This document shows positions 1 to 64,000 of a DNA stretch of 64,000 nucleotides, in pieces. Source of the stretch: Frigoribacterium sp. ACAM 257 (lineage in GTDB: Bacteria; Actinomycetota; Actinomycetes; Actinomycetales; Microbacteriaceae); NCBI RefSeq assembly GCF_007954365.1, contig NZ_VOLO01000003.1:434001-498000 (forward strand), in the 5' to 3' direction. Both the position numbers and the translations under genes were made by a program. The notes under the pieces were generated by a model. The model was not told where the DNA came from. It was given only the letters and a program-made list of their open reading frames with translations, and did no database searches. Within the stretch, counting starts at the first letter, position 1. Each line of letters starts with the position of its first letter.

Positions 1-525
1 GTCGTCGTGGTTCCGGGCATGCGCCACAACCGGCAGCCGATCCCGGCGACCGCGGAGGCAGCGCAGCGCATCCTCGACGCGCACGACCTGCGCGGGGTCG
101 TCGTCGTCGCCCACAGCAAGGGCGGACTCGTCGGCAAGTCGATGATGGTCGGCACCGACGTCGAGCGTCGCATCGACCGGATGGTGGCGATCAACAGCCC
201 GTTCTCGGGCACGCGCTGGTCGCGCGTGCTGCCGAACCCCGCCCTTCGCGCCTTCTCTCCGCGGGACGCCGCGCTGCTGCAACTGGCCGACCAGCTCGAG
301 GCGAACGAGCGCGTCACCTCGATGGCGTCCCGCTTCGACGCGCACGTCACCGAGGGCAGCGTCCTGCCGGGGGCCGTCAACGTGACGTTCCCCGTCGACG
401 GGCACTTCCGGCCCCTGGGGAACCCCGCGTGCGTCGACATGGTCGTGGCCGCGGTCGAGGGCGGAGACCTCGGCGAGGTCGGCTCCGACGGCGACGCCCT
501 CAGCGCCGGGGGCTCAGCGCCCTGA
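1..525 (+). CDS. Alpha/beta-hydrolase (lipase-like), 5' end outside window
   Basis: The reading frame is open from the first base, so the N-terminus lies outside the window; 174 residues are visible. The stretch RGVVVVAHSKGGLVG is a strand-nucleophile-helix elbow of the alpha/beta-hydrolase fold, with the serine of HSKGG as the likely nucleophile. VDGHFRPLG near the C-terminus probably carries the catalytic histidine. The fold resembles lipase/PGAP1-type esterases, but the substrate cannot be read from the sequence. The 3' end overlaps the convergent hydrolase gene by 26 bp. No signal peptide can be judged because the start is missing. Confidence 0.7.
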   Translation, partial: VVVVPGMRHNRQPIPATAEAAQRILDAHDLRGVVVVAHSKGGLVGKSMMVGTDVERRIDRMVAINSPFSGTRWSRVLPNPALRAFSPRDAALLQLADQLEANERVTSMASRFDAHVTEGSVLPGAVNVTFPVDGHFRPLGNPACVDMVVAAVEGGDLGEVGSDGDALSAGGSAP

Positions 526-1468
526 CCGCCTCGCGCGGTCGCTCGACGTGCGCGAAGTGCCCGCAGCCGACCAGCACGGTCGTCCGCGCCCCCGGCAGCA
601 GGTCGCGCAGGCGCATCAGGTCGTCCGGCCGCGCGAACGCGTCCTCCGCCCCGGCGACGACCGCCACCGGACAGGTGATCCCGGCCCAGGCGAGCGTGTC
701 GTAGCCCACGCCCGACGCGACGGCGGCGACGAACGCCCGCGGCCGGATCTCGGCGACGAACGCCTCGAGCACCGACCGCGGCACGCGGCGCACGTGCCGG
801 AACACGGGGGCGGACAGCGCCCGCAGCAGCCCGAACCTGGCGGCGCCGGCGAGCAGGGGGCCGGAGGCGCGGGGCAGCACCCGGAACACCACCCGCAGCA
901 GCACGAGGGCCGGCACCGTCCGCAGCCCGTGCCACGGGCGCGACGCGGCCTCGAGCGCGGAGAACGTCGTGGGGGAGACGAGCCCCAGCGACCGCACGCG
1001 ACCGGGCGTCTGCGCGGCGACGTGCAGCGCGACCAGGGCGCCGAGCGAGTGGCCGACGAGGTCGAAGCGGTCGAGCCCGCAGGCGTCGGCCACGGCGTGC
1101 ACGACCCGGGACGCCGCGTGCACGTCGAGGGCGACGGCGGGCGCCGGGCTGGCGCCCCAGCCCGGCAGGTCGATCAGCACGAGCGGGCCGGCGAGGGCCG
1201 CCGAGGCGTCCGCGCCGGCCTCGCGCACGGCACGGCGGAGCGGCAGCCACGTCGTCCACGAGCCCGCCGCCCCGTGCAGCATCACCGTCGCGGAGGCGCG
1301 GGCCGCGTCGCCCGCAGCACCCGCGTCGCCGAGCACAGCGGACCGGTGCAGCACGACCCGGCCGTCGGCGGTGTCGACGACGTCCTCGACCAGGTCGCGC
1401 GCCTCCTCGGGGTCCAGTCCGAACGGCGCGTAGGCGCCGTCGGGAGCCGCCTCGGCGTCGTCGGTCAC
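500..1468 (-). CDS. Alpha/beta-hydrolase fold enzyme
   Basis: A 322-residue alpha/beta-hydrolase. LHGAAGSWTTW supplies the HG oxyanion-hole motif, GHSLGA is the nucleophile elbow, GAEDAF fits the acid position and GCGHFAHVERP carries the catalytic histidine. The arrangement matches small-molecule hydrolases of the epoxide hydrolase/C-C hydrolase class, but the substrate is unknown. The chosen GTG start overlaps the TGA stop of the upstream FUSC gene as GTGA (1465-1468), indicating translational coupling in a two-gene operon. The frame stays open further upstream only as an antisense shadow of the FUSC gene. Confidence 0.8.
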   Translation of the reverse strand: MTDDAEAAPDGAYAPFGLDPEEARDLVEDVVDTADGRVVLHRSAVLGDAGAAGDAARASATVMLHGAAGSWTTWLPLRRAVREAGADASAALAGPLVLIDLPGWGASPAPAVALDVHAASRVVHAVADACGLDRFDLVGHSLGALVALHVAAQTPGRVRSLGLVSPTTFSALEAASRPWHGLRTVPALVLLRVVFRVLPRASGPLLAGAARFGLLRALSAPVFRHVRRVPRSVLEAFVAEIRPRAFVAAVASGVGYDTLAWAGITCPVAVVAGAEDAFARPDDLMRLRDLLPGARTTVLVGCGHFAHVERPREAVRALSPRR

Positions 1469-2583
1469 TCGTCGATGATCTCTTCGCGCACCCGACGGAT
1501 GTCCTCGAGCAGCGACCCGACGAGCACCCAGTGCTCCGGGTCCGGCCTCAGCACCCGCACCGGCGCCGTGAGGGCCGGGGCCTCGGGCGCGGCGTCGCCG
1601 CCGAGCGGTCGCTCGTCCGCGAGCGGGGGCTCGCCGCGCAGCCGACGCTCGTCGGGCGAGGTCCCCGGCCGTGCCGAGGAGGCGGGCGCCGAGTCGGCCT
1701 CGGCCTCGCGTCCCCGCAACCGCAGGTCGTGCGCCGCCCGGTGCAGCTCCTCCGCGATCTGCCCCACCGCCGGGTCGTCGACCAGCCCGACGTCGTAGTT
1801 GTCGTGCACCGAGCGCGTCATGCCCACCGCGCGGTGGACGAGCGCCGTGAGGCGGACCAGCAGGGCGGCGTCCGCCTCGAGCACGGTCCGCTGGCGACTC
1901 GCGCGGGGGTTGAGCATGAGGCTCTCCTCGCCCGCGGCCACCGCGGCTGCGGCCTTCGCCTGCAGGTCGCGCAGGCCCCGCGCCTGCACGAGCACAGCGC
2001 CGAGGCGCTCGCGGTCGCTCGGCGTCGACAAGACGGCGCCGAGCTCGTCCAGCACGGCGGCGAGGTCCCTGGTGAGGCGGCCGACGGCGAGGTGCGCCGG
2101 CGCGAGGAGCACCGGAGGGACCACGAGCGCGTTGATCGCGAGGGCGACCACGGCGCCGATGATCGTCTCGAGCACCCGGTCGAGGGCGTAGTCGGGCGTC
2201 TGCGCGCCGATCGCCAGCACGAGCATCGCCGAGATCGGCACCTGGTTCGCGCTGCTCGGCGTGAGGCGGAGCGCCCACGAGACCAGCAAGCTGACGACGA
2301 CGATGCCGAGCACGATCCAGGTGGAGGCGCCGAACAGCTGGCCCGCCGCGAACGCGATCAGCACCCCGGCGACCACGCCCACGCTGCGCTCGAGGCCGCG
2401 CACCAGCGACTGGTTGACGCTCGGCAGCACGACGAGCAGGGCCGCGATGGCGGCGAATATCGGCAGGGGCTGCTGCAGCAGGGCGACCGACGCGAACCAC
2501 GCGACCACGACCGCGGCCGAGGTCTTCACGACCTGGAGCAGGGGCGTCCGCCGGGTCTGCCGGATCCGCGAGACGAGGTGCAC
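1465..2583 (-). CDS. FUSC / aromatic-acid-exporter-like membrane protein
   Basis: A 372-residue protein with about six membrane helices in its first 170 residues (for example SAAVVVAWFASVALL, PIFAAIAALLVVLPS, TWIVLGIVVVSLLVSW, IIGAVVALAINALVV), followed by a helical cytosolic half. This is the architecture of the FUSC/ArAE family (YccS, AaeB, plant ALMT relatives), which export aromatic acids or other organic anions. Family membership rests on the topology and the PNQSLxRGxxR-type segment after helix 2. It is the first gene of an operon with the downstream hydrolase, so the pair could handle one substrate (inference). Confidence 0.7.
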   Translation of the reverse strand: MHLVSRIRQTRRTPLLQVVKTSAAVVVAWFASVALLQQPLPIFAAIAALLVVLPSVNQSLVRGLERSVGVVAGVLIAFAAGQLFGASTWIVLGIVVVSLLVSWALRLTPSSANQVPISAMLVLAIGAQTPDYALDRVLETIIGAVVALAINALVVPPVLLAPAHLAVGRLTRDLAAVLDELGAVLSTPSDRERLGAVLVQARGLRDLQAKAAAAVAAGEESLMLNPRASRQRTVLEADAALLVRLTALVHRAVGMTRSVHDNYDVGLVDDPAVGQIAEELHRAAHDLRLRGREAEADSAPASSARPGTSPDERRLRGEPPLADERPLGGDAAPEAPALTAPVRVLRPDPEHWVLVGSLLEDIRRVREEIIDE

Positions 2584-2711
2584 GCCCCGAGGCTACCGGC
2601 GAGGGCACGAGGAGGTGCCCCTGGCATCGCGAGGACCGCTCGCATCACGATTCGGTCACCGTGCAGCTCCGTCGGCCCCGTGCCGCTGCTCACAGCAGGT
2701 TCAATGGACGT

Positions 2712-3917
2712 GTGTGGCCGAACTCAGCAGAGGTGCTCCCCGCGGCGTTCGCCGGCTCGGGGCTCGCCGTCGTCGCATTCCGGCCGCACTCGGTCGAGCC
2801 CTCCGGCCACGGGTTCCTCTACGGGTACGAGGTCGACACCGTCGACGCGACCGGGACGACCGACACCGTCCTCACCTTCATCGACACCGACGTCACGTCC
2901 GCCGCCCCCACGAGCGTCCTCACCACCGACCCGTCGACGGGCCAGCAGCTCGCCGTCTGGGCCTACCCGGCCGACCCGCTCCTCCCTGCGCTCGCCGGGG
3001 TGACCTACCCCGACCGGGTGGCGGAGTCGCTCGCCGCCCTCGGCATCGAGGTCACCTCGCCTGCCCTCAGCGTGGCCGCCTACCGCCCCGGCAAGCGGGC
3101 CGTCATCCGGCTCGACTCCGCCGAGGCGACGCTCTTCCTCAAGGTGATCCGACCCGACAGGGTCGCCCCGATCGTCGCGCAGCACGAGGCGTTCCGGGCA
3201 CGGGGCCTCCCGGTGCCCCGCGTCCTCGCCTCCCGCCCCGACGGGCTGCTCGTGCTCGAGCGGGTGCCCGGCGTCCCCGCGGGGCAGCGGGTCGCCGACC
3301 TCGCCGACGACCCGCGCTTCGTCGGGCAGATCGTCGAGCTCGGCCGTCTCACCACGACCGTGGACATCGCCGGTCGGGCGCAGCCGGACGCCCTCGACCA
3401 CGCGGAGTGGCACCGGGGCACCCTCTCGTCCGCGCTGCCCGACCGCGCGGCGGAGATCGACGGGCTCTACGCCGAGATCGACCGTCGACGGGCGACGTGG
3501 GCCGGCGATCCGCTCACGGTGATCCACGGCGACCTTCACCTCGAGCAGCTCTTCGTCCACCCCGACGAGCCGTGGCGGGTCACGGGACTGCTCGACATCG
3601 ACACCGCCGGCCTCGGCCACCCGGCTCGTGACGCGGCCGCGCTGATCGCCCACCTCGTCGTCACGGGCCAGTGGCACCGAGGCAACGGAGACGAGTCGGA
3701 GGCCCGAGCCTGCGAGCGGCTCGCCGACGAGCTGTCGCGCACCTGGGCGCGAGCGGCCCCGGCTCTCGCCGACCGACTCGCGCCCGCCGTCGCGTCGCAG
3801 CTGCTCGCCCACGCGGGCGGGCAGGCGACGCTCGGCACCGACACGGGACGGCGCAAGGCCGTGCAGCTGCTCGGCGCGGCGGGCGGGGCGCTCGGCGGGG
3901 CCGACCTCCTCCCCTGA
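2712..3917 (+). CDS. Phosphotransferase with APH (aminoglycoside phosphotransferase/choline kinase) fold
   Basis: A 401-residue kinase-fold protein. VIHGDLHLEQLF is the Brenner-type catalytic loop (HGDLH) and GLLDIDTAGLG holds the metal-binding aspartate that replaces DFG in APH proteins. TLFLKVI in the N-lobe supplies the ATP-binding lysine. The first 140 residues form an extra N-terminal cap, as in maltokinase-like proteins, but the C-lobe is not close enough to the maltokinase at 10341-11696 to call it one. The GTG at 2712 is preferred; GTG at 2661 in the same frame would add 17 residues. The phosphate acceptor is unknown. Confidence 0.7.
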   Translation: MWPNSAEVLPAAFAGSGLAVVAFRPHSVEPSGHGFLYGYEVDTVDATGTTDTVLTFIDTDVTSAAPTSVLTTDPSTGQQLAVWAYPADPLLPALAGVTYPDRVAESLAALGIEVTSPALSVAAYRPGKRAVIRLDSAEATLFLKVIRPDRVAPIVAQHEAFRARGLPVPRVLASRPDGLLVLERVPGVPAGQRVADLADDPRFVGQIVELGRLTTTVDIAGRAQPDALDHAEWHRGTLSSALPDRAAEIDGLYAEIDRRRATWAGDPLTVIHGDLHLEQLFVHPDEPWRVTGLLDIDTAGLGHPARDAAALIAHLVVTGQWHRGNGDESEARACERLADELSRTWARAAPALADRLAPAVASQLLAHAGGQATLGTDTGRRKAVQLLGAAGGALGGADLLP

Positions 3918-4286
3918 CGACAGGTCGCGACACGACGACCCTCCCGGTGGCGTGGCCGGCCGCGAAGCGCGTAAAGTGTGGCGGAGCACCGTCCGTGTCG
4001 TCGTCCGACACGGTGGTCCGACCCGGCCGGGTCCGGCCGTCACGGCGGCGTTCCCGGTCGCGACCCGACCGGCGTCCGTCCACAGCTGCCCGCCGTCCGA
4101 CCCGAAGTCGTCCGACCGTGTCCGTCTCGCCCCGGTGCCCGCACCGCGGCGGTCCGTCGCGTCGGGCAGCACGAGGGGCACGGTCCCGGGCCGCGTCGCC
4201 GCACCGAAGCACCGCACCGCAGCACCACTCGTCGTCGCTCGACGACACAGCACCGTCGACCACCGCGTCGACCACGAGGAGGAGCC
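3918..4286 (+). other. Non-coding leader upstream of SNF2-type helicase gene
   Basis: About 370 bases with no convincing gene. TAAAGT at about 3971 fits a TANNNT -10 box, which would give a 5' leader of roughly 300 nt. An imperfect hairpin (CACCG, GTGTCG pairing with CGACAC, GGTG) lies at about 3988-4017. Reading frames through the region are shadows without a plausible protein. Confidence 0.35.
4276..4284 (+). promoter_or_regulatory. Ribosome binding site deciding a TTG start
   Basis: GAGGAGGAG lies just upstream of TTG at 4287 and is the only strong Shine-Dalgarno sequence before the conserved part of the helicase gene. This decides the TTG start over longer in-frame alternatives. Confidence 0.65.
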
Positions 4287-6419
4287 TTGGCTCGACCAGG
4301 CCAGCGTCAGCAGGGCGGCACCCGCACCGCCCCCCAGAAGCACCGCCGCCGCGAGGTGGACAACGACGGGCTCATCCCCGTCCTCGCCCGGGCCGTGCGC
4401 GAGGTGGAGGCGGCCGCCCAGCGCGGGCAGGTGAAGCCCTCCAGCCGCACGAAGTTCCAGGTCATCGCCCTGCTGATGCGCGAGGAGCGCGCCCGCGTCA
4501 AGGTCGACAAGGCCGTCAGCGACTCCGAGCGCGCCGAGCAGATGAAGCGCCTCGACGGCGTCGCGCAGATCCTCGCGAAGACCGCCGCTCGCGACACCTC
4601 GCTCATCGCCCTGCTCGGCGAGGACGCCGTCGTCTCCGAGAGCGCCAAGACGCTCAGGCGCGACATGCAGATGTCCGCCGGGATGGAACTCGCCCCCGAG
4701 GAGCAGGTCGTCGTCCGAGAGGCCGCGCCCGTCGCGCCCGTCTCCGAGCGCCAGGTCGTGCCGCAGTCGGTCGTCTCGCGCCAGCTCGCCAACCCGTTCC
4801 TGCCGCCGGACTTCTCGCTCGCCGAGGTCACCCGCGAGGTGCACCCGGTGCGCCTCGCGAACTGGGAGCTCTTCGGCCCGCTCTTCAAGTCGTTCGAGTA
4901 CGGCGCCGGCGGTGGCTCAGCCTGCATGCCCCTGCCCGAGCCGACGACCGTCGACGCCCCGGCCGGCGCGACCCTGATGCACCACCAGGCGCAGCTCGTC
5001 GAGTCGGCCCGTCAGGGCCACCGCACCTACCTGCTCGCCGACGAGCCGGGCCTCGGCAAGACGGCCCAGTCGCTGCTCGCCGCCCAGGCCGCCGGCGCGT
5101 ACCCGCTGCTCGTCGTCGTCCCGAACGTCGTGAAGACGAACTGGGCCCGCGAAGTGCAGCTCTGGACGCCGACCCGCACCGCCACGGTGATCCACGGCGA
5201 CGGCGACACCCTGGACGCCTTCGCCGACGTCGTGATCGTCAACTACGAGGTGCTCGACCGCCACGTCGGCTGGCTCGGCGACCTCGGCTTCAAGGGAATG
5301 ATCGTCGACGAGGCGCACTTCATCAAGAACAAGGAGTCCCAGCGCTCGCGGCACGTGCTGCAGCTGTCGGAGCGCATCCGCTCGCGGACGGCCCACCCGC
5401 TGCTCATGGCACTCACCGGCACGCCGCTGATCAACGACATCGAAGATTTCCGGGCCATCTGGGAGTTCCTCGGCTGGATCGGCGACAAGAAGCCCGCCGC
5501 CGAGCTCATGGAACAGCTCGAGGAGGCGGGCCTCACGCCGGCCGATCCCGGCTTCTTCTCGTCCGCCCGCGAGATCGTCATCGACCTCGGCATCGTCCGA
5601 CGCCGCAAGGTCGACGTCGCCGCCGACATCCCGGCCCGCCGCATCGCCGACCTCCCCGTCGAGCTCGACGACGAGGCCGGTCGCTCGATCCGCGAGGCCG
5701 AGCGCGAGCTGGCCCGCCGCCTCGTCTCCCGCTACCGGTCCGCGCTCGCGGCTCGCACCTCCGGCGTGAGGGTCGAGGGGATCGACCACGACCTGGTCCG
5801 CCAGGTCGCCAAATGGGAGCTGGAGGACACGACGACCGCGAAGAGCGGCGAGAACGTCTTCAGCATGGTGCGCCGCATCGGCCAGGCGAAGGCCGGGCTC
5901 GCCGCGGACTACACCGCGCAGCTCGCCCGCAACGTCGGCAAGGTCGTGTTCTTCGCCAAGCACATCGACGTGATGGACGTCGCCGAGCAGACCTTCGCCA
6001 AGCGGGGCATCAAGTACTCGTCGATCCGCGGCGACCAGACGCCGGCCGTGCGCCAGCGTCAGATCGACGCGTTCGTGAACGACCCCGAGGTCGAGGTCGT
6101 CGTCTGCTCGCTCACCGCGGCGGGCGTCGGGCTGAACCTGCAGGTCGCCTCGAACGTCGTGCTCGCCGAGCTGTCGTGGACGGACGCCGAGCAGACGCAG
6201 GCGATCGACCGCGTGCACCGCATCGGCCAGGAGGAGCCGGTCACCGCCTGGCGCGTCATCGCGGCCCAGACGATCGACACGAAGATCGCCGAGCTGATCG
6301 ACAGCAAGGCGGGCCTCGCGGCGCGCGCCCTCGACGGCGACGACAGCGAGGTGGTCGACTCGGGCGACATCCAGCTCAGCGCGCTGGTCGCCCTCCTCAC
6401 GGAGGCCCTCGCCGAGTAG
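4287..6419 (+). CDS. SNF2-family DEAD/DEAH-box ATPase (helicase-like)
   Basis: A 710-residue superfamily 2 ATPase. Motif I is ADEPGLGKTAQS, motif II VDEAHFIKN, motif III LTGTPLIND, and the C-terminal RecA lobe ends with AAGVGLNLQVASNVVLAELSW and QAIDRVHRIGQ, the classic SNF2 motifs V and VI. About 200 residues without a recognised domain precede the ATPase; they are basic at the start and helical. Single-polypeptide SNF2 ATPases of this kind remodel protein-DNA or protein-RNA complexes rather than unwind duplexes. The TTG start is set by the GAGGAGG site at 4276. The gene stands alone in its orientation. Confidence 0.85.
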   Translation: MARPGQRQQGGTRTAPQKHRRREVDNDGLIPVLARAVREVEAAAQRGQVKPSSRTKFQVIALLMREERARVKVDKAVSDSERAEQMKRLDGVAQILAKTAARDTSLIALLGEDAVVSESAKTLRRDMQMSAGMELAPEEQVVVREAAPVAPVSERQVVPQSVVSRQLANPFLPPDFSLAEVTREVHPVRLANWELFGPLFKSFEYGAGGGSACMPLPEPTTVDAPAGATLMHHQAQLVESARQGHRTYLLADEPGLGKTAQSLLAAQAAGAYPLLVVVPNVVKTNWAREVQLWTPTRTATVIHGDGDTLDAFADVVIVNYEVLDRHVGWLGDLGFKGMIVDEAHFIKNKESQRSRHVLQLSERIRSRTAHPLLMALTGTPLINDIEDFRAIWEFLGWIGDKKPAAELMEQLEEAGLTPADPGFFSSAREIVIDLGIVRRRKVDVAADIPARRIADLPVELDDEAGRSIREAERELARRLVSRYRSALAARTSGVRVEGIDHDLVRQVAKWELEDTTTAKSGENVFSMVRRIGQAKAGLAADYTAQLARNVGKVVFFAKHIDVMDVAEQTFAKRGIKYSSIRGDQTPAVRQRQIDAFVNDPEVEVVVCSLTAAGVGLNLQVASNVVLAELSWTDAEQTQAIDRVHRIGQEEPVTAWRVIAAQTIDTKIAELIDSKAGLAARALDGDDSEVVDSGDIQLSALVALLTEALAE

Positions 6420-6446
6420 CTGCGCGGCTCGTGCCGGGCTGCCGTC

Positions 6447-6522
6447 TCGACACTGCACCGGGCTTCGTACACTGCACCGCGTCTAGTCCCGGTGCAGTGT
6501 ACGAAACCCGGTGCGTTGTCGA
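6447..6522. repeat. Long inverted repeat between convergent genes
   Basis: Arms of about 33 nt (6447-6479 and 6490-6522) are reverse complements with only about three mismatches, separated by a 10-nt loop. Both arms carry GTACACTGCACCG and its relatives, and within each arm CACTGCACCG/ACTGCACCG recurs. The loop holds the stop codon of the minus-strand gene, so the right arm encodes its last 13 codons. It may act as a bidirectional terminator; no T-run is present. Confidence 0.7.
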
Positions 6523-7430
6523 TGAAGGCCCGCGCGAGCTAGCGCGGCCGCCACTTCCGCGGGGCGGTAGAGGTCGCGCCACACTGTCCGGACGACGCCG
6601 CGCACCTCGGGCAGCGCGCGCAGGCGGTCTTCGCGCAGCTTCTCGCGCACGACGACGTCCTCGACGCTGAGACCGCCTCGGTACTCGGCAGCGCGGTACT
6701 TCTTCAGGCCGTCGAACTCGTCCAGCAGCCCGATGTGGTCCCACCAGAAGTCGCCGTAGCCGATCAGGCCCACCTCGTCGCGGAACGGCCGTTGGAGCTG
6801 CGGAGGAGGGAAGCCCAGCCCGTCGAGAGCCACGCGCAGCACGGACTCGCCTGCCGACTCGGCCAGGGGAGACCCGAAGGCGCCGACCCACACGACCCGC
6901 GAGGTGCCCCGCCGACGGTCACGTCGGTCCAGGGCCGCCCAGTACTCGTCGAGGGTGCAGAGCCGGGCCCGCAGGCAGTGATCGAGAACGGCCACGGCCT
7001 GACTTCGGGAGGCGGTGAGAGCGATGTCGACGGCCGTCCGGGCCGGCGTCGTCAGGGTCATGTGCTCGACCGTCGTGAGGTCGACGTCCGAGAGGGCCGC
7101 CGCGTGCTTGGTCACGTGGTCGCCGGTGTGCGTGCGGCCGCGGTCGGGATCCGTGATGCTCGTCGTCGACGGGGGGACGCCCACGAGCGGCATGCCCCAC
7201 ATCGCGCCTGCGGCGACGTGCGAGACGACGGCTGTCCGCCCGAGGCGATCCAGCGTCGCGACGGCACGGAGGACCACGCGGTCCTCGGGGCTGAGCGGCG
7301 CCCAGTCCGCCGCGCGGACGTAGCGGCCGGGCGCGACGCGGACGAGCTCGCCGCGGGCGTGCGCCCGACGCTCGGCGGGGTCGTCGTGACGGGACCGGAT
7401 CAGCAGGCCGGAGGCGCGGGAGGGGAGCAC
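6483..7430 (-). CDS. AbiEi antitoxin-like / DUF559-like domain protein
   Basis: A 315-residue protein. The N-terminal part (GELVRVAPGRYVRAADW, then a region on whether a gene is present in the house) resembles the winged-helix AbiEi/type IV antitoxin domain found in many actinobacterial proteins. The C-terminal part (GFPPPQLQRPFRDEVG, YGDFWWDHIGLLDEFDGLKKY, VVREKLREDRLRAL) has the layout of a DUF559/Vsr-like endonuclease fold, with acidic residues D and E in plausible catalytic positions. No partner AbiEii nucleotidyltransferase is adjacent, so a toxin-antitoxin role is not supported. GTG at 7430 is chosen; longer starts only add Arg/Pro-rich shadow sequence. Confidence 0.6.
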   Translation of the reverse strand: MLPSRASGLLIRSRHDDPAERRAHARGELVRVAPGRYVRAADWAPLSPEDRVVLRAVATLDRLGRTAVVSHVAAGAMWGMPLVGVPPSTTSITDPDRGRTHTGDHVTKHAAALSDVDLTTVEHMTLTTPARTAVDIALTASRSQAVAVLDHCLRARLCTLDEYWAALDRRDRRRGTSRVVWVGAFGSPLAESAGESVLRVALDGLGFPPPQLQRPFRDEVGLIGYGDFWWDHIGLLDEFDGLKKYRAAEYRGGLSVEDVVVREKLREDRLRALPEVRGVVRTVWRDLYRPAEVAAALARAGLHRQRTGFRTLHRD

Positions 7431-7584
7431 GCGGCCAGCGTGGCGTCCACGGGTCGGGGCCCGCGCCTCCTCGCGTCGGTCCTGTGGACGATGAGCGAGT
7501 GCGGGCGACGGGGGAGGGACGCCTCCCAGGAGGCGGGAGTTGGGTCGGGAGATCACCGCACGCACGCACCCGAAGGAGCACACC

Positions 7585-7980
7585 ATGCCCGAGATCCAGG
7601 GCTACGCCCACGTCGCCATCACCGTGTCCGACCTCGACGCGAGCCTCGCGTTCTACGAGTCGCTGCTCGGCGCCCCGCCCGTCGGGCAGATCGTGCTGGA
7701 CGGCCTCGACCGCCGCCTCTTCTCGGTCGGCAACGGCCAGATCCTCGGCGTGACCGCCTACACGGACGGCAAGGCGGTCCCGTTCGACCCGACCGTGCCC
7801 GGCCTCGACCACATCGGCTTCGCCGTCGCCGACCGCGACGCCGTCGTCGCCTGGCAGGAGCACGCCGCCTCGGTCGGCATCGAGTCCGACCTCGAGGACC
7901 CCGACTTCGGCACGACCCTCATGGTCAAGGACCCCGACGGCAACCAGATCGAGTTCTTCGCGGCCGCACCGCAGGGCTGA
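7585..7980 (+). CDS. VOC (glyoxalase/bleomycin-resistance/dioxygenase) family protein
   Basis: A 131-residue protein made of one pair of beta-alpha-beta-beta-beta modules: GYAHVAITVSDLDASLAFYESLLG starts the first and GLDHIGFAVADRDAVVAW the second. H9-type and H in LDHIGF plus E in NQIEFF match the metal-ligand positions of the vicinal oxygen chelate superfamily. PDGNQIEFF is the usual C-terminal signature. AAGGAG at 7573-7578 precedes the ATG. Function within the superfamily (lyase, dioxygenase or resistance protein) cannot be assigned. Confidence 0.8.
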   Translation: MPEIQGYAHVAITVSDLDASLAFYESLLGAPPVGQIVLDGLDRRLFSVGNGQILGVTAYTDGKAVPFDPTVPGLDHIGFAVADRDAVVAWQEHAASVGIESDLEDPDFGTTLMVKDPDGNQIEFFAAAPQG

Positions 7981-7996
7981 CACGACCCGCTGCGCC

Positions 7997-8036
7997 AGAA
8001 CGCCCCGCGCCTCCTGACGGAGGGGCGGGGCGTTCT
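7997..8036. terminator. Hairpin terminator between convergent genes
   Basis: AGAACGCCCCGC pairs perfectly with GCGGGGCGTTCT (12 bp) around a 16-nt loop, lying between the convergent VOC and mycoredoxin genes. Confidence 0.7.
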
Positions 8037-8069
8037 CGTGTCGTAGGCGCCGGTCGCAGGCGCGGGGCG

Positions 8070-8342
8070 CTACAGCCCGAGCTTCGCCTTCACGTCGGCG
8101 AGCGACGGGTTCGTCGCGGTCGAGCCGTCGGGGAAGATCACGGTCGGCACGGTCTGGTTGCCGCCGTTCACGCTCTCGACGATCTCGGCGGTGCCCGCGA
8201 CCTCCTCGATGTTGACCTCGGTGAAGCCGATGCCCTGCTTGCCCAGCTGCTGCTTCAGGCGGGCGCAGTAGCCGCACCACGACGTGCTGAACATCGTGAC
8301 GGAGCCGGCTTCGGGGACGTAGGAGGTGGCGGTGTCGGTCAT
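8070..8342 (-). CDS. Mycoredoxin (glutaredoxin-like)
   Basis: A 90-residue thioredoxin-fold protein with the CxxC motif WCGYC, the cis-proline segment TVPTVIF and a GSTATNPSL tail. This is the mycoredoxin-1 pattern: in actinobacteria it reduces mycothiol mixed disulfides using mycothiol. TMFSTSWCGYCARLK matches the family active-site context closely. It is a single gene, divergent from the downstream pyruvate dehydrogenase gene with about 125 bp between them. Confidence 0.85.
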   Translation of the reverse strand: MTDTATSYVPEAGSVTMFSTSWCGYCARLKQQLGKQGIGFTEVNIEEVAGTAEIVESVNGGNQTVPTVIFPDGSTATNPSLADVKAKLGL

Positions 8343-8468
8343 GCGACAAGGCTATGCCCGGTCGACGGTGAGGGACGGGGGAGTTGGCTGGGAGGACACG
8401 GGTCGAGGAGGCGCGGGTGAGGACGCCTGCACCGCTCGCCCGACACCATCGCGCACCAGGAGGACCCC

Positions 8469-10226
8469 GTGGCAGACACCGTCGCCGACCAGATCATCGC
8501 CCAGCTCGTGGCCGCAGGGGTACGGCGCATCTACGGGATCGTCGGCGACAGCCTCAACCCGATCGTCGACGCGGTGCGCCGCACCGGTGGCTCGGCGAAG
8601 GGCGGCATCGACTGGATCCACGTGCGCAACGAGGAGGCCGCCGCGTTCATGGCCTCCGGCGACGCCCAGATGAGCGGTGAGCTCGCCGTCTGCGCAGGCT
8701 CGTGCGGCCCCGGCAACCTGCACCTCATCAACGGCCTCTACGACGCGCACCGGAGCCGCGCGAAGGTGCTCGCGATCGCGAGCCACATCCCGAGCGCGAT
8801 GATCGGCACCGACTACTTCCAGGAGACGCACCCCGACCGGCTCTTCGTCGAGTGCTCGGGCTACTCGGAGATGATCTCGACGGCCGTGCAGTCGCCGTCG
8901 GTCGTCGCCTCCGCCATCCGGCACGCGGTGGCCGGCCACGGCGTCAGCGTCGTCACGCTGCCCGGCGACGTCGCCGAGCTGGAGGCGCAGGGCGCGACCC
9001 CGCCCCACCTCACGACCCGTGCACCCGAGCTCGTCCCCGCGCAGGAGGACGTGCAGGCCCTCGCCGACGCGATCAACGCCGCCGGCACCGTCGCGTTCTT
9101 CGTCGGCGAGGGCGGTCGCGGCGCACACGACGAGATCATCGAGCTCGCCGGGGTGGTCGGCGCGCCGATCGGCCACAGCCTGCGCGGCAAGGACGTCATC
9201 CAGCACGACAACCCCTACGACGTCGGCATGACCGGCCTGCTCGGCTACGGGGCAGCTCACGCAGGCATCCACGACGCGGACCTGCTCGTGCTGCTCGGCA
9301 CCGACTTCCCGTACCCCCAGTTCCTGCCCGACGGCGACCAGGTGCAGATCGCCCAGGTCGACGTCGAGGCGGCCGTGATCGGTCGTCGCGCGACGGTGCA
9401 CGTGCCGGTGCACGGCGCCGTGCTGCCGACCCTGCGGATGCTGCAGCCGCTGGTGAAGCCCAAGAAGAGCCGCCGGTTCCTCGACAAGACGCTGAAGAAG
9501 CACGAGAAGCTGATGGGCAGCGTCGTCGGCGCTTACACGAAGAAGGCCGAGACGCTGGTGCCGATCCACCCCGAGTACGCGGCGTCGATCCTCGACGAGA
9601 TCGCCGCCGACGACGCGATCTTCACCGCCGACACGGGCATGGCCAACGTCTGGGCCGCCCGGTACATCACGCCGACGGTCGGCCGTCGCGTCTTCGGCTC
9701 GTACCTGCACGGCTCGATGGCGAACGCCCTGCCGCACGCGCTCGGCGCCCAGCTCGCGTTCCCCGGTCGTCAGGTCGTCTCGATGTCGGGCGACGGCGGG
9801 CTCTCGATGCTGATGGGAGAGCTGATCACCGCGAAGATGTACGAGATCCCCGTCAAGATCGTCGTCTTCAACAACTCGACCCTGGGTCTCGTCAAGCTCG
9901 AGATGCTCGTCGACGGCTACCCCGACTTCGGCGTCGACGTGCCCTACGTCGACTACGCCGCCGTCGCCCGCTCCATCGGGATCCACGCCGTGCACGTCGA
10001 CCATCCGGGCGACCTCCGCGACGGCTTCGAGGCCGTGTTCGAGCACGACGGACCGGCGCTGATCGACATCGCGACCGACCCTCAGGCGCTCTCGCTGCCG
10101 CCCGCGATCACCGGGGCGCAGGTGAAGGGCTTCTCGCTCGCCATGTCGAAGATCGTGATGAACGGAGGTGCGGGCGAGGTCGTGTCGATGGCGCGCTCGA
10201 ACCTGCGCAACGTGCCGCGGCCGTAG
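8469..10226 (+). CDS. poxB: Pyruvate dehydrogenase (quinone)/pyruvate oxidase, ThDP-dependent
   Basis: A 585-residue thiamine-diphosphate enzyme with the three usual domains: pyrimidine-binding (VRNEEAAAFMASGDAQMSGELAV, with the catalytic glutamate), central FAD-binding, and PP-binding (SMSGDGGLSMLMGELITAKM, then FNNSTLGLVKLEM, the GDG...NN motif). Length and motifs match PoxB, which oxidises pyruvate to acetate and CO2 and passes electrons to the quinone pool at the membrane. GTG at 8469 follows AGGAGGACCCC. The membrane-binding C-terminus is present as a helical tail. Acetolactate synthase is an alternative family but the N-terminal region fits PoxB better. Confidence 0.85.
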   Translation: MADTVADQIIAQLVAAGVRRIYGIVGDSLNPIVDAVRRTGGSAKGGIDWIHVRNEEAAAFMASGDAQMSGELAVCAGSCGPGNLHLINGLYDAHRSRAKVLAIASHIPSAMIGTDYFQETHPDRLFVECSGYSEMISTAVQSPSVVASAIRHAVAGHGVSVVTLPGDVAELEAQGATPPHLTTRAPELVPAQEDVQALADAINAAGTVAFFVGEGGRGAHDEIIELAGVVGAPIGHSLRGKDVIQHDNPYDVGMTGLLGYGAAHAGIHDADLLVLLGTDFPYPQFLPDGDQVQIAQVDVEAAVIGRRATVHVPVHGAVLPTLRMLQPLVKPKKSRRFLDKTLKKHEKLMGSVVGAYTKKAETLVPIHPEYAASILDEIAADDAIFTADTGMANVWAARYITPTVGRRVFGSYLHGSMANALPHALGAQLAFPGRQVVSMSGDGGLSMLMGELITAKMYEIPVKIVVFNNSTLGLVKLEMLVDGYPDFGVDVPYVDYAAVARSIGIHAVHVDHPGDLRDGFEAVFEHDGPALIDIATDPQALSLPPAITGAQVKGFSLAMSKIVMNGGAGEVVSMARSNLRNVPRP

Positions 10227-10237
10227 GGGGCTGTGCC

Positions 10238-10297
10238 CAGAGCGGAGGAGGCGCGGCGCCGGTCCCCGGGGACCGGCGCCGCGCCTCCTCCGCTCTG
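10238..10297. terminator. Perfect 60-bp palindrome between convergent genes
   Basis: Every base from 10238 to 10297 pairs with its partner, giving 30-bp arms with no loop, centred on CCCCGGGG. The arms contain GGAGGAGGCGCGGCGCCGGT. It sits between the convergent poxB and maltokinase genes, where a bidirectional terminator is expected, but it is far longer and more perfect than needed. Related palindromes lie at 35718-35755 and 59907-59942. Confidence 0.75.
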
Positions 10298-10340
10298 CCA
10301 CCAGCGCGCGTGGCCCGAGGGCAGAGGCGGCGGTGCAGGC

Positions 10341-11696
10341 TCAGCCCGCGCGGCGGCCCGAGCGCGCGACGAGCCGCGCGACCGCGGCGAGCGGGATGCC
10401 GATCCAGTCGGGCCGGTTCCGCTTCTCGTAGATGGCCTCGTACACGGCCTTGTCGATCTCGAACGCGTCGAGCAGGGCGCGCTGGGCGCGCACGTCGACC
10501 CCCGAGGAGGCGATGTACCCGTCGACGAAGGCCACCCGGGAGTCGTGTGCCCACGCCGCGGCGTCGACCGGCGGGGTCTGCTGTGCGAGCGAGCCCGCGA
10601 CGTAGTCGAACGAGCGCAGCATGCCCGCGATGTCGCGCAGCACGAGGTCGGCACGAGAGCGCTCGGGCATCGGCCGCAGCGGCTCGCCCTCGAAGTCGAG
10701 CAGCGTCCAGCCGCGGCTGGGCGACTTGAGCGCCTGGCCGAGGTGCAGATCGCCGTGGATCCGCTGGAGGCGCGGCCACGTCAGCGACTCGGCCGCGTCG
10801 TAGACGGCGAGGACCGCCTCCTCGTGCTCGGCGATCTCGGGCACCTCGCGGGCCGCGATCGAGATGCGGCGTCGCATGCTGGTCAGGGCCTCGGCGACGG
10901 CGGAGTTGTCGGCGTCGACCGTGCCGAGCTGCTCCGCCAGGGTGGCGTGCACCTCGGCGACGGCGGTGCCGAGCTCACGGGCGGACACGGTGAAGTCCTC
11001 GCCGGCACCGGCGGCGTCGAGGGCGACGCGCCAGGCGTCCTCGGCCCCGGCGAGGAACTCCTGTGAGAAGGCGAGGTGCCCGCGCGCCTCGCCGTGGTCG
11101 CGGCCCGGGTCGGGCCAGGTGGCGTGCAGCGAGCCGAACGTCGTCGGGACCCGCGTCGAGCCGCCCTCGGTCAGGGCTGCCTGGGTCGTGACATCGGGGT
11201 TGTCGCCGTGGTGCAGCACCCGGAACACCTTCGCGATGGCGTGCTCGACGGGCCCGCCCTCGAGGTCGTAGATGATCGAGGTGTTGGACTGCTCGCCCTT
11301 CAGCACGCGCGACCTGCGCACCCGGCCGGCCTCGACGAGCGGCGTGCCGTCGACCACGACGTCGGACCCGTCCACGTGGGCACGGCTCGACATCAGCTCG
11401 AAGAGGTGCTTCGCATACGCGGGGTCGTGCGGGGCGTCGTAGAGGTAAAGGTCGTCGGCCGAGCCGATGAACGCCGCGTCGCCGCCGGGCAGCGGGGTGC
11501 GCCGCGCGACGACGGGCACCTGGTAGAGCACGGGCAGCTCGGGCGCCTCGTCGATCACGAGCAGCGTCATCGCGAGGACGCCGTCGAGATCGGCCTCGAA
11601 CGAGCCGATCACCCGGATCGCGGGCGCGCTGCCCTTCGTGGCGTACCAGCGCTGTCGCGCCATCCATCCGGCAAGGGTCGGGGCGACGTCGCTCAT
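10341..11696 (-). CDS. mak: Maltokinase
   Basis: A 451-residue protein close to the usual length of actinobacterial maltokinase (Mak/Pep2). It starts with the characteristic MARQRWYATKG segment of the N-terminal cap, continues with VLKGEQSNTSIIYDL (glycine-rich loop region), and has RIHGDLHLGQAL and TLLDFEGEP as catalytic and metal-binding motifs. The enzyme phosphorylates maltose to maltose 1-phosphate with ATP, feeding GlgE alpha-glucan synthesis and linking to TreS. treS, glgE and glgB are not in this window, so mak is detached from its common cluster here. It reads towards poxB. Confidence 0.9.
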   Translation of the reverse strand: MSDVAPTLAGWMARQRWYATKGSAPAIRVIGSFEADLDGVLAMTLLVIDEAPELPVLYQVPVVARRTPLPGGDAAFIGSADDLYLYDAPHDPAYAKHLFELMSSRAHVDGSDVVVDGTPLVEAGRVRRSRVLKGEQSNTSIIYDLEGGPVEHAIAKVFRVLHHGDNPDVTTQAALTEGGSTRVPTTFGSLHATWPDPGRDHGEARGHLAFSQEFLAGAEDAWRVALDAAGAGEDFTVSARELGTAVAEVHATLAEQLGTVDADNSAVAEALTSMRRRISIAAREVPEIAEHEEAVLAVYDAAESLTWPRLQRIHGDLHLGQALKSPSRGWTLLDFEGEPLRPMPERSRADLVLRDIAGMLRSFDYVAGSLAQQTPPVDAAAWAHDSRVAFVDGYIASSGVDVRAQRALLDAFEIDKAVYEAIYEKRNRPDWIGIPLAAVARLVARSGRRAG

Positions 11697-11784
11697 CCCC
11701 CGACCCTACGCCCGCGGACGGCTTCGGAGACCGGCGGACTCGGAGCCCGGCAGGCTCGGAGACCGGCCGACTAGAACGGTGTGC

Positions 11785-12567
11785 ATGAGCACCCGCGAGC
11801 AGACCGAGATCGAGCGCAAGTACGACGTCGGCGCGGAGGCGGTCGTCCCCGACCTCGACGGCGTCACGAGCAGGGCCGACCTCGCGGGAGGTGCCGGCCC
11901 TGTCCTCGAGGTCGCCCGCGTCGAGCGCGACGCCCCCGCGCACCTGCGGGCCGTCTACCACGACACGGAGGACCACCTCCTGCTGGCTGCTCACATCACG
12001 CTGCGGCGACGGACGGGCGGTCACGACGAGGGCTGGCACCTCAAGCTGCCGCCCGTGGCCGCCGGCTCGGCCTCGAGCGGTCAGAAAACGTCGTCGGAGC
12101 GTACGGGAGCAACCGGAACCGACCACTCGGCGGCGGACTCGTCCGCCGGCGAGCCCGGCGGCAGCACCCGGGGGAGGCGCGAGGTGCACGCGCCCCTCGG
12201 CTCGGAGGGCGAGGGAGTCCCCGCCGAGCTGCTCGCCCGCGTCGCGGAGCAGATCGGCGGCCGGTCGGTCGCGCCCGTGATCGTGCTCGAGACGACTCGC
12301 ACGGCGACGACGCTGCTCGACGTCGCCGGTGCGGCCCTGGCCGAGCTCGCCGACGACGTCGTCACGGCGACGGTGTCGAGTCGAGAGGGCACCGAGCCTG
12401 TCGTCCGTCGCTGGCGCGAGTGGGAGGCGGAGCTCGCCCCGGGCGTCGACGGCCCGTCGGGAGACGCCCTGCTCGACGCGATCGAGGAACGTCTGCTCGC
12501 GGCCGGCGCGGTCCCGTCGGCATCGCGCTCCAAGCTCGCGCGCGGCCTCGGCGCCGAGCCCGCCTGA
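11785..12567 (+). CDS. CYTH domain protein
   Basis: A 260-residue protein beginning TEIERKY, the ExExK-type signature of the CYTH (CyaB/thiamine triphosphatase) tunnel fold; ITLRRRTGG and WHLKLP continue the charged strands that line the tunnel, and ARGL near the end is also typical. Members hydrolyse triphosphates such as thiamine triphosphate or inorganic triphosphate. A Ser/Gly/Thr-rich insert of about 40 residues (near residues 95-135) interrupts the barrel and is probably a surface loop. The CHAD domain often fused to CYTH is absent. It is divergent from maltokinase. Confidence 0.8.
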   Translation: MSTREQTEIERKYDVGAEAVVPDLDGVTSRADLAGGAGPVLEVARVERDAPAHLRAVYHDTEDHLLLAAHITLRRRTGGHDEGWHLKLPPVAAGSASSGQKTSSERTGATGTDHSAADSSAGEPGGSTRGRREVHAPLGSEGEGVPAELLARVAEQIGGRSVAPVIVLETTRTATTLLDVAGAALAELADDVVTATVSSREGTEPVVRRWREWEAELAPGVDGPSGDALLDAIEERLLAAGAVPSASRSKLARGLGAEPA

Positions 12568-12622
12568 CCCTGCCCGTTCCCGGCCTTGCCCGCTGGTCGG
12601 TGCTCCCGCAGCCACGGAACGG

Positions 12623-12694
12623 TCGAGGGCGGGTATTCCGGGTCGAGGGCGGGTGAGCGACGACCCGCCCCCGGCCCGGAATACGCGCCCTCAA
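12623..12694. repeat. GGTCGAGGGCGGGT inverted-repeat element, copy 1
   Basis: Two direct copies of GGTCGAGGGCGGGT (12621-12634, 12641-12654) are followed by their degenerate complement, giving about 31-bp arms with three to four mismatches. It lies between convergent genes. A related element is at 24339-24447. Confidence 0.7.
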
Positions 12695-12736
12695 GGTCGG
12701 GAGGCGGCGGCAGGTCTCCGGCGGCGGCGGCGGGCC

Positions 12737-13318
12737 TCAGGAGGAGGAGGGGACGCGGCGCGACGCCAGCAGGGCCTCGATCTTGCGCACGGTCGCGTCG
12801 TTGCGGACAGTGACCGGCACGGCGAGCGACCGCCACCACGCGGCGGGCACGCGACTGGCGAGGACGCCGTCGGGCAGCCACTGGTAGACGGCCTCGCCCG
12901 TCACGACCATCAGCTCGGGGGCGAGGTCGGACGCAGGAGGCGCCTCCTCGACCACGGGGCGCCCCGCCTGGGCGAACGCGACCGACAGCAGCTTCGCCTC
13001 GCGAGACCCGTCGCGCAGCGGGTTCGCCGCCGCGATCCGTGCGAACGCGTCTCCGCCGAGCACGACGAGGTCGGCGTCGACGCCCGTGCGCTCCCGGACG
13101 GCTGCCCGGAGGGCGTCGGCGTCCTCGGCCCCGAGCGGACGATCGGCGGCGAACACGAGGTTGCCGCTGTTCAGCAGCGTGGCGGCGCGCTCGTGTCCGA
13201 GCTGTTCGGCGGCCGCTCGCAGCTCGACCATGGGCACGCGCTTCGCCGTCCCGACGTTGATGCCGCGCAGCAGCGCGACGTGGTCCGGCCTGCCCGGGTC
13301 CCGCACGTCGTCGTCCAC
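12737..13318 (-). CDS. DUF1697 family protein
   Basis: A 193-residue protein with the DUF1697 signatures HVALLRGINVGTAKRVPM near the start, TLLNSGNLVF and a C-terminal TVRNDATVRKI. The family is widespread and has a two-domain ferredoxin-like fold, but no established function. The gene begins seven bases before the stop of oligopeptidase B would be reached on the same strand side (it lies downstream of that gene, 13325), so the two are probably cotranscribed in the order oligopeptidase B then DUF1697... the spacing is 6 bp. Confidence 0.8.
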   Translation of the reverse strand: MDDDVRDPGRPDHVALLRGINVGTAKRVPMVELRAAAEQLGHERAATLLNSGNLVFAADRPLGAEDADALRAAVRERTGVDADLVVLGGDAFARIAAANPLRDGSREAKLLSVAFAQAGRPVVEEAPPASDLAPELMVVTGEAVYQWLPDGVLASRVPAAWWRSLAVPVTVRNDATVRKIEALLASRRVPSSS

Positions 13319-13324
13319 GTCGGC

Positions 13325-15433
13325 CTACGCGCGACCCAGCACGTCGAGCAGCCAGGCGAGCTCGAACGCCCGTTCGCGCCACGACTCGTAGCGTCCGCTG
13401 ACGCCGCCGTGGCCCGCCGACATCTCTGTCTTGAGCAGCACGGGAGCGCCGACGTCGCGCAGCCGCGCCGTCCACTTCGCGGGCTCGACGTAGAGCACCC
13501 GGGTGTCGTTCAGCGAGGTGACCGCGAGGATGCGCGGGTACGTCGCCCCCTCGCGCACGTTCTCGTACGGCGTGTAGCTCGCCATGTACTCGTACACCTC
13601 GGGGTCGTGCAGGGGGTCGCCCCACTCGTCCCACTCGATCACGGTGAGGGGCAGCGACGGGTCGAGGATGCTCGTCAGCGCGTCGACGAACGGCACCGCC
13701 GCGACGATGCCGGCGAAGCGCTCGGGCGCGATGTTGGCCACGGCGCCCATCAGCAGGCCGCCGGCGCTGCCGCCCTCGGCGACCAGCAGCTCGGGGCTGG
13801 TGCGGCCCTCGGCGATCAGGTGGTCGGCGACGTCGACGAAGTCGGTGAAGGTGTTCTTCTTCGACAGGGTCTTGCCCTGTTCGTACCAGGCGCGGCCCAT
13901 CTCACCGCCGCCGCGCACGTGCGCGACCGCGAAGACCACGCCGCGGTCGAGCAGCGAGAGGCGGGCGACGCTGAAGCCCGGGTCGATGCTGTGCTCGTAC
14001 GAGCCGTAGCCGTAGAGGTGCAGCGGGGCGGGCTCGCCGACCCGGACGGCGTCGCGACGCCAGACGAGCGAGATCGGGATGCGGGTGCCGTCCGCGGCCG
14101 TCGCCCACTCGCGGGCCTGCTGGTAGTCGGCGGGGTCGTAGTCGCCGAGCACGACCTGGCGCTTGAGCACACGGCGCTCGCCGTTGCGGACGTCGAGGTC
14201 GACGACGGTCGAGGGGGTCGTGAACGAGGTGTGGACGAACCGCACGGTCGGCTGGGCGAACTCCGGGCCGCCCGAGGCCCCTGCCGAGAACAGCGGCTCG
14301 TCGAACTCGACCTCGACCGGCTCTCCGATGCCGTCCGGCCCGAGGGGGACGACCGAGAACCGGGGCAGCGCCTCGCGCCGGTACTCGACGACGAGGTGGC
14401 CGGCGAAGGCGTCGACCGACTCCAGCCGGACGGAGGAGCTCTGCGGCACGACGACCTGGCGGTCGGTCGTCGAGGTCGGGTCGTCGGCCGGCACGTCGAC
14501 GAGCTCGAAGTTCTCGGCACCGTCGTTGTGGACGACGAGGAGGCGGTCGCTGCCCGCGATCACGGCGTGCTCCACCTCGTACTCGACGCCCTCTCGGCGG
14601 GGCCAGACGACCCGGAACTCGCCGGTCGGGTGGGTCGCGTCCAGGAGCCAGGTCTCGCTCGTGATCTTCGAGCCCATCTCGATCAACAGGTACTGGCGGC
14701 TGCGGGTGAGGCCGACGCCGATCCAGTAGCGCTCGTCGGGCTCGGTCATCACGACGACGTCGTCGCCCGTCGTGCCGACGCGGTGACGCCAGATCGTGTC
14801 GGGACGCCACGCCTCGTCGACGGTCGGGTAGAAGATCCACTCGCCGGTCGCGTCGAACACGGCGCCCGGCGCGGTGTCCTCGACACGGTCGTCGAGGTCG
14901 CGGCCGGTCTCGAGGTCACGGACGCGCAGCAGGTAGCGCTCGTCTCCCGTCGTGTCGACGGCCCAGGCCAGGCGGGTGCCGTCGGCGGAGACGTCGAAGC
15001 TGCCGAGCGAGAAGAAGTCGTGCCCCTCGGCCTCGACGTTGCCGTCGAGCAGCACCTGCTCGCCCTCGGCGGGGCGGTCGGCGGCGATCGCCGGGGGAGT
15101 CCAGTCGTCCGGCCCGGAGATCGGTGCGCGGCAGTGGATGCCGTACTGCTCGCCCTCGGCGGTGCGCGAGTAGTACCACCAGGAGCCTTCGCGGACAGGA
15201 ACGCCGAGGTCGGTCTCCTGCACGCGCCCCTTGATCTCCTCGAAGATCGTCTCGCGAAGGGCTGCCAAGTGGTCGGTCTGCTCGGCCGTGTAGGCGTTCT
15301 CGGCCTCGAGGTGGGCGATCACCTCGGGGTCCTCCTTGTCGCGCAGCCACTCGTAGGCGTCCACGACGTCGTGGCCGTGGTGGCTCCGGACGACGGGCTT
15401 CTGCGGGGCACGGGGAGGGGTGAGGGAGGCCAT
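13325..15433 (-). CDS. ptrB: Oligopeptidase B (S9 family serine peptidase)
   Basis: A 702-residue S9A peptidase. The N-terminal 400 residues form the beta-propeller that restricts entry to short peptides (YEWLRDKEDPEV is the usual opening); the C-terminal domain is an alpha/beta hydrolase with the nucleophile in GGSAGG, aspartate in NDTRVLYVEPAKW and histidine in SAGHGG. Length and order match oligopeptidase B, which cuts after basic residues in small cytosolic peptides; no signal peptide is present. Acidic residues needed for Arg/Lys preference were not checked individually, so prolyl oligopeptidase remains a weaker alternative. Confidence 0.85.
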   Translation of the reverse strand: MASLTPPRAPQKPVVRSHHGHDVVDAYEWLRDKEDPEVIAHLEAENAYTAEQTDHLAALRETIFEEIKGRVQETDLGVPVREGSWWYYSRTAEGEQYGIHCRAPISGPDDWTPPAIAADRPAEGEQVLLDGNVEAEGHDFFSLGSFDVSADGTRLAWAVDTTGDERYLLRVRDLETGRDLDDRVEDTAPGAVFDATGEWIFYPTVDEAWRPDTIWRHRVGTTGDDVVVMTEPDERYWIGVGLTRSRQYLLIEMGSKITSETWLLDATHPTGEFRVVWPRREGVEYEVEHAVIAGSDRLLVVHNDGAENFELVDVPADDPTSTTDRQVVVPQSSSVRLESVDAFAGHLVVEYRREALPRFSVVPLGPDGIGEPVEVEFDEPLFSAGASGGPEFAQPTVRFVHTSFTTPSTVVDLDVRNGERRVLKRQVVLGDYDPADYQQAREWATAADGTRIPISLVWRRDAVRVGEPAPLHLYGYGSYEHSIDPGFSVARLSLLDRGVVFAVAHVRGGGEMGRAWYEQGKTLSKKNTFTDFVDVADHLIAEGRTSPELLVAEGGSAGGLLMGAVANIAPERFAGIVAAVPFVDALTSILDPSLPLTVIEWDEWGDPLHDPEVYEYMASYTPYENVREGATYPRILAVTSLNDTRVLYVEPAKWTARLRDVGAPVLLKTEMSAGHGGVSGRYESWRERAFELAWLLDVLGRA

Positions 15434-15492
15434 CGGGCCAGCCTAGCCAGGCTGCAGCGTCGTGCTCCGGCTCCCGGCTCCCGGCTCCCGGC

Positions 15493-16320
15493 TCAGACCC
15501 TGCGGTCGGACCCCGTGAGGCCGTCCTGCTCGGGCACGTCGGGGTATTCGTCGGAGGCGACGTGGCTGTCGGCCGGGTCGGGAGCCGCCTCCTGTCGGCG
15601 GATCTCCGACGCCGCCTCCGGGGTGCCGGCCTTCTCGGCACCGCCGGCGGTCCGGACGCCGGGCAGCGTGGCGAGGCCGTCGAGGTCGTCGTCCGGCACC
15701 TCGGCCGGGTCGGGCAGGTCGGCGGGGTCGGGCTGGTCGGCGTGCGCGTCGCTGGTCATGCGGGCGACGGTACCCGCGCCTCCGGGCCGCAGTCCGTCGT
15801 CAGCCAGCAGGGTCGTCGGGGCCCGCAGCCCCGCGACGGTCGGGGCGAGGTGCGCCTCGCCCGGCTCGAGGTCGGCGATGGCCCGACGCGGGTCGCGGAG
15901 GCGCCGGACGCTCTCGTTGAGCCGGGCGTGCAGCTGCATGAGGTGGAGGCGGTAGAGGTCGGGTGCGTCTTCGCTGTCGTCGAGGAACGTGTTGCAGGCC
16001 AGCGTCATCTCGTTGAGCACCGGCAACGCGGTCGAGCGCGGCCGCGTGCGACGACGGGCGGCACGGATGACGCCCCGCAGCGCGCCGATCGACCGCCGGG
16101 CGTGCTGCCAGTCGGGGTCGCGCGTCGCCGCGTCGGGGCTGCGCGTCGCCGAGACGCGGCGCAGGACGCGCCGGAAGTGGATCTCGGTCACCAGCTCGTT
16201 GAGGGCCGAGGCCTCGGCCCGACGCGACTCCAGAAGGCGCACGAGCAGGTTCGACCCGAAGGCCGCCCCGGCGCCGAGGAACGCGCCGAGCGTCACGGTG
16301 AGGACGTCGCTCCAGATCAT
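15493..16320 (-). CDS. Hypothetical membrane-anchored protein
   Basis: A 275-residue protein of unknown function. One membrane segment lies at the very start (DVLTVTLGAFLGAGAAFGSNLLV), followed by an Arg-rich helical region to about residue 175 and an acidic, Pro/Asp-rich tail (residues about 190-275) that looks disordered. The helical part resembles small actinobacterial proteins that start with a single anchor, but no named family is recognised. An internal ATG before MTSDAHADQ could be read as a separate start, but frame and composition are continuous. Confidence 0.5.
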   Translation of the reverse strand: MIWSDVLTVTLGAFLGAGAAFGSNLLVRLLESRRAEASALNELVTEIHFRRVLRRVSATRSPDAATRDPDWQHARRSIGALRGVIRAARRRTRPRSTALPVLNEMTLACNTFLDDSEDAPDLYRLHLMQLHARLNESVRRLRDPRRAIADLEPGEAHLAPTVAGLRAPTTLLADDGLRPGGAGTVARMTSDAHADQPDPADLPDPAEVPDDDLDGLATLPGVRTAGGAEKAGTPEAASEIRRQEAAPDPADSHVASDEYPDVPEQDGLTGSDRRV

Positions 16321-16372
16321 GCGGCCACGCTAGCCGCGACCCCCGACAGCGCTTCACCGACACCGCGACCGG

Positions 16373-16723
16373 TCAGTGCGACGCCGCGTCGATCCGCCCC
16401 ATCAGCGACCACACGGCCCGCGACAGCTCCGGGTGCCACAGGGCCACCCCGCGGAGGAACCTCAGCTCGTCCTCCGCCCCGAGCCCGCCGGCGACGGGCA
16501 CGCCCTCGACGCCACGGGCGTCCGCGCGGATCCCGATCACGACCTGCTCGTCGACGGTCGGCAGCGACGGCACGACGTCCCACGGGTCCTCGCCGCCCCG
16601 GCAGCGCAGCTCGATGAGGGCGGCCAGTTCGTCGTGCGCCTCGGCCCGCAGCACCTCGAGGCTCCGACCGGCGCCGCGGAACTCCGGCACGCCGCCGCGG
16701 GGTGCGTCGGGCGTCTCGGGCAT
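16373..16723 (-). CDS. Hypothetical protein
   Basis: A 116-residue protein not recognised. The middle (AHDELAALIELRCRGGEDPWDVVPSLP) and end (LWHPELSRAVWSLMGRID) look helical and conserved-type rather than random, and codon use is like its neighbours. No membrane segment or metal motif is visible. The ATG at 16723 is chosen because upstream sequence overlaps the divergent Nudix gene's promoter area. Confidence 0.45.
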   Translation of the reverse strand: MPETPDAPRGGVPEFRGAGRSLEVLRAEAHDELAALIELRCRGGEDPWDVVPSLPTVDEQVVIGIRADARGVEGVPVAGGLGAEDELRFLRGVALWHPELSRAVWSLMGRIDAASH

Positions 16724-16793
16724 GACGACGACCCTACGCGGCGCCTCCCGCACGACTCCTCGGCGCCTCCTCGGCCTCGCTACCCTGGGCGCC

Positions 16794-17276
16794 ATGCCCT
16801 ACCGCGTCTGCGTCACGTACCTGCTCCGCGAGCGCGACGGGGTCGTCCAGGTGCTGCTCGGCCGAAAGAAGACCGGCCTCGGCGTCGGGTACCACGTCGG
16901 CCTCGGCGGCAAGCTGGAGCCCGGCGAGACGGCCCTCGAGGCCGCCGTCCGCGGGATCGCCGAGGAGGCGGGGGTGACGGTCGACCCTGCCGACCTCGAC
17001 CCCCGGGGCGAGCTGCTCTACCTCTTCCCCCACCGCGAGTCGTGGAGCCAGCGGTCGTCCGTCTTCGTCACGACGCGCTGGCGGGGCGAGCCGGTCGAGA
17101 GCGACGAGCTCGTGCCCGCGTGGCACGACGTCGTCGACCTGCCTCTCGGGGAGATGTGGGACGACGCGCGTCGCTGGCTGCCCGCGGTGCTCTCCGGGGG
17201 ACACGTGGCGCGCGAGTTCACCTTCGGCGACGACCTCGCGACGGTGGTCTCCGACCGGCCGCTGCCCGCCTCCTGA
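16794..17276 (+). CDS. Nudix hydrolase (MutT-like)
   Basis: A 160-residue Nudix protein. The box runs from GGKLEPGET to IAEEAGV: the first G, the E after five residues, and the REUxEE helix are present except that the RE pair reads RG (VRGIAEEAGV). The remaining glutamates that bind magnesium are intact, so activity is plausible. LLGRKKTGLGVGYHVGLGGKL resembles MTH1/MutT-type 8-oxo-dGTP hydrolases, so a nucleotide-pool cleansing role is likely but not certain. It is divergent from the hypothetical gene at 16373. Confidence 0.75.
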   Translation: MPYRVCVTYLLRERDGVVQVLLGRKKTGLGVGYHVGLGGKLEPGETALEAAVRGIAEEAGVTVDPADLDPRGELLYLFPHRESWSQRSSVFVTTRWRGEPVESDELVPAWHDVVDLPLGEMWDDARRWLPAVLSGGHVAREFTFGDDLATVVSDRPLPAS

Positions 17277-17433
17277 CGGCCCGCCGGGTCCGCAGAACGG
17301 AGGACTCCGGCGCGTTCTGCCCCCTCTCGGGTGCCCCCGCAAGAGGGGGACGCACGCCGGGGGCGGGATCCCTACAGTCGATCGAGACGAGTCATTCGGG
17401 TGACAGATCAACACGATCAGGAGAGAGTGCGAC

Positions 17434-17739
17434 ATGAGCGGACACCAGGCCGTCACGATCCGTGCGACACGCACGACGGGTGATGCGCGACGGTGGGCCG
17501 AGTTGTCCCTGACGACACCGCGATGGGTGGTGGCCCTCGGGTGGGCCACAGCCGTCGCCGCGGTCGTCGTGGGCGCCGTGCTGGGGAGCACGGGACTCGC
17601 ACTCTCCCTGATCGGCACCGCCGCGGTGCTCCTGCGCTTCGCGGTCGTCGCCGTCCGCTTCGCGCGCTCGGACCGGGCCGCCGAACAGGCCCTGCTCGCC
17701 AGGCGCGAAGCGGCTGCGGTCGCTGCCGGGAGCCGCTGA
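17434..17739 (+). CDS. Small two-helix membrane protein
   Basis: A 101-residue protein with two hydrophobic segments (WVVALGWATAVAAVVVGAVLG and LALSLIGTAAVLLRFAVVAV) and short basic ends. No family recognised. AGGAGAG lies seven bases before the ATG, and TACAGT at 17371 fits a -10 box, so the gene is probably real and separately transcribed. A strong hairpin follows at 17767. Confidence 0.55.
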   Translation: MSGHQAVTIRATRTTGDARRWAELSLTTPRWVVALGWATAVAAVVVGAVLGSTGLALSLIGTAAVLLRFAVVAVRFARSDRAAEQALLARREAAAVAAGSR

Positions 17740-17766
17740 CCAGGCGATCGACGGCCGACCGCGACG

Positions 17767-17795
17767 CGGGCCCGTGTGCGCTGCACACGGGCCCG
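17767..17795. terminator. Hairpin terminator
   Basis: CGGGCCCGTGTG pairs perfectly with CACACGGGCCCG around a 5-nt loop, between the convergent genes ending at 17739 and 17813. Confidence 0.75.
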
Positions 17796-17812
17796 TCGTC
17801 GTTCCCGGCCGG

Positions 17813-19120
17813 CTAGCGCGACCCGCCGTCGCCGTCGTCCGCCCGCGGCACCACCCGCACCGGTCGTGTGTCGAGCCCGGTGTCCTCCAGGCCGCCCGGC
17901 GCCCCGAGGAACATGTCGCCGTGCACGTCGCCGTCGACGTCCGAGCCGTCGTCCGCACCGGCCTCGTACCGTCGCCGCTCGTCGTCCGGCACCGTGTCGA
18001 TGCTGCCCGTGTCCGTGGCGACGAGTCCGTGCCGCGCGAGGACGTCGTCGCGTTCGCCGATGAGGAACTCGCGGTTCGCGGCCTGGGCGTCGGCGAACAT
18101 CGTCGTGCGGCCGGTCACGATCCGCCGGATGCGCCGCCGCTCCCACCACGCCTTGCCGATGATCATCAGCACGATCCCGGCGACGGCGTAGCTGACCAGC
18201 ATCGTCAGGCCGCGGCCGTAGCCCGGCCCGACGTCGTAGAGCACGCGCTTGAGCATCTCGGTGATGCCGCTGCCGACCACCACGGCATTCAGCCAGGCGA
18301 ACGGCTGCGGCATGAACCACGAGGGGTAGGCGCCGCCCGAGGCGGGCATCGACAGGAAGACGAACACGATCATCGCGGGCAGCGCGACGAAGCGCCCCGC
18401 GAAGTAGCTGATCCCGTTCACCGTGAGGCCGATGGCCGTGATCCAGGCCCAGCCGAGCAGCACCAGCTCGCCCCAGTGCCCCTGCACCGCGCCGATCACC
18501 GGCCCGGCGAGCGTGTTCGTGATGAGCGAGATCAGCATCGCGCCGACGACGATCACCGACACCCGGGTGCGGTGCCGGAGCGGCGCCCCCATCAGGCCGA
18601 TGAACATCGCGACCATGTAGCCGCCGATGCACCAGGCCAGCATGAGGTAGAGCGACACCGTGCCGTACTCGTCGTAGGCGGGCAGGGGCGCGAGGTCCTC
18701 GACGACGGGCGTCGCACCTCCGGCCTGGAGCACCGGCGTGAGCATCGCGGGGATCAGCGCCGACACCTGGTACTGGTGGGCGCTCGCCTTGTAGATCGTG
18801 GAGTCGGCCGGGTCCCAGGCGACCGCCGCGTGACCGGTGCGCACGGCCTCGCGCGCCTCCTCGACGGTGCTCTCGCCCCGGACGACGAAGACGCCGGGGT
18901 CGGCCGCGTCGAGTGACCGCTGCAGCTCGGACGACGACCCGACGACCGCGATCGGCACGTCGTGCGGGTGCGGGGCGTGGAACGCGGCGATGTAGCAGAG
19001 GCAGAACCCGACGATGAAGAACAGCGGCAGCCAGAGCTGCAGGCCGATCAGCTGGAGCGACGGGTGCAGGGTCGAGTACCAGAGGCGGAAGCGGCCGGTC
19101 TCGGGCTTCGTCGACGTCAC
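17813..19120 (-). CDS. DUF3533/YhgE-Pip-like multi-pass membrane protein
   Basis: A 435-residue protein with one membrane helix near the N-terminus (WLPLFFIVGFCLCYIAAF), an extracytoplasmic domain of about 150 residues and five to six further helices, then a charged cytosolic tail. This is the ABC-2-permease-like plan of YhgE/Pip and DUF3533 (SNG1-type) proteins, whose roles include export or cell-envelope stress resistance. No ATPase gene is adjacent. The GTG at 19120 directly precedes TSTKPETGR and is preferred. It lies 40 bp downstream of the antiporter gene on the same strand and is probably in its operon. Confidence 0.6.
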   Translation of the reverse strand: MTSTKPETGRFRLWYSTLHPSLQLIGLQLWLPLFFIVGFCLCYIAAFHAPHPHDVPIAVVGSSSELQRSLDAADPGVFVVRGESTVEEAREAVRTGHAAVAWDPADSTIYKASAHQYQVSALIPAMLTPVLQAGGATPVVEDLAPLPAYDEYGTVSLYLMLAWCIGGYMVAMFIGLMGAPLRHRTRVSVIVVGAMLISLITNTLAGPVIGAVQGHWGELVLLGWAWITAIGLTVNGISYFAGRFVALPAMIVFVFLSMPASGGAYPSWFMPQPFAWLNAVVVGSGITEMLKRVLYDVGPGYGRGLTMLVSYAVAGIVLMIIGKAWWERRRIRRIVTGRTTMFADAQAANREFLIGERDDVLARHGLVATDTGSIDTVPDDERRRYEAGADDGSDVDGDVHGDMFLGAPGGLEDTGLDTRPVRVVPRADDGDGGSR

Positions 19121-19160
19121 GCGTCCTCCTTCTCGCTCGCCGTCACGATACGCCCGCCCC

Positions 19161-20873
19161 TCACGACCGCGTGCTCGACATCGCGTTGGTGTCCATGGCG
19201 AGCTCCTCCGCGTCGATGCCGAGCAGCACGTGGCGCATGACCTCCTCGTCGAGGGCGCCCGCGTCGCGCTCGCGGAGCACCACCTCGCGCCGCTTGTCGA
19301 GCAGCTCACGCCGGATCCTGCTGATCGCCCGCGGCACCTCGCGTCGGCGGTCGCGCTCGGCGCCCGTGACGGTGCGGTCGGAGGCGTCCTCGACGGCACC
19401 GCGCCGGAGGGCGTCGTTCTGTCGCACCAGCCGTGCGGTCGCGGCCTGGATCGCTCGCTCGGTCAGCTCAGGTCCGTACTGCGCCGTCCACGCCGCCCGC
19501 CGCGCCTCGACGTGCTCGAGCGTCTCGGCCGTGCTCGTCGCGAAGAGCGCGAGCTCGGCGGCGAGGTCGCGGTCGCGCTGGCTGGCGTCCTGCACGCCGA
19601 GCCGGCGGATCAGCGCGGGCAGGGTCAGCCCCTGCAGCAGCAGCGTGCCGACGGTCACGACGAACGCGATCAGGAACATCGTGTCGCGGGCCGGCACGGG
19701 GACGCCGCTCTCGGTCACCGCGGGGATCGACACGACGGCGGCGAGCGTCACCACCCCGCGCATGCCCGTCCACGAGATCACGGTCAGCTGCCGCCAGTCC
19801 AGCCGCGGCTGCGGGTGGTACCGCACGCGCCGCAGCGCCGGCACCCGCCGCATGCCCCGCAGGAGGCGCGACAACAGCAGGTAGCGGAGCACACGGGCCG
19901 CGTAGTAGCTGGCGAAGACGAACGCGGGCCGGACGAGCACGACCACCGCGAGGACGACGAACGCGACCCCGACGCTCTGGGCGAGTCCTCGGTCGCTCTC
20001 GGCCACCTCCTGGACGACCGTCCGCAGCTGCAGCCCGATCAGGGCGAAGACGAAGCCCTCCAGCAGCACGTCGGCGGCGGCCCAGAACGGGCGCTCCTGC
20101 AGCCGGGTCGCGTAGCCGGTGCGCGGTGAGTTGAACCCGACGAAGAGACCGGCGGCGACGACGGCGAGCACGCCGGAGCCGCTGAGCTCCTCGGCCGTGA
20201 TGTAGGCGATGAACGGCAGCAGCAGCCCGATGACGTTCTCGATCACGGGGTCGTCGATGCGCATCCGCACGCGGTGCGCGACGAAGCCGAGCACGAGGCC
20301 GACCGCGACGCCCACCCCGATGGCGAGGCCGAAGATGCCGAGGTCCTCCCACAGGGTCAAGGAGGCGCCCCCCACGATCGCGAGGAACACCTTCACCAGC
20401 GTCAGCGACGCCGCGTCGTTGATCAGGCTCTCGCCTGACAGCACGGTCATGACCTTGCGGGGGAGGCCGAGCTTGCGGCCGATCGCCGCGGCCGAGACCG
20501 CGTCGGGCGGGGCGACGACGGCGCCGACGAGCACCGCGGCCGGCCAGGTCATGTCGGGGATCAGCACGTAGGCGACCCCGCCCACGACGAACGCGGTCAC
20601 GACGACCGCGCCGATGCCCAGCCGCTGGATCTGCACCCGGCTCTCGCGGAAGTTCAGCAACGACACGTCGAGCGACGCCGAGTAGAGCAGCGGCGGAAGC
20701 ACGACGGTGAGGATGACCTCGCTGTCGATCTGGATGTCGGGGACCCCGGGGATGAACGACACGGCGAGCGCCACCGCGACGGTGAGCAGCGGGGCAGGCA
20801 GGCCCTTCCAGCGCGCGAAGCCCGTGACGAGGAGCGAGCCCGAGAGGATGATCAGCACTTCGGCGAGTTCCAT
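19161..20873 (-). CDS. Na+/H+ antiporter, CPA1 family
   Basis: A 570-residue membrane protein with about 12 helices in the first 420 residues and a cytosolic helical tail. LGAVVAPPDAVSAAAIGRKLG and LSGESLINDAASLTLVKV are the two signature half-helices of CPA1 exchangers (NhaP/YjcE type), the ND/DA pair giving the cation-binding aspartates. It exchanges monovalent cations for protons across the cell membrane and contributes to pH and salt homeostasis. The long tail may regulate activity, as in other family members. It is divergent from the carboxylesterase gene. Confidence 0.85.
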   Translation of the reverse strand: MELAEVLIILSGSLLVTGFARWKGLPAPLLTVAVALAVSFIPGVPDIQIDSEVILTVVLPPLLYSASLDVSLLNFRESRVQIQRLGIGAVVVTAFVVGGVAYVLIPDMTWPAAVLVGAVVAPPDAVSAAAIGRKLGLPRKVMTVLSGESLINDAASLTLVKVFLAIVGGASLTLWEDLGIFGLAIGVGVAVGLVLGFVAHRVRMRIDDPVIENVIGLLLPFIAYITAEELSGSGVLAVVAAGLFVGFNSPRTGYATRLQERPFWAAADVLLEGFVFALIGLQLRTVVQEVAESDRGLAQSVGVAFVVLAVVVLVRPAFVFASYYAARVLRYLLLSRLLRGMRRVPALRRVRYHPQPRLDWRQLTVISWTGMRGVVTLAAVVSIPAVTESGVPVPARDTMFLIAFVVTVGTLLLQGLTLPALIRRLGVQDASQRDRDLAAELALFATSTAETLEHVEARRAAWTAQYGPELTERAIQAATARLVRQNDALRRGAVEDASDRTVTGAERDRRREVPRAISRIRRELLDKRREVVLRERDAGALDEEVMRHVLLGIDAEELAMDTNAMSSTRS

Positions 20874-21062
20874 GCGGCGTGAGTCCCCGTTCCGTCGGTG
20901 CAGAAGTGCAGCGTGTGAAGTCGTTCACCAGTCTCTCAGGCGGCACCTCGGAGAACTCCGGATGAACGACGGTCGTCGGGCGGACGGCCGGTGCGCGACA
21001 GCCTCGCGAGGTGTCCCTGACCGGTGCCCGCGGCGTCCGCCTCCTGCTCGTAGAGTCGGGTC

Positions 21063-22610
21063 GTGACCCCTGCCCCCGACGACGACGCCCTGCTGCGCGA
21101 GACCACGGGGGGACTCGTCCGCGGGGTGCCTCGGAGGGGCGTGCTCGCCTGGCGAGGCATCCCGTACGCCGCGGCCCCCACGGGCGCTCGCCGCTTCCGG
21201 GCCCCGGCCCCGGCGGCTCCCTGGCAGGGCGTCCGCGACGCGGCCGAGTTCGGCCCGGCCGCCCCGCAGGACAGGGGCCAGTTCGTCGGCGTCGACCGAC
21301 GCACGCCCCTCGACGAGGACTGCCTCACCGCCAACGTCCTGGCGCCCCGCGGGGCGCGGCCGGGCGACCGCCTGCCGGTGCTCGTCTACGTCCACGGAGG
21401 TGCCTACAGCGTCGGCTCGTCGCGCGAGTACCCGAGACAGGGCGAGACCCTCGTGCGCGACTCAGGGCTCGTCTACGTCAGCATCAACTACCGGCTGGGC
21501 GCGCTCGGCTGGCTCGACCTCTCCCACTGGTCGACGCCAGAGCGCCCGGTCGAGTCGAACCTGGGGCTCCGCGACCAGGTGGCGGCGCTCGAGTGGGTGC
21601 GCGACAACGTCGCGGCGTTCGGGGGAGACCCGGACGCGGTCACCCTCTCCGGCGAGAGCTCGGGCGGCAACGCGGTGACGACTCTGATGACGGTGCCGTC
21701 GGCCCGTGGCCTCTTCGCCCGGGCGATCGCGCAGAGCTCGCCGACCAACGCCGTCTACCTGCCCGCCGTCACGCAGCGCTGGGCGGGCGAGTTCCTCGAG
21801 CTGCTGAGCCACCAGGTCGGCGACGACGACCTCGAGTCGACCTCGCTCGACGACGCGGCGCGGATGCTCGAGGAGGCGCCGGTCGCGTCGATCGTGCGGG
21901 CGGCGGCGGAGCTGCAGCTGCGCACCCCGGACGAGGAGCCGGGCACGATCTGCTTCTGCCCGGTGATCGACGGCGACGTGCTGCCGGAACGGCCCCTCGA
22001 CGCCTTCAAGGCGGGCCGGGCCCACCCGGTGCCCCTGATCATCGGCACGAACGACCGCGAGGGATCGGTCTTCACCGGCCGCAGGGACATCCTCGCGACG
22101 ACGAAGCCGCGCATCCGTGCGATCTTCGCCGCAACCGCGAAGCCGTCCCGCAAGGCGCTGAAGAAGCTGTACCCGGGGCTGCCGGACCGGCCGGCGGCGC
22201 TCGACTTCGGCGGCGACTACGCGTTCTGGTTCCCGTCGATCAAGGTGGCCGAGCGGCACGCCCGCCACCAGCCCGTGCGGTTCTACCGGTTCGACGCCGC
22301 GCCGCGAATCCTCCGCGTGGCCGGGGTCGACGCGTTCCACGGCCTCGAGCTCTGGGCGCTCTACGACCGGATGCGCACGCCGTTCGGCTGGGCGATGAGC
22401 CTCCTCGGCGGCCGACGGGCCTTCCTCCGCACCGCCGCCCGCATGCGCGCCCGCTGGGTCGAGTTCGTCCAGACGGGAGTGGTCGCCGACTGGCCCGTCT
22501 ACGAGCCGGAGCACCGTCGCACGCTGGTCATCGACGACGTCGACCGCATCGAGGAGGATCCGCGCGGAGACCGCCGCCGCGCCTGGCAGGAGTTCGTGCC
22601 GCACGTCTGA
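21063..22610 (+). CDS. Type-B carboxylesterase/lipase
   Basis: A 515-residue enzyme with all carboxylesterase-B markers: RGIPYAAAPTGARRFRAP, EDCLTANV (signature 2), HGGAYSVGSS (oxyanion hole), GESSGGNAV (nucleophile serine) and FHGLELWALYD (catalytic histidine). The acidic member is probably the glutamate in GTNDREGSVF. No signal peptide is seen, so it is cytosolic. The family hydrolyses esters such as p-nitrobenzyl esters; the natural substrate is unknown. GTG at 21063 is the only start close to the conserved region. Confidence 0.85.
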   Translation: MTPAPDDDALLRETTGGLVRGVPRRGVLAWRGIPYAAAPTGARRFRAPAPAAPWQGVRDAAEFGPAAPQDRGQFVGVDRRTPLDEDCLTANVLAPRGARPGDRLPVLVYVHGGAYSVGSSREYPRQGETLVRDSGLVYVSINYRLGALGWLDLSHWSTPERPVESNLGLRDQVAALEWVRDNVAAFGGDPDAVTLSGESSGGNAVTTLMTVPSARGLFARAIAQSSPTNAVYLPAVTQRWAGEFLELLSHQVGDDDLESTSLDDAARMLEEAPVASIVRAAAELQLRTPDEEPGTICFCPVIDGDVLPERPLDAFKAGRAHPVPLIIGTNDREGSVFTGRRDILATTKPRIRAIFAATAKPSRKALKKLYPGLPDRPAALDFGGDYAFWFPSIKVAERHARHQPVRFYRFDAAPRILRVAGVDAFHGLELWALYDRMRTPFGWAMSLLGGRRAFLRTAARMRARWVEFVQTGVVADWPVYEPEHRRTLVIDDVDRIEEDPRGDRRRAWQEFVPHV

Positions 22611-22762
22611 GGGGAGCGGGAGAGGACACCGCCCGGCGGAGCGGGTCGCTGCTCGCGCCGCGCGCTCGGCTCGCAGTCGTCGGACACCTGCCGTCCACCT
22701 CCTCGATGCGCGCCGTGCACAGTCGAGTTGACCGCCGTTCACCGGGGTGCGAGTGTTGCCCG

Positions 22763-24064
22763 GTGGATCTCACGCTCATCGTCGTCCTGGTCATCGTCCT
22801 GGCCCTCTTCTTCGACTTCACGAACGGGTTCCACGACACGGCCAACGCCATGGCGACCCCGATCGCGACGGGGGCGATGAAGCCCAAGGTCGCGGTGACC
22901 GTGGCGGCCGTCCTCAACCTGGTGGGCGCCTTCCTCAGCACCGAGGTGGCGAAGACGGTCTCGGGCGGCATCATCCGCGAGGGCGACGGCGGGGTGCAGA
23001 TCTCGCCGGAGATGATCTTCGCGGGCCTGATCGGCGCCGTCGTCTGGAACATGTTCACGTGGCTGCGCGGCCTGCCGTCGAGCTCGTCGCACGCGCTCTT
23101 CGGCGGGCTGATCGGCGCGGCGGTCGTGGGCGCCGGCCTCAGCTCGGTCGACTTCTCGGTCGTGCTCTCGAAGGTCGTGCTGCCCGCACTGCTCGCACCG
23201 CTGATCGCGGGCCTCGTGGGCTACACGGCCACGCGGCTGGCCTACCGGATCACGCGCCGGCGCGACGACAAGAGCGAGCGGGGCGGGTTCCGCTACGGCC
23301 AGATCTTCACGTCGTCGCTCGTCGCGCTGGCGCACGGCACGAACGACGCCCAGAAGACGATGGGCGTCATCACCCTGACCCTGATCGCGTCGGGCGCCCT
23401 CGGAGCAGGCTCCGGCCCGCCCCTCTGGGTCGTCGTGGTCTGCGCCTTCGCGATCGCGCTCGGCACCTACACCGGCGGCTGGCGGATCATCCAGACCATG
23501 GGAGGCGGCCTCACCGAGGTCAAGCCGACCCAGGGCTTCTCCGCCGAGGCCTCCACCACGGCCACCGTGCTGGCGTCGAGCCACCTCGGCTTCGCGCTCT
23601 CGACGACGCAGGTCGCGAGCGGCTCGATCATCGGGGCCGGGCTCGGACGCCGCGGCGCCAAGATCCAGTGGAGCACCGCCGGCAAGATCGTCGCCGCCTG
23701 GTTCATCACCCTGCCCGCGAGCGCCGCCGTGGGAGCCGTCGCCGCCTTCATCGCCTCCGCGGGCATCGTCGGGCTCGTCGTCGACGCCGTCGTCGGGGTC
23801 GCGGTCATCGGCGGGATCTTCCTGCTCTCGCGCCGTCGCCCGCACGACCAGTCGGCCGCCATGGAGGTCGACGTCGCCGCGACCAGCGTGCTGTCACGCC
23901 GCCGTGCCCGCCGCGCCGAGAAGAAGGGCCGCGTCGACACGCCCGCCGGGGGAGTGGAGGCGCCGTTCGTCCGGCTCGACGACCCGCCCGCCGCCGCCGC
24001 CGCGACGGCGACCGCTGACCGTACCGACCGCACCGACCGCACCGACGACGGGACGACCCGATGA
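22763..24064 (+). CDS. PiT-family inorganic phosphate transporter
   Basis: A 433-residue transporter. The family's paired signatures are present: FDFTNGFHDTANAMATP near residue 15 and LAHGTNDAQKTMG near residue 190, reflecting the internal duplication. About ten membrane helices are followed by a 60-residue charged, low-complexity tail (TADRTDRTDRTD). PiT proteins take up phosphate with H+ or Na+, preferring metal-phosphate complexes in bacteria. No PhoU-like gene precedes it; a small membrane protein follows with an ATGA overlap. Confidence 0.9.
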   Translation: MDLTLIVVLVIVLALFFDFTNGFHDTANAMATPIATGAMKPKVAVTVAAVLNLVGAFLSTEVAKTVSGGIIREGDGGVQISPEMIFAGLIGAVVWNMFTWLRGLPSSSSHALFGGLIGAAVVGAGLSSVDFSVVLSKVVLPALLAPLIAGLVGYTATRLAYRITRRRDDKSERGGFRYGQIFTSSLVALAHGTNDAQKTMGVITLTLIASGALGAGSGPPLWVVVVCAFAIALGTYTGGWRIIQTMGGGLTEVKPTQGFSAEASTTATVLASSHLGFALSTTQVASGSIIGAGLGRRGAKIQWSTAGKIVAAWFITLPASAAVGAVAAFIASAGIVGLVVDAVVGVAVIGGIFLLSRRRPHDQSAAMEVDVAATSVLSRRRARRAEKKGRVDTPAGGVEAPFVRLDDPPAAAAATATADRTDRTDRTDDGTTR

Positions 24065-24273
24065 GCATCGACTGGTCCGCCTTCCTCACCGTCGCGTTGG
24101 TGTCGCTGTTCTCCGCAGCGGCCCTGGTGGCGGTCTACTCGCTGGGGCTCCGCCTCCTCACGGTCGACGACCGGAGCCCCGTGCGCACGGTCGCCGGCTA
24201 CGCGTGCTTCGTCCTCTGTGGCCTCGGAGTCCTCTACGGCATCTACCTGATCGTCCCTGCGCTGCACCGCTGA
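24061..24273 (+). CDS. Small membrane protein coupled to PiT transporter
   Basis: A 70-residue protein with two predicted membrane helices (AFLTVALVSLFSAAALVAVYSLGL and AGYACFVLCGLGVLYGIYLIV). Its ATG overlaps the transporter stop codon as ATGA, so it is translationally coupled and probably works with, or accompanies, the phosphate transporter. Small two-helix proteins of this type directly downstream of pitA are common in actinobacteria; their role is not established. Confidence 0.7.
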   Translation: MSIDWSAFLTVALVSLFSAAALVAVYSLGLRLLTVDDRSPVRTVAGYACFVLCGLGVLYGIYLIVPALHR

Positions 24274-24338
24274 CCGCGTCGCGACTCGCGCGTCTGCCTG
24301 CCGCACGCCCGCTGCTCGAGTGCCGGTCCCTGACGTCC

Positions 24339-24447
24339 AGGGCGGGTCGCTCGCGTCGAGGGCGGGTCGCTCGCGTCGAGGGCGGGTCAAACGGGTCGAG
24401 GGCGGGTAGCTGACGACCCGCCCTCGACCCGGAACACCCGCCCTCGG
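24339..24447. repeat. GGTCGAGGGCGGGT element, copy 2, with 20-nt tandem units
   Basis: Four successive 20-nt units each begin AGGGCGGGT (starts 24339, 24359, 24379, 24399); the first two are identical. The last two fold against their complement at 24416-24445: 16 perfect bp, a 4-nt internal loop, then about 10 more. The right arm is similar to that of the element at 12623-12694. Confidence 0.7.
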
Positions 24448-24507
24448 CGGCTACGAGGCATCCGGGCAGCACGCTCCCTCAGGACCGTGCGCAGCCGCCT
24501 CCTCGCA

Positions 24508-24780
24508 GACCTCGCTTGATTCAGGACCAGGGCATCGCGATCTCCTGTGTCGTGCACGATTCAGGACTCGCGATCCTGGGCAACGCGTTCTCAGGATCGA
24601 TGTCCCTGAGAAGGGGAGAGCAGCGGCGGCACCAGGGCGAAGGACCGAGCGGGAGCTTCGCTCAGACCTCGCACAATTCAGGACCCGCGCGTCATGAAGT
24701 CCTGAGTCGTGCATCGTTCAGGACCCACCTGCCCCTGCCCGCGCGGATCAGGAGCGATGTTCCTGAATGAGGAGAGCGCA
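24508..24780. repeat. Diverged tandem duplication of about 117 nt with conserved hairpins
   Basis: Copy 1 (about 24508-24623) and copy 2 (about 24665-24780) align end to end, from GACCTCGC through ATTCAGGAC, GTCGTGCA, TTCAGGAC and TCAGGAxCGATGTxCCTGA to GAGAGC. Each ends in a hairpin, TCAGG...CCTGA, and copy 2 adds an A-T pair where copy 1 has A-C. TCAGGAC pairs with GTCCTGA at 24678-24704. They could be structured RNA or protein-binding sites. Confidence 0.6.
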
Positions 24781-24817
24781 GGGGCGCACACGCAGGGCAG
24801 AGCCGAGGAGGCGCGGG

Positions 24818-26344
24818 TCAGCGCGTGCGCACCGGCCCGGTCGGCAGCGCCGCGTCCGCGTACACGGGCCCACGCCGCGGGATCGCGACGGCGAGCAGCA
24901 CGCTGAGCAGCGCCACGGCCCCGCCGAGCACGAACGTCAGGCGGAACCCGGCCTCCGTCGGCACCGAGGCGTCCCCGAACGGCATCGAGTTGGCGGTGAG
25001 CAGCAGCCCCACGACGGCCGAGGCGCTGGTCGTGCCGAGCGAGCGCATCAGGGTGTTCAGGCCGTTGGCCGCGGCAGTCTCGGTCGCGGGCACGGCGTGC
25101 ATGATCAGCGTGGGCATGGCCGCGTAGGCGAGTCCGATGCCGAAGCCGATCAGCACCGAGACGAGCACGATCTGCCAGACCTGGTCGAACGCGACCGCCG
25201 CGACGGCGTAGCTCACGACGATGATCGACCCTCCGACGACGAGGCAGATGCGGGCGCCGAAACGCGCCGTGGCCCGTGCGGCGACCGGCGCCATCAGCAT
25301 CATCACGACGCCCGACGGCGCGAGGCAGAGCGACGCGACCATGATGCTCTGGCCGAGGCCCACGCCGGTCTCGGCGGGCAGCTCGAGCAGCTGCGGCAGC
25401 GACACGTTGCTGCCGAAGAGCGCGAAGCCGAGCGCGACGGACGCCAGGTTCGTCAGCAGCACCGCGGGTCGCACGGCGACGCGCAGGTCGACCAGCGGGC
25501 TGCTGACCCGCAGCTGGTAGAAGCCCCACAGCACCAGCACGGCGAGGCCCACCAGGCCGGAGGCGAGGGTCGAGCTGCTGAGCCAGCCCCAGTCGTTCCC
25601 CTTCGAGACCGCGAGCAGCACGCCGGTGAGCCCGACGGCGAGGCCGATCGCTCCCGGCAGGTCGAAGCGGCCCTCGGTCCGGAGCGTGCTGGCGGGCACG
25701 AGCCAGGCCACGAGGGCGAAGACGACGACGCCGAGCAGGGCAGCGGTCCAGAAGAGGACGTGCCAGTCGAAGGTGACCGAGATCCAGGCGCTGAGCGGCA
25801 GGCCGACCGCGCCGCCGAAGCCGAGGGTGGCGCTGACGAGCGCGACGGCCCCGCCGAGGCGCTCGGCGGGCAGCGTGTCGCGGAGGATGCTGATCGCCAG
25901 GGGGATGATGCCGAGGGCGGTGCCCTGCAGCGCGCGTCCGACGATCAGGGGCACGAGCTCCGACGTGGAGGCGGCGACGATCGACCCGACGATCATCACG
26001 ACGACCAGGGCGAGCACGATGCGGCGCTTGCCCATCAGGTCGCCGAGGCGTCCTGCGATCGGGGTGACGACGGCTCCGGCGAGCAGGGTCGCGGTGATGA
26101 TCCACGTCGTGTCGGCGGGGTCGGCGTCGAGCAGCTCCGGGAACGACGGGACGATCGGGATGACGAGCATCTGCATCAGCGCCGCGACGAGGCCGGAGAA
26201 GGCCAGCACGGCGGTGACGACACGAGGATCGGGCGTCCGCGTGAGTCGGCGGCGGTCGGCGGGGGTGAGCGCCGACGAGCCCCCGGGCGCGGGGTCGCCC
26301 TCGGGGGCGTCGGGGCGGGCGTCGTCGTGTGTCGTCGTGGTCAT
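24818..26344 (-). CDS. MFS transporter, DHA2 (14-helix) drug-efflux type
   Basis: A 508-residue transporter with 14 predicted membrane helices. Motif A appears after helix 2 as GRLGDLMGKRRIV and motif C-like sequence near helix 5 as TLGFGGAVGLPLSAW, both typical of drug:H+ antiporters. The ATG at 26344 follows a short acidic N-terminus. Expected role is proton-driven export of drugs or metabolites; the substrate is unknown and no regulator is adjacent. It is divergent from aspA with 312 bp between. Confidence 0.8.
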   Translation of the reverse strand: MTTTTHDDARPDAPEGDPAPGGSSALTPADRRRLTRTPDPRVVTAVLAFSGLVAALMQMLVIPIVPSFPELLDADPADTTWIITATLLAGAVVTPIAGRLGDLMGKRRIVLALVVVMIVGSIVAASTSELVPLIVGRALQGTALGIIPLAISILRDTLPAERLGGAVALVSATLGFGGAVGLPLSAWISVTFDWHVLFWTAALLGVVVFALVAWLVPASTLRTEGRFDLPGAIGLAVGLTGVLLAVSKGNDWGWLSSSTLASGLVGLAVLVLWGFYQLRVSSPLVDLRVAVRPAVLLTNLASVALGFALFGSNVSLPQLLELPAETGVGLGQSIMVASLCLAPSGVVMMLMAPVAARATARFGARICLVVGGSIIVVSYAVAAVAFDQVWQIVLVSVLIGFGIGLAYAAMPTLIMHAVPATETAAANGLNTLMRSLGTTSASAVVGLLLTANSMPFGDASVPTEAGFRLTFVLGGAVALLSVLLAVAIPRRGPVYADAALPTGPVRTR

Positions 26345-26656
26345 GCGTCTTCTCGGCTGGCGGCCCGGAGGCGGCGGTCGGGTGGGCGGCACGCGGCGCT
26401 GCGGTCCTGAGGTGGGCGGTGCTCGTCGAGCGTGCGGCAGCACGTCTGTCGACCGTGCGGCGGGCATCGGTGCAGGGGCTGCAACGCGGGCGGCGTCGAG
26501 AAGCTTCCCACGGTCCGGGACGCTGGTCGACACCTGTCGACGATGTGCGCTCGGCCCGGCCTGCGCCTCCTCGGCTCGGTAGGCTCGGCAGCGGCCGACC
26601 GTCACGGCTCACGAGGTCGTGGCGGCGAACGACGACGACGACGGAGGCACGACACC
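26345..26656. other. Intergenic region between divergent MFS and aspA genes
   Basis: 312 bases serving both 5' regions. Nothing beyond the ribosome-site-like GGAGG at 26643-26647 before aspA is clear; no palindromic operator or -10/-35 pair stands out. Confidence 0.4.
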
Positions 26657-28288
26657 GTGACGACCGACAGCACCCGCACCGACGACCACCACGGTGCCGG
26701 CACCGACGACCTCGACGGACGGCCCGGTGAGCGGTCGGCCGACCAGACGGGCGAGCAGCCGACGTCGCGCGGGCGACGCGCGGCAGGCCCGAGCACGCGC
26801 ACCGAGACCGACTCCCTGGGCAGTCGTGAGGTCCCGGCCGACGCCTACTGGGGCATCCACACGGCGCGGGCGCTCGAGAACTTCCCCATCAGCCAGCGGC
26901 CGATCTCGGTCTACCCCGACCTCGTGATCGCGCTCGCGCTCGTCAAGCAGGCCGCCGCACGGGCCAACGTCGAGATCGGCGTGCTCGAGCGCCACAAGGC
27001 CGACGCCATCGAGCAGGCCTGCGTCGAGATCCGCGGGGGAGCGCTGCACGACGAGTTCGCCGTCGGGGTGATCCAGGGAGGCGCGGGCACGAGCACGAAC
27101 ATGAACAGCAACGAGGTGATCGCCAACAGGGCCCTGGAGCTGATGGGCCACCCCAAGGGCGACTACGTCCACCTGCACCCCATCGACGACGTCAACCGCA
27201 GCCAGAGCACGAACGACACGTACCCGACCTCGGTGAAGATCGCGATGGTCCTGACGCTCCGCCGCCTCCTCGACGAGCTCGACCTGCTCGCCACGGCCTT
27301 CGCGACCAAGGGCGCCGAGTTCCACGACGTGCTGAAGGTCGGCCGGACGCAGCTGCAGGACGCCGTGCCGATGACCCTCGGCCAGGAGTTCGTCGGCTTC
27401 GCCCACACCCTGGGCGAGGACGTTCAGCGCCTCCGCGACGTCGTCCCCCTGCTCGGCGAGATCAACCTCGGCGCCACCGCGATCGGCACCGGCATCACGG
27501 CCGACCCGCAGTACGCGGACGCCGTGCGCCGCCACCTCAGCGAGCTGTCGGGCATGGAGCTCGTCACGGCCCCTGACCTGATCGAGGCGACGAGCGACAC
27601 CGGCGTCTTCATGACGCTCAGCGGCGCGCTCAAGCGAAGCGCGATCAAGCTCTCGAAGATCTGCAACGACCTGCGCCTGTTGTCGTCCGGTCCGCAGGCC
27701 GGCATCGGCGAGATCACGCTGCCGCCGCGCCAGGCCGGTTCGTCGATCATGCCGGGCAAGGTGAACCCGGTGATCCCCGAGGTCGTCAACCAGGTCGCGT
27801 TCTCGGTCGCCGGCGCCGACGTGACGGTCACGATGGCGGCGGAGGCAGGCCAGCTGCAGCTCAACGCGTTCGAGCCCGTCATCACGCACTCGGTGATGCA
27901 GAGCCTCCAGTGGATGACGTACGCCTGCCGCACCCTGCGGGTGAACTGCGTCGACGGCATCGAGGCGAACCGCGCCCGCCTCACGCAGCAGGTCGAGACG
28001 AACGTCGGCAGCGTCACCGCGCTGACCCCGTACATCGGCTACTCGGCCGCCGCCGCGATCGCCCACACCGCCCTCACGACGAACGCGCCCATCGCCCGGC
28101 TCGTCGTCGCGGCCGGCCTGATGAGCGAGGCGCAGGTGCAGAAGGTGCTGTCGCCCGCACGCCTGTCCGGTCTCGAGGCCGTGACGAGCGCCATCCCGAT
28201 CATCGACGTCGACGACCCGGCGGCCGCCGTGGCCCGCGCCGCGAACGCGACCGGGGTGCGCAACCCGGGTGACGAGACCGCGGGCTGA
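26657..28288 (+). CDS. aspA: Aspartate ammonia-lyase
   Basis: A 543-residue protein of the fumarase/aspartase superfamily. SLGSREVPADAYWGIHT, SQSTNDTYPTS and the signature GSSIMPGKVNPV are all present; the mobile loop serine of the last motif is the catalytic base. It converts aspartate to fumarate and ammonia in the cytosol. About 50 residues rich in Thr, Asp and Gly precede the usual aspartase start (TETDSLGSREV); they may be a real extension or the true start may lie further in. GTG at 26657 has a GGAGG upstream. Fumarase C is less likely because the aspartase-type N-terminus and spacing fit better. Confidence 0.85.
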   Translation: MTTDSTRTDDHHGAGTDDLDGRPGERSADQTGEQPTSRGRRAAGPSTRTETDSLGSREVPADAYWGIHTARALENFPISQRPISVYPDLVIALALVKQAAARANVEIGVLERHKADAIEQACVEIRGGALHDEFAVGVIQGGAGTSTNMNSNEVIANRALELMGHPKGDYVHLHPIDDVNRSQSTNDTYPTSVKIAMVLTLRRLLDELDLLATAFATKGAEFHDVLKVGRTQLQDAVPMTLGQEFVGFAHTLGEDVQRLRDVVPLLGEINLGATAIGTGITADPQYADAVRRHLSELSGMELVTAPDLIEATSDTGVFMTLSGALKRSAIKLSKICNDLRLLSSGPQAGIGEITLPPRQAGSSIMPGKVNPVIPEVVNQVAFSVAGADVTVTMAAEAGQLQLNAFEPVITHSVMQSLQWMTYACRTLRVNCVDGIEANRARLTQQVETNVGSVTALTPYIGYSAAAAIAHTALTTNAPIARLVVAAGLMSEAQVQKVLSPARLSGLEAVTSAIPIIDVDDPAAAVARAANATGVRNPGDETAG

Positions 28289-28291
28289 GGG

Positions 28292-28316
28292 CCGGCCCGG
28301 GGGCTGCCCCGGGCTG
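28292..28316. terminator. Hairpin terminator after aspA
   Basis: GGCCCGGGG/CCCCGGGCT pair around a 4-nt loop immediately after the aspA stop codon. Confidence 0.6.
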
Positions 28317-28407
28317 GACCACGGGCGCTTCTCGGCGGGGATCGCCGGCGGTACGGCATGATGCCGGGGGAGACCCCGACAGGGGAGCGACGGGCGAGGG
28401 GCCGGAC

Positions 28408-29730
28408 ATGAGCGACGACAGAGCGGCAGAGAGCACGGGCGGGGTCGCCCGGCACGGGCGTCTGAAGAGGCGCGGACCAGCTGGCTTCGTCGTCCGCGCG
28501 CTCGGTGCCGCCCTGGCCGTGGCCCTGGTCAGCTCGACGTCCGTGGCCGCGATCGCGACGTGGCAGGTGCTCGGCGCCGCGGGGCCGACCGTGTCGCTCG
28601 CCGTCCCCGGGACGACGGCCGATCCCGTCCCCGAGCTCACCGCTCAGTCCGGCGAGGTGAACATGCTCCTGGTCGCGACGGACACCCGCCAGGACCAGGG
28701 CGCCGGCTTCGACGACCCTGCGAACCAGGCCGCCAGCCTGGGCGTCGGCAACAACGACACGACCGTCCTCGTGCACATCTCCGAGGACCACACGAACATG
28801 GCCGTGATCAGCTTCCCCCGGGATCTGATGCTCCCGGTGCCCGCCTGCACGAACGATGCCGGCGAGACGACCCCCGCCTCCTCGAAGGCCATGCTCAACA
28901 CGGTGCTGGCCCGAGGCGGCGAGCAGTACGGCCTCGCCTGCGTGGCGAGCACGATCAGCCAGCTCACCGGTCTGCAGATCGACTACGCCGGCAGCATCGC
29001 CTTCGGCGGCGTCGTCTCGATGGCCGACGCCGTCGGAGGCGTCGAGGTGTGCCTGGCCACACCGATCAAGGACAACGACGTCACACCTGCCCTCGACCTG
29101 TCCGCAGGCACGCAGACCCTGACCGGTGCCGAGGCCGGAGCGTTCCTGCGGTCCCGGCACGGCGTCGGCGACGCGAGCGACCTGGGCAGGATCAGCAACC
29201 AGCAGACCTTCATGTCCGCGCTCGCCCGACAGGTCGTCTCGGCGGGCACGCTGACGGACCCGACCAAGGTCCTCCGCCTGGCGCGGACCGCGTTCGGGGC
29301 CATGACCCTCTCGGACACCCTCTCGAGCCCCACGACCCTCGCGCAGATCGCCATCGCCGTGAACACCGTCGGCCTGTCCGACATGGTGTTCCTGCAGTAC
29401 CCGGTCGCCGACGACCCGGCCAACAGGAACCGCGTCGTCGTCGACGGGACCGCCGCCGAACTCCTGAACGCGACGCTCCAGGCCAACCAGCCGATCGTGC
29501 TCGCCGAGGACAGCCTCGGCCGATCTGCGATCGTGGACCCGAACGCGCCCACGCCTACGCCCGCACCCTCCCAGGACGGCCCTGCGCCCGAGCAGGACCC
29601 CGCCACGGGAGACCCCTCCGCCTCTCCCGACACGGCTTCCCCCGCAGCGCCGGCGCCGTCGGCTGTCCCGCTCCCGTCGTCCGTCTCCGGCCAGAGCGCG
29701 GACCAGGTCACCTGTGCGGTCAAGAAGTGA
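28408..29730 (+). CDS. LytR-CpsA-Psr (LCP) family protein
   Basis: A 440-residue protein with a short cytosolic start, one membrane helix (ALGAALAVALVSSTSVAAIATW) and an extracytoplasmic LCP domain from about residue 85 (NMLLVATDTR, VISFPRDLMLPVP, RSRHGVGDASDLGRISNQQ). The RSRHG...D...R...Q stretch is the LCP active-site signature that binds polyprenyl pyrophosphate. LCP proteins transfer wall polymers from lipid carriers to peptidoglycan. The C-terminal 60 residues are Pro/Ala-rich and probably span the wall. A lipoprotein glycosidase follows 46 bp downstream in the same direction. Confidence 0.85.
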   Translation: MSDDRAAESTGGVARHGRLKRRGPAGFVVRALGAALAVALVSSTSVAAIATWQVLGAAGPTVSLAVPGTTADPVPELTAQSGEVNMLLVATDTRQDQGAGFDDPANQAASLGVGNNDTTVLVHISEDHTNMAVISFPRDLMLPVPACTNDAGETTPASSKAMLNTVLARGGEQYGLACVASTISQLTGLQIDYAGSIAFGGVVSMADAVGGVEVCLATPIKDNDVTPALDLSAGTQTLTGAEAGAFLRSRHGVGDASDLGRISNQQTFMSALARQVVSAGTLTDPTKVLRLARTAFGAMTLSDTLSSPTTLAQIAIAVNTVGLSDMVFLQYPVADDPANRNRVVVDGTAAELLNATLQANQPIVLAEDSLGRSAIVDPNAPTPTPAPSQDGPAPEQDPATGDPSASPDTASPAAPAPSAVPLPSSVSGQSADQVTCAVKK

Positions 29731-29776
29731 GCCGGGACCCGGAGGGCATCGAGGGCACCGCGCTCGACGTGTCCTG

Positions 29777-31471
29777 ATGGCCGGCCCCGGTGGCCGGCGA
29801 CGCCTCGCAGTCCGGATCGCGGCAGCCGGCCTCTGCCTCGCCCTGACGTCCTGCAGCTCGACGGTGCCGTCACCTGAGCACGACGCCGTGATCGACCTGC
29901 TGCAGCAGGACTGGCAGCACGTCCCGGGGATCGTCGCGGACGGCGACGAGCTCCGGGTGACGGCGACCGGCAGGAGCATCGTCGAGCAGGACGGCGGGGG
30001 CGGCCAGGCGGACCCGCCGATGGACCTCGCGGGGACTCATCTGGTGGGCGTGGCGGACTTCTCGTTCCGCGCCTCCTTCGCGGACGTCACCGCCGACGCC
30101 ACCCTGTCCCTCCTCGACAGCCCGCCCGTGATCGCGGACGAGTTCCGACTGGAGCCCGCCGGCCTCCACCTCACCCTGAGCGGCGACGACCTGCGCATCA
30201 CCGTCTTCGACGGCGCGTCCCCCGACGACGTGAGCGAGCCCCGGCCGGCCGAGGACGAGCACGTCACGCTCTCCGATCCCGAGGCTGAGCTCACCGTGGA
30301 CCGTCGGGGCGGCCAGCTCGAGGTCGCGAGCGACGGCATGACGCTGTCGACGCTGCCGCTCGGCGACGTCTTCGGCTCGGGCGAGCTCTGGCTGGGCCTG
30401 TCGAGCGACGAGGGGACGTTCACGGTCGACTCGCTCACGGCCGCGGGAGGCGCCTCCCTGGCCACCGCAGGACCCGTCGCGGCCGACGCCGAACCGTCCC
30501 CGGACGGCCTCCAGGCGCTCGCCGCCCGCTCACGTCCGGACTTCCTCGTCGGCGCGGCCGTGGCACTCGGTCCCCTCGCCTCGGACGCGCACTACGCGGA
30601 CGAGCTCGTGGGCGAGTTCGGCGCCCTCACCCCGGAGAACGCGATGAAGCCGCAGGCGCTCTCCCCGCGCCAGGGCGAGTACGCCTTCGCGGAGGCGGAC
30701 GCCCTCCTCGATCTCGCCGAGAGCAAGGGCATCGCCGTGCACGGCCACACGGTCGCCTTCACCGAGGCGATGCCGCGCTGGATGCAGGACCTGCCCAGCG
30801 ACACCGAGGACGAGCGCGAGGCCAGCGCCGAGGTCCTCCTCGGCTACGTGACGACGGTGGTCACGCACTTCCGCGGTCGGCTGGACTCGCTCGACGTCGT
30901 GAACGAGCCGTTCGACGTCGACCAGGGGACGGAGCTGCAGGAGAACACCTGGCTGCGGGTCTTCGGGCAGGACTACCCCGTGGTCGTCTCGCAGGCGGTC
31001 CACGACGCCGACCCGGAGGTGCGGCAGTTCGTCAACGAGAACGGCGCCGACGTGCCGGGGCCGCGCCAGGACGCCCTGCGGCAGCTCGTCCTCGACACGA
31101 ACGCAGCGGGCGGCCACATCGACGGCGTCGGGCTCCAGACCCACATCTACGACCTCGACACGGACGCCGTCTCGGCTGACGACCTCGACACGACGCTCGA
31201 CGCCTTCGAGGACGCGGGGCTGATCGTGCGCATCTCCGAGAACGACGTCACGGACGCTCAGGGCCAGGCCGCCCAGGCGGAGCAGTTCGCCACGATCCTC
31301 GCGACCTGCCTCGCCTCGGAGACCTGCGTCTCGTACACGACGTGGGGCGTCGACGACCGCTACGACTTCTTCGCCGACGACGACGGCCTCGAGCAGGGCC
31401 ACGACCTGCTCTTCGACGACGGCGAGCCGACGCCCGCCTACGACGCGGTGCGGGCCGTGCTCGCGGACTGA
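29777..31471 (+). CDS. GH10 endo-beta-1,4-xylanase, lipoprotein with N-terminal beta-sandwich
   Basis: A 564-residue lipoprotein: a lipobox (LALTSCSST) marks the cysteine to be lipidated, so it sits on the outer face of the membrane. Residues about 45-235 form a beta-rich domain of carbohydrate-binding or LamG-like appearance that I do not recognise. The C-terminal GH10 barrel contains FGALTPENAMKPQAL, the acid/base E377 in VVNEPF and the nucleophile E488 in ISENDV. GH10 enzymes cut xylan backbones with retention. The ISENDV form differs from the common ITELD but keeps the glutamate. The ATG at 29777 directly precedes the signal peptide. Confidence 0.8.
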   Translation: MAGPGGRRRLAVRIAAAGLCLALTSCSSTVPSPEHDAVIDLLQQDWQHVPGIVADGDELRVTATGRSIVEQDGGGGQADPPMDLAGTHLVGVADFSFRASFADVTADATLSLLDSPPVIADEFRLEPAGLHLTLSGDDLRITVFDGASPDDVSEPRPAEDEHVTLSDPEAELTVDRRGGQLEVASDGMTLSTLPLGDVFGSGELWLGLSSDEGTFTVDSLTAAGGASLATAGPVAADAEPSPDGLQALAARSRPDFLVGAAVALGPLASDAHYADELVGEFGALTPENAMKPQALSPRQGEYAFAEADALLDLAESKGIAVHGHTVAFTEAMPRWMQDLPSDTEDEREASAEVLLGYVTTVVTHFRGRLDSLDVVNEPFDVDQGTELQENTWLRVFGQDYPVVVSQAVHDADPEVRQFVNENGADVPGPRQDALRQLVLDTNAAGGHIDGVGLQTHIYDLDTDAVSADDLDTTLDAFEDAGLIVRISENDVTDAQGQAAQAEQFATILATCLASETCVSYTTWGVDDRYDFFADDDGLEQGHDLLFDDGEPTPAYDAVRAVLAD

Positions 31472-31500
31472 CCGGAGCGCCGCACCCGCGCCCGGCGGCG

Positions 31501-31562
31501 GAACACCCCGTAGTGGACGATGCACCCCGGAACGACGGGGTGCATCGTCCACTCCGGGGTGC
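31501..31562. repeat. 62-nt palindromic element, left copy
   Basis: GTGGACGATGCACCCC and its complement GGGGTGCATCGTCCAC form a 16-bp perfect stem nested in an outer CACCCCG/CGGGGTG pair. A near-identical copy in the same orientation lies at 35774-35835, on the other side of the GH30-like gene. Confidence 0.75.
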
Positions 31563-31606
31563 AGGGCATGCGCACGACGCGAGAGCCGAGCCGTCCCCCC
31601 TAGCCG

Positions 31607-31620
31607 TGTTTGCGCAAACA
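31607..31620. promoter_or_regulatory. Probable LacI-family operator
   Basis: TGTTTGCGCAAACA is a perfect 14-bp palindrome with the central CG typical of LacI/GalR-family operators, 86 bp before the start of the GH30-like gene. It suggests sugar-responsive repression. The regulator gene is not in the window. Confidence 0.6.
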
Positions 31621-31705
31621 TCGTAGGGTCGACGAGAGGGTCGACGACGACCCCACGGTCGACGTCAGGGTCGGCCGTCAGTTCGACAGAGGGGCTGCAT
31701 CGACG

Positions 31706-34700
31706 ATGATGCGACGATCACGATCTGTACGACGCGCTGTGACGCGGCTGCTGGCGGGGGCGAGCGCCACGGCGCTGGTCGCCGTCGGGCTGGCGACGGC
31801 GCTGCCGACCACCGAGCCGGCAGGCGCGGCCACGGCGGCCGAGGGGGTGACCCTCACGCCGAACCCCTGGTACGCGGGCGACCCGTTCCAGGGGTGGGGC
31901 ACGAGCCTCGTCTGGTTCGCCAACGCGACCGGCGGCTACCCCGAGGAGCTCCGCGAGGACCTCTACCAGGCGGTCTTCGGCGAGGAGGGGCTCGACCTCA
32001 ACATCGCCCGCTACAACATCGGCGGCGGCAACGCGAGCGACGTCGTCGACTACCTGCGTCCCGGCGGCGCGGTCGACGGCTGGTGGGCCCCGGACGCCGA
32101 CGGCAGCGAGAACACCTACGGGGGCGCCTCCACGGCGTACGCCGACCGCGAGGCCGTGCGCGCGGCCTTCGACCCCGACGACCTGTCTCAGTACGACCTC
32201 GACGCCGACGCGACGCAGCGCTGGTGGGTCGACCGCCTCGCGGCCGACGACCAGATCACGCACTGGGAGACGTTCGCGAACTCGGCGCCGTGGTTCATGA
32301 CCGAGAGCGGCTACGTGTCGGGCGGGTTCGACTCGACGGCGCAGCAGCTGAGCACCGCGTCCGAGGCCGACTTCGTGACGTACCTCACGCGGGTCACCGA
32401 GCAGCTCGAGCAGACCTCGGGCATCGAGGTCGAGTCGATCGACCCGTTCAACGAGCCGAACACGAACTACTGGGGCACGACGATCCGCGACGGGCAGCCG
32501 ACCGGCCGCCAGGAGGGGATGCACGTCTCTCCCGACCAGCAGGTCCGCGTGATCGCGGCGCTGCAGGCCGAGCTCGCCGAGTCCGGCACGACCACCGACG
32601 CCTTCATCGCGGCGATGGACGAGACGAACCCCGGCATCTTCGCCACGAACTGGGCGGCGTACCCGCAGGCGACGCGTGACGCGGTCGAGCGCCTGAACGT
32701 GCACACCTACGGAACGAGCGGTCGCCTCGGCGTGCGCGACCTCGCGAAGCAGGCTGACTCACCGCTCTGGATGAGCGAGATCGAGGGCAGCTGGGTCGAT
32801 GGCTGGGACCCCGCGAACATCGAGAACGGCCTCGGCATGGCCGGCCGCGTGATGGACGACCTGCGCGAGCTCGAGCCCGACGCCTGGGTGCTCTGGCAGC
32901 CCGTCGAGGACCTCTACAACATGGAGCCGCAGGGCGAGGACCTCAACTGGGGCTCGATGTTCATCGACCTCGACTGCGTCCCGTTCACCGAGGACGGCGC
33001 CGAGGTCTGGAAGAGCGAGCGCCGCGTCGCGGACGCCGGGGGCGACTCCACCGCGGTCGAGCCCTGCTCGGTCGAGGTCAACTCGAAGTTCTCCGCGCTC
33101 CGCAACTTCACGAAGTTCATCCACGAGGGCGACCGGCTCGTCGCCGTGGACGACGTCGACACCACCGCGGCCGTGCGCCCCGACGGCGACGGCGCCACGC
33201 TCGTGCACCGCAACACGACGGACGCCGACCGCACGGTCACCATCGACCTGTCGCGCTTCGGCGCCGTCGACCAGGAGGCGTCGGTCACGCCCTTCACGAC
33301 CACCGAGGCTCCCGAGGGCGCCGACGTCACGTCCACGGGCGTCGTGCCCGGCACGCCCGTCGCGGTCGACGTCGCCGCCGGCACCGCGACCTTGACCGTG
33401 CCCGCGAAGTCGGTCACGACGTTCGAGGTGAGCGGCGTCTCCGGCGTCGCGGCGGACGCTCCCGCCTTCGTCGACGGCCACGAGTACCAGTTCGTGGGCG
33501 TCCAGAGCGGCAAGGCGCTGGGGGCCGCGGCCGGTTCGACCGGCCCGGCGCTCGCCTCCTCGGCCACCACGGGGGAGGCGGCGGCCGGCCAGGCCTGGAC
33601 CGTCCGCGCGGCCCCCACCGCGTCCGGCGACGTCCGCCGGGTGACCCTGCAGGCAGGCGACGGGCGGTACCTCGCCGCGACCTCGCGCGGCACCGAGCTG
33701 CGCGCCGTCGACGCCGCCGCGGCTGCGGCCGATCCTGCCACGCGCTGGTGGGTGACGACGACCGACGGCGAGACCTTCTCCTTCGTCGGCGACGGCGTCG
33801 CGCAGTCGCTCGACGTGGGCGGCCAGTCGACCGCCGAGGGAGCCCCGGTCGGCGTCTACGGCACGAACGGCGGCGCGAACCAGCGCTGGGCCGTCCGCGA
33901 CCTGGAGCCGGCCGCGGGGCAGACCGTGGCGGTCCGGACCGACGCGGGCGTGCCTCCTGCGCTGCCCGCCACGATCGTGGCGCGCTACTCGTGGGGCACC
34001 GGAGCTGCGGCGCCCGTCACCTGGGACGCCCTCGACGCCTCTGCCTGGCAGGAGCCCGGACGGGTCGACGTGGCCGGCACGGCGACCGACGTGTTCGGGC
34101 AGTCGTTCGCGGTCACCGCGCTCGTCGACGTCGGCGGCCTGACGGTCACCGACCCGGTGTCGCTCACGGTCGCCGTGGGCAGCCCGGCGGCGGGAGTCGT
34201 CGCGGCCCTGCCCGAGACGGTGCCGGCGCGGGTGGCCGCGTCCGAGCAGACCTTCGACGTCCCGGTCGCCTGGGACGCCCAGGGGCTCACCGACGCCGAC
34301 CTCGCCGCCGTGGGCGTCGTTCCCCTGACCGGCACGGCCACGGTCGACGGAGGCGCGCTGCCGGCGCGCCTGTCGTTGGTCGTCACCGAGTCGACCCTGC
34401 GCAACTTCGCCCCCGACCCTGGAGTCGCGGCCACGGCCTCGTCGACCGAGTCGGGCTACCCCGCCGACCGCACCCGCAACGGGGTGTCGGGCGACAAGGG
34501 CTGGTCGAACTGGGTCTCCTCGGGCAAGCCGGCGCAGAGCACGCTGACCTACTCCTTCGACGCAGCGCGTGACGTGTCCCAGGTCGCCGTGCAGTTCTAC
34601 GCCGACGGCTCGGCCCGCAGCTGGGCCGAGAGCCTCCAGCTGCAGCAGCGCGCGGCCGACGGCACCTGGCAGCCGCTGCCCGGGTACGAGACGCCGCAGA

Positions 34701-35704
34701 CCGTGCCGGTGCCGGCCGGCGGCGCCCCCGTCGTTACCGCGGAGTTCCCGACCGTCAGCACCTCCGGCATCCGCGTCGTGATGAACGCCTTCGCGAACAC
34801 GCACCTCACCGTCAGCGAGGTGCAGCTCTTCGAGCCCGTCGCCTCCGACTCGTCGGTGAGCACGGCCGCGACCGTGCGCGTCGACGGCGTGGAGGTCGAG
34901 GGCTTCAACCCCGAGGTCGGCTCGTACGAGGTGGTCACCGCCGGTGCGCGCTGGCCGCTCGTCTCGGCGATCGCCACCGACACGACGTCGGCCGTCACGA
35001 CGACGCAGGCCGACGCCGGGAACGGCGGGATCGCCACGGTGCGCATCACGTCGCCCGACGGGTCGACGACGACGGAGTACGCCATCCGCGTCGAGCGTCA
35101 GGTCGCGACGAGCTCGGCGGTCGTGGTGGGGGAGCCGCGGGTCGGCTCCGAGCTGCGGGTGAGCGTCGACGTCGACCCCGGTGACGCCGCCGTCGCCGTC
35201 GAGTGGTTCGTCGACGACGAGTCGGTCGCCCCGGTCGCCCCGGCGGTCCCGGCTGCCCCGGTCGATCCGTCGACCAGGGCTGCCGTCCTGGCCGGCGCGT
35301 TCACCGTGCCGGCGGGTGCCGAGGGCAGCGTCGTCACGGCACGTGTCACGGCGACCGCCGCCGGCTTCGTCGCCGCCGAGCCGGTCGAGACGGCGGGCGT
35401 GACGATCCTGGCGGCGCCCGTCGACCCGCCCGTCGGGGGAGGCGACCCGACCGCACCCGGCACCGGCGGAGACCCGACCGCACCGGGCACGGGACCGGGG
35501 ACCGGCTCCGGCTCAGGCTCCGGCAGCTCTCCGTCGGTCGGGAACGGGCAGTCCGGCACGTCGCCGGTCGTCACGGCCGACGACGGACGACTCGCGTTCA
35601 CGGGGGCGGGCCCGGCGCTCGGCGTCGTGCTCGCGGCGGGCCTCGGCCTGCTCGTCCTCGGCACGGCCCTGGTGGTCCGGCGACGGGCGAGCCGGAGGAG
35701 CTGA
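31706..35704 (+). CDS. Multidomain cell-wall-anchored GH30-like glycosidase
   Basis: A 1,332-residue secreted enzyme. After a signal peptide (RAVTRLLAGASATALVAVGL, cut near GAATA) comes a GH30-type barrel to about residue 590; FQGWGTSLVW, acid/base E250 in FNEPN and nucleophile E358 in MSEIEG resemble subfamily 5 endo-beta-1,6-galactanases. Next are a ricin-B-like lectin repeat (HEYQFVGVQSGKALG, GGANQRWAV), Ig-like Big_4 modules and an F5/8-C (CBM32-like) domain near residues 910-1050. The end has a Gly/Ser/Pro linker, LAFTG as a variant LPXTG sorting motif, a membrane helix and RRRASRRS, predicting sortase anchoring. A LacI-type operator lies upstream. Confidence 0.8.
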   Translation: MMRRSRSVRRAVTRLLAGASATALVAVGLATALPTTEPAGAATAAEGVTLTPNPWYAGDPFQGWGTSLVWFANATGGYPEELREDLYQAVFGEEGLDLNIARYNIGGGNASDVVDYLRPGGAVDGWWAPDADGSENTYGGASTAYADREAVRAAFDPDDLSQYDLDADATQRWWVDRLAADDQITHWETFANSAPWFMTESGYVSGGFDSTAQQLSTASEADFVTYLTRVTEQLEQTSGIEVESIDPFNEPNTNYWGTTIRDGQPTGRQEGMHVSPDQQVRVIAALQAELAESGTTTDAFIAAMDETNPGIFATNWAAYPQATRDAVERLNVHTYGTSGRLGVRDLAKQADSPLWMSEIEGSWVDGWDPANIENGLGMAGRVMDDLRELEPDAWVLWQPVEDLYNMEPQGEDLNWGSMFIDLDCVPFTEDGAEVWKSERRVADAGGDSTAVEPCSVEVNSKFSALRNFTKFIHEGDRLVAVDDVDTTAAVRPDGDGATLVHRNTTDADRTVTIDLSRFGAVDQEASVTPFTTTEAPEGADVTSTGVVPGTPVAVDVAAGTATLTVPAKSVTTFEVSGVSGVAADAPAFVDGHEYQFVGVQSGKALGAAAGSTGPALASSATTGEAAAGQAWTVRAAPTASGDVRRVTLQAGDGRYLAATSRGTELRAVDAAAAAADPATRWWVTTTDGETFSFVGDGVAQSLDVGGQSTAEGAPVGVYGTNGGANQRWAVRDLEPAAGQTVAVRTDAGVPPALPATIVARYSWGTGAAAPVTWDALDASAWQEPGRVDVAGTATDVFGQSFAVTALVDVGGLTVTDPVSLTVAVGSPAAGVVAALPETVPARVAASEQTFDVPVAWDAQGLTDADLAAVGVVPLTGTATVDGGALPARLSLVVTESTLRNFAPDPGVAATASSTESGYPADRTRNGVSGDKGWSNWVSSGKPAQSTLTYSFDAARDVSQVAVQFYADGSARSWAESLQLQQRAADGTWQPLPGYETPQTVPVPAGGAPVVTAEFPTVSTSGIRVVMNAFANTHLTVSEVQLFEPVASDSSVSTAATVRVDGVEVEGFNPEVGSYEVVTAGARWPLVSAIATDTTSAVTTTQADAGNGGIATVRITSPDGSTTTEYAIRVERQVATSSAVVVGEPRVGSELRVSVDVDPGDAAVAVEWFVDDESVAPVAPAVPAAPVDPSTRAAVLAGAFTVPAGAEGSVVTARVTATAAGFVAAEPVETAGVTILAAPVDPPVGGGDPTAPGTGGDPTAPGTGPGTGSGSGSGSSPSVGNGQSGTSPVVTADDGRLAFTGAGPALGVVLAAGLGLLVLGTALVVRRRASRRS

Positions 35705-35717
35705 CGCGACCCCCTCG

Positions 35718-35755
35718 AGGAGGCGCGGTGCCGGTCGACCGGCACCGCGCCTCCT
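35718..35755. terminator. Perfect 38-bp palindrome after GH30-like gene
   Basis: Arms AGGAGGCGCGGTGCCGGTC and its complement pair without a loop, centred on TCGA. It lies 14 bp after the stop codon between convergent genes and shares its GGAGGCGCGGNGCCGGT core with the 60-bp palindrome at 10238. Confidence 0.75.
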
Positions 35756-35773
35756 GCGCGTCCGGCCCTCGGC

Positions 35774-35835
35774 GAACACCCCTGAGTGGACGATGCACCC
35801 CGATGCGACGGGGTGCATCGTCCACTCCGGGGTGC
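35774..35835. repeat. 62-nt palindromic element, right copy
   Basis: Same length, orientation and nested stems as the copy at 31501-31562, differing at only a few positions, mainly in the loop and at the left edge (CCCTGAG for CCCGTAG). Confidence 0.75.
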
Positions 35836-35870
35836 AAGGCCCGCGGCGCCGACAGCTACGGCGCCGACAG

Positions 35871-37052
35871 CTACGGCGTCGAGGGCTCAGGCGAACGGGC
35901 GGCGTCGACCTCGGGCGTCCGGTCGGGCCCGCGGGTGCCGTCGCCGTCCAGGTCGAGCTCGAGCGCGGCCGAGTGCGCGTGGTCGCGGTCGGTGATGTGC
36001 AGCCGCTCGCCGCGGACGTGCAGGTGGCGCAGCTCGTCGGCGTCGAGCACGCCGCCGTTCTCGCGCAGGGCCCGTTCACGGAGCGCGCGCCCGACCCTGA
36101 CGTCCCACGCGCCGTTGCGGGCGAGGATGTGGTTGCGGGCGGTGTCGCGCATGGGCAGGGGGATGACCTCCTCGGCCTTGACCCCCCGGCGCAGCTGACG
36201 CATCCGGAGCACCTCGCTGTCGAGCTCGCCGCCGATGACGAGCACGAAGTTGCTGATGTACGAGTAGAGCAGCACGACCACGACGCCGCCGAGCCAGCCG
36301 TAGAAGCGGTCGTAGTTCGAGACGGTCGACACGTAGAGGGCGAAGCCGAGGGTGCAGACGGCCCAGATCACGAGCGCGAACATGGCGCCGTACGAGACCC
36401 AGCGCAGGCGGGGCGGGCGCACGTTCGGCGTGAAGTAGTAGAGCATCGCGACGGCGAAGACCGCCAGGGCCGCGATCACCGGCCACTTGACCACGTTGTA
36501 GAGCGTGAACCAGGGCTCCCCGAAGCCCGCGGCCTCGCCGATGCCCACGAACAGCGTCGGGGTCACGAGCAGCAGCGCCGCGATCACGGCGAACGACACC
36601 ATCAGCACGAAGGTGACGATCATCATGTGGCCGCGGAACTTCCAGATCCGGCGCCCCTCCTCGACCTCGTAGGCGGTGTTCATCGCCCGGCCGAAGGCGG
36701 TCGTGTACGACGACAGCGACCAGAGCGTGAGCCACAGGCCGATGCCGAACGCGACGCCGGGGTTCGAGAGGCTCAGCATCTGCTCGAGCGGCCGACGCAG
36801 GGTGTCGATCGCGTCCGCGCTCAGCACGAAACGGGCGACCTCGAGGATGTCGTTCACGGCCGCCTCGCCGTCCTGGAACAGCGCCACGCCCGAGACCAGG
36901 GCCAGCGCCGTCGGCAGGATCGCCAGGGTCGAGAAGAACGTCAAGGAGGCGGCGGCGTCGATCGTGCGGTGCCTCAGGAAGTCGTGCCAGACGCGCATGA
37001 CGACGTACCGGGTCGGCGACGGGTTCTCCGGGAGGGACCGCGTCGCAGACAT
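35871..37052 (-). CDS. YihY/BrkB-family inner-membrane protein
   Basis: A 393-residue protein with six predicted membrane helices in residues 30-285, starting with LRHRTIDAAASLTFFSTLAILPTALAL, the family signature, and ending with VVVVLLYSYISNFVLVIGGELD. The C-terminal 100 residues are charged and cytosolic. YihY/BrkB proteins were once annotated as ribonuclease BN, which is wrong for this fold; some are thought to act in lipid or envelope functions. It is divergent from the PrsW gene. Confidence 0.85.
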   Translation of the reverse strand: MSATRSLPENPSPTRYVVMRVWHDFLRHRTIDAAASLTFFSTLAILPTALALVSGVALFQDGEAAVNDILEVARFVLSADAIDTLRRPLEQMLSLSNPGVAFGIGLWLTLWSLSSYTTAFGRAMNTAYEVEEGRRIWKFRGHMMIVTFVLMVSFAVIAALLLVTPTLFVGIGEAAGFGEPWFTLYNVVKWPVIAALAVFAVAMLYYFTPNVRPPRLRWVSYGAMFALVIWAVCTLGFALYVSTVSNYDRFYGWLGGVVVVLLYSYISNFVLVIGGELDSEVLRMRQLRRGVKAEEVIPLPMRDTARNHILARNGAWDVRVGRALRERALRENGGVLDADELRHLHVRGERLHITDRDHAHSAALELDLDGDGTRGPDRTPEVDAARSPEPSTP

Positions 37053-37183
37053 CCCCCGAGAATACAGCGGCAGGGGTGCGGAGCGCGTCGCCGTGCGCGC
37101 GCCGGCCAGAGCGGGGTCGGGCGCTGGCCGGCGCGTCCTCGGCGCCCGGCCCGCGCCTCCTGCAGGCCCGTAGGGTCAGGGGC

Positions 37184-38566
37184 ATGACGTGGCACGACTC
37201 CGCACCGCAACACCTGCCCGTCGGGCAGCCCGCACGGGCGCCGGAGCCCGTCTGGTGGCCCGCGCAGCCGGTCTTCGCGCAGCCTGCGCCCCGGCGTCGA
37301 CCCGTCGCGAGCGGCGTCGCACTCGCCGTCGGCTTCACGGTCATCGGCGTCTTCGTGCTCGCCCTGGTCGTGTACTTCCTGATCTTCCTGTCTCCGGGCG
37401 TGATCCTCGCCGCGAGCCTGCTCGCCTTCGTGCCGCTCGCGATCGTGATGGTCGGCATCCGGCTGGTCGACCGCTGGGAGCCCGAGCCCCGAGTCGCCCT
37501 GCTCTTCGCGTTCCTCTGGGGCGCCGCCGTCTCGGTCGGCACCGCGCTCATCGTCGACCTCGTCGTCGGCTCCGTCCAGGGCCTCGTCGGCATCGGTGCG
37601 GAAGGAGGCGCGGAGGTCTTCGGCGCAGTCGTCCAGGCGCCGATCGTCGAGGAGGTCGCCAAGGGGTTCGGCGTCCTGCTGGTGCTGTGGATCTTCCGCC
37701 GGCACTTCGACGGGCCCGTCGACGGCGTCGTCTACGCCGCGACGGTGGCTGCCGGCTTCGCCTTCGTCGAGAACATCCAGTACTTCGCCCTGCAGGTCGT
37801 CGACGACCTGACGCTCGGCAGCGACGGGCTGGTCTTCGTGTTCGTGGTCCGCGCGCTGATGTCGCCGTTCGCCCACGTGATGTACACGGCGTGCACCGGC
37901 ATCGCGCTCGGCTGGGCCGCCCGCCGCACGGGCCGCCTCGGCGCCATCGGCTGGTTCGCCCTGGGGGTCGTGCCCGCCGCGGCCCTGCACGCCCTCTGGA
38001 ACGGCGCGCTCGTCGTCGTCGGCGACGGCTTCTTCGTCTACTACCTGCTCGTCCAGGTGCCGATCTTCGTCGCGATGGTGCTGCTGGTCGTGTTCCTGCG
38101 CCGCAACGAGCGCCGGGTGACGCACGCTCGACTCGCCGAGTACGCCGCGGTCGGCTGGTTCAGCGCCGACGAGGTCGCGATGCTCTCGACGAGCGCCGGT
38201 CGTCGCCGTGCCCGACGCTGGGCGACCGCGAACGGGACGGGGCCCGCCATGGGTCGCTTCGTCTCGGACGCCACGCGTCTCGCCTTCACGCGACAGCGGC
38301 TCGTCAAGGGCAAGAGAGGGCACGACGAGGGCGCACGCCGCGACGAGGCCGACCTGCTGGCGGCGCTCGCCGCGAGCCGGGCCGCGCTGCAGGCCCCGCC
38401 CGCGGCGTTCGTCGGGTGGCCGCAGCAGCCGGCGCTGGCCTGGCAGCAGCAGCAGCAGCCGGCGCAGCTGCAGGTGCCGCCGCAGCCCGTGCAGCAGCAG
38501 TACTGGCAGGACGGCCCTCCGACGCACGACCCCTGGGGTCGCCCCCTCCGGCCGCCCGGCTGGTGA
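37184..38566 (+). CDS. PrsW-family intramembrane metalloprotease
   Basis: A 460-residue protein with eight to nine membrane helices between residues 40 and 300. VQAPIVEEVAKGFGVLLVL has the EExxK motif, VAAGFAFVENIQYF the FxxxE motif, and FAHVMYTACTGIALGW plus LHALWNG the histidines of the ABI/CPBP-PrsW type active site. PrsW cuts anti-sigma factors within the membrane. The tail is Gln/Pro-rich (QQQQQ at about 425) and probably disordered. No sigma/anti-sigma pair is adjacent, so the substrate is unknown. Confidence 0.8.
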   Translation: MTWHDSAPQHLPVGQPARAPEPVWWPAQPVFAQPAPRRRPVASGVALAVGFTVIGVFVLALVVYFLIFLSPGVILAASLLAFVPLAIVMVGIRLVDRWEPEPRVALLFAFLWGAAVSVGTALIVDLVVGSVQGLVGIGAEGGAEVFGAVVQAPIVEEVAKGFGVLLVLWIFRRHFDGPVDGVVYAATVAAGFAFVENIQYFALQVVDDLTLGSDGLVFVFVVRALMSPFAHVMYTACTGIALGWAARRTGRLGAIGWFALGVVPAAALHALWNGALVVVGDGFFVYYLLVQVPIFVAMVLLVVFLRRNERRVTHARLAEYAAVGWFSADEVAMLSTSAGRRRARRWATANGTGPAMGRFVSDATRLAFTRQRLVKGKRGHDEGARRDEADLLAALAASRAALQAPPAAFVGWPQQPALAWQQQQQPAQLQVPPQPVQQQYWQDGPPTHDPWGRPLRPPGW

Positions 38567-38593
38567 GGTCGGCGGCGGTCGCCGCCTGCGGGG

Positions 38594-39949
38594 CTAGGGC
38601 GTCGGGTGCAGCGCGTCGTACTGGCGGAACGACGGCGTCAGCCGCGCCACCACCGCGATCAGCACGACGATCAACGCCCCGCCGAGCAGTGGTGGCCACG
38701 CGACGCCCGCCGCGACGACGAGCCCGACGAACAGGTCGCCGACCCGCGGTCCGCCGGTGACGACCACGATGAAGACGCCCTGGAGGCGCCCCCTCATGTG
38801 GTCGGGAGCCGCGGTCTGCAGGATGGTCGAGCGGAAGATCGAGCTCACGTTGTCGGCGGCTCCGGCTCCCGCCAGGGCGAGCGCGGCAGCGGCGAGCGCG
38901 ACGAGGTCGGCCTGCCCCAGCCCCTCCGTCAGGCCGCCGTCGCCCCGGGGCGACGTGAGCGCCAGGACGAGCCCGAACGCCGCGATGCAGATCCCGTAGA
39001 CGGTGATCGCCCGGTCGACGGCCCTGCCCTGGAGGCGCACGTGGCCGAGTCGACCGGAGAAGACGCTGCTCAGCAGCGCCCCCACGGCGTAGGAGGCGGT
39101 GAGCACGCCCACCGTCACCGCACCTCCTCCGATCACCACGGCCCCGACCACGGGGTAGAGCACGCGCGGCTGCCCGAAGGTCATCGCGATGATGTCGACC
39201 ACGAACGTCGTCCGCACCGTCGGCGCTCGCCGCAGGAACCGCATGCCCTCGACCAGCGAGGCCAGGCCGGGCCGCTGCGCGTTCCCCTCCGGGCGGATCG
39301 GCGGCAGGGTCACGATCCCGAGGAACGCGAACGAGAAGAGCACGACGTCGACCGTGTAGGTGGGGGCGAAGCCGATGCCCGCGACGAGCACCCCCGCGAG
39401 CGCCGGCCCGACCGTGAGCATCAGCCCGGTGCCGATCCCGCCGAGCGCGGCGGCGGCGGGCAGCAGAGAGGCCGGCAGGAGGCGCGGCACGATCGACGCG
39501 CGCGAGGTCGCGATCATCGTGCCCGCGACCGCGTTCACGCAGGTCAGCACGTAGAGCAGCCCCACCTCGTGCAGGCCGAGCCAGGCGTGCAGGGCGATGG
39601 CGGCGGTCGAGAGCCAGGCGAACACGGCGGCGACGAGGGCGACCTTGCGCCGGTCGAACGCGTCGGCGAGCATGCCGCCCCAGAGCCCCGCGACGATCAT
39701 GGGCACGAGCGAGACGACGCCGACCAGCGCGACGGCGACGGTCGAGCGGGTGATGTCGTAGACCTCGAGCCCGACGGCGACGAGGGTCAGCTGCGTGCCG
39801 ATGCCGCTGACGGTGTTGCCGACGAAGAGCCGCGCGAAGGCAGGGCTCTGCCGCAGGGGAGTGACGTCGACGAGCACGGGGCGGCGGGACGGAGCCGGAG
39901 CAGGCGGGGGCGGGGAAGTGGTCAAGGCTCCATCATGCGCGATGCGCAC
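38594..39949 (-). CDS. MFS transporter (DHA3/EntS-like)
   Basis: A 451-residue transporter with 12 predicted membrane helices; PLRQSPAFARLFVGNTVSGIGTQLTLVAV opens the first, and ADAFDRRKVAL is motif A. This is the pattern of DHA3-type exporters such as EntS (enterobactin efflux) and macrolide efflux proteins. The start is uncertain: GTG at 39949 gives the length used here, while TTG at 39925 has a GGAG close upstream. No siderophore gene is nearby. It is divergent from the FKBP gene with about 60 bp between. Confidence 0.75.
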   Translation of the reverse strand: MRIAHDGALTTSPPPPAPAPSRRPVLVDVTPLRQSPAFARLFVGNTVSGIGTQLTLVAVGLEVYDITRSTVAVALVGVVSLVPMIVAGLWGGMLADAFDRRKVALVAAVFAWLSTAAIALHAWLGLHEVGLLYVLTCVNAVAGTMIATSRASIVPRLLPASLLPAAAALGGIGTGLMLTVGPALAGVLVAGIGFAPTYTVDVVLFSFAFLGIVTLPPIRPEGNAQRPGLASLVEGMRFLRRAPTVRTTFVVDIIAMTFGQPRVLYPVVGAVVIGGGAVTVGVLTASYAVGALLSSVFSGRLGHVRLQGRAVDRAITVYGICIAAFGLVLALTSPRGDGGLTEGLGQADLVALAAAALALAGAGAADNVSSIFRSTILQTAAPDHMRGRLQGVFIVVVTGGPRVGDLFVGLVVAAGVAWPPLLGGALIVVLIAVVARLTPSFRQYDALHPTP

Positions 39950-40012
39950 CGTTCCCGGATCGACGCGCGGACGTCGCCCGACGACCCGAGGAGGCGGTGG
40001 TTGGATGGACGC

Positions 40013-40387
40013 ATGACTCACGACCCCAGCACCAAGCCCGAGATCGACGCCCCCACCGCTCCTGCTCCCGCCGAGCTCGAGATCACCGACATCACGGTCG
40101 GCGACGGCGACGAGGCCCAGTCCGGCTCGACCGTCAACGTCCACTACCTCGGCGTCGAGTTCGACTCCGGAGAAGAGTTCGACGCGTCGTGGAGCCGCGG
40201 CGAGCCCATCAACTTCCCCCTCGCGGCGCTCGTCCGCGGTTGGCAGGAGGGCATCCCCGGCATGAAGGTCGGCGGCCGCCGCCAGCTCGTCGTCCCGCCG
40301 CACCTCGCCTACGGCCCCGCCGGCGGCGGGCACCCCCTCTCTGGCAAGACCCTGATCTTCGTCATCGACCTCCTCGGCGTCAGCTGA
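40013..40387 (+). CDS. FKBP-type peptidyl-prolyl isomerase
   Basis: A 124-residue single-domain FKBP. VNVHYLGVEFDSGEEFDASW, GWQEGIPGMKVGGRRQLVVPPHLAYG and TLIFVIDLLGV are the family strands, including the aromatic and acidic residues of the proline-binding pocket. No signal peptide, so a cytosolic folding helper. The stop overlaps the start of the next gene as TGATG, so the two are translationally coupled. Confidence 0.9.
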   Translation: MTHDPSTKPEIDAPTAPAPAELEITDITVGDGDEAQSGSTVNVHYLGVEFDSGEEFDASWSRGEPINFPLAALVRGWQEGIPGMKVGGRRQLVVPPHLAYGPAGGGHPLSGKTLIFVIDLLGVS

Positions 40388-41217
40388 TGACGGCCCCCTC
40401 GATCGGCCTCGCCGACGGCCGGACCATCCCGGCCCTCGGCCTCGGCACGTACGGGATGGACGGCGACGAGGGCGCGGGCCAGGTCGCCACGGCGATCGAG
40501 TCCGGCTACCGCCTCCTCGACACCGCCCTCAACTACGGCAACGAGGCGGCGGTCGGCGAGGCCGTCCGTCGGGTCGACGTGCCCCGCGACGAGCTCGTCG
40601 TCACGTCGAAGCTGCCGGGCCGCCACCACGGCTACGACGAGACGCTCGCGAGCTTCGAGGAGACGCGCAAGAACCTCGGCCTCGACTTCGTCGACCTCTA
40701 CCTGATCCACTGGCCGCTGCCGCGTGTCGACAAGTACGTCGACTCGTTCCGCGCGTTCGTGAAGTTGCAGGAGGACGGCCTCGTCGGCAGCGTCGGCGTC
40801 TCGAACTTCACCGAGGAGCACCTGCAGCGCGTCGCCGACGAGACCGGCGTCGTGCCCGTGGTGAACCAGATCGAGCTGCACCCGTACTTCCCCCAGGCGG
40901 GGATGCGCGCGGTGCACGAGCGCATGGGCATCGTCACCGAGAGCTGGAGCCCGCTCGCCAAGCAGAGCGAGCTGCTGCAGGAGGCGGTCGTCACCGAGAT
41001 CGCCCGTGCCCACGGCAGGACGCCCACCCAGGTCGTGCTGCGCTGGCACGTCCAGCTCGGCGCCGTGCCCGTGCCGAAGTCGGCCGACCCCGGCCGGCAG
41101 CGCGAGAACCTCGACGTCTTCGACTTCGAGCTGTCCGACGACGAGGTCGCCCGCATCAGCGGCCTCGAGCGCGGCCGGCTCTGGGACGGCGACCCCGAGA
41201 CGCACGAGGAGTTCTAG
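40387..41217 (+). CDS. Aldo-keto reductase (2,5-diketo-gluconate reductase-like)
   Basis: A 276-residue AKR barrel. LLDTALNYGNEAAVGEA contains the catalytic aspartate and tyrosine, TSKLPG the lysine and LIHWPLP the histidine; VPVPKSADPGRQRENLDVFDF is the NADPH-binding segment with the KSxxxxR motif. Members reduce aldehydes, ketones or diketogluconates. The gene shares a TGATG junction with the FKBP gene. Confidence 0.85.
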   Translation: MTAPSIGLADGRTIPALGLGTYGMDGDEGAGQVATAIESGYRLLDTALNYGNEAAVGEAVRRVDVPRDELVVTSKLPGRHHGYDETLASFEETRKNLGLDFVDLYLIHWPLPRVDKYVDSFRAFVKLQEDGLVGSVGVSNFTEEHLQRVADETGVVPVVNQIELHPYFPQAGMRAVHERMGIVTESWSPLAKQSELLQEAVVTEIARAHGRTPTQVVLRWHVQLGAVPVPKSADPGRQRENLDVFDFELSDDEVARISGLERGRLWDGDPETHEEF

Positions 41218-41266
41218 ATCCGGCTGCCGGCCGGCTCGCTGCCGGCCTCGGCCTCCCTGCGCGACA

Positions 41267-41296
41267 CGCCCGCGTCCTCTCCGGAGGGCGCGGGCG
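41267..41296. terminator. Hairpin terminator
   Basis: CGCCCGCG pairs with CGCGGGCG, with an inner TCCTC/GGAGG-type extension, between the aldo-keto reductase and HelD genes. Confidence 0.6.
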
Positions 41297-41375
41297 CCGT
41301 CGCGTGTGGGGCGGACGAGCGCCCCTGCACAGGTAGACTGGCGTGCCGTCTTTCCCGAGGGGTGGAGCAAACCTG

Positions 41376-43655
41376 GTGTCATCTGAGCTGGAGCGCGAAC
41401 GCGCCTACGTGGCCACGCTGTACGCGCGTCTGGACGAGTTGAAGGCCGACGCCCGCGTGCGGCTCGAGAGCACCCGGCGAGAGGCCGTGGGCGGCAACCA
41501 CCAGAGCCGCAGCGAGCGGGACGCGTTCGCGAAGCTCTACGAGGACACGATCACGCAGCTCGGCGCCGTCGACGAGCGTCTCGCCTTCGGCCGCCTCGAG
41601 CTCGAGCGGCCCGACGAGACCGGCAGCGCGCTCCGCTACATCGGCCGGGTCGGCCTGCGCGACCGGCAGCACCACCCGATCCTGCTCGACTGGCGGGTGC
41701 CCGGCGCGAGCGCCTTCTACCAGGCGACCGCGGCCACGCCCATGGGCGTCCGAGCCCGCCGTCACCTCACCCTCGCCGGGCGTGCCGTCACCCGCCTCGA
41801 GGACGAGGTCTTCGACCCCGACCTGCTCGACCGCGACGACGTGCAGCTGCAGGGCGAGGGCGCGCTGATGGCCGCCCTCACGGCCCAGCGCACCGGTCGG
41901 ATGACCGACATCGTCGCCACGATCCAGGCCGAGCAAGACCGGATCATCCGGTCCGAGCTCGACGGCGTCCTCGTCGTCCAGGGCGGGCCCGGCACGGGCA
42001 AGACCGCCGTCGCTCTACACCGCGCGGCCTACCTGCTCTACTCGCACCGTGACCGTCTGCGCGGCTCCGGTGTGCTCATCGTCGGCCCGTCGCGGTCGTT
42101 CCTGCGGTACATCGAGCAGGTCCTGCCGTCGCTCGGCGAGAGCGGCGTCGTGCTGTCGAGCCTCGGCGGGCTCTACCCCGACCTCGAGACGCAGGTCGAC
42201 GACGCCCCCGACGTCGCAGCGCTCAAGGGCTCGGCCGAGATGGCCGAGCTGATCAAGCGTGCGGTCCGCTCGCGACAGGTCCGGCCGAGCCACGCGACGA
42301 CGATCGACATCAACGGCGAACGGCTCGTCGTGCAGCCCGAGCTGATCGGCGACGCCATGCGGCGGGCGCAGGAGCGGGGCAAGCAGCACAACCTCGGCCG
42401 CGTCACCTTCAACAAGGCGGCCCTGTCGGCCCTGACCCGCCTGCTCGTGTCGCAGATGCGCGAGCACGGCACGACGGTCGACGAGTCGGACGAGGCGGTG
42501 CTCCGCGAGGACATCCGGCAGTCGCACGACGTCCGGGTGCTGCTCAACACCGCGTGGATGCCGCTGTCGGCCGAGAAGCTGATCGAGGATCTGTTCGCGC
42601 GGCCGAACTGGCTCGCGACGATCACCCAGCGCTGGACGCCCGAGCAGCGGGCCCTGCTCCAGCGTCCGCGCGGCTCGCAGTTCACGATCTCCGACGTGCC
42701 GCTGCTCGACGAGGCGGCCGAGCTGCTCGGCGAGTTCCAGGCGGGTGTCGACCCCGACAAGCTGGCCCGCAAGCAGCAGCGCAAGCGCGACATCGAGAAC
42801 GCCGAGCGCGCGATCGAGAACATGGGCGTCGAGGGCATGGTGTCGGCCGAGCAGATCGCGGGCGGGTTCGCCGAGCGCGCCGCGTCGATGACCACCTCCG
42901 AGCGCGCCGCCGGCGACCGGACCTGGGCCTTCGGCCACGTCGTCGTCGACGAGGCACAAGAACTGTCGCCCATGCAGTGGCGGCTGCTGTCCCGCCGCTG
43001 CCCGCTGCGCTCGTTCACCGTCGTCGGCGACATCGCCCAGGCGTCCAGCCCGGCCGCCGCCTCCTCGTGGGACAGGGCGCTCCAGGCCCTGCTCGGCCGT
43101 CGCCGCGGCTCGAGCGTCGCCGGCACCACGGCGCCCTGGCGCCTCGAAGAACTCACGGTCAACTACCGCACGCCGAGCCAGATCGTCGAGCACGCCGAGC
43201 GCCTCGCCGTCGAGAACGGCCTGACCATCACGGCGAGCCGGTCGGTCCGGTCGAGCGAGTGGCCGGTCCGTGAGATCGCGGTGCCCGCCCTCGCCGCCTC
43301 GGGCGACAGCCGAGGAGGCGCCGCGCGCGACGCCCTCGTCGCCGCGGTCGTCGAGGCGGTCGCCGCCGATCGCGGGGTCGACGCCGACGGCACCCTCGCG
43401 GTCATCGCGCCGCAGCACCTCGTGGCCGATCTGGTCTCAGGGCTGGACCCGCTGTTCCCGGGGCAGGTGGCGCCGGGCACGGCGTCGCTGACCCGCCCGA
43501 TCTCGGTGCTCAGCCCGGCGACGTCCAAGGGGCTCGAGTTCGACAGCGTCGTGCTCGTCGACCCCGAGGGCATCCGCACCGGCGCCGCGCGAGGCGCGGC
43601 CAGCCTCTACGTGGCGATGACCCGGCCGACGCAACGCCTCACAGTCGTCGGCTAG
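41376..43655 (+). CDS. HelD-type RNA polymerase recycling ATPase (UvrD-like helicase)
   Basis: A 759-residue superfamily 1 ATPase. A long charged coiled-coil opens the protein (SELERERAYVATLYARLDELKADARVRL), then a Walker A GGPGTGKTAVALHRAAYLLYSHR, a large insertion, Walker B VVVDEAQELSPMQW, TVVGDIAQ, LTVNYRTPSQI and C-terminal VLSPATSKGLEFDSVVLVD with YVAMTRPTQ. This order is that of HelD proteins, which pull RNA polymerase off DNA and nucleic acids; the actinobacterial type (class II) has this length. GTG at 41376 has GGAG upstream. Confidence 0.85.
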   Translation: MSSELERERAYVATLYARLDELKADARVRLESTRREAVGGNHQSRSERDAFAKLYEDTITQLGAVDERLAFGRLELERPDETGSALRYIGRVGLRDRQHHPILLDWRVPGASAFYQATAATPMGVRARRHLTLAGRAVTRLEDEVFDPDLLDRDDVQLQGEGALMAALTAQRTGRMTDIVATIQAEQDRIIRSELDGVLVVQGGPGTGKTAVALHRAAYLLYSHRDRLRGSGVLIVGPSRSFLRYIEQVLPSLGESGVVLSSLGGLYPDLETQVDDAPDVAALKGSAEMAELIKRAVRSRQVRPSHATTIDINGERLVVQPELIGDAMRRAQERGKQHNLGRVTFNKAALSALTRLLVSQMREHGTTVDESDEAVLREDIRQSHDVRVLLNTAWMPLSAEKLIEDLFARPNWLATITQRWTPEQRALLQRPRGSQFTISDVPLLDEAAELLGEFQAGVDPDKLARKQQRKRDIENAERAIENMGVEGMVSAEQIAGGFAERAASMTTSERAAGDRTWAFGHVVVDEAQELSPMQWRLLSRRCPLRSFTVVGDIAQASSPAAASSWDRALQALLGRRRGSSVAGTTAPWRLEELTVNYRTPSQIVEHAERLAVENGLTITASRSVRSSEWPVREIAVPALAASGDSRGGAARDALVAAVVEAVAADRGVDADGTLAVIAPQHLVADLVSGLDPLFPGQVAPGTASLTRPISVLSPATSKGLEFDSVVLVDPEGIRTGAARGAASLYVAMTRPTQRLTVVG

Positions 43656-43702
43656 CGCCGCGCCGCCGCCGCATGGTCGCAAAGCGACGCGGAGACGACA
43701 AG

Positions 43703-43743
43703 ACGACGCGATGTCCCAGGTCGCTTTGTCGCTATCGCGTCGT
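43703..43743. terminator. Hairpin between convergent genes
   Basis: ACGACGCGAT pairs with ATCGCGTCGT (10 bp) around a 21-nt loop. It overlaps the last codons of the minus-strand gene. Short repeats of GTCGC and its complement surround it (43675-43735). Confidence 0.4.
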
Positions 43744-44325
43744 TTCCCGGCGGCCGGCGGCCCGCGCCGCTGCCTCGACCCGGTCGTGGTGCGCTCGCCA
43801 GCCCTCGTCGTCCAGGATCGGCACGTTCGGGTCGGCCGGTCCGTTGCCGAGCCTGCCGTCGACCAGCTCGCGGACGAGGTCGGCGTGGCCCGCGTGACGC
43901 GCCGTCTCGACGCACAGGTGCACGAGGACCGAGTGCAGCGTCACGTCCCGTCGGTCGGCGGGCCACCACGGCACGACGCCGGGGGAGTCGAGGTCGAGCG
44001 CCGCGACGGTCGCGTCGGCGTGCTCGGCGGAGTGGCGGGCGAAGGCGACGATCGCCTCCCGCGTCTCGTCCTCGGTCGCCCAGAGGTCCGCCTCCGGCTC
44101 GCTGGTCTCCGTCAGCCACGGCATCTCGCGGTCCGACGGTCTGCCGAAGACCTCGCCGAGGTAGCCGAGCTGGACGCTCGCGACGTGCTTGACGAGGCCG
44201 AGCAGGTTGGTGCCGCTCGGCATGAGCGGACGCCGTACGTCGTACTCGTCGAGCCCGTCGAGCTTCGCCAGCAGATCGGCGCGCTGCTTCGACAAGTAGC
44301 GCTGCAGGGTCTCTTTCTCGTCCAT
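43732..44325 (-). CDS. DinB/DUF664 family protein
   Basis: A 197-residue four-helix-bundle protein. KHVASVQLGYLGEVFGR and LVHLCVETARHAGHADLVRELVDGR place histidines at the usual three metal positions of the DinB/YfiT fold. Proteins of this family include mycothiol-dependent transferases and bacillithiol transferases; which reaction this one performs is not clear. The DUF664 label fits the EVFGRPSDREMPW and ADLVRELVDG segments. Confidence 0.7.
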   Translation of the reverse strand: MDEKETLQRYLSKQRADLLAKLDGLDEYDVRRPLMPSGTNLLGLVKHVASVQLGYLGEVFGRPSDREMPWLTETSEPEADLWATEDETREAIVAFARHSAEHADATVAALDLDSPGVVPWWPADRRDVTLHSVLVHLCVETARHAGHADLVRELVDGRLGNGPADPNVPILDDEGWRAHHDRVEAAARAAGRRETTR

Positions 44326-44537
44326 GTCCCCAGGGTGCCGCCTCCCTGCCTCTGCCGCCACCACCTGCCGCGCCGCCGCCGCCCGCGCCTCTGCCGCTTC
44401 CTCTCCTCCGCACACCTCACCTCCTCTTCCTCGAGCAAGGCCGCTCAGGCTGGATCGTCGACACCCGTCGAAGCCGCGCGGGCCCCTCGGCGCGCGGCAG
44501 GGTGCGCGCGGGTCCTGCGGGTGTCGACGCCGACGCG

Positions 44538-45137
44538 CTATCGGTAGTCGGGCGGCCAGGCGAACGCAGGAGGCGCGGTGACGACCTCGCCCCGGGGCGC
44601 GAGCACGAGCGCGACGTCCTCGAAGTCGCTCAGCCGGATGCCGGCCGGGTCGCCCGACCAGCGACTCCCGTCCACGAACGTCGTCAGCTCGAGGCCGTCG
44701 TCGGGGCCCAGCGAGCCGATGCTGACGGCGTCGAGGTGCACGTCCCACTCGGTGAAGAGCTGGCCCAGCACGAACGACTCCCGTCGGGGCGACTCGACGT
44801 GCACGATGCCGGACGTGTCGTGGGTGTGCAGGGGAGCGGCGAGCTTCGTGTCGGCGTCGTGCCCGATGTCGCCGGGGATCGTCACGGCCTCGCCGTCGAC
44901 CGTGATCGAGAGGTGCGCGTGCACGTGCATCGCGAGGTCCTCGCCCCAGACGTTCTGCATCCCCGCGAGCTCGGCGCGGCCGAGCCGGTCGCCCACGGCG
45001 GGCACGGGCCAGGGCGGGGCGCTCTCGGCGCCGACGACGCGGGACGGCTGTGCCGATCCGACCAGGCCGATCCCCACGGCGCCGCCGACGACGACGACCG
45101 CGGCGACGGACCCGAAGAGGACGTCTCGGGAGGGCAC
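44538..45137 (-). CDS. Membrane-anchored protein with HVHAHL motif
   Basis: A 199-residue protein with one N-terminal membrane helix (VLFGSVAAVVVVGGAVGIGLVG) and an extracytoplasmic domain containing MHVHAHLSITVDGEAVTIPGDIGHD, LHTHDTSGIVHVES and FVLGQLFTEWDV. The clustered histidines suggest metal binding; related proteins occur in many bacteria and I know no named function. GTG at 45137, four bases after the inhibitor gene's stop and with GTGAGGG upstream, is preferred over a start at 45200 that would overlap that gene by 59 bp. Confidence 0.55.
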   Translation of the reverse strand: MPSRDVLFGSVAAVVVVGGAVGIGLVGSAQPSRVVGAESAPPWPVPAVGDRLGRAELAGMQNVWGEDLAMHVHAHLSITVDGEAVTIPGDIGHDADTKLAAPLHTHDTSGIVHVESPRRESFVLGQLFTEWDVHLDAVSIGSLGPDDGLELTTFVDGSRWSGDPAGIRLSDFEDVALVLAPRGEVVTAPPAFAWPPDYR

Positions 45138-45141
45138 GTGG

Positions 45142-45483
45142 CTAGCCCTCACGTCCGGGCGCGTGCGAGTCGGGCCGGGTGCCGTGTCCGTCGGCTGCAC
45201 GCTCGGCGTCGCTCACCTCGCGCACCCGATCGACCAGCTCGCGCCAGGGCCCGGTCACCTGCTGCTCGGGCAGCTTGGCCTTCTTCGCCGGCGTGGTCTC
45301 CGCAGAGATGACCCACACGAAGCGGTCGGGCTGCACCGGCTGGGTCGGCGTCGGCGCGTCCGACCAGGGCACCAGTTCGAGAAGCACGAGCCAGGACTCG
45401 GTGTCGGGCTCGGCATCGACGTCGACCTGCCAGGTGCGAGTGAGCCCGGCGAAGCCGCCGGACCTCTGGACGGTCACCATCAT
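45142..45483 (-). CDS. Emfourin-like inhibitor of the adjacent M4 protease
   Basis: A 113-residue protein opening VTVQRSGGFAGLTRTWQVDVD, close to the start of emfourin, the protein inhibitor encoded next to protealysin-type M4 proteases. PDRFVWVISAE and WRELVDRVREV fit the rest of that small domain. There is no signal peptide, matching a cytosolic inhibitor that keeps a leaderless protease in check. It lies downstream of the M4 gene on the same strand. The last 25 residues are charged and variable. Confidence 0.75.
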   Translation of the reverse strand: MMVTVQRSGGFAGLTRTWQVDVDAEPDTESWLVLLELVPWSDAPTPTQPVQPDRFVWVISAETTPAKKAKLPEQQVTGPWRELVDRVREVSDAERAADGHGTRPDSHAPGREG

Positions 45484-45567
45484 GGCCGCGATGCTACTCC
45501 GCGGCGCCGTGCGGCCCGGCTGCCGAGCGGCCGAGCAGCAAGCGGCCGAGCGGCCGAGCGGCAGAGC

Positions 45568-46611
45568 TCAGGCTGCCGGTTCGACGCCCACGCCCTGCCA
45601 GCCCGCGGTCGTCGCCCGTGCCTCCTCGGAGTCCGCACCGTACCGGGCGGCGGCCGCCGACACCGTCGCCGCGGCGAACTCCGCGAAGGAGGCGGTCGGC
45701 GAGATCTGCCCGCCGACGAGAGTGTCGTACCAGACCTGCCCCGCGCGCTCCCACGCGTGGCCGCCGAGGGCGTCGGCGACGAGGAAGAACGCACGGTTGG
45801 GGATGCCCGAGTTGAGGTGCACGCCCCCGTTGTCGTCGGTCGTCTCGACGTAGTCGTCCAGGTGGGCCGGCTGAGGGTCCTTGCCGAGGACGTCGTCGTC
45901 GTAGGCCGTGCCGGGCGCCGACATTGAGCGGAGCGCCCGGCCCTCGACGGCCTCGGTGAACAGCTCCTCGCCGATCAGCCAGGTCGCCTGCTCGACCGTC
46001 TGGTCGAACAGGTGCTGCTCGACCAGTGCGCCGAAGACGTCGCTGACCGACTCGTTCAGCGCGCCCGACTGCCCCTGGTACTCGAGGTTCGCCGTGTACT
46101 GCGTCACGCCGTGGGCGAGCTCGTGGCCGATGACGCTGACCGAGGCGGTGAACCGGCGGAAGACCTCGCCGTCGCCGTCGCCGAAGACCATCCGCTCGCC
46201 GTTCCAGAAGGCGTTGTCGTAGTCCTGTCCGTAGTGCACGGTCGCGTCGAGGGGCAAGCCGGCGCCGTCGATGCTCGACCGCCCGTAGGCCTCGAGGAAC
46301 AGGGCGTGGGTCGCGCCGAGCGCGTCGTACGCCTCGGTCACCGCGACGTCGTCGCCCGCGGGTTCGCCCTCGCCGCGGACCCGCACGCCGGGCAGCTGCT
46401 CGGTGCCCTGCGCGTCCGAGATGGTCCGCTCGACCTCGGGCCCCCGGGCGACGGCGCCCCGTCGCACCGGCGGTGCCTCGCTGCGCGCCGCGCGCACCTC
46501 GTCGATCTGCAGGAGCCCCTGACGGGCCGCCTCGGGAGCCCGCGTGAAGCGGTCAGTGTCGGCCGCGGCGAGGTGGGCGAGCAGGTACGGGGGAACGATG
46601 AAGCGGGTCAT
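45568..46611 (-). CDS. Protealysin-like M4 metallopeptidase
   Basis: A 347-residue thermolysin-family protease. HELAH at 163-167 supplies two zinc ligands and the catalytic glutamate; E187 in ALNESVSD is the third ligand; GGVHLNSGIPN holds the substrate-binding histidine region. The N-terminal part is only about 70 residues and begins FIVPPYLL, like the short propeptide motif (PPxxL) of protealysins, and there is no signal peptide. Protealysins act inside the producing cell or leave by unknown routes. The pairing with an emfourin-type gene supports the assignment. Confidence 0.85.
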   Translation of the reverse strand: MTRFIVPPYLLAHLAAADTDRFTRAPEAARQGLLQIDEVRAARSEAPPVRRGAVARGPEVERTISDAQGTEQLPGVRVRGEGEPAGDDVAVTEAYDALGATHALFLEAYGRSSIDGAGLPLDATVHYGQDYDNAFWNGERMVFGDGDGEVFRRFTASVSVIGHELAHGVTQYTANLEYQGQSGALNESVSDVFGALVEQHLFDQTVEQATWLIGEELFTEAVEGRALRSMSAPGTAYDDDVLGKDPQPAHLDDYVETTDDNGGVHLNSGIPNRAFFLVADALGGHAWERAGQVWYDTLVGGQISPTASFAEFAAATVSAAAARYGADSEEARATTAGWQGVGVEPAA

Positions 46612-46762
46612 GTCCAGACTCTGGCACCTGCCTCCGACATCGGGGCCGTCCGTTCACACGATCGTCACGAGCGAGCGAGCGAGCGAGCAGGTCGGCCGCC
46701 ACGGGCGGGCTCTGGTCGCAGGAGGTGCGGCGCGACCTCGGCGAGCCGGTAGCGTCGACCGG

Positions 46763-47302
46763 ATGACCGCCTCCGACGCCTCCGCCCTCGTCGACCGCAT
46801 GATCGCCGTCGTCCCCGACTTCCCCGTCCCCGGGATCCTGTTCCGCGACGTCACGCCGCTCTTCTCCGACGCGGACGCCTTCGCGACCGTGACCGCCGCC
46901 CTCTCCGAGCCTTTCGACGGGGCCTTCACCGCCGTGGCCGGCATCGAGGCCCGGGGCTTCGCGCTCGCCGGCGGCATCGCGATCGAGCAGGGCGTCGGCG
47001 TCCTCACCGTGCGCAAGGCCGGCAAGCTGCCCGGCGAGGTCCTGAGCGAGAGCTACGCGCTCGAGTACGGCGAGGCGACGCTCGAGCTGCGGCCGAGCCA
47101 GCTGCCCGCGGGCACCCGGGTGCTGGTCGTCGACGACGTCCTCGCCACCGGCGGCACGGCCGACGCGACCGTCACCCTGCTCGAGCGCGCGGGCTACGAG
47201 GTCGTCGGCATCGCCGTGCTGCTCGAGCTCGAGGGCCTCCCCGGCCGCGAGCGCCTCGCGTCGCGCATCCCCGTGCACGCCCTCGGCAGCGCGCCCGCCT
47301 AG
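46763..47302 (+). CDS. apt: Adenine phosphoribosyltransferase
   Basis: A 179-residue type I phosphoribosyltransferase. VPDFPVPGILFRDVTPLF is the adenine-specific opening, AGIEARGFALAG follows, and VLVVDDVLATGGTADA is the PRPP-binding loop. It makes AMP from adenine and PRPP in purine salvage. The stop codon overlaps the convergent M50 gene's stop by four bases (CTAG). Confidence 0.9.
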   Translation: MTASDASALVDRMIAVVPDFPVPGILFRDVTPLFSDADAFATVTAALSEPFDGAFTAVAGIEARGFALAGGIAIEQGVGVLTVRKAGKLPGEVLSESYALEYGEATLELRPSQLPAGTRVLVVDDVLATGGTADATVTLLERAGYEVVGIAVLLELEGLPGRERLASRIPVHALGSAPA

Positions 47303-48042
47303 GGCGCCAGCCACCCCGGGAACAACAGCAGCGACGCCGCCACGAGGCACGCCGCCGCGACGCCCACGAACACGGCGACCCAGAGGACGCCCGGCAGGTG
47401 CGTCAGCCGCGCGAGCTGGTCGGCGTCCGACTCGGTGCGCCCGCCGTGGCGGGCCGCCCGACGACGGCTCGCCTGCAGCTCGACGGAGGCGCGCAGGGCC
47501 CCCAGCCCGAGCACGCTCACCAGCACGAGCCCGAACACCTGCTGCCACTCGACCGGTGCGAGCCACGTGACGCCCGCGACGACGGCCCCGCCGACGAGCA
47601 CGACCCACAGGCCGAACCAGTTGCGGATCTGGACGAGCATCAGCGCGAGCAGCAGCAGCAGCGCCCAGAGCAGGCCGGCCGCGAACCCCGCGCCGAGCAG
47701 CCAGGCGGCGCCGAGCGAGGCGAGCGCCGGGGCGGTGTAGCCCGCCAGCAGGGTCAGCACCATGCCCGGCCCCGACCGCGGACCGCGCGAGACGGTCAGC
47801 CCGGACGTGTCCGAGTGCAGGCGGATCCCGGTCAGCCGCCGACCGGTCAGCACGGCGGCCAGGCCGTGGCCGCCCTCGTGCACGACGGTCACCGCGTGCC
47901 GCACCGTGTGCCAGGTGCCCGGCAGCAGCACGAGCGCGGCCCCGGCGGCCACGGCGAGCAGCATCCACGAGAGGGGGAGCGGGTCGGCGCGCTGCGCGAC
48001 CCGGGCCCAGAGAGCGGCCAGGGAGGCGGTGGTCTCGTCCAT
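47299..48042 (-). CDS. M50-family membrane metallopeptidase
   Basis: A 247-residue integral membrane protein with five to six helices. VTVVHEGGHGLAAVLTGRRL has the HExxH zinc motif inside a membrane segment, and GYTAPALASLGAAWL continues the pattern of actinobacterial M50-like peptidases. The usual second motif (NxxPxxxxDG) is not obvious, so activity is not certain. Substrate unknown. Confidence 0.7.
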   Translation of the reverse strand: MDETTASLAALWARVAQRADPLPLSWMLLAVAAGAALVLLPGTWHTVRHAVTVVHEGGHGLAAVLTGRRLTGIRLHSDTSGLTVSRGPRSGPGMVLTLLAGYTAPALASLGAAWLLGAGFAAGLLWALLLLLALMLVQIRNWFGLWVVLVGGAVVAGVTWLAPVEWQQVFGLVLVSVLGLGALRASVELQASRRRAARHGGRTESDADQLARLTHLPGVLWVAVFVGVAAACLVAASLLLFPGWLAP

Positions 48043-48161
48043 CCCGTCAGCCTAGGAGGCGCCTCCCGGTCCTCCCTCCCCAGGCCCGACCTCCTCAGCC
48101 GAGAGGATGGTCCTCGGCTCCGGGCAGCGACTTCCGAGCCGGCGTGCCCCACCATGGACGG

Positions 48162-48620
48162 ATGCGCCGCGCCGTCCTCCTCCTGTTCACCCTCGCCTAC
48201 CTCGGCCTGGTGGCGTGGATGACCCTGCGTCCCGAGGTCTACGGCGACCGCACCAGCAACCTCCTGTGGCGGGCACTGGGCTTCTTCTCGCGACACGACG
48301 AGACGGCGTGGATCACCTTCGACCGGGTCGAGTTCGCCTCGAACGTGATCATGTTCCTGCCGATGGGCGCGCTCGTGGTCCTCCTGCTGCCCCGTCGGTT
48401 CTGGTGGCTGGGCGTCCTGGTCGGCTTCGCCGCCTCGTGGGGGATCGAGTCGTACCAGAGCGCGTACCTCGACGGCCGCGTCTCGGACGTGCGCGACCTC
48501 GTCTCGAACACCCTCGGCGCGACGATCGGGGCCGCGTTCACGGCGCTCCTGCTCCCTCGGCGCAGGCGCAGGAAGGGCCGCCGGCCGCAGCCGTCCGCCC
48601 GTGCCAGGGTCGCCTCCTGA
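48162..48620 (+). CDS. VanZ-like membrane protein
   Basis: A 152-residue protein with four predicted helices (LLLFTLAYLGLVAWMTL, FASNVIMFLPMGALVVLLL, WWLGVLVGFAASWGIESYQS and VSNTLGATIGAAFTALLL). NVxxFxPxG, ExxQ and RxxDxxxNxxGA are the VanZ-domain marks. VanZ relates to teicoplanin resistance in enterococci, but most homologues are general envelope proteins; no other van genes are present. ATG at 48162 precedes a basic start. Confidence 0.75.
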   Translation: MRRAVLLLFTLAYLGLVAWMTLRPEVYGDRTSNLLWRALGFFSRHDETAWITFDRVEFASNVIMFLPMGALVVLLLPRRFWWLGVLVGFAASWGIESYQSAYLDGRVSDVRDLVSNTLGATIGAAFTALLLPRRRRRKGRRPQPSARARVAS

Positions 48621-48730
48621 GAGCAGCCCGTCTGGTAAGCTCGTCAGGTTGCCGTCTGAACGGCCGCGGAACAAGAGAGCTCGCACATCCTGTGACGGGC
48701 GCCGCGCAACGAACTGGAAGGGGATCCTGA

Positions 48731-49000
48731 ATGGCACTCGCACCTGACGTCAAGACCCGGATCATCGAAGAATACGCGACCCACCCCGGCGACACCGGAT
48801 CCCCCGAGGTCCAGATCGCCGTGATGACGCAGCGCATCCTCGACCTGACCGAGCACCTGAAAGAGCACAAGCACGACCACCACTCGCGTCGTGGCCTGCT
48901 CCTCCTCGTCGGCCAGCGCCGTCGTCTCCTGGGCTACCTGTCCAAGGTCGACATCGAGCGCTACCGCACGCTGATCGGTCGCCTCGGCCTGCGTCGCTAG
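48731..49000 (+). CDS. rpsO: 30S ribosomal protein S15
   Basis: An 89-residue protein of exactly the usual length. [61 protein letters not shown] is the conserved core that binds 16S rRNA. The leader has a GCCGT/ACGGC hairpin at 48651-48664, and GGAAGGGG precedes the ATG. In many bacteria S15 controls its own translation; whether this hairpin takes part is not known. pnp usually follows directly, but here an opposite-strand gene lies between. Confidence 0.97.
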
Positions 49001-49035
49001 TCGACCCAGCGCCGACGACCTCCGGGTCTCGACTC

Positions 49036-49067
49036 CGGCCCCCGTCCTGCTCTGCAGGCGGGGGCCG
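49036..49067. terminator. Hairpin terminator after rpsO
   Basis: CGGCCCCCG pairs with CGGGGGCCG around a 14-nt loop, followed by TTCTCGT. Confidence 0.75.
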
Positions 49068-49102
49068 TTCTCGTCCGCGGCACCGCCTGCGTCGAGGAGG
49101 GG

Positions 49103-49150
49103 ACCGGGGCGGTCGGCTCAGTACCAACCGGGGCGGTCGGCTCAGTACCA
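49103..49150. repeat. Perfect 24-bp tandem duplication at a gene's 3' end
   Basis: Two identical 24-nt units (49103-49126 and 49127-49150) abut. The second contains the stop and last codons (WY) of the minus-strand gene; the first repeats them beyond the stop. Confidence 0.85.
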
Positions 49151-50392
49151 GTTGTTCCGCACGAAGAAGCCCCAGGCGCCGCACGGCGTGCCGTACCGCC
49201 CGGCGATGTAGCTGAGGCCCCAGTTGACCTGGGGCCGGTAGTTGGTCCGCCAGTCGAGCCCGGCCGAGGCCATGAGGCTGCCGGGGTTCGCCTGCGGGAT
49301 GCCGTAGGTGCCGCTCGTGGGGTTCTGCGCGTTCGTCCGCCAGCCCGACTCCTTGTTCCAGAGCTGGACGAGGCAGCCGTACTCGGCACCGGTGCCGATC
49401 TTGGTCGCGGCGTAGGCCTGCGCGCCGGCCGGGTCGTTGACCACGCCGGCCGGGGGAGCAGGGGCCGGGGCAGGTGCGGGGGCCGGTGCGGGTGCCGGTG
49501 CCGGTGCCGGTGCCGGTGCCGGTGCCGGTGCGGGTGCCGGCCCGGGCGCGGCAGGTGCCGGAGCGACGACAGGCGGTGCCGCCGTCCCTGCCCCGCCGCC
49601 CGAGGCAGCCCCCCGGTCCGCAGCAGCCGCCCCCGCCTGCTCGACGCTGGCCTGCACCGCCGCGTCCTGCCGGGCAGCCCGCTCGGCGTCGGCGGTGCTC
49701 TGCCGCAGCGTCGCGAGCTGCGAGTAGAGCACGTCGGTCCGGCTCGTCGCCGACGCGACCGCGTCGTCGGCCGCCGCCTGTGCCGAGGAGGCGGCCGACG
49801 CCTCCTGCGCCGCCTCCGCCGCGAGGCGCTCGCGTTCCGCACGAGCAGCCTCCGACTGGTCGCGAAGCGAGGCGAGCTCGTTGCTGCTCGTCGTGGCGTC
49901 GGCCAGCACGACCTGCCAGCGGTCTCCGAGCTGGGTGAGGGTCCCCATCTGCCTCAGCACCTGGTCGGGGCGGTGCGAGGTCAGCAGGACGCTCGTCGTC
50001 GAGGCGCCGTTCCCGACGCGCGCCAGGTGCGCGGCGAGCTGTCCCGCCTGCTCGTGGGCCGCCTCCTCGGCCGACGCGGCCTCCGCGGACCTGGCGTCGA
50101 GCTGGTCCGAGAGCACGGCGGCCCGCGCGAGCGCGTCGGCGGCCCCGGTGCTCACGCCCTCGGCGGCGACCGCTCTCTCGCCGGCGTCCGCCGCACCGGC
50201 CTCGAGCTCGTCGAGCGAGCTCACGACGGCGTCCACCTGCTGCTGCACCGATGAGGCGTCCCCGGTCGGTGCCTCCACGGCGGCCGTGGGCAGGGCCGAG
50301 GTCAGCACGATCGCCGCGGAGCAGGCGACCGCGACCGCGGTGGCGGCCCCGACGCTCCGGCCGGTGCGCCGAGTGCGGCGAGGTGCGTGCAT
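49142..50392 (-). CDS. Secreted coiled-coil protein with lysozyme-like C-terminal domain
   Basis: A 416-residue secreted protein: signal peptide (VGAATAVAVACSAAIVLTSALPTAAVEA), a long Ala/Glu/Arg-rich coiled coil (about residues 50-250), a Pro-Ala linker with at least 14 PA pairs (about 295-330), and a C-terminal lytic-transglycosylase/aggregation-promoting-factor-like domain (LVQLWNKESGWRTNAQNP, GIPQANPGSLM, WGLSYIAGRYGTPCGAWGF). The NKESGW glutamate is the likely catalytic residue. It may cut peptidoglycan at the cell surface. The linker DNA is a GGTGCC hexamer array (about 49480-49540). Confidence 0.75.
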   Translation of the reverse strand: MHAPRRTRRTGRSVGAATAVAVACSAAIVLTSALPTAAVEAPTGDASSVQQQVDAVVSSLDELEAGAADAGERAVAAEGVSTGAADALARAAVLSDQLDARSAEAASAEEAAHEQAGQLAAHLARVGNGASTTSVLLTSHRPDQVLRQMGTLTQLGDRWQVVLADATTSSNELASLRDQSEAARAERERLAAEAAQEASAASSAQAAADDAVASATSRTDVLYSQLATLRQSTADAERAARQDAAVQASVEQAGAAAADRGAASGGGAGTAAPPVVAPAPAAPGPAPAPAPAPAPAPAPAPAPAPAPAPAPAPPAGVVNDPAGAQAYAATKIGTGAEYGCLVQLWNKESGWRTNAQNPTSGTYGIPQANPGSLMASAGLDWRTNYRPQVNWGLSYIAGRYGTPCGAWGFFVRNNWY

Positions 50393-50729
50393 CTCTCGAC
50401 CCTAGCGGCGGTGCGCGCGCCGGTCGCCGCCCCGAAGAGGGGGCACTTCCCCGGTCTCGGAGGGCCCGGGTGCTAGCATCGCCCTCGGAGCAGGCCGGTC
50501 TGGCTGCTGGTCGCCGGTGGTGACAGGCGGAACGCCCCGACACGTGAACGCCGCGAGGGCGCACTGGTCGGGAGGTGGATCCGACCGTTTCTTCCGCTGA
50601 CCAGACGTGCCGCCGCCTCCGTCGCGTTGCTGCACGTGCGTGTCCTCATGCCGTCCCCGCCGCCCGCTCCCGCTGCACATCGATGCCCACACGGGGCCTC
50701 GATGCAAAACAAAGAGGAGTAGCCCCCAC
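50393..50729 (+). other. Long pnp leader with possible alternative hairpins
   Basis: 337 bases between divergent genes. TAGCAT at about 50474 fits a -10 box, giving a leader of some 250 nt. GGTCGG pairs with CCGACC (50566-50586), while the overlapping CTGGTC can instead pair with GACCAG (50564-50604), so two folds compete. AAAGAGGAG at 50711-50719 is the ribosome site. Such a leader would suit the RNase III/PNPase autocontrol known in other bacteria, which is not shown here. Confidence 0.35.
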
Positions 50730-53003
<2,274 letters not shown>

Positions 53004-53021
53004 TCCCCGACGAGCAGCAGA

Positions 53022-53062
53022 ACGGAGCGCCCGTCCCGACCACGTCGGGGCGGGCGCTCCGT
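53022..53062. terminator. Strong hairpin terminator after pnp
   Basis: ACGGAGCGCCCG...CCCGAC pairs with GTCGGG...CGGGCGCTCCGT: 19-bp arms with one mismatch around a 3-nt loop, 18 bp after the stop codon. Confidence 0.85.
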
Positions 53063-53268
53063 CGTCGCGCCGGCCCTCCCGGGGCAGCCCCCGAACTCGG
53101 GGTGTCGGATCTCGTAACGATCGGGTGCGGCGGCAGGCGCGCGACGACCGCAGCACGTACGCTTGCACCAGGAGCGAGCACGGTGCTCCCGGGCCATCTC
53201 AGGCGGCACATCGAGGTGGTCGTCCGGCGTACCCACGCGCACGACGCCACGACCACGAAGGGCACGGA

Positions 53269-54312
<1,044 letters not shown>

Positions 54313-54367
54313 GGGCGACCGCCCCCGATCGTCGCGTGCCGGCCCTCGGGCCTCCCCGGCTCTGGGG

Positions 54368-54982
54368 CTAGGCCGGGAGGAGGCGCTCGGCCGTCCGGCG
54401 GAGCGCCGCGGAGGTGGCGATGGCGTCGCCGCAGTAGGCGCCCGTGAGTGCGCCGTCGAGCGCCAGCAGGAAGTCGTCGGCGGCATCGCCCGGCATCGGG
54501 TGCCCCGCGCCCTTGAAGAGGTCGACGAGGGCGTCGGTGAGCCATTCCTGGTGCTCCGCCACGGCGGCGCGGACGGGGTGTGTCGGGTCGCTGAACTCGG
54601 CGGCGGCGTTGGCGAAGGCAGAGCCGCGGAACCGAGGGGACTGCATCTGGGCGACGACGTCGTCGACGACGGCGAGGACGGTCGCTGCCCCGCCGGGGGA
54701 GGCGGCCACGACGGCCGCGAGTCCCGCGACGGCGCGCTCGTGCCTGACCCGGAGGTACTCGAGCACCAGGGTGTCCTTCGCGCCGAAGTGCTTGTAGAAG
54801 GTGGCCTTCGTCACGGACGCCTCGGCGATGAGCCGGTCGACGCCGACGACGCGGACGCCCTCGTCGTAGAAGAGGCGGTCTGCCGTCGTCAGCACGCGGT
54901 CCCGCGCGCCGGGCGTCGTCTGGTCGGCGCGGGGCCGCCCCGGGAGACGCTGGACGGCCGGAGGGGGGGATTCGACCGTCAC
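54368..54982 (-). CDS. TetR/AcrR-family transcriptional regulator
   Basis: A 204-residue repressor-type protein. Residues about 25-70 form the TetR helix-turn-helix, with VDRLIAEASVTKATFYKHFGAKDTLV as recognition region. The C-terminal helical domain binds an unknown ligand and is close to the TetR_C group around DDVVAQMQSPRFRGSAFANAAAEF. It is divergent from the M16 peptidase gene, and an inverted repeat in the shared 240-bp gap (55124-55141) is a good candidate for its operator. Confidence 0.85.
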   Translation of the reverse strand: MTVESPPPAVQRLPGRPRADQTTPGARDRVLTTADRLFYDEGVRVVGVDRLIAEASVTKATFYKHFGAKDTLVLEYLRVRHERAVAGLAAVVAASPGGAATVLAVVDDVVAQMQSPRFRGSAFANAAAEFSDPTHPVRAAVAEHQEWLTDALVDLFKGAGHPMPGDAADDFLLALDGALTGAYCGDAIATSAALRRTAERLLPA

Positions 54983-55123
54983 AGCGTGGCTCCTCGAGGC
55001 ATATCGGCTTGGAGCGACGCGGGGGGCGTCCGCTCCGGACCGCCGGATGACCTCCGACCAGCCGCCGACGACGGGGCAGGGGGGTGACCCGCCGTCGGTC
55101 CCATGACCATATCATCGACGAGG

Positions 55124-55141
55124 ACAGACCGAACCGTCTGT
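55124..55141. promoter_or_regulatory. Probable TetR operator
   Basis: ACAGACCGAACCGTCTGT has 6-bp inverted arms (ACAGAC/GTCTGT), part of a longer partial symmetry GGACA...TGTCC. It lies between the divergent tetR and M16 peptidase genes. Confidence 0.55.
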
Positions 55142-55224
55142 TTGTCCGCAGGGACGTGCCCCACTTCGGGTGCCATCGACGACGGTCGGGTCGTGCCGAG
55201 GCGCGGTCCCGTAGGCTCGACGCG

Positions 55225-56583
55225 ATGAACGGCCCGGTCTCCCTCCCACTCGACTCGGTCGAGCTCTCCTTCCGCGCGACGGGCGACGCACTCGTGCGGC
55301 GCACCCTCCTCCCCACGGGCGTCCGCGTCCTCACCGAGCAGATGCCGGGCGCCCGCAGCGCCACCGTCGGCTTCTGGGTGGCCGTGGGCTCCCGGGACGA
55401 GCAGCCGGGCGAGCGCGGCTCCACGCACTTCCTCGAGCACCTCCTCTTCAAGGGGACGGCGACGCGCTCCGCGCTGGACATCGCGGTGGCGTTCGAGTCG
55501 GTCGGCGGCGAGCACAACGCCGCCACGGCGAAGGAGTACACCTGCTACTACGCCCGGGTGCGCGACGTCGACCTGGACGACGCCGTCGACGTCCTCGCCG
55601 ACATGCTCACGTCCTCGGCCCTCGAGCCCGGCGAGTTCGAGACCGAGCGGGGCGTCATCCTCGAAGAGCTCGCGATGGCCGACGACGACCCCGCGGACGT
55701 GGCCGGCGAGCGCCTCTTCGAGTCCGTCTTCGGCGCTCACCCGCTGGGCCGCCCGATCGGGGGATCGCCCGAGAGCATCCGGGAGGCGCGGCGCGACGAC
55801 GTGCACGCCCACTACCTGACGAACTACCGGCCCCGCGACCTCGTGGTCACGATCGCCGGAGCAGTCGACCACGACCACGCCGTCGAGCGGCTCGAGCAGG
55901 CGCTGGCCAGGTCGCCCTGGTCGACCGAGGCGGCGCCTCCCGTGCCGCGACGCTCGACCGAGCTCGTCGTGCCGACGCCGAGCGAGCCGGTCGTCGTCGT
56001 GCGCCGTCCCCTCGAGCAGGCCACCGTCCTGCTGGGCATGCCCGGCATCTCCGCGACCGACGACCGTCGTCCGGCCCTCGCCGTCCTCAACTCGGTGCTG
56101 GGAGGCGGCATGTCCTCGCGCCTGTTCCAGGAGATCCGCGAACGGCGCGGCCTGGCCTACTCCGTGTACTCGTTCGCGCCGAGCTACTCCGACGCAGGCC
56201 TGTTCGGGCTCTACGCCGGCTGCACGCCGAGCAACGTCGAGACGGTGGGGCAGCTGATGCTCGACGAGCTCGACCGCGTCGCGGACTCGGGCGTCACCGA
56301 GCTCGAGCGGGAGCGGGCGCTGGGCCAGCTCGGCGGTGCCGCCGCCCTGGCCCTGGAGGACAGCGACACGCGGATGAACCGCCTCGGCCGTGCCGAGCTC
56401 TCGACCGGCGAGTTCGTCGACCTCGACGCCTCCCTCGCCCGCCTCGGCCGTGTCCGCCTCGACGACGTGCGCGACCTGGCCCGTGAGCTCCGTTCGGGTC
56501 CCCTCTCGACCGTGATCGTGGGCGACGTCGAGGCATCCTCCTTCACGCCCCCGACGACGACGTCGGCCGCGGTCACCCCATGA
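55225..56583 (+). CDS. M16-family zinc peptidase (mitochondrial processing peptidase-like)
   Basis: A 452-residue pitrilysin-family peptidase. The inverted zinc motif reads STHFLEHLLFKGT (HxxEH), with the distal glutamate in ERGVILEELAM. GGGMSSRLFQEIRERRGLAYSVYSF in the second half is the conserved R/Y segment. This single-unit type forms homodimers and is standard next to pnp in actinobacteria. It overlaps the phosphatase gene by ATGA, so the two are coupled. Confidence 0.9.
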   Translation: MNGPVSLPLDSVELSFRATGDALVRRTLLPTGVRVLTEQMPGARSATVGFWVAVGSRDEQPGERGSTHFLEHLLFKGTATRSALDIAVAFESVGGEHNAATAKEYTCYYARVRDVDLDDAVDVLADMLTSSALEPGEFETERGVILEELAMADDDPADVAGERLFESVFGAHPLGRPIGGSPESIREARRDDVHAHYLTNYRPRDLVVTIAGAVDHDHAVERLEQALARSPWSTEAAPPVPRRSTELVVPTPSEPVVVVRRPLEQATVLLGMPGISATDDRRPALAVLNSVLGGGMSSRLFQEIRERRGLAYSVYSFAPSYSDAGLFGLYAGCTPSNVETVGQLMLDELDRVADSGVTELERERALGQLGGAAALALEDSDTRMNRLGRAELSTGEFVDLDASLARLGRVRLDDVRDLARELRSGPLSTVIVGDVEASSFTPPTTTSAAVTP

Positions 56584-57200
56584 GTCAGGAGACGACGGTG
56601 TCCCACTACCTGTACCTGGTCCGGCACGGCGAGCAACAGGACGCCGAGCACGGGCTCCCCGACGGCCCGCTGTCCGAGCGCGGCAAGCGACAGGCGCGGC
56701 TCCTCGCCGAGCGCCTCGGGGGAGTGCCCTTCTCCGCCGCGTGGCACTCGCCGCTCGAGCGCGCGGCCGAGACCGCGCGCATCATGACCGAGCGGCTCCC
56801 CGCCCTCGAGTCGCAGCCGTCGACCCTGCTCTTCGACTGCGTGCCCTCCGGCCCGACGGCCGACATGCCCTCCGCCTACAAGCCGTTCTTCGGCGGCGTC
56901 ACCGAGGACGAGATCGAGGCGGGCCAGGCACAGATGGCCGACGCGGTGTCCGAGTGGCTGACGCCCTCCCGCGAGGATCGCCACGACCTGCTCATCACGC
57001 ACAACTTCGTCATCGGGTGGTTCGTGCGCGAGGTCTTCGGGGCTCCCGACTGGCGCTGGATGGGCGTGAACCAGGCCAACGCCGGCCTGACCATCATCCG
57101 CGTCCGCTCGGCGAAGCCGCCGGAGCTCGTGACCCACAACGACCTGGGGCACCTGCCCGTCGAGCTGCGCACCGGGCTGCCGGTCGAGCAGCCGATCTAG
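56580..57200 (+). CDS. Histidine phosphatase (phosphoglycerate-mutase-like)
   Basis: A 206-residue protein with the RHGE signature (LYLVRHGEQQD), the second-strand arginine in HSPLERAAETA, a glutamate after it and the second catalytic histidine in LLITHNFVIGWF. Members act on sugar phosphates or phosphoproteins. About 50 residues in the middle (TADMPSAYKPFFGGVTEDEI) are an insertion compared with CobC-type proteins. Its ATG overlaps the M16 stop. Confidence 0.85.
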   Translation: MSQETTVSHYLYLVRHGEQQDAEHGLPDGPLSERGKRQARLLAERLGGVPFSAAWHSPLERAAETARIMTERLPALESQPSTLLFDCVPSGPTADMPSAYKPFFGGVTEDEIEAGQAQMADAVSEWLTPSREDRHDLLITHNFVIGWFVREVFGAPDWRWMGVNQANAGLTIIRVRSAKPPELVTHNDLGHLPVELRTGLPVEQPI

Positions 57201-57733
57201 CTGACGGGCGCGCGGGGCGCCACCGGCTTGGCGAACCAGGTCGTCGCGTTCGGGTTGTCGTTGTAGGGCTCGACCTCGCGGTAGCCGGTCGCCCGGTAGA
57301 GGGCCCCGGCCGCCAGGAGGCTCTCGTTCGTGTCGAGGACCACCAGGTCCGCGCCCAGGCCGGCGGCCACCTCCTCGAGCTCGGCCATCAGCAGGCGGCC
57401 GAGCCCTCGCCCGCGGGCCTCGGGCCTCACGAAGACGTGCTTGACCTCGTACCGCACCAGCCCCTCCGGCGTCGGGTCGATGCGGCGGACGCCGCCGCAC
57501 GCCAGCGCGCCCACGGTGCCCGGCTCGGGGACGGAGTCCGAGGAGGCGTCGTCCTCGACGAGCAGGAACGACCCGGCCGGGGGAGTGAAGCTGACGTCCG
57601 ACGGCGACGCCGTGCGGTAGCTGCCCTTCCCCGACGGGAAAGTCGCTCGGCGCTCGGCGAAGTACGCCTCGAGCAGGTCGGCGGCGGCGGGGGACGACAC
57701 GGGGACGGCGCGGAACCGGGGCATGCGCACCAT
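57197..57733 (-). CDS. GNAT-family N-acetyltransferase
   Basis: A 178-residue GNAT protein. VKHVFVRPEARGRGLGRLLMAELE contains motif A (RxxGxG) that binds acetyl-CoA, and ALYRATGYREVEPYNDNPNATTWFAKP is the usual C-terminal part of a YobR/PitA-like group that acetylates small molecules. ATG at 57733 or 57724 (nine bases further in) both fit. Its stop overlaps the convergent phosphatase stop by four bases. Confidence 0.8.
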   Translation of the reverse strand: MVRMPRFRAVPVSSPAAADLLEAYFAERRATFPSGKGSYRTASPSDVSFTPPAGSFLLVEDDASSDSVPEPGTVGALACGGVRRIDPTPEGLVRYEVKHVFVRPEARGRGLGRLLMAELEEVAAGLGADLVVLDTNESLLAAGALYRATGYREVEPYNDNPNATTWFAKPVAPRAPVS

Positions 57734-57779
57734 GCTAGGTCGGGCGGGCCTCCGGGCGCCGCCGGGTAGGTTGGAGCCC

Positions 57780-58511
57780 ATGACCTCCCAGATCGCCGTC
57801 GTCGGAGCCACGGGCACGCTCGGCTCGTTCGTCGTCGACCTCGTCCGGCGCACGCCGGGCCTCGAGCTGCACGCCGGCCTCTCCTCCCGTGACGACCTCG
57901 ACGACGTGCGCGGGGCCGATCTCGTCGTCGACGTGACCCACCCGGCCGTCAGCCCGGGAATCGTCGAGCACGTCGTCCGGGCGGGCCTCCCCGTCCTCGT
58001 GGGCACGTCGGGCTGGAACGCCGAGCGGGTGGCGAAGCTCCGCACGGTCGTCGCCGACGTCGGCGGCCCTGGCGTCCTTGTCGTCCCCAACTTCTCCCTG
58101 GGGTCCGTCCTCGCCACGCGGTTCGCCACGATGGCGGCGCGCTTCTACGAGAGCGTCGAGATCGTGGAGGCGCACCACCAGGGAAAGGTCGACTCGCCCT
58201 CCGGCACGGCCGTCCGCACCGCGGAGCTGATCGCCGAGGCACGCCGCGAGCTCGGCCCGGTCTCCGCGCCCTTCTCCGACCAGCGCGCCCGAGGCCAGCA
58301 GGTCGCCAGCGTCCCGGTGCACAGCATGCGCCTCCGCGGCGTCGTCGCGAAGCAGGAGGTCGTCTTCGGCGGCGAGGGCGAGACGCTCACCCTGACCCAC
58401 GACACGATCTCGCAGCGCGCCTACGAGCAGGGCCTGCTCGTCGCCCTGGCCGAGGCGCCGCGGGTCGAGGGCGTCGTCGTCGGGCTCGACAGCGTGCTCC
58501 CGCTCGACTGA
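57780..58511 (+). CDS. dapB: 4-hydroxy-tetrahydrodipicolinate reductase
   Basis: A 243-residue enzyme of lysine and peptidoglycan-precursor synthesis. VVGATGTLG is the NAD(P)H-binding loop, HHQGKVDSPSGTA the substrate-binding signature with catalytic histidine and lysine, and VPVHSMRLRGVVAKQEVVFGG the C-terminal conserved region. The length is typical of actinobacterial DapB. dapB-thyX-dapA order is usual in related genomes; here thyX is broken and dapA would lie beyond the window. Confidence 0.92.
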   Translation: MTSQIAVVGATGTLGSFVVDLVRRTPGLELHAGLSSRDDLDDVRGADLVVDVTHPAVSPGIVEHVVRAGLPVLVGTSGWNAERVAKLRTVVADVGGPGVLVVPNFSLGSVLATRFATMAARFYESVEIVEAHHQGKVDSPSGTAVRTAELIAEARRELGPVSAPFSDQRARGQQVASVPVHSMRLRGVVAKQEVVFGGEGETLTLTHDTISQRAYEQGLLVALAEAPRVEGVVVGLDSVLPLD

Positions 58512-58957
58512 TGAAGGGCCGCACTGCGGCGCTCGTCATGGCGCTGTTCCTCCTCCTGTACGTCGTCCTGGTCGCACAGCGGGCGTACCTCTTCGTCATG
58601 ACCGGCGAGCCCGTCGCCGTCGTGCTCGGCGTGGCCCTGCTCGTCCTGCCGGTCCTGGGGATCTTCGCCCTGGTCGCCGAGCTGCGCTTCGGGGTGCACA
58701 CGCAGCAGATGGTGCGCGAGCTCGAGGAGGCGGGCGAGCTGCCGGTCGACGAGGTCCCACGCCGCGCCTCCGGCCGGTACGAGCGCGCCGCGGCCGACGC
58801 GGCCTTCCCGCGGTGGGCGCAGGCCGTCGAGGACGCCCCCGACGACTGGCGCGCCTGGTTCCGACTCGGCCTGGCCTACGACGCGTGCGGCGACCGTCGC
58901 CGTGCCCGTCAGGCGGTCCGCAAGGCGTCCCGGATGCGCGGCGGCGCGACGGCCTAG
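58511..58957 (+). CDS. Small membrane protein with a TPR-like segment
   Basis: A 148-residue protein. Two membrane helices (ALVMALFLLLYVVLVAQRAYLF and VAVVLGVALLVLPVLGIFALVAEL) are followed by a cytosolic part with one TPR-like pair (DWRAWFRLGLAYDACGDRRRARQAVRKAS). The ATG overlaps the dapB stop as TGATG. A protein of this layout regularly follows dapB in actinobacteria, but no function is established. Confidence 0.7.
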   Translation: MKGRTAALVMALFLLLYVVLVAQRAYLFVMTGEPVAVVLGVALLVLPVLGIFALVAELRFGVHTQQMVRELEEAGELPVDEVPRRASGRYERAAADAAFPRWAQAVEDAPDDWRAWFRLGLAYDACGDRRRARQAVRKASRMRGGATA

Positions 58958-58985
58958 GCGCCGAGCAGCTCTGCGGAGCGGCGGG

Positions 58986-59891
58986 TCACAGGCTCGCGGT
59001 GAGCGCGTCGACGGCCTGGTCGACCGTGCGGTGACGGAACGCGAAGCCGTCCGCGAGCAGCGCCTCCGGCACGACCTGCTGGCTCGGCAGCAGCATCTCG
59101 CGGCCCGCCTCCTGCATGGCCGTGCTGATGACGACCTCGGGAACCGTGAGCGCGTAGGGGCGTCCGAGGTCCTTCGCGAGGCGGCGGGTGAGGGCGTCGC
59201 TGGTGGCGGGCGTGGGGCCGGCGAGGTTGACCGGGCCGCTGAGGCTCGACGTCAGCAGGTGCACGATCGCGGCGGCCTCGTCGTGCAGGCTGATCCAGGG
59301 CCAGAACTGGTCCCCGGTGCCGAGGCGCGAGCCCAGGCCGAGCTTGGTGAGGGGCAGCAGCGGAGCCATGGCGCCGCCGGGGCCCACGACCACGCCGGTG
59401 CGCAGGTGCACGACGCGGGTGGCGTCGGGCGTGGAGGCGGTCGCCGCCTCCCAGTCGGCGACGACGTCGCTGAGGAATCCGCTGCCTCGCGGGCTCTGCT
59501 CCGTCAGGCGCTCGCCCGGACGGTCGCCGTAGATGCCGACCGCGGAGCCGCTGAGGAACACGGCAGGCGGCTGCTCGGCGCCGGCCATGCCGTGCGCCAA
59601 CGTCGCGGTGGCCGTCACGCGGGAGTCACGGATCTCGCGCTTGTAGCCGGTGGTCCAGGGCAGGCGGCCGAGGGAGGCGCCGCTCAGGTTCACGACGGCG
59701 TCCGCCCGGTCGAGCAGGGTGCGGTCGATGATCCCCGCCGCCGGCACCCACGTCGCCTCGCCCTCGTCGCGGGCCTCGCGCCGGACGAGCGCGACGACCG
59801 TGTGGCCCGCGGCCACCAGCTGGCGTCGCAGCTCGGTGCCGACCAGGCCGGAGGCGCCGGAGACGAGGACGGTGAGGGAGTCGGCGGTCAT
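58986..59891 (-). CDS. TIGR01777-family sugar-nucleotide epimerase-like protein
   Basis: A 301-residue Rossmann-fold protein: VLVSGASGLVGTELRRQLVAAGH binds the dinucleotide, FLSGSAVGIYGDRP has the Tyr of the short-chain dehydrogenase/epimerase site, and residues after about 245 (LLPSQQVVPEALLADGFAFRHRTVDQAVDAL) are the DUF1731 tail that marks the family. The activity of TIGR01777 proteins is not settled; they are sometimes linked to cell division (SulA-named by mistake). Divergent from the host thyX. Confidence 0.85.
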   Translation of the reverse strand: MTADSLTVLVSGASGLVGTELRRQLVAAGHTVVALVRREARDEGEATWVPAAGIIDRTLLDRADAVVNLSGASLGRLPWTTGYKREIRDSRVTATATLAHGMAGAEQPPAVFLSGSAVGIYGDRPGERLTEQSPRGSGFLSDVVADWEAATASTPDATRVVHLRTGVVVGPGGAMAPLLPLTKLGLGSRLGTGDQFWPWISLHDEAAAIVHLLTSSLSGPVNLAGPTPATSDALTRRLAKDLGRPYALTVPEVVISTAMQEAGREMLLPSQQVVPEALLADGFAFRHRTVDQAVDALTASL

Positions 59892-59906
59892 GGGCCCTGG
59901 CTTTCT

Positions 59907-59942
59907 CGAGGAGGCGCGGCGCAGGGGAGCTGCGCCTCCTCG
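59907..59942. terminator. GGAGGCGC hairpin in tetR-like orientation
   Basis: CGAGGAGGCGC pairs with GCGCCTCCTCG (11 bp) around a 14-nt loop, between divergent genes. It shares its stem with the palindromes at 10238 and 35718. Because both neighbours begin here, it is not an obvious terminator and may be regulatory. Confidence 0.5.
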
Positions 59943-60042
59943 GGAGCGTAGCCGCGCCTCCTGCCGGTCGCCCGGGCGTCGGACGCTCCAGGGACCGGTG
60001 CCGGGCCGGGGCCGGACGGTCGTCGGAGGTAGAGTCGTCGCC

Positions 60043-60351
60043 GTGACTGATGCCGACGCCGTGACCCCCGCCTCCTCGTCTCCCGACACCGCTGCCGACC
60101 CCGTCGAGTTCCGCAGCGACGTCACGGTCGAGCTGGTCCGCTCGAGCGCACACGACTCCGACGTCCTCTTCGCGGCGCGGGTGTCGACCATGGGCGAGCT
60201 GACGCTCGAGGGCGCCCAGGCCTCGGCCGACGGGGCCCAGGCGACCAAGGGAGCTGGCCTCATCAACTACCTGATGCGCGACCTTCTGTCGACGCGAAGC
60301 AGGTATAACCCGGCTTTGGGTAAGAAAAGTCCAGTCCAACTGGCTCTTTAG
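60043..60351 (+). pseudogene. thyX: Host thyX, 5' fragment cut by insertion
   Basis: GTG at 60043 starts a frame of 102 residues. Residues 1-80 align with the ThyX N-terminus (VEFRSDVTVELVRSSAHDSDVLFAARVST, then GLINYLMRD) and match the element copy at 60436 position for position in the core. After codon 80 (GAC at 60280-60282) the sequence turns abruptly into AT-richer DNA and 22 unrelated residues before a stop. The expected RHGSPFEHNS continuation, the FAD/dUMP-binding RHR motif and everything after are missing, so this fragment cannot be active. The rest of the host gene should lie at the element's other end. Confidence 0.85.
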
Positions 60352-60372
60352 TCAGAACGCCGTCCGGCTAGC

Positions 60373-60386
60373 AAAAGTATACTTTT
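60373..60386. promoter_or_regulatory. AT-rich perfect palindrome with -10-like core before element thyX
   Basis: AAAAGTATACTTTT is a perfect 14-bp palindrome, out of place in this GC-rich genome. Its TATACT is a good -10 hexamer; no matching -35 is clear. TATAAC at 60304-60309 is a second candidate. It could be the thyX promoter, an operator or a recombinase-binding site near the element end. Confidence 0.45.
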
Positions 60387-60435
60387 CCCCAAGAGGCAGT
60401 CGTCGGCATCGGCGGCGCAGAACATGGAGCAAGCA

Positions 60436-61167
60436 ATGAGCGATACCCGGAGCCAAGTCAAATTCCGAAGCGATGTCGACGTGACACTCGTCAGGGCAGC
60501 AGCTCAGGACTCCGATGTTGTTTGGGCCGCGCGTGTCTCGACCGCAGGCGAAGACTCTATTGACGCAGTTGGTTCAGACGCCGCAGACTCCGCATTTTTG
60601 ATTAAATATTTGGCCCGCGAGCGGCACGGTTCACCGTTCGAGCACAACTCGATGACTTTCATGGTTACAGCCCCGATCTTCGTCTTCCGAGAATTCATGC
60701 GTCATCGCGTGGGCTTTTCGTACAACGAGGAAAGTGGCCGGTACCGAGAGCTAAAGTCCGTCTTCTACGTTCCCGGACCCGAGCGCAGGCTTGTCCAGGA
60801 GGGACGGCCTGGGCGCTACAACTTCGTCGAGGGGACTCAAGAGCAGTACGAGATCGTCGTGAAGCAAACGCGTCAAGCGGCCGAAGTTGCCTACAGGGCG
60901 TACCAAGAGATGCTCGAGGCGGGCGTTGCGCGAGAGGTAGCCCGCGGCGTCCTTCCGGTCGGCATCTACTCGACCATGTATGTCACCTGCAACGCTCGAT
61001 CGCTGATGTCGTTCCTTAGCCTTCGCACGAAGAATGAGAACTCCAAGTTCCCGTCCTACCCCCAGCGAGAGATCGAAATGGTGGCGGAACAGATGGAGGA
61101 GTACTTCGCAAAACTCATGCCCATCACGTACGAGGCTTTTCAGGCATCGGGGCGCGTCTCGCCCTGA
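60436..61167 (+). CDS. thyX: Flavin-dependent thymidylate synthase carried by the element
   Basis: A complete 243-residue ThyX. It makes dTMP from dUMP with methylenetetrahydrofolate and FAD/NADPH. RHGSPFEHNSMTF (63-75), the ThyX signature RHRVGFSYNEESGRY starting at R89, and the C-terminal SLRTKNENSKFPSYPQREIE region are all intact. ATG at 60436 is chosen because GGAG lies six bases upstream; ATG at 60424 would add four residues. The DNA is visibly AT-richer than the chromosome. It is of actinobacterial type yet clearly diverged from the host fragment. Its end overlaps the convergent tnpC-like gene by 28 bp. It should compensate for the broken host gene. Confidence 0.93.
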   Translation: MSDTRSQVKFRSDVDVTLVRAAAQDSDVVWAARVSTAGEDSIDAVGSDAADSAFLIKYLARERHGSPFEHNSMTFMVTAPIFVFREFMRHRVGFSYNEESGRYRELKSVFYVPGPERRLVQEGRPGRYNFVEGTQEQYEIVVKQTRQAAEVAYRAYQEMLEAGVAREVARGVLPVGIYSTMYVTCNARSLMSFLSLRTKNENSKFPSYPQREIEMVAEQMEEYFAKLMPITYEAFQASGRVSP

Positions 61168-61670
61168 TCACGTGTCTTCATTTTCGTGACGTTCGTCTGG
61201 GACGTTGTCGCTGGCCTTTTTCTTAGGATCCTGACCTGCTCCTCGAGGAAATCGTTTGTGAGGAGCAGATTGGCGTTCACCTGGATCGTATATTCCGCGC
61301 CACGCCGCCAATACTCGCTTGATTCTTGGGCTCGCTGCTTGATGCCGCGTTCCGTCTCGAGTTCGGCTTTGAGCCCTGCGATGATCTCCGCTTGGGCTCG
61401 TTCAACAACCGACTTTGGTCGCTTCGCTTCGCGGAAGAGTTCGCCGATGTCCTTAAGCCGACCTTGCTTAAAATGGTGCTCCTTGAGATCACATCCAGAC
61501 TCCTTGATGAGTGCCGTTAGTGTGAGCGTCCCAACAGCAACAACCTGAGGGGTGCCTGCAAGCATTCTGGCGATTGCCGCGACAAGGACGGCTCTTTCCG
61601 CGGCGTCCTTGGATGCGCGCCTCGACTTTGCGTCAGTTGGTTTTGGCACAATGTGCACCCTCCGTGGCAC
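61140..61670 (-). CDS. TnpC-like helical accessory protein of recombinase module
   Basis: A 176-residue, strongly basic protein. Residues about 45-75 (VVAVGTLTLTALIKESGCDLKEHHFKQ) could be a helix-turn-helix, and residues about 88-160 (VERAQAEIIAGLKAELETERGIKQRAQESSEYWRRG and on) form a coiled coil. This matches small proteins (TnpC of Tn554; DUF6262-type) encoded after the two tyrosine recombinases, where TnpC affects efficiency and orientation of transposition. GTG at 61670 overlaps the tnpB-like gene's end by 38 bp, so the two are coupled. The name rests on position and shape, not on close sequence match. Confidence 0.6.
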   Translation of the reverse strand: MPRRVHIVPKPTDAKSRRASKDAAERAVLVAAIARMLAGTPQVVAVGTLTLTALIKESGCDLKEHHFKQGRLKDIGELFREAKRPKSVVERAQAEIIAGLKAELETERGIKQRAQESSEYWRRGAEYTIQVNANLLLTNDFLEEQVRILRKRPATTSQTNVTKMKTRDQGETRPDA

Positions 61671-63882
61671 TCAGCGTCTTCCTATCCGCTTCGTGCTGCT
61701 CTATTCGGTGCTTGAGGTCACTGACCTTGTTCTGTTTTACGATGCGCATAGGAACTGGATCGAACGGCATCGACGCTTTCAGCGCCTTGATCTCTGCGCG
61801 CGCCTGCACGATCGTGGTGTCCGTGACGAGCCTGAGGCTGCAGTCCGAAACGCAATGGACAGGATCTGGGGAACTCCGAGATGTCTGACCAGAGCGGATA
61901 AGGCATGCAGACCGGGCGGGATCATCCAGGCACATGGAACTTTGTTTTGGATTGTCATGAACGGGGACGATGAGGGCGTCCTTCTTCATCCGTCGCTCTT
62001 GGTTAATTCCCACAGCGCTCATGCGGAATAGGAATTCGCTTGCTGCTGGCCCCGAGACCCCCATGCCGTTTGTCATTCCTTGGCGGAGTTCAGCGCCGGC
62101 GGCGAGCTTTGAGGTTCGGACCTCGTCGTCGATTTCGGCGGTTAAGCCGTATTTGCTCGAGGCGCCGTAAGCGGTGTGCATCTTCATGAGGTGGTCGTAC
62201 GTGAGGGCCCCTGTGATCACTCCGTCGGGAAAATGCACCAAGTGCCAGGCGAGCGTTTTTCTGAACCGAGACAACGTGATCGGCCCATTGCGGTCGTTCG
62301 GAATGCGGAGATGCTTCTTGCCGGCAGCGTCGCTGATTTCATTGCAGTGCTGGACGAAACGACGGATCCAGTCAGCAGCAACTTTTGCTGACACACCGGC
62401 TTCTTCTCCGAGGTTGAGGAGGCTATGGCCGCCGGGTCTCAGCGCCTGGAGAATGCGGATTGCCTGGGTTGCAGGACCAAAGACCGGCCATTCATGTTGG
62501 TGGCCCTGGAGGTCGCTCGCGCCATCTGGGGTTTGACGGTTTTTGGTGGTCGTGGCTCGGACGACATCGATCGGATGGCCGTCTTCGTCTGCGCTCACAC
62601 GCAATACATCGAAGGGGAGGCCGAGGACTTCATGGGGGCGCATGCCCGTGAAGTACGCCAACACGACCAGGCAGGCTGTAGTGAGGCTCTCGATGTGCCT
62701 GCTGATGTCGCAGAAGTCGATCCGTTCGATCCAAGGAACGCCGAGTAGCCGGCCTCGGACTTCAACGCCTACAGGTTGCGGCGCAGTCACGTCGAGGTCG
62801 AATCCTCGGGTGTGCCAGCCTTTCATCAGGTGTCCATTCCGGTGCCAGGGTCCCGCGCGGCCTACGGCTTGGGACATTTGTGTTGGTGAGCAACCTCCGC
62901 CAGCGGATGCCACGAGGTAGACACCCGCGAGGGATAAACCTCGATTTAGCTGCGTTGCGGGAAGTGAGAGGCTCGGGTCTCGCGCTCTAAGAATTTCCCG
63001 TGCTCTTTGGCTCCCCTTTTCGATGGGGGCGTCGAGGTTTCCTAGAAGCCTGGCTTTGGCGTCCTTAGCGGCGAGAACGTCGTTCGAGATCGAATCGATC
63101 CAAGCAATGCTCATCACGCACAGGGGACTCATGGTGGCGGCGCTGATGGGTGCAGTCGCTGTTTCTGGCACAGGGGAGTCGTGCGCTCTTTGGGGAGCAC
63201 GAGCCTTGGTGGGCGCCGTCGAGTCTTGAAGCCGGTTGTCTTCATCTAGCCAAGGGGGTTTTGGGAAAAAGTGAGCTGGGCCGCAGCGCAAGCTCACGAT
63301 GTGAAGCCGAACAAGAGATTTTCTAATGCTGCGTGCGCGGTCGATGGTCAATTCGCCACGTCTCGTTCGGGCCTCGATGTCCGTCGCGTAGGCCTTGAGG
63401 AGCGCAGAACTGCCATGGTTTTGAGCCCCAACCTGTTGTGGCTCCAAGTCGCCCAAGGTGTCCGCGACGCCGACGTCATCTAGCCACCATGAGAATCTCG
63501 ACCAGTCGCCAACCATCTGAACGACGGTCGTGGCGGCGAGCCATTTTCGTGGTTTCTGGCCGCTTGTGGGAGTGCCCGAATCGAGAAATGGCTCGTTCAT
63601 CAACGTCCATGCCGCCCGCTTGAAGCCCCTGCGAAACTGCACGGGAAACCCCTTTGCGCCTCGACTGCCGGAACTGAACCTCAACGCGTCGGGTTTGGTG
63701 GATGCGTTCGTTCCCAAGGCAGTGGTGGGCCAGCGGTCCGATGCGAATAGGGCAATGTCTTGAGCCCCGGCCCGATTGCGAGACGGAATAATAGAAGGGC
63801 CCCTTTCGACGAGCGTCCATCGGTGCTCCTCCCTTTCCTCGAGGCTGCCCGCTGTGGTCGGTACCAAATTGGCGGGTTTCAC
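61633..63882 (-). CDS. TnpB-like large tyrosine recombinase with Cys-rich tail
   Basis: A 749-residue tyrosine recombinase. The catalytic domain (about 395-580) shows R415 in YFTGMRPHEVLGL, K447 in TTTKNRQ, R541 in LSRFRKTLAWH and Y572 in MKMHTAYG as the best candidates. The HxxR box begins with S in place of H, seen in some large members. About 390 residues precede it, including a core-binding region. The tail has C651-x8-C660...C677-x3-C681, a likely zinc site. Length and place fit TnpB (630 residues in Tn554). Its GTG overlaps the upstream gene's TGA as GTGA (63879-63882). Confidence 0.8.
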   Translation of the reverse strand: MKPANLVPTTAGSLEEREEHRWTLVERGPSIIPSRNRAGAQDIALFASDRWPTTALGTNASTKPDALRFSSGSRGAKGFPVQFRRGFKRAAWTLMNEPFLDSGTPTSGQKPRKWLAATTVVQMVGDWSRFSWWLDDVGVADTLGDLEPQQVGAQNHGSSALLKAYATDIEARTRRGELTIDRARSIRKSLVRLHIVSLRCGPAHFFPKPPWLDEDNRLQDSTAPTKARAPQRAHDSPVPETATAPISAATMSPLCVMSIAWIDSISNDVLAAKDAKARLLGNLDAPIEKGSQRAREILRARDPSLSLPATQLNRGLSLAGVYLVASAGGGCSPTQMSQAVGRAGPWHRNGHLMKGWHTRGFDLDVTAPQPVGVEVRGRLLGVPWIERIDFCDISRHIESLTTACLVVLAYFTGMRPHEVLGLPFDVLRVSADEDGHPIDVVRATTTKNRQTPDGASDLQGHQHEWPVFGPATQAIRILQALRPGGHSLLNLGEEAGVSAKVAADWIRRFVQHCNEISDAAGKKHLRIPNDRNGPITLSRFRKTLAWHLVHFPDGVITGALTYDHLMKMHTAYGASSKYGLTAEIDDEVRTSKLAAGAELRQGMTNGMGVSGPAASEFLFRMSAVGINQERRMKKDALIVPVHDNPKQSSMCLDDPARSACLIRSGQTSRSSPDPVHCVSDCSLRLVTDTTIVQARAEIKALKASMPFDPVPMRIVKQNKVSDLKHRIEQHEADRKTLSATEGAHCAKTN

Positions 63883-64000
63883 GCGGCGATCTCGAATCCG
63901 TTGTGTCTGTTTGATTCGTCTAGCAGCATGCGAACGAAGTCGGCGTCGTCTTCCGTTGCGTCGTGGCGGAGTTGACCAAATTCTTCAGGGGAGACGTTGT
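63879..64000 (-). CDS. TnpA-like protein, C-terminal fragment at window edge
   Basis: Only the last 39 residues are in the window, ending FVRMLLDESNRHNGFEIAA and preceded by PEEFGQLRHDATEDDAD. They are too few to name a family. Position directly upstream of a tnpB-like gene, with a GTGA overlap, predicts a second tyrosine recombinase (TnpA, about 360 residues in Tn554). The rest lies beyond base 64000. Confidence 0.55.
   Translation of the reverse strand, partial: NVSPEEFGQLRHDATEDDADFVRMLLDESNRHNGFEIAA

Follow-up and report, generated by a model that had tools for sequence, protein, structure and literature searches.

An insertion in the thyX gene of Frigoribacterium sp. ACAM 257 carries a complete thyX gene near its end

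The window analysed here is a 64,000-nucleotide stretch of the Frigoribacterium sp. ACAM 257 genome (assembly GCF_007954365.1, contig NZ_VOLO01000003.1, hereafter C8, positions 434,001 to 498,000). Near its right-hand edge, the 5′ part of the host thyX gene gives way to foreign DNA that opens with a terminal inverted repeat, continues with a complete second thyX gene and then with recombinase-like genes on the opposite strand, which run out of the window into the stretch denoted L003. The features are as follows, in window positions unless otherwise stated.

60043..60283, + strand: 5′ fragment of the host thyX gene (80 codons and one further base), with 95% identity along 241 bp to the uninterrupted thyX of L009, the nearest relative
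60278..60283, + strand: 6-bp core GCGACC (crossover or footprint); an identical core marks the right end of the element on contig C13
60284..60309, + strand: left terminal inverted repeat, TTCTGTCGACG, 6 bases, AGGTATAAC
60436..61167, + strand: cargo thyX, predicted complete FAD-dependent thymidylate synthase, 243 aa (PF02511, 1.1e-48; TIGR02170, 194.5 bits, cut-off 87.9)
61140..61670, − strand: small gene of the module, 176 aa, occupying the place of GinD/Srap/TnpC; 32% identity to the L235 small gene along 121 residues
61633..63882, − strand: large tyrosine-recombinase-like gene, 749 aa, with catalytic-type residues
63879..64000, − strand: 3′ end of a second, degenerate recombinase-like gene, 562 aa, the rest of which lies outside the window (L003:379-2067)
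L003:2072-3595, outside the window after the 562-aa gene: recombinase gene, 507 aa, with catalytic-type residues

Insertion into the host thyX gene is confirmed. A sequence-only reading of this DNA had held that the gene was broken by foreign DNA at the very point where base composition falls, and the split gene, the exact ends and the intact thyX of congeners bear this out. GC content drops from ~0.76 (59750-60249) to 0.55 (60250-60749) across the left junction, where the match to host thyX ends, and the truncated frame passes into foreign codons, its stop ending at 60351. The 3′ part, predicted to lie beyond the window and to precede dapA, was located on a second contig of the same genome (C13:27357 onward) in matching orientation; it spans model positions 47-190 without stops, shares 97% identity with thyX of L009 along 553 bp, and is followed by dapA (TIGR00674, 274.3 bits; cut-off 206.15). 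In 15/15 congeners thyX was uninterrupted. The break, placed by the earlier reading at 60,283, could be refined to a core at 60,278-60,283 with 60,284 as the first foreign base. Compared with L009, dN/dS was 0.038 for the 5′ half (58 codons) and 0.081 for the 3′ half (180 codons), values also met among intact pairs; by this measure no decay of either half was seen.

The right end of the insertion carries the same 11 + 9 bases as the left repeat, with a spacer of 7 rather than 6 bases, so that exact 11-bp inverted repeats lie directly inside both GCGACC cores. GCGACC is found in the host thyX of 13 congeners out of 15, and GCGATC in the remaining two. In the genome of ACAM 257 the end pattern occurs only at C8:494284-494309(+) and C13:27331-27357(−), that is, at the two junctions and in opposite orientation; with a spacer of 6 or 7 bases it was found in 0/397 other family genomes, and a reversed control pattern gave no match in the own genome. 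Chance is thus excluded in practice, and the insertion is a single instance among the family genomes searched.

C8 and C13 both end inside an element copy of xylA, yielding one island of ~51.7 kb. xylA occurs twice in this genome and the assembly is broken there. The native xylA locus of 3/3 relatives fetched was collinear with two other contigs, which are thereby accounted for, leaving C8-to-C13 as the join. This join appears to rest on contig ends lying within xylA, whose middle part is missing. The xylose isomerase of a congener is of the xylA_Arthro type, which, like the high GC content, suggests an actinobacterial host.

The claim that the island brings a complete replacement thyX was upheld, its activity being predicted from the PF02511 and TIGR02170 matches. 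The cargo gene, for which an alternative ATG lies upstream at 60424, reads in the same direction as host thyX ~150 bp inside the element, and its product displays the ThyX signature motif RHRx7-8S in the RHRx8S form RHRVGFSYNEES. Against the rejoined host thyX it shows 65.6% DNA identity; the replacement is probably a divergent, transferred ThyX and no duplicate of the host gene. The search for a thyA gene elsewhere in the genome, also raised by the sequence-only reading, gave no PF00303 match, whereas PF00303 matches were present in 9/14 control genomes. No intact thymidylate synthase other than the cargo ThyX was found in the genome, which also encodes a thymidine kinase. In a tree built with the first 40 of 80 retained viral loci (a ThyX relative being encoded in 158 stretches), the cargo ThyX paired with one stray family ThyX (98/90), and this pair stood beside 30/40 viral-contig ThyX proteins (fork 99/98), away from 15 host genes, a placement that long branches make unsure. 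The nearest PDB chain is 4p5a, which we take to be the UMP/dUMP methylase PolB, so that the substrate of the cargo ThyX is only predicted. A sigma-70-like promoter scan of 59800-61400 yielded no candidate, and an Rfam search of 59500-64000 no match.

Recoding of the cargo gene against self-insertion was considered and is unproven: identity over the 28-bp target was 0.68 against a gene mean of 0.66, and tests at conserved residues gave p = 0.36 for family and host, 0.36 for the pooled set and 1.0 for the viral set. At the target, the cargo gene reads GCGAGC as its core and encodes KYLARER instead of NYLMRDR in the left arm; family loci on the + strand only (10/29) entered this comparison. With no measurable recoding at the target, protection of the cargo copy is unsupported. 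Post hoc, of five cargo changes affecting positions conserved across the pooled set, three fall at residues 54-60, just upstream.

The recombinase module comprises four genes in the order 507, 562, 749 and 176 aa, on the strand opposite to cargo thyX; the small gene is nearest the element end, with cargo thyX between it and that end. In the 507-aa protein, R242, K270, R412, H456 and Y466 were invariant in 7 rows, the box-II His being replaced by Gln here. The 562-aa protein has lost the box-I Arg, with Asn in its place in 7/7 rows, and retains an invariant Y402; it keeps a His at the LGH-type position, where relatives have Gln, Ser or similar residues. With boxes assigned by our own reading, here as for the 507-aa protein, the 749-aa protein showed the GMR Arg in 5/6 rows and invariant K447, R541, H564 and Y572 in 6/6; its PDB match to a phage-integrase chain was weak (0.014). 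The small gene had no invariant column when aligned with 5 other small genes, nor did Pfam, NCBIfam, PHROGs or PADLOC return a match for it at the thresholds applied. From the predicted catalytic tyrosine-recombinase residues of two proteins (507 and 749 aa), the module is of the broad SE/GInt/Tn554 type, of which the 6-bp core at both ends and the terminal inverted repeats are further features. The earlier label of a Tn554-type element therefore stood as to the broad kind of recombinase module, while plain Tn554 proved too narrow because the fourth module gene has no Tn554 counterpart.

Relatives of the large recombinase were found in 4 others among 398 family genomes (28-30% identity), in 191 plasmid records (all under 60%), in genome_contigs as one match of 26 residues, and nowhere in viral_contigs. 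Besides its own, the module gave 27 matches, of which 20 places were taken, yielding 19 new stretches and one short contig already included; among the 27 neighbourhoods one element recurs (L029 and L030), and L240 to L242 share the same match lines. Gene order within the module is kept in relatives. The expectation that the same module would be met beside a split thyX elsewhere was disappointed, with ThyX in 0/27 module neighbourhoods (3.4-20 kb) and the element ends in 0/397 other family genomes. Relatives are inserted in codons of conserved motifs, namely in dprA and in the NPP motif of a methyltransferase. One relative is present twice in one genome, and the left core of copy L029 (CCGCCC) equals the right core of copy L030, which fits the 6-bp footprint rule set out in the part of PMC10214605 covered. 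Under this rule, the right core GCGACC of the island implies that its donor site had a thyX core. In a ligA case, the N-terminal part is found at 36 kb on a contig of 151 kb, so that a single element joining both halves would exceed ~129 kb, which weakens this case.

The best explanation, which we hold to be very probable, is a ~51.7-kb mobile island in the host's only thyX gene, tolerated by virtue of a rescue thyX that it carries. The three tyrosine-recombinase-like proteins and the small helper would make a circular form whose joint has the arm-core-arm build (11-6-11) of other tyrosine-recombinase sites, CGTCGACAGAA-GCGACC-TTCTGTCGACG. This joint would recombine with the codons of the near-invariant ThyX stretch LMRDRHGSPFEH, breaking host thyX and leaving the element's thyX ~150 bp downstream and oriented like the lost gene, where it could be transcribed from the host thyX promoter, from an element promoter, or from both. 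The cargo copy would thereby make an otherwise growth-stopping insertion tolerable, and a single-copy, needed and highly conserved target would become usable by the element. Since the host halves look intact, the present state would be reversible by clean excision, and dependence on the element would harden only once a host half decays.

That an assembly artefact or a chromosome rearrangement is at work, the thyX halves being joined by no single element, is scarcely credible. The halves do lie on two contigs and the duplicated xylA broke the assembly, but matching end repeats stand in opposite orientation exactly at both junctions with the same 6-bp core, native xylA of 3/3 relatives matches two other contigs, and both thyX halves are open and in frame with those of relatives. 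An addiction device, in which loss of the element is lethal and the host cannot lose it, had been proposed by the sequence-only reading and seems to us decidedly unlikely. Its supposition that excision kills is unsupported, since the undecayed halves, flanked by identical 6-bp cores, would rejoin into an open frame; the genome encodes a thymidine kinase, so cells with access to thymidine need not die on losing ThyX; and if the module moves as reported for SEs, by copying out, no empty site is formed and no loss arises from moving. What speaks for dependence is that the cargo ThyX is the sole intact thymidylate synthase found, and an internal deletion of cargo thyX with the host gene still split should block growth without thymidine.

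The two remaining readings concern the origin of the cargo gene. ThyX might be ordinary phage- or plasmid-like cargo supplying dTMP, its landing in thyX coincidental and without a selected rescue function: the gene is common on phages (1,830/50,697 records match), occurs on Streptomyces plasmids (8/250 matching plasmid records), is found in 0/27 neighbourhoods of relatives, and in its cargo form groups near viral-contig proteins. We consider this very unlikely, because identity of cargo and target is an improbable coincidence among thousands of genes, cargo thyX lies at the extreme element end and points the same way as the lost gene, no other thymidylate synthase was found and, whatever its origin, the cargo would have to be rescuing after insertion. 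It is also unlikely, if less so, that compensation came later, an element that enters many conserved-motif sites having once sat in the thyX of a cell that was thymidine-fed or had a duplicated ThyX, with capture of the additional ThyX following later, a course compatible with the best explanation. Relatives enter differing genes, for example dprA and methyltransferase genes, which are dispensable, and a congener (G006) has two ThyX genes; the right core is nevertheless that of thyX, which by the footprint rule indicates that the element had previously occupied a site bearing this core, and the ThyX gene lies inside the terminal repeat and so travels with the element.

Beyond the rescued insertion itself, we tentatively put forward, as a possibility falling somewhat short of an even chance, that a multi-recombinase branch homes on codons of near-invariant motifs and that one lineage became specialised for thyX through a transferred rescue ThyX, spreading from thyX to thyX. 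If true, this would be a natural break-and-rescue element whose landing site is near-universal, needed and single-copy. Many integrating elements do little damage because they use gene ends or rebuild the frame that they cut; in the present case the break falls in the most conserved stretch of a needed gene, and the element brings an entire foreign replacement, which illustrates how an element may occupy a vital gene while its host continues to grow. Target choice by three-recombinase elements becomes a testable rule, namely conserved-motif codons. Replacement of ThyX and ThyA by transfer is a long-debated question, and the island suggests a route by which core enzymes may be replaced by transferred versions.

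Among known systems, Tn554 targets radC and, to our knowledge, carries no replacement for it. SXT in prfC and phage 21/e14 in icd repair the gene entered by restoring the end that the interrupted reading frame has lost, whereas here a whole separate gene is brought. Cleave-and-Rescue gene drives, to which the island offers a natural parallel, are engineered to break a vital gene and to carry a rescue copy; they rely on an engineered nuclease, a recoded rescue and sexual populations, whereas recoding is unsupported here. A literature search for thyX as an integration site returned, among the papers listed, no such element apart from an insert, reportedly of ~2 kb, in C. difficile RT027. There, according to the portions covered of PMC6700662 and PMC4924792, a thyA-carrying insertion disrupts thyX and brings a substitute thymidylate-synthesis gene, which overturns the earlier statement that no such strategy was described for thyX. 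The outcome is thus not unprecedented; the C. difficile case, however, involves an unrelated ThyA in another phylum, whereas here a same-family ThyX stands at the end of a ~52-kb recombinase-bearing island.

Closest in module order are the SEs (strand-biased circularizing integrative elements), detected only in Gammaproteobacteria in the survey (part of PMC10214605), which share an ordinary recombinase, a degenerate recombinase-fold protein, a large recombinase and a small protein, as well as a 6-bp footprint and selected target sites. Their module lies at the left end, whereas here it lies behind cargo thyX, and the island is not filed as an SE, whose proteins, Tfp and Srap among them, were compared by description (same portion). 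GInts (genomic islands with three integrases) likewise have a four-gene module, site-specific islands reaching at least 76 kb, a 6-nt staggered exchange and mixed cargo (part of PMC5385486). In GInts, however, ginA and ginB have RHRY and ginC does not, whereas here the second gene has lost the box-I Arg and the third keeps its residues (part of PMC10214605); the gin operon is at the 5′ end with ginA outermost and cargo after ginD, whereas here the small gene is nearest the end with thyX beyond it (part of PMC5385486). thyX is absent from the GInt sites in that portion of PMC5385486, whose authors argue that insertion probably leaves targets not fully inactivated. Tn554 differs in having tnpABC only, with no counterpart of the degenerate gene, against four genes here (part of PMC10214605).

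Other split thyX genes were sought in 8 family genomes with double or weak matches, where 10/10 partial matches lay at most 80 bases from a contig end; assembly breaks thus explain them, although an insertion at a break is conceivable. The second ThyX gene of the congener G006 (L034) lies elsewhere in its genome; no such recombinases lie within 20 kb of it, and it resembles the cargo ThyX at 60%. The family genome G375 gave two complete thyX matches.

A whole-genome search with PF02511 revealed two ThyX matches in Frigoribacterium sp. ACAM 257: a complete gene lying just inside the foreign DNA (model positions 2-190), and a 3′ fragment on contig C13 (model positions 47-190) that is followed, in the expected orientation, by dapA (identified from the sequence and by TIGR00674 above cut-off). 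Host thyX aligns to the intact thyX of the nearest relative at 95% identity over 241 bp in its 5′ fragment and at 97% over 553 bp in its 3′ fragment, and the uninterrupted gene of the host lineage is found in 15/15 congeners. The sequence-only reading, according to which host thyX breaks off where base composition drops, with a complete thyX and then a recombinase module behind the break, was thus borne out. The features concerned are as follows, numbered within the window (G000:C8:434001-498000).

60043-60283, plus strand: 5′ fragment of host thyX
60278-60283: left copy of the 6-bp core GCGACC
60436-61167, plus strand: complete thyX carried by the element (cargo thyX)
61140-61670, minus strand: small module gene (176 aa)
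61633-63882, minus strand: large module gene (749 aa)

The cargo ThyX scores 194.5 bits against a cut-off of 87.9 with the NCBIfam thyX model, keeps the RHRx8S motif, and is preceded by GGAG six bases upstream of its ATG at 60436. Since thyA yielded no match in this genome (9 of 14 control genomes give one), cargo thyX is the sole predicted intact thymidylate synthase gene found there. Its DNA identity to the rejoined host thyX is 65.6%, ruling out a duplicate of the host gene. The partner of the cargo ThyX in an 86-row tree is a long-branched stray ThyX from genome G238 (98/90), the two standing beside 30 of 40 viral-contig ThyX proteins (fork 99/98); the 15 host ThyX proteins form a separate clade, to which the remaining 10 viral proteins are nearer. 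Because of the long branches, we are unsure of the cargo protein's exact place. The stray G238 gene has transporter-like neighbors and no module within 20 kb. Just upstream of cargo thyX, positions 60373-60386 form a perfect palindrome of 14 bp, AAAAGTATACTTTT, which could be an operator or part of a promoter. In congener G006, a second ThyX is encoded at another locus (L034), near a relative of the island's metallophosphoesterase-like protein.

The thyX site of relatives reads ATGC-GCGACC (or GCGATC)-G(G/C/T)CACGG. The corresponding sequence here is ATGC-GCGACC-TTCTGTCGACG at the left junction and CGTCGACAGAA-GCGACC-GGCACGG at the right one, such that the core is identical on both sides and exact 11-bp inverted arms lie immediately inside; when all position pairs of the two element pieces are compared, the rate of exact 11-mer inverted matches is 6e-7. 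A second stretch, AGGTATAAC, is common to both ends 6 or 7 bases beyond the arm. Scanning for TTCTGTCGACG-N6/7-AGGTATAAC hit this genome at exactly two sites, which are the junctions and face in opposite directions, and gave no match in 397 other family genomes; a reversed control pattern gave none in the host genome.

Contig C8 stops partway through a xylose-isomerase gene, of which it has the first part, and C13 opens with the last codons of one in the same direction; TIGR02631 matches the C8 piece and also the complete gene of a relative. Near-identical xylA pieces bound the host-like contigs C1 and C14 (318/327 and 133/135 bases alike), and 3/3 relatives fetched have a native xylA locus collinear with C1 plus C14. 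The element therefore has a second xylA of its own, accounting for the contig break and making C8-C13 the remaining join. With pieces of 23,598 bp (C8) and 27,357 bp (C13) and ~0.7 kb of xylA missing, the element totals ~51.7 kb. The island xylA (L084 and L085) is ~97% identical to that of the host and its congeners; some of the cargo therefore probably originated within the genus.

Running from the island's cargo toward the left end, the direction in which they are read, the four module genes encode proteins of 507, 562, 749 and 176 aa, and cargo thyX sits between the last and the left end. Tyrosine-recombinase-type residues are kept in the 507-aa and 749-aa proteins; the 562-aa protein, like its 6 relatives, keeps a Tyr and has Asn in place of the box-I Arg, the box assignment being an interpretation. 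Against PDB, the 507-aa family profile matched XerD and other recombinases (best 1.7e-07; 1 of 7 hits unrelated-looking by name), and the 749-aa family profile matched weakly (0.014). The order is that of SEs in PMC10214605 (ordinary, degenerate, large, small), whereas the degenerate protein is described there as third in GInts and is second here. The element is of the broad SE/GInt/Tn554 kind and is assigned to no single one of the three.

Of 393 class genomes, 25 (this one included) encode a relative of the 749-aa protein, and ThyX is absent from all 27 module neighborhoods (3.4-20 kb each). Flanking frames were read in 17 of these, plus L030, and yielded six nameable targets; none could be named in the remaining neighborhoods read.

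Insertion targets of related modules
dprA, split twice (L231, L031): PF02481
permease gene (L232): PF00528
two methyltransferase genes (L029, L030): flanking frames
ligA, the weaker case (L233, genome G566): complementary parts on two contigs

A single element may not span the ligA parts (model 303-651 and 7-304; L233, L252, L254), the N part lying 36 kb into a 151-kb contig; one part adjoins a related module, and G566 has a complete ligA elsewhere. Breaks fall in conserved stretches, AFGID (DprA), RWAIAYK (LigA) and NPP (methyltransferases), which we take to be known motifs of these proteins. Host thyX is broken at LMRDRHGSPFEH, and INYLMRDRHGSPFEH is exact in 15/15 congener and 27/29 family ThyX proteins. 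These sites suggest that module relatives target conserved-motif codons, a rule that the thyX break fits. The element at L231 (genome G637) is minimal, consisting of the four module genes alone (~6 kb), with a CCTTCG repeat at both ends.

An 11,448-bp element is present in genome G134 as two identical copies (L029 and L030), each inserted at the NPP-motif codons of a different methyltransferase gene. The cores are CCGCCC (left) and CCGCCA (right) for L029, and CCCCCG (left) and CCGCCC (right) for L030. The right core of L030 is thus the left core of L029, as if L029 had been the donor and had stayed in place; for SEs and Tn554-related elements, PMC10214605 describes six bases at the left of the donor site moving to the right side of the new one. 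If the same applied to the thyX element, its right GCGACC would trace back to a donor site bearing the same six bases as its core. As GCGACC is the core of host thyX in 13/15 congeners and 8/10 family loci read, this would point to an earlier stay in a thyX; if exact core pairing were required, the same right core would arise without one.

The sequence-only reading had further proposed that the element breaks and replaces a core gene such that excision is lethal. Break and replacement stand, but lethality is not supported: the host halves appear undecayed and rejoinable (dN/dS against the nearest relative 0.038 for the 5′ and 0.081 for the 3′ half, within the range of intact pairs), and a thymidine kinase is present, making dependence on cargo thyX conditional on thymidine. 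Because an element that excised cleanly would leave an open thyX behind, the cargo gene would explain tolerance of the insertion and, alone, put no penalty on excision. It does appear to guard itself against deletions within the island, and decay of one host half would shift the balance toward dependence on the element. Copy-out movement, which PMC10214605 reports for SEs and leaves undecided for GInts, would produce no empty site.

Contrary to the initial view that such a strategy was undescribed for thyX, the disrupt-and-replace outcome is already published: in C. difficile RT027, an insertion carrying thyA disrupts thyX (PMC6700662, PMC4924792). Among the matches listed in the open-licence literature, none described a large island that bears recombinases and has a same-family ThyX right at its end, and none tied thyX replacement to motif-codon targeting; within that scope, novelty lies in these two features. 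The main weakness is that a single thyX-splitting element with its own ThyX was found.

The island also encodes a defense-like cluster (L003:4071-11572, in the DNA past the window) comprising an AbiEi-like protein, QatA, QatC and QatD matches (PADLOC; QatA below the NCBIfam cut-off, 321 vs 600) and a TIR-domain protein. A serine resolvase, glycoside hydrolases of families 2 and 3, transporters and regulators are present as well. The island IMPDH gene (G000:C8:514237-515681; L068, L070) is broken by a shift of frame, matching model positions 1-241 and 237-345 in different frames, and a full-length IMP dehydrogenase match (1-345) lies on another contig of the genome.
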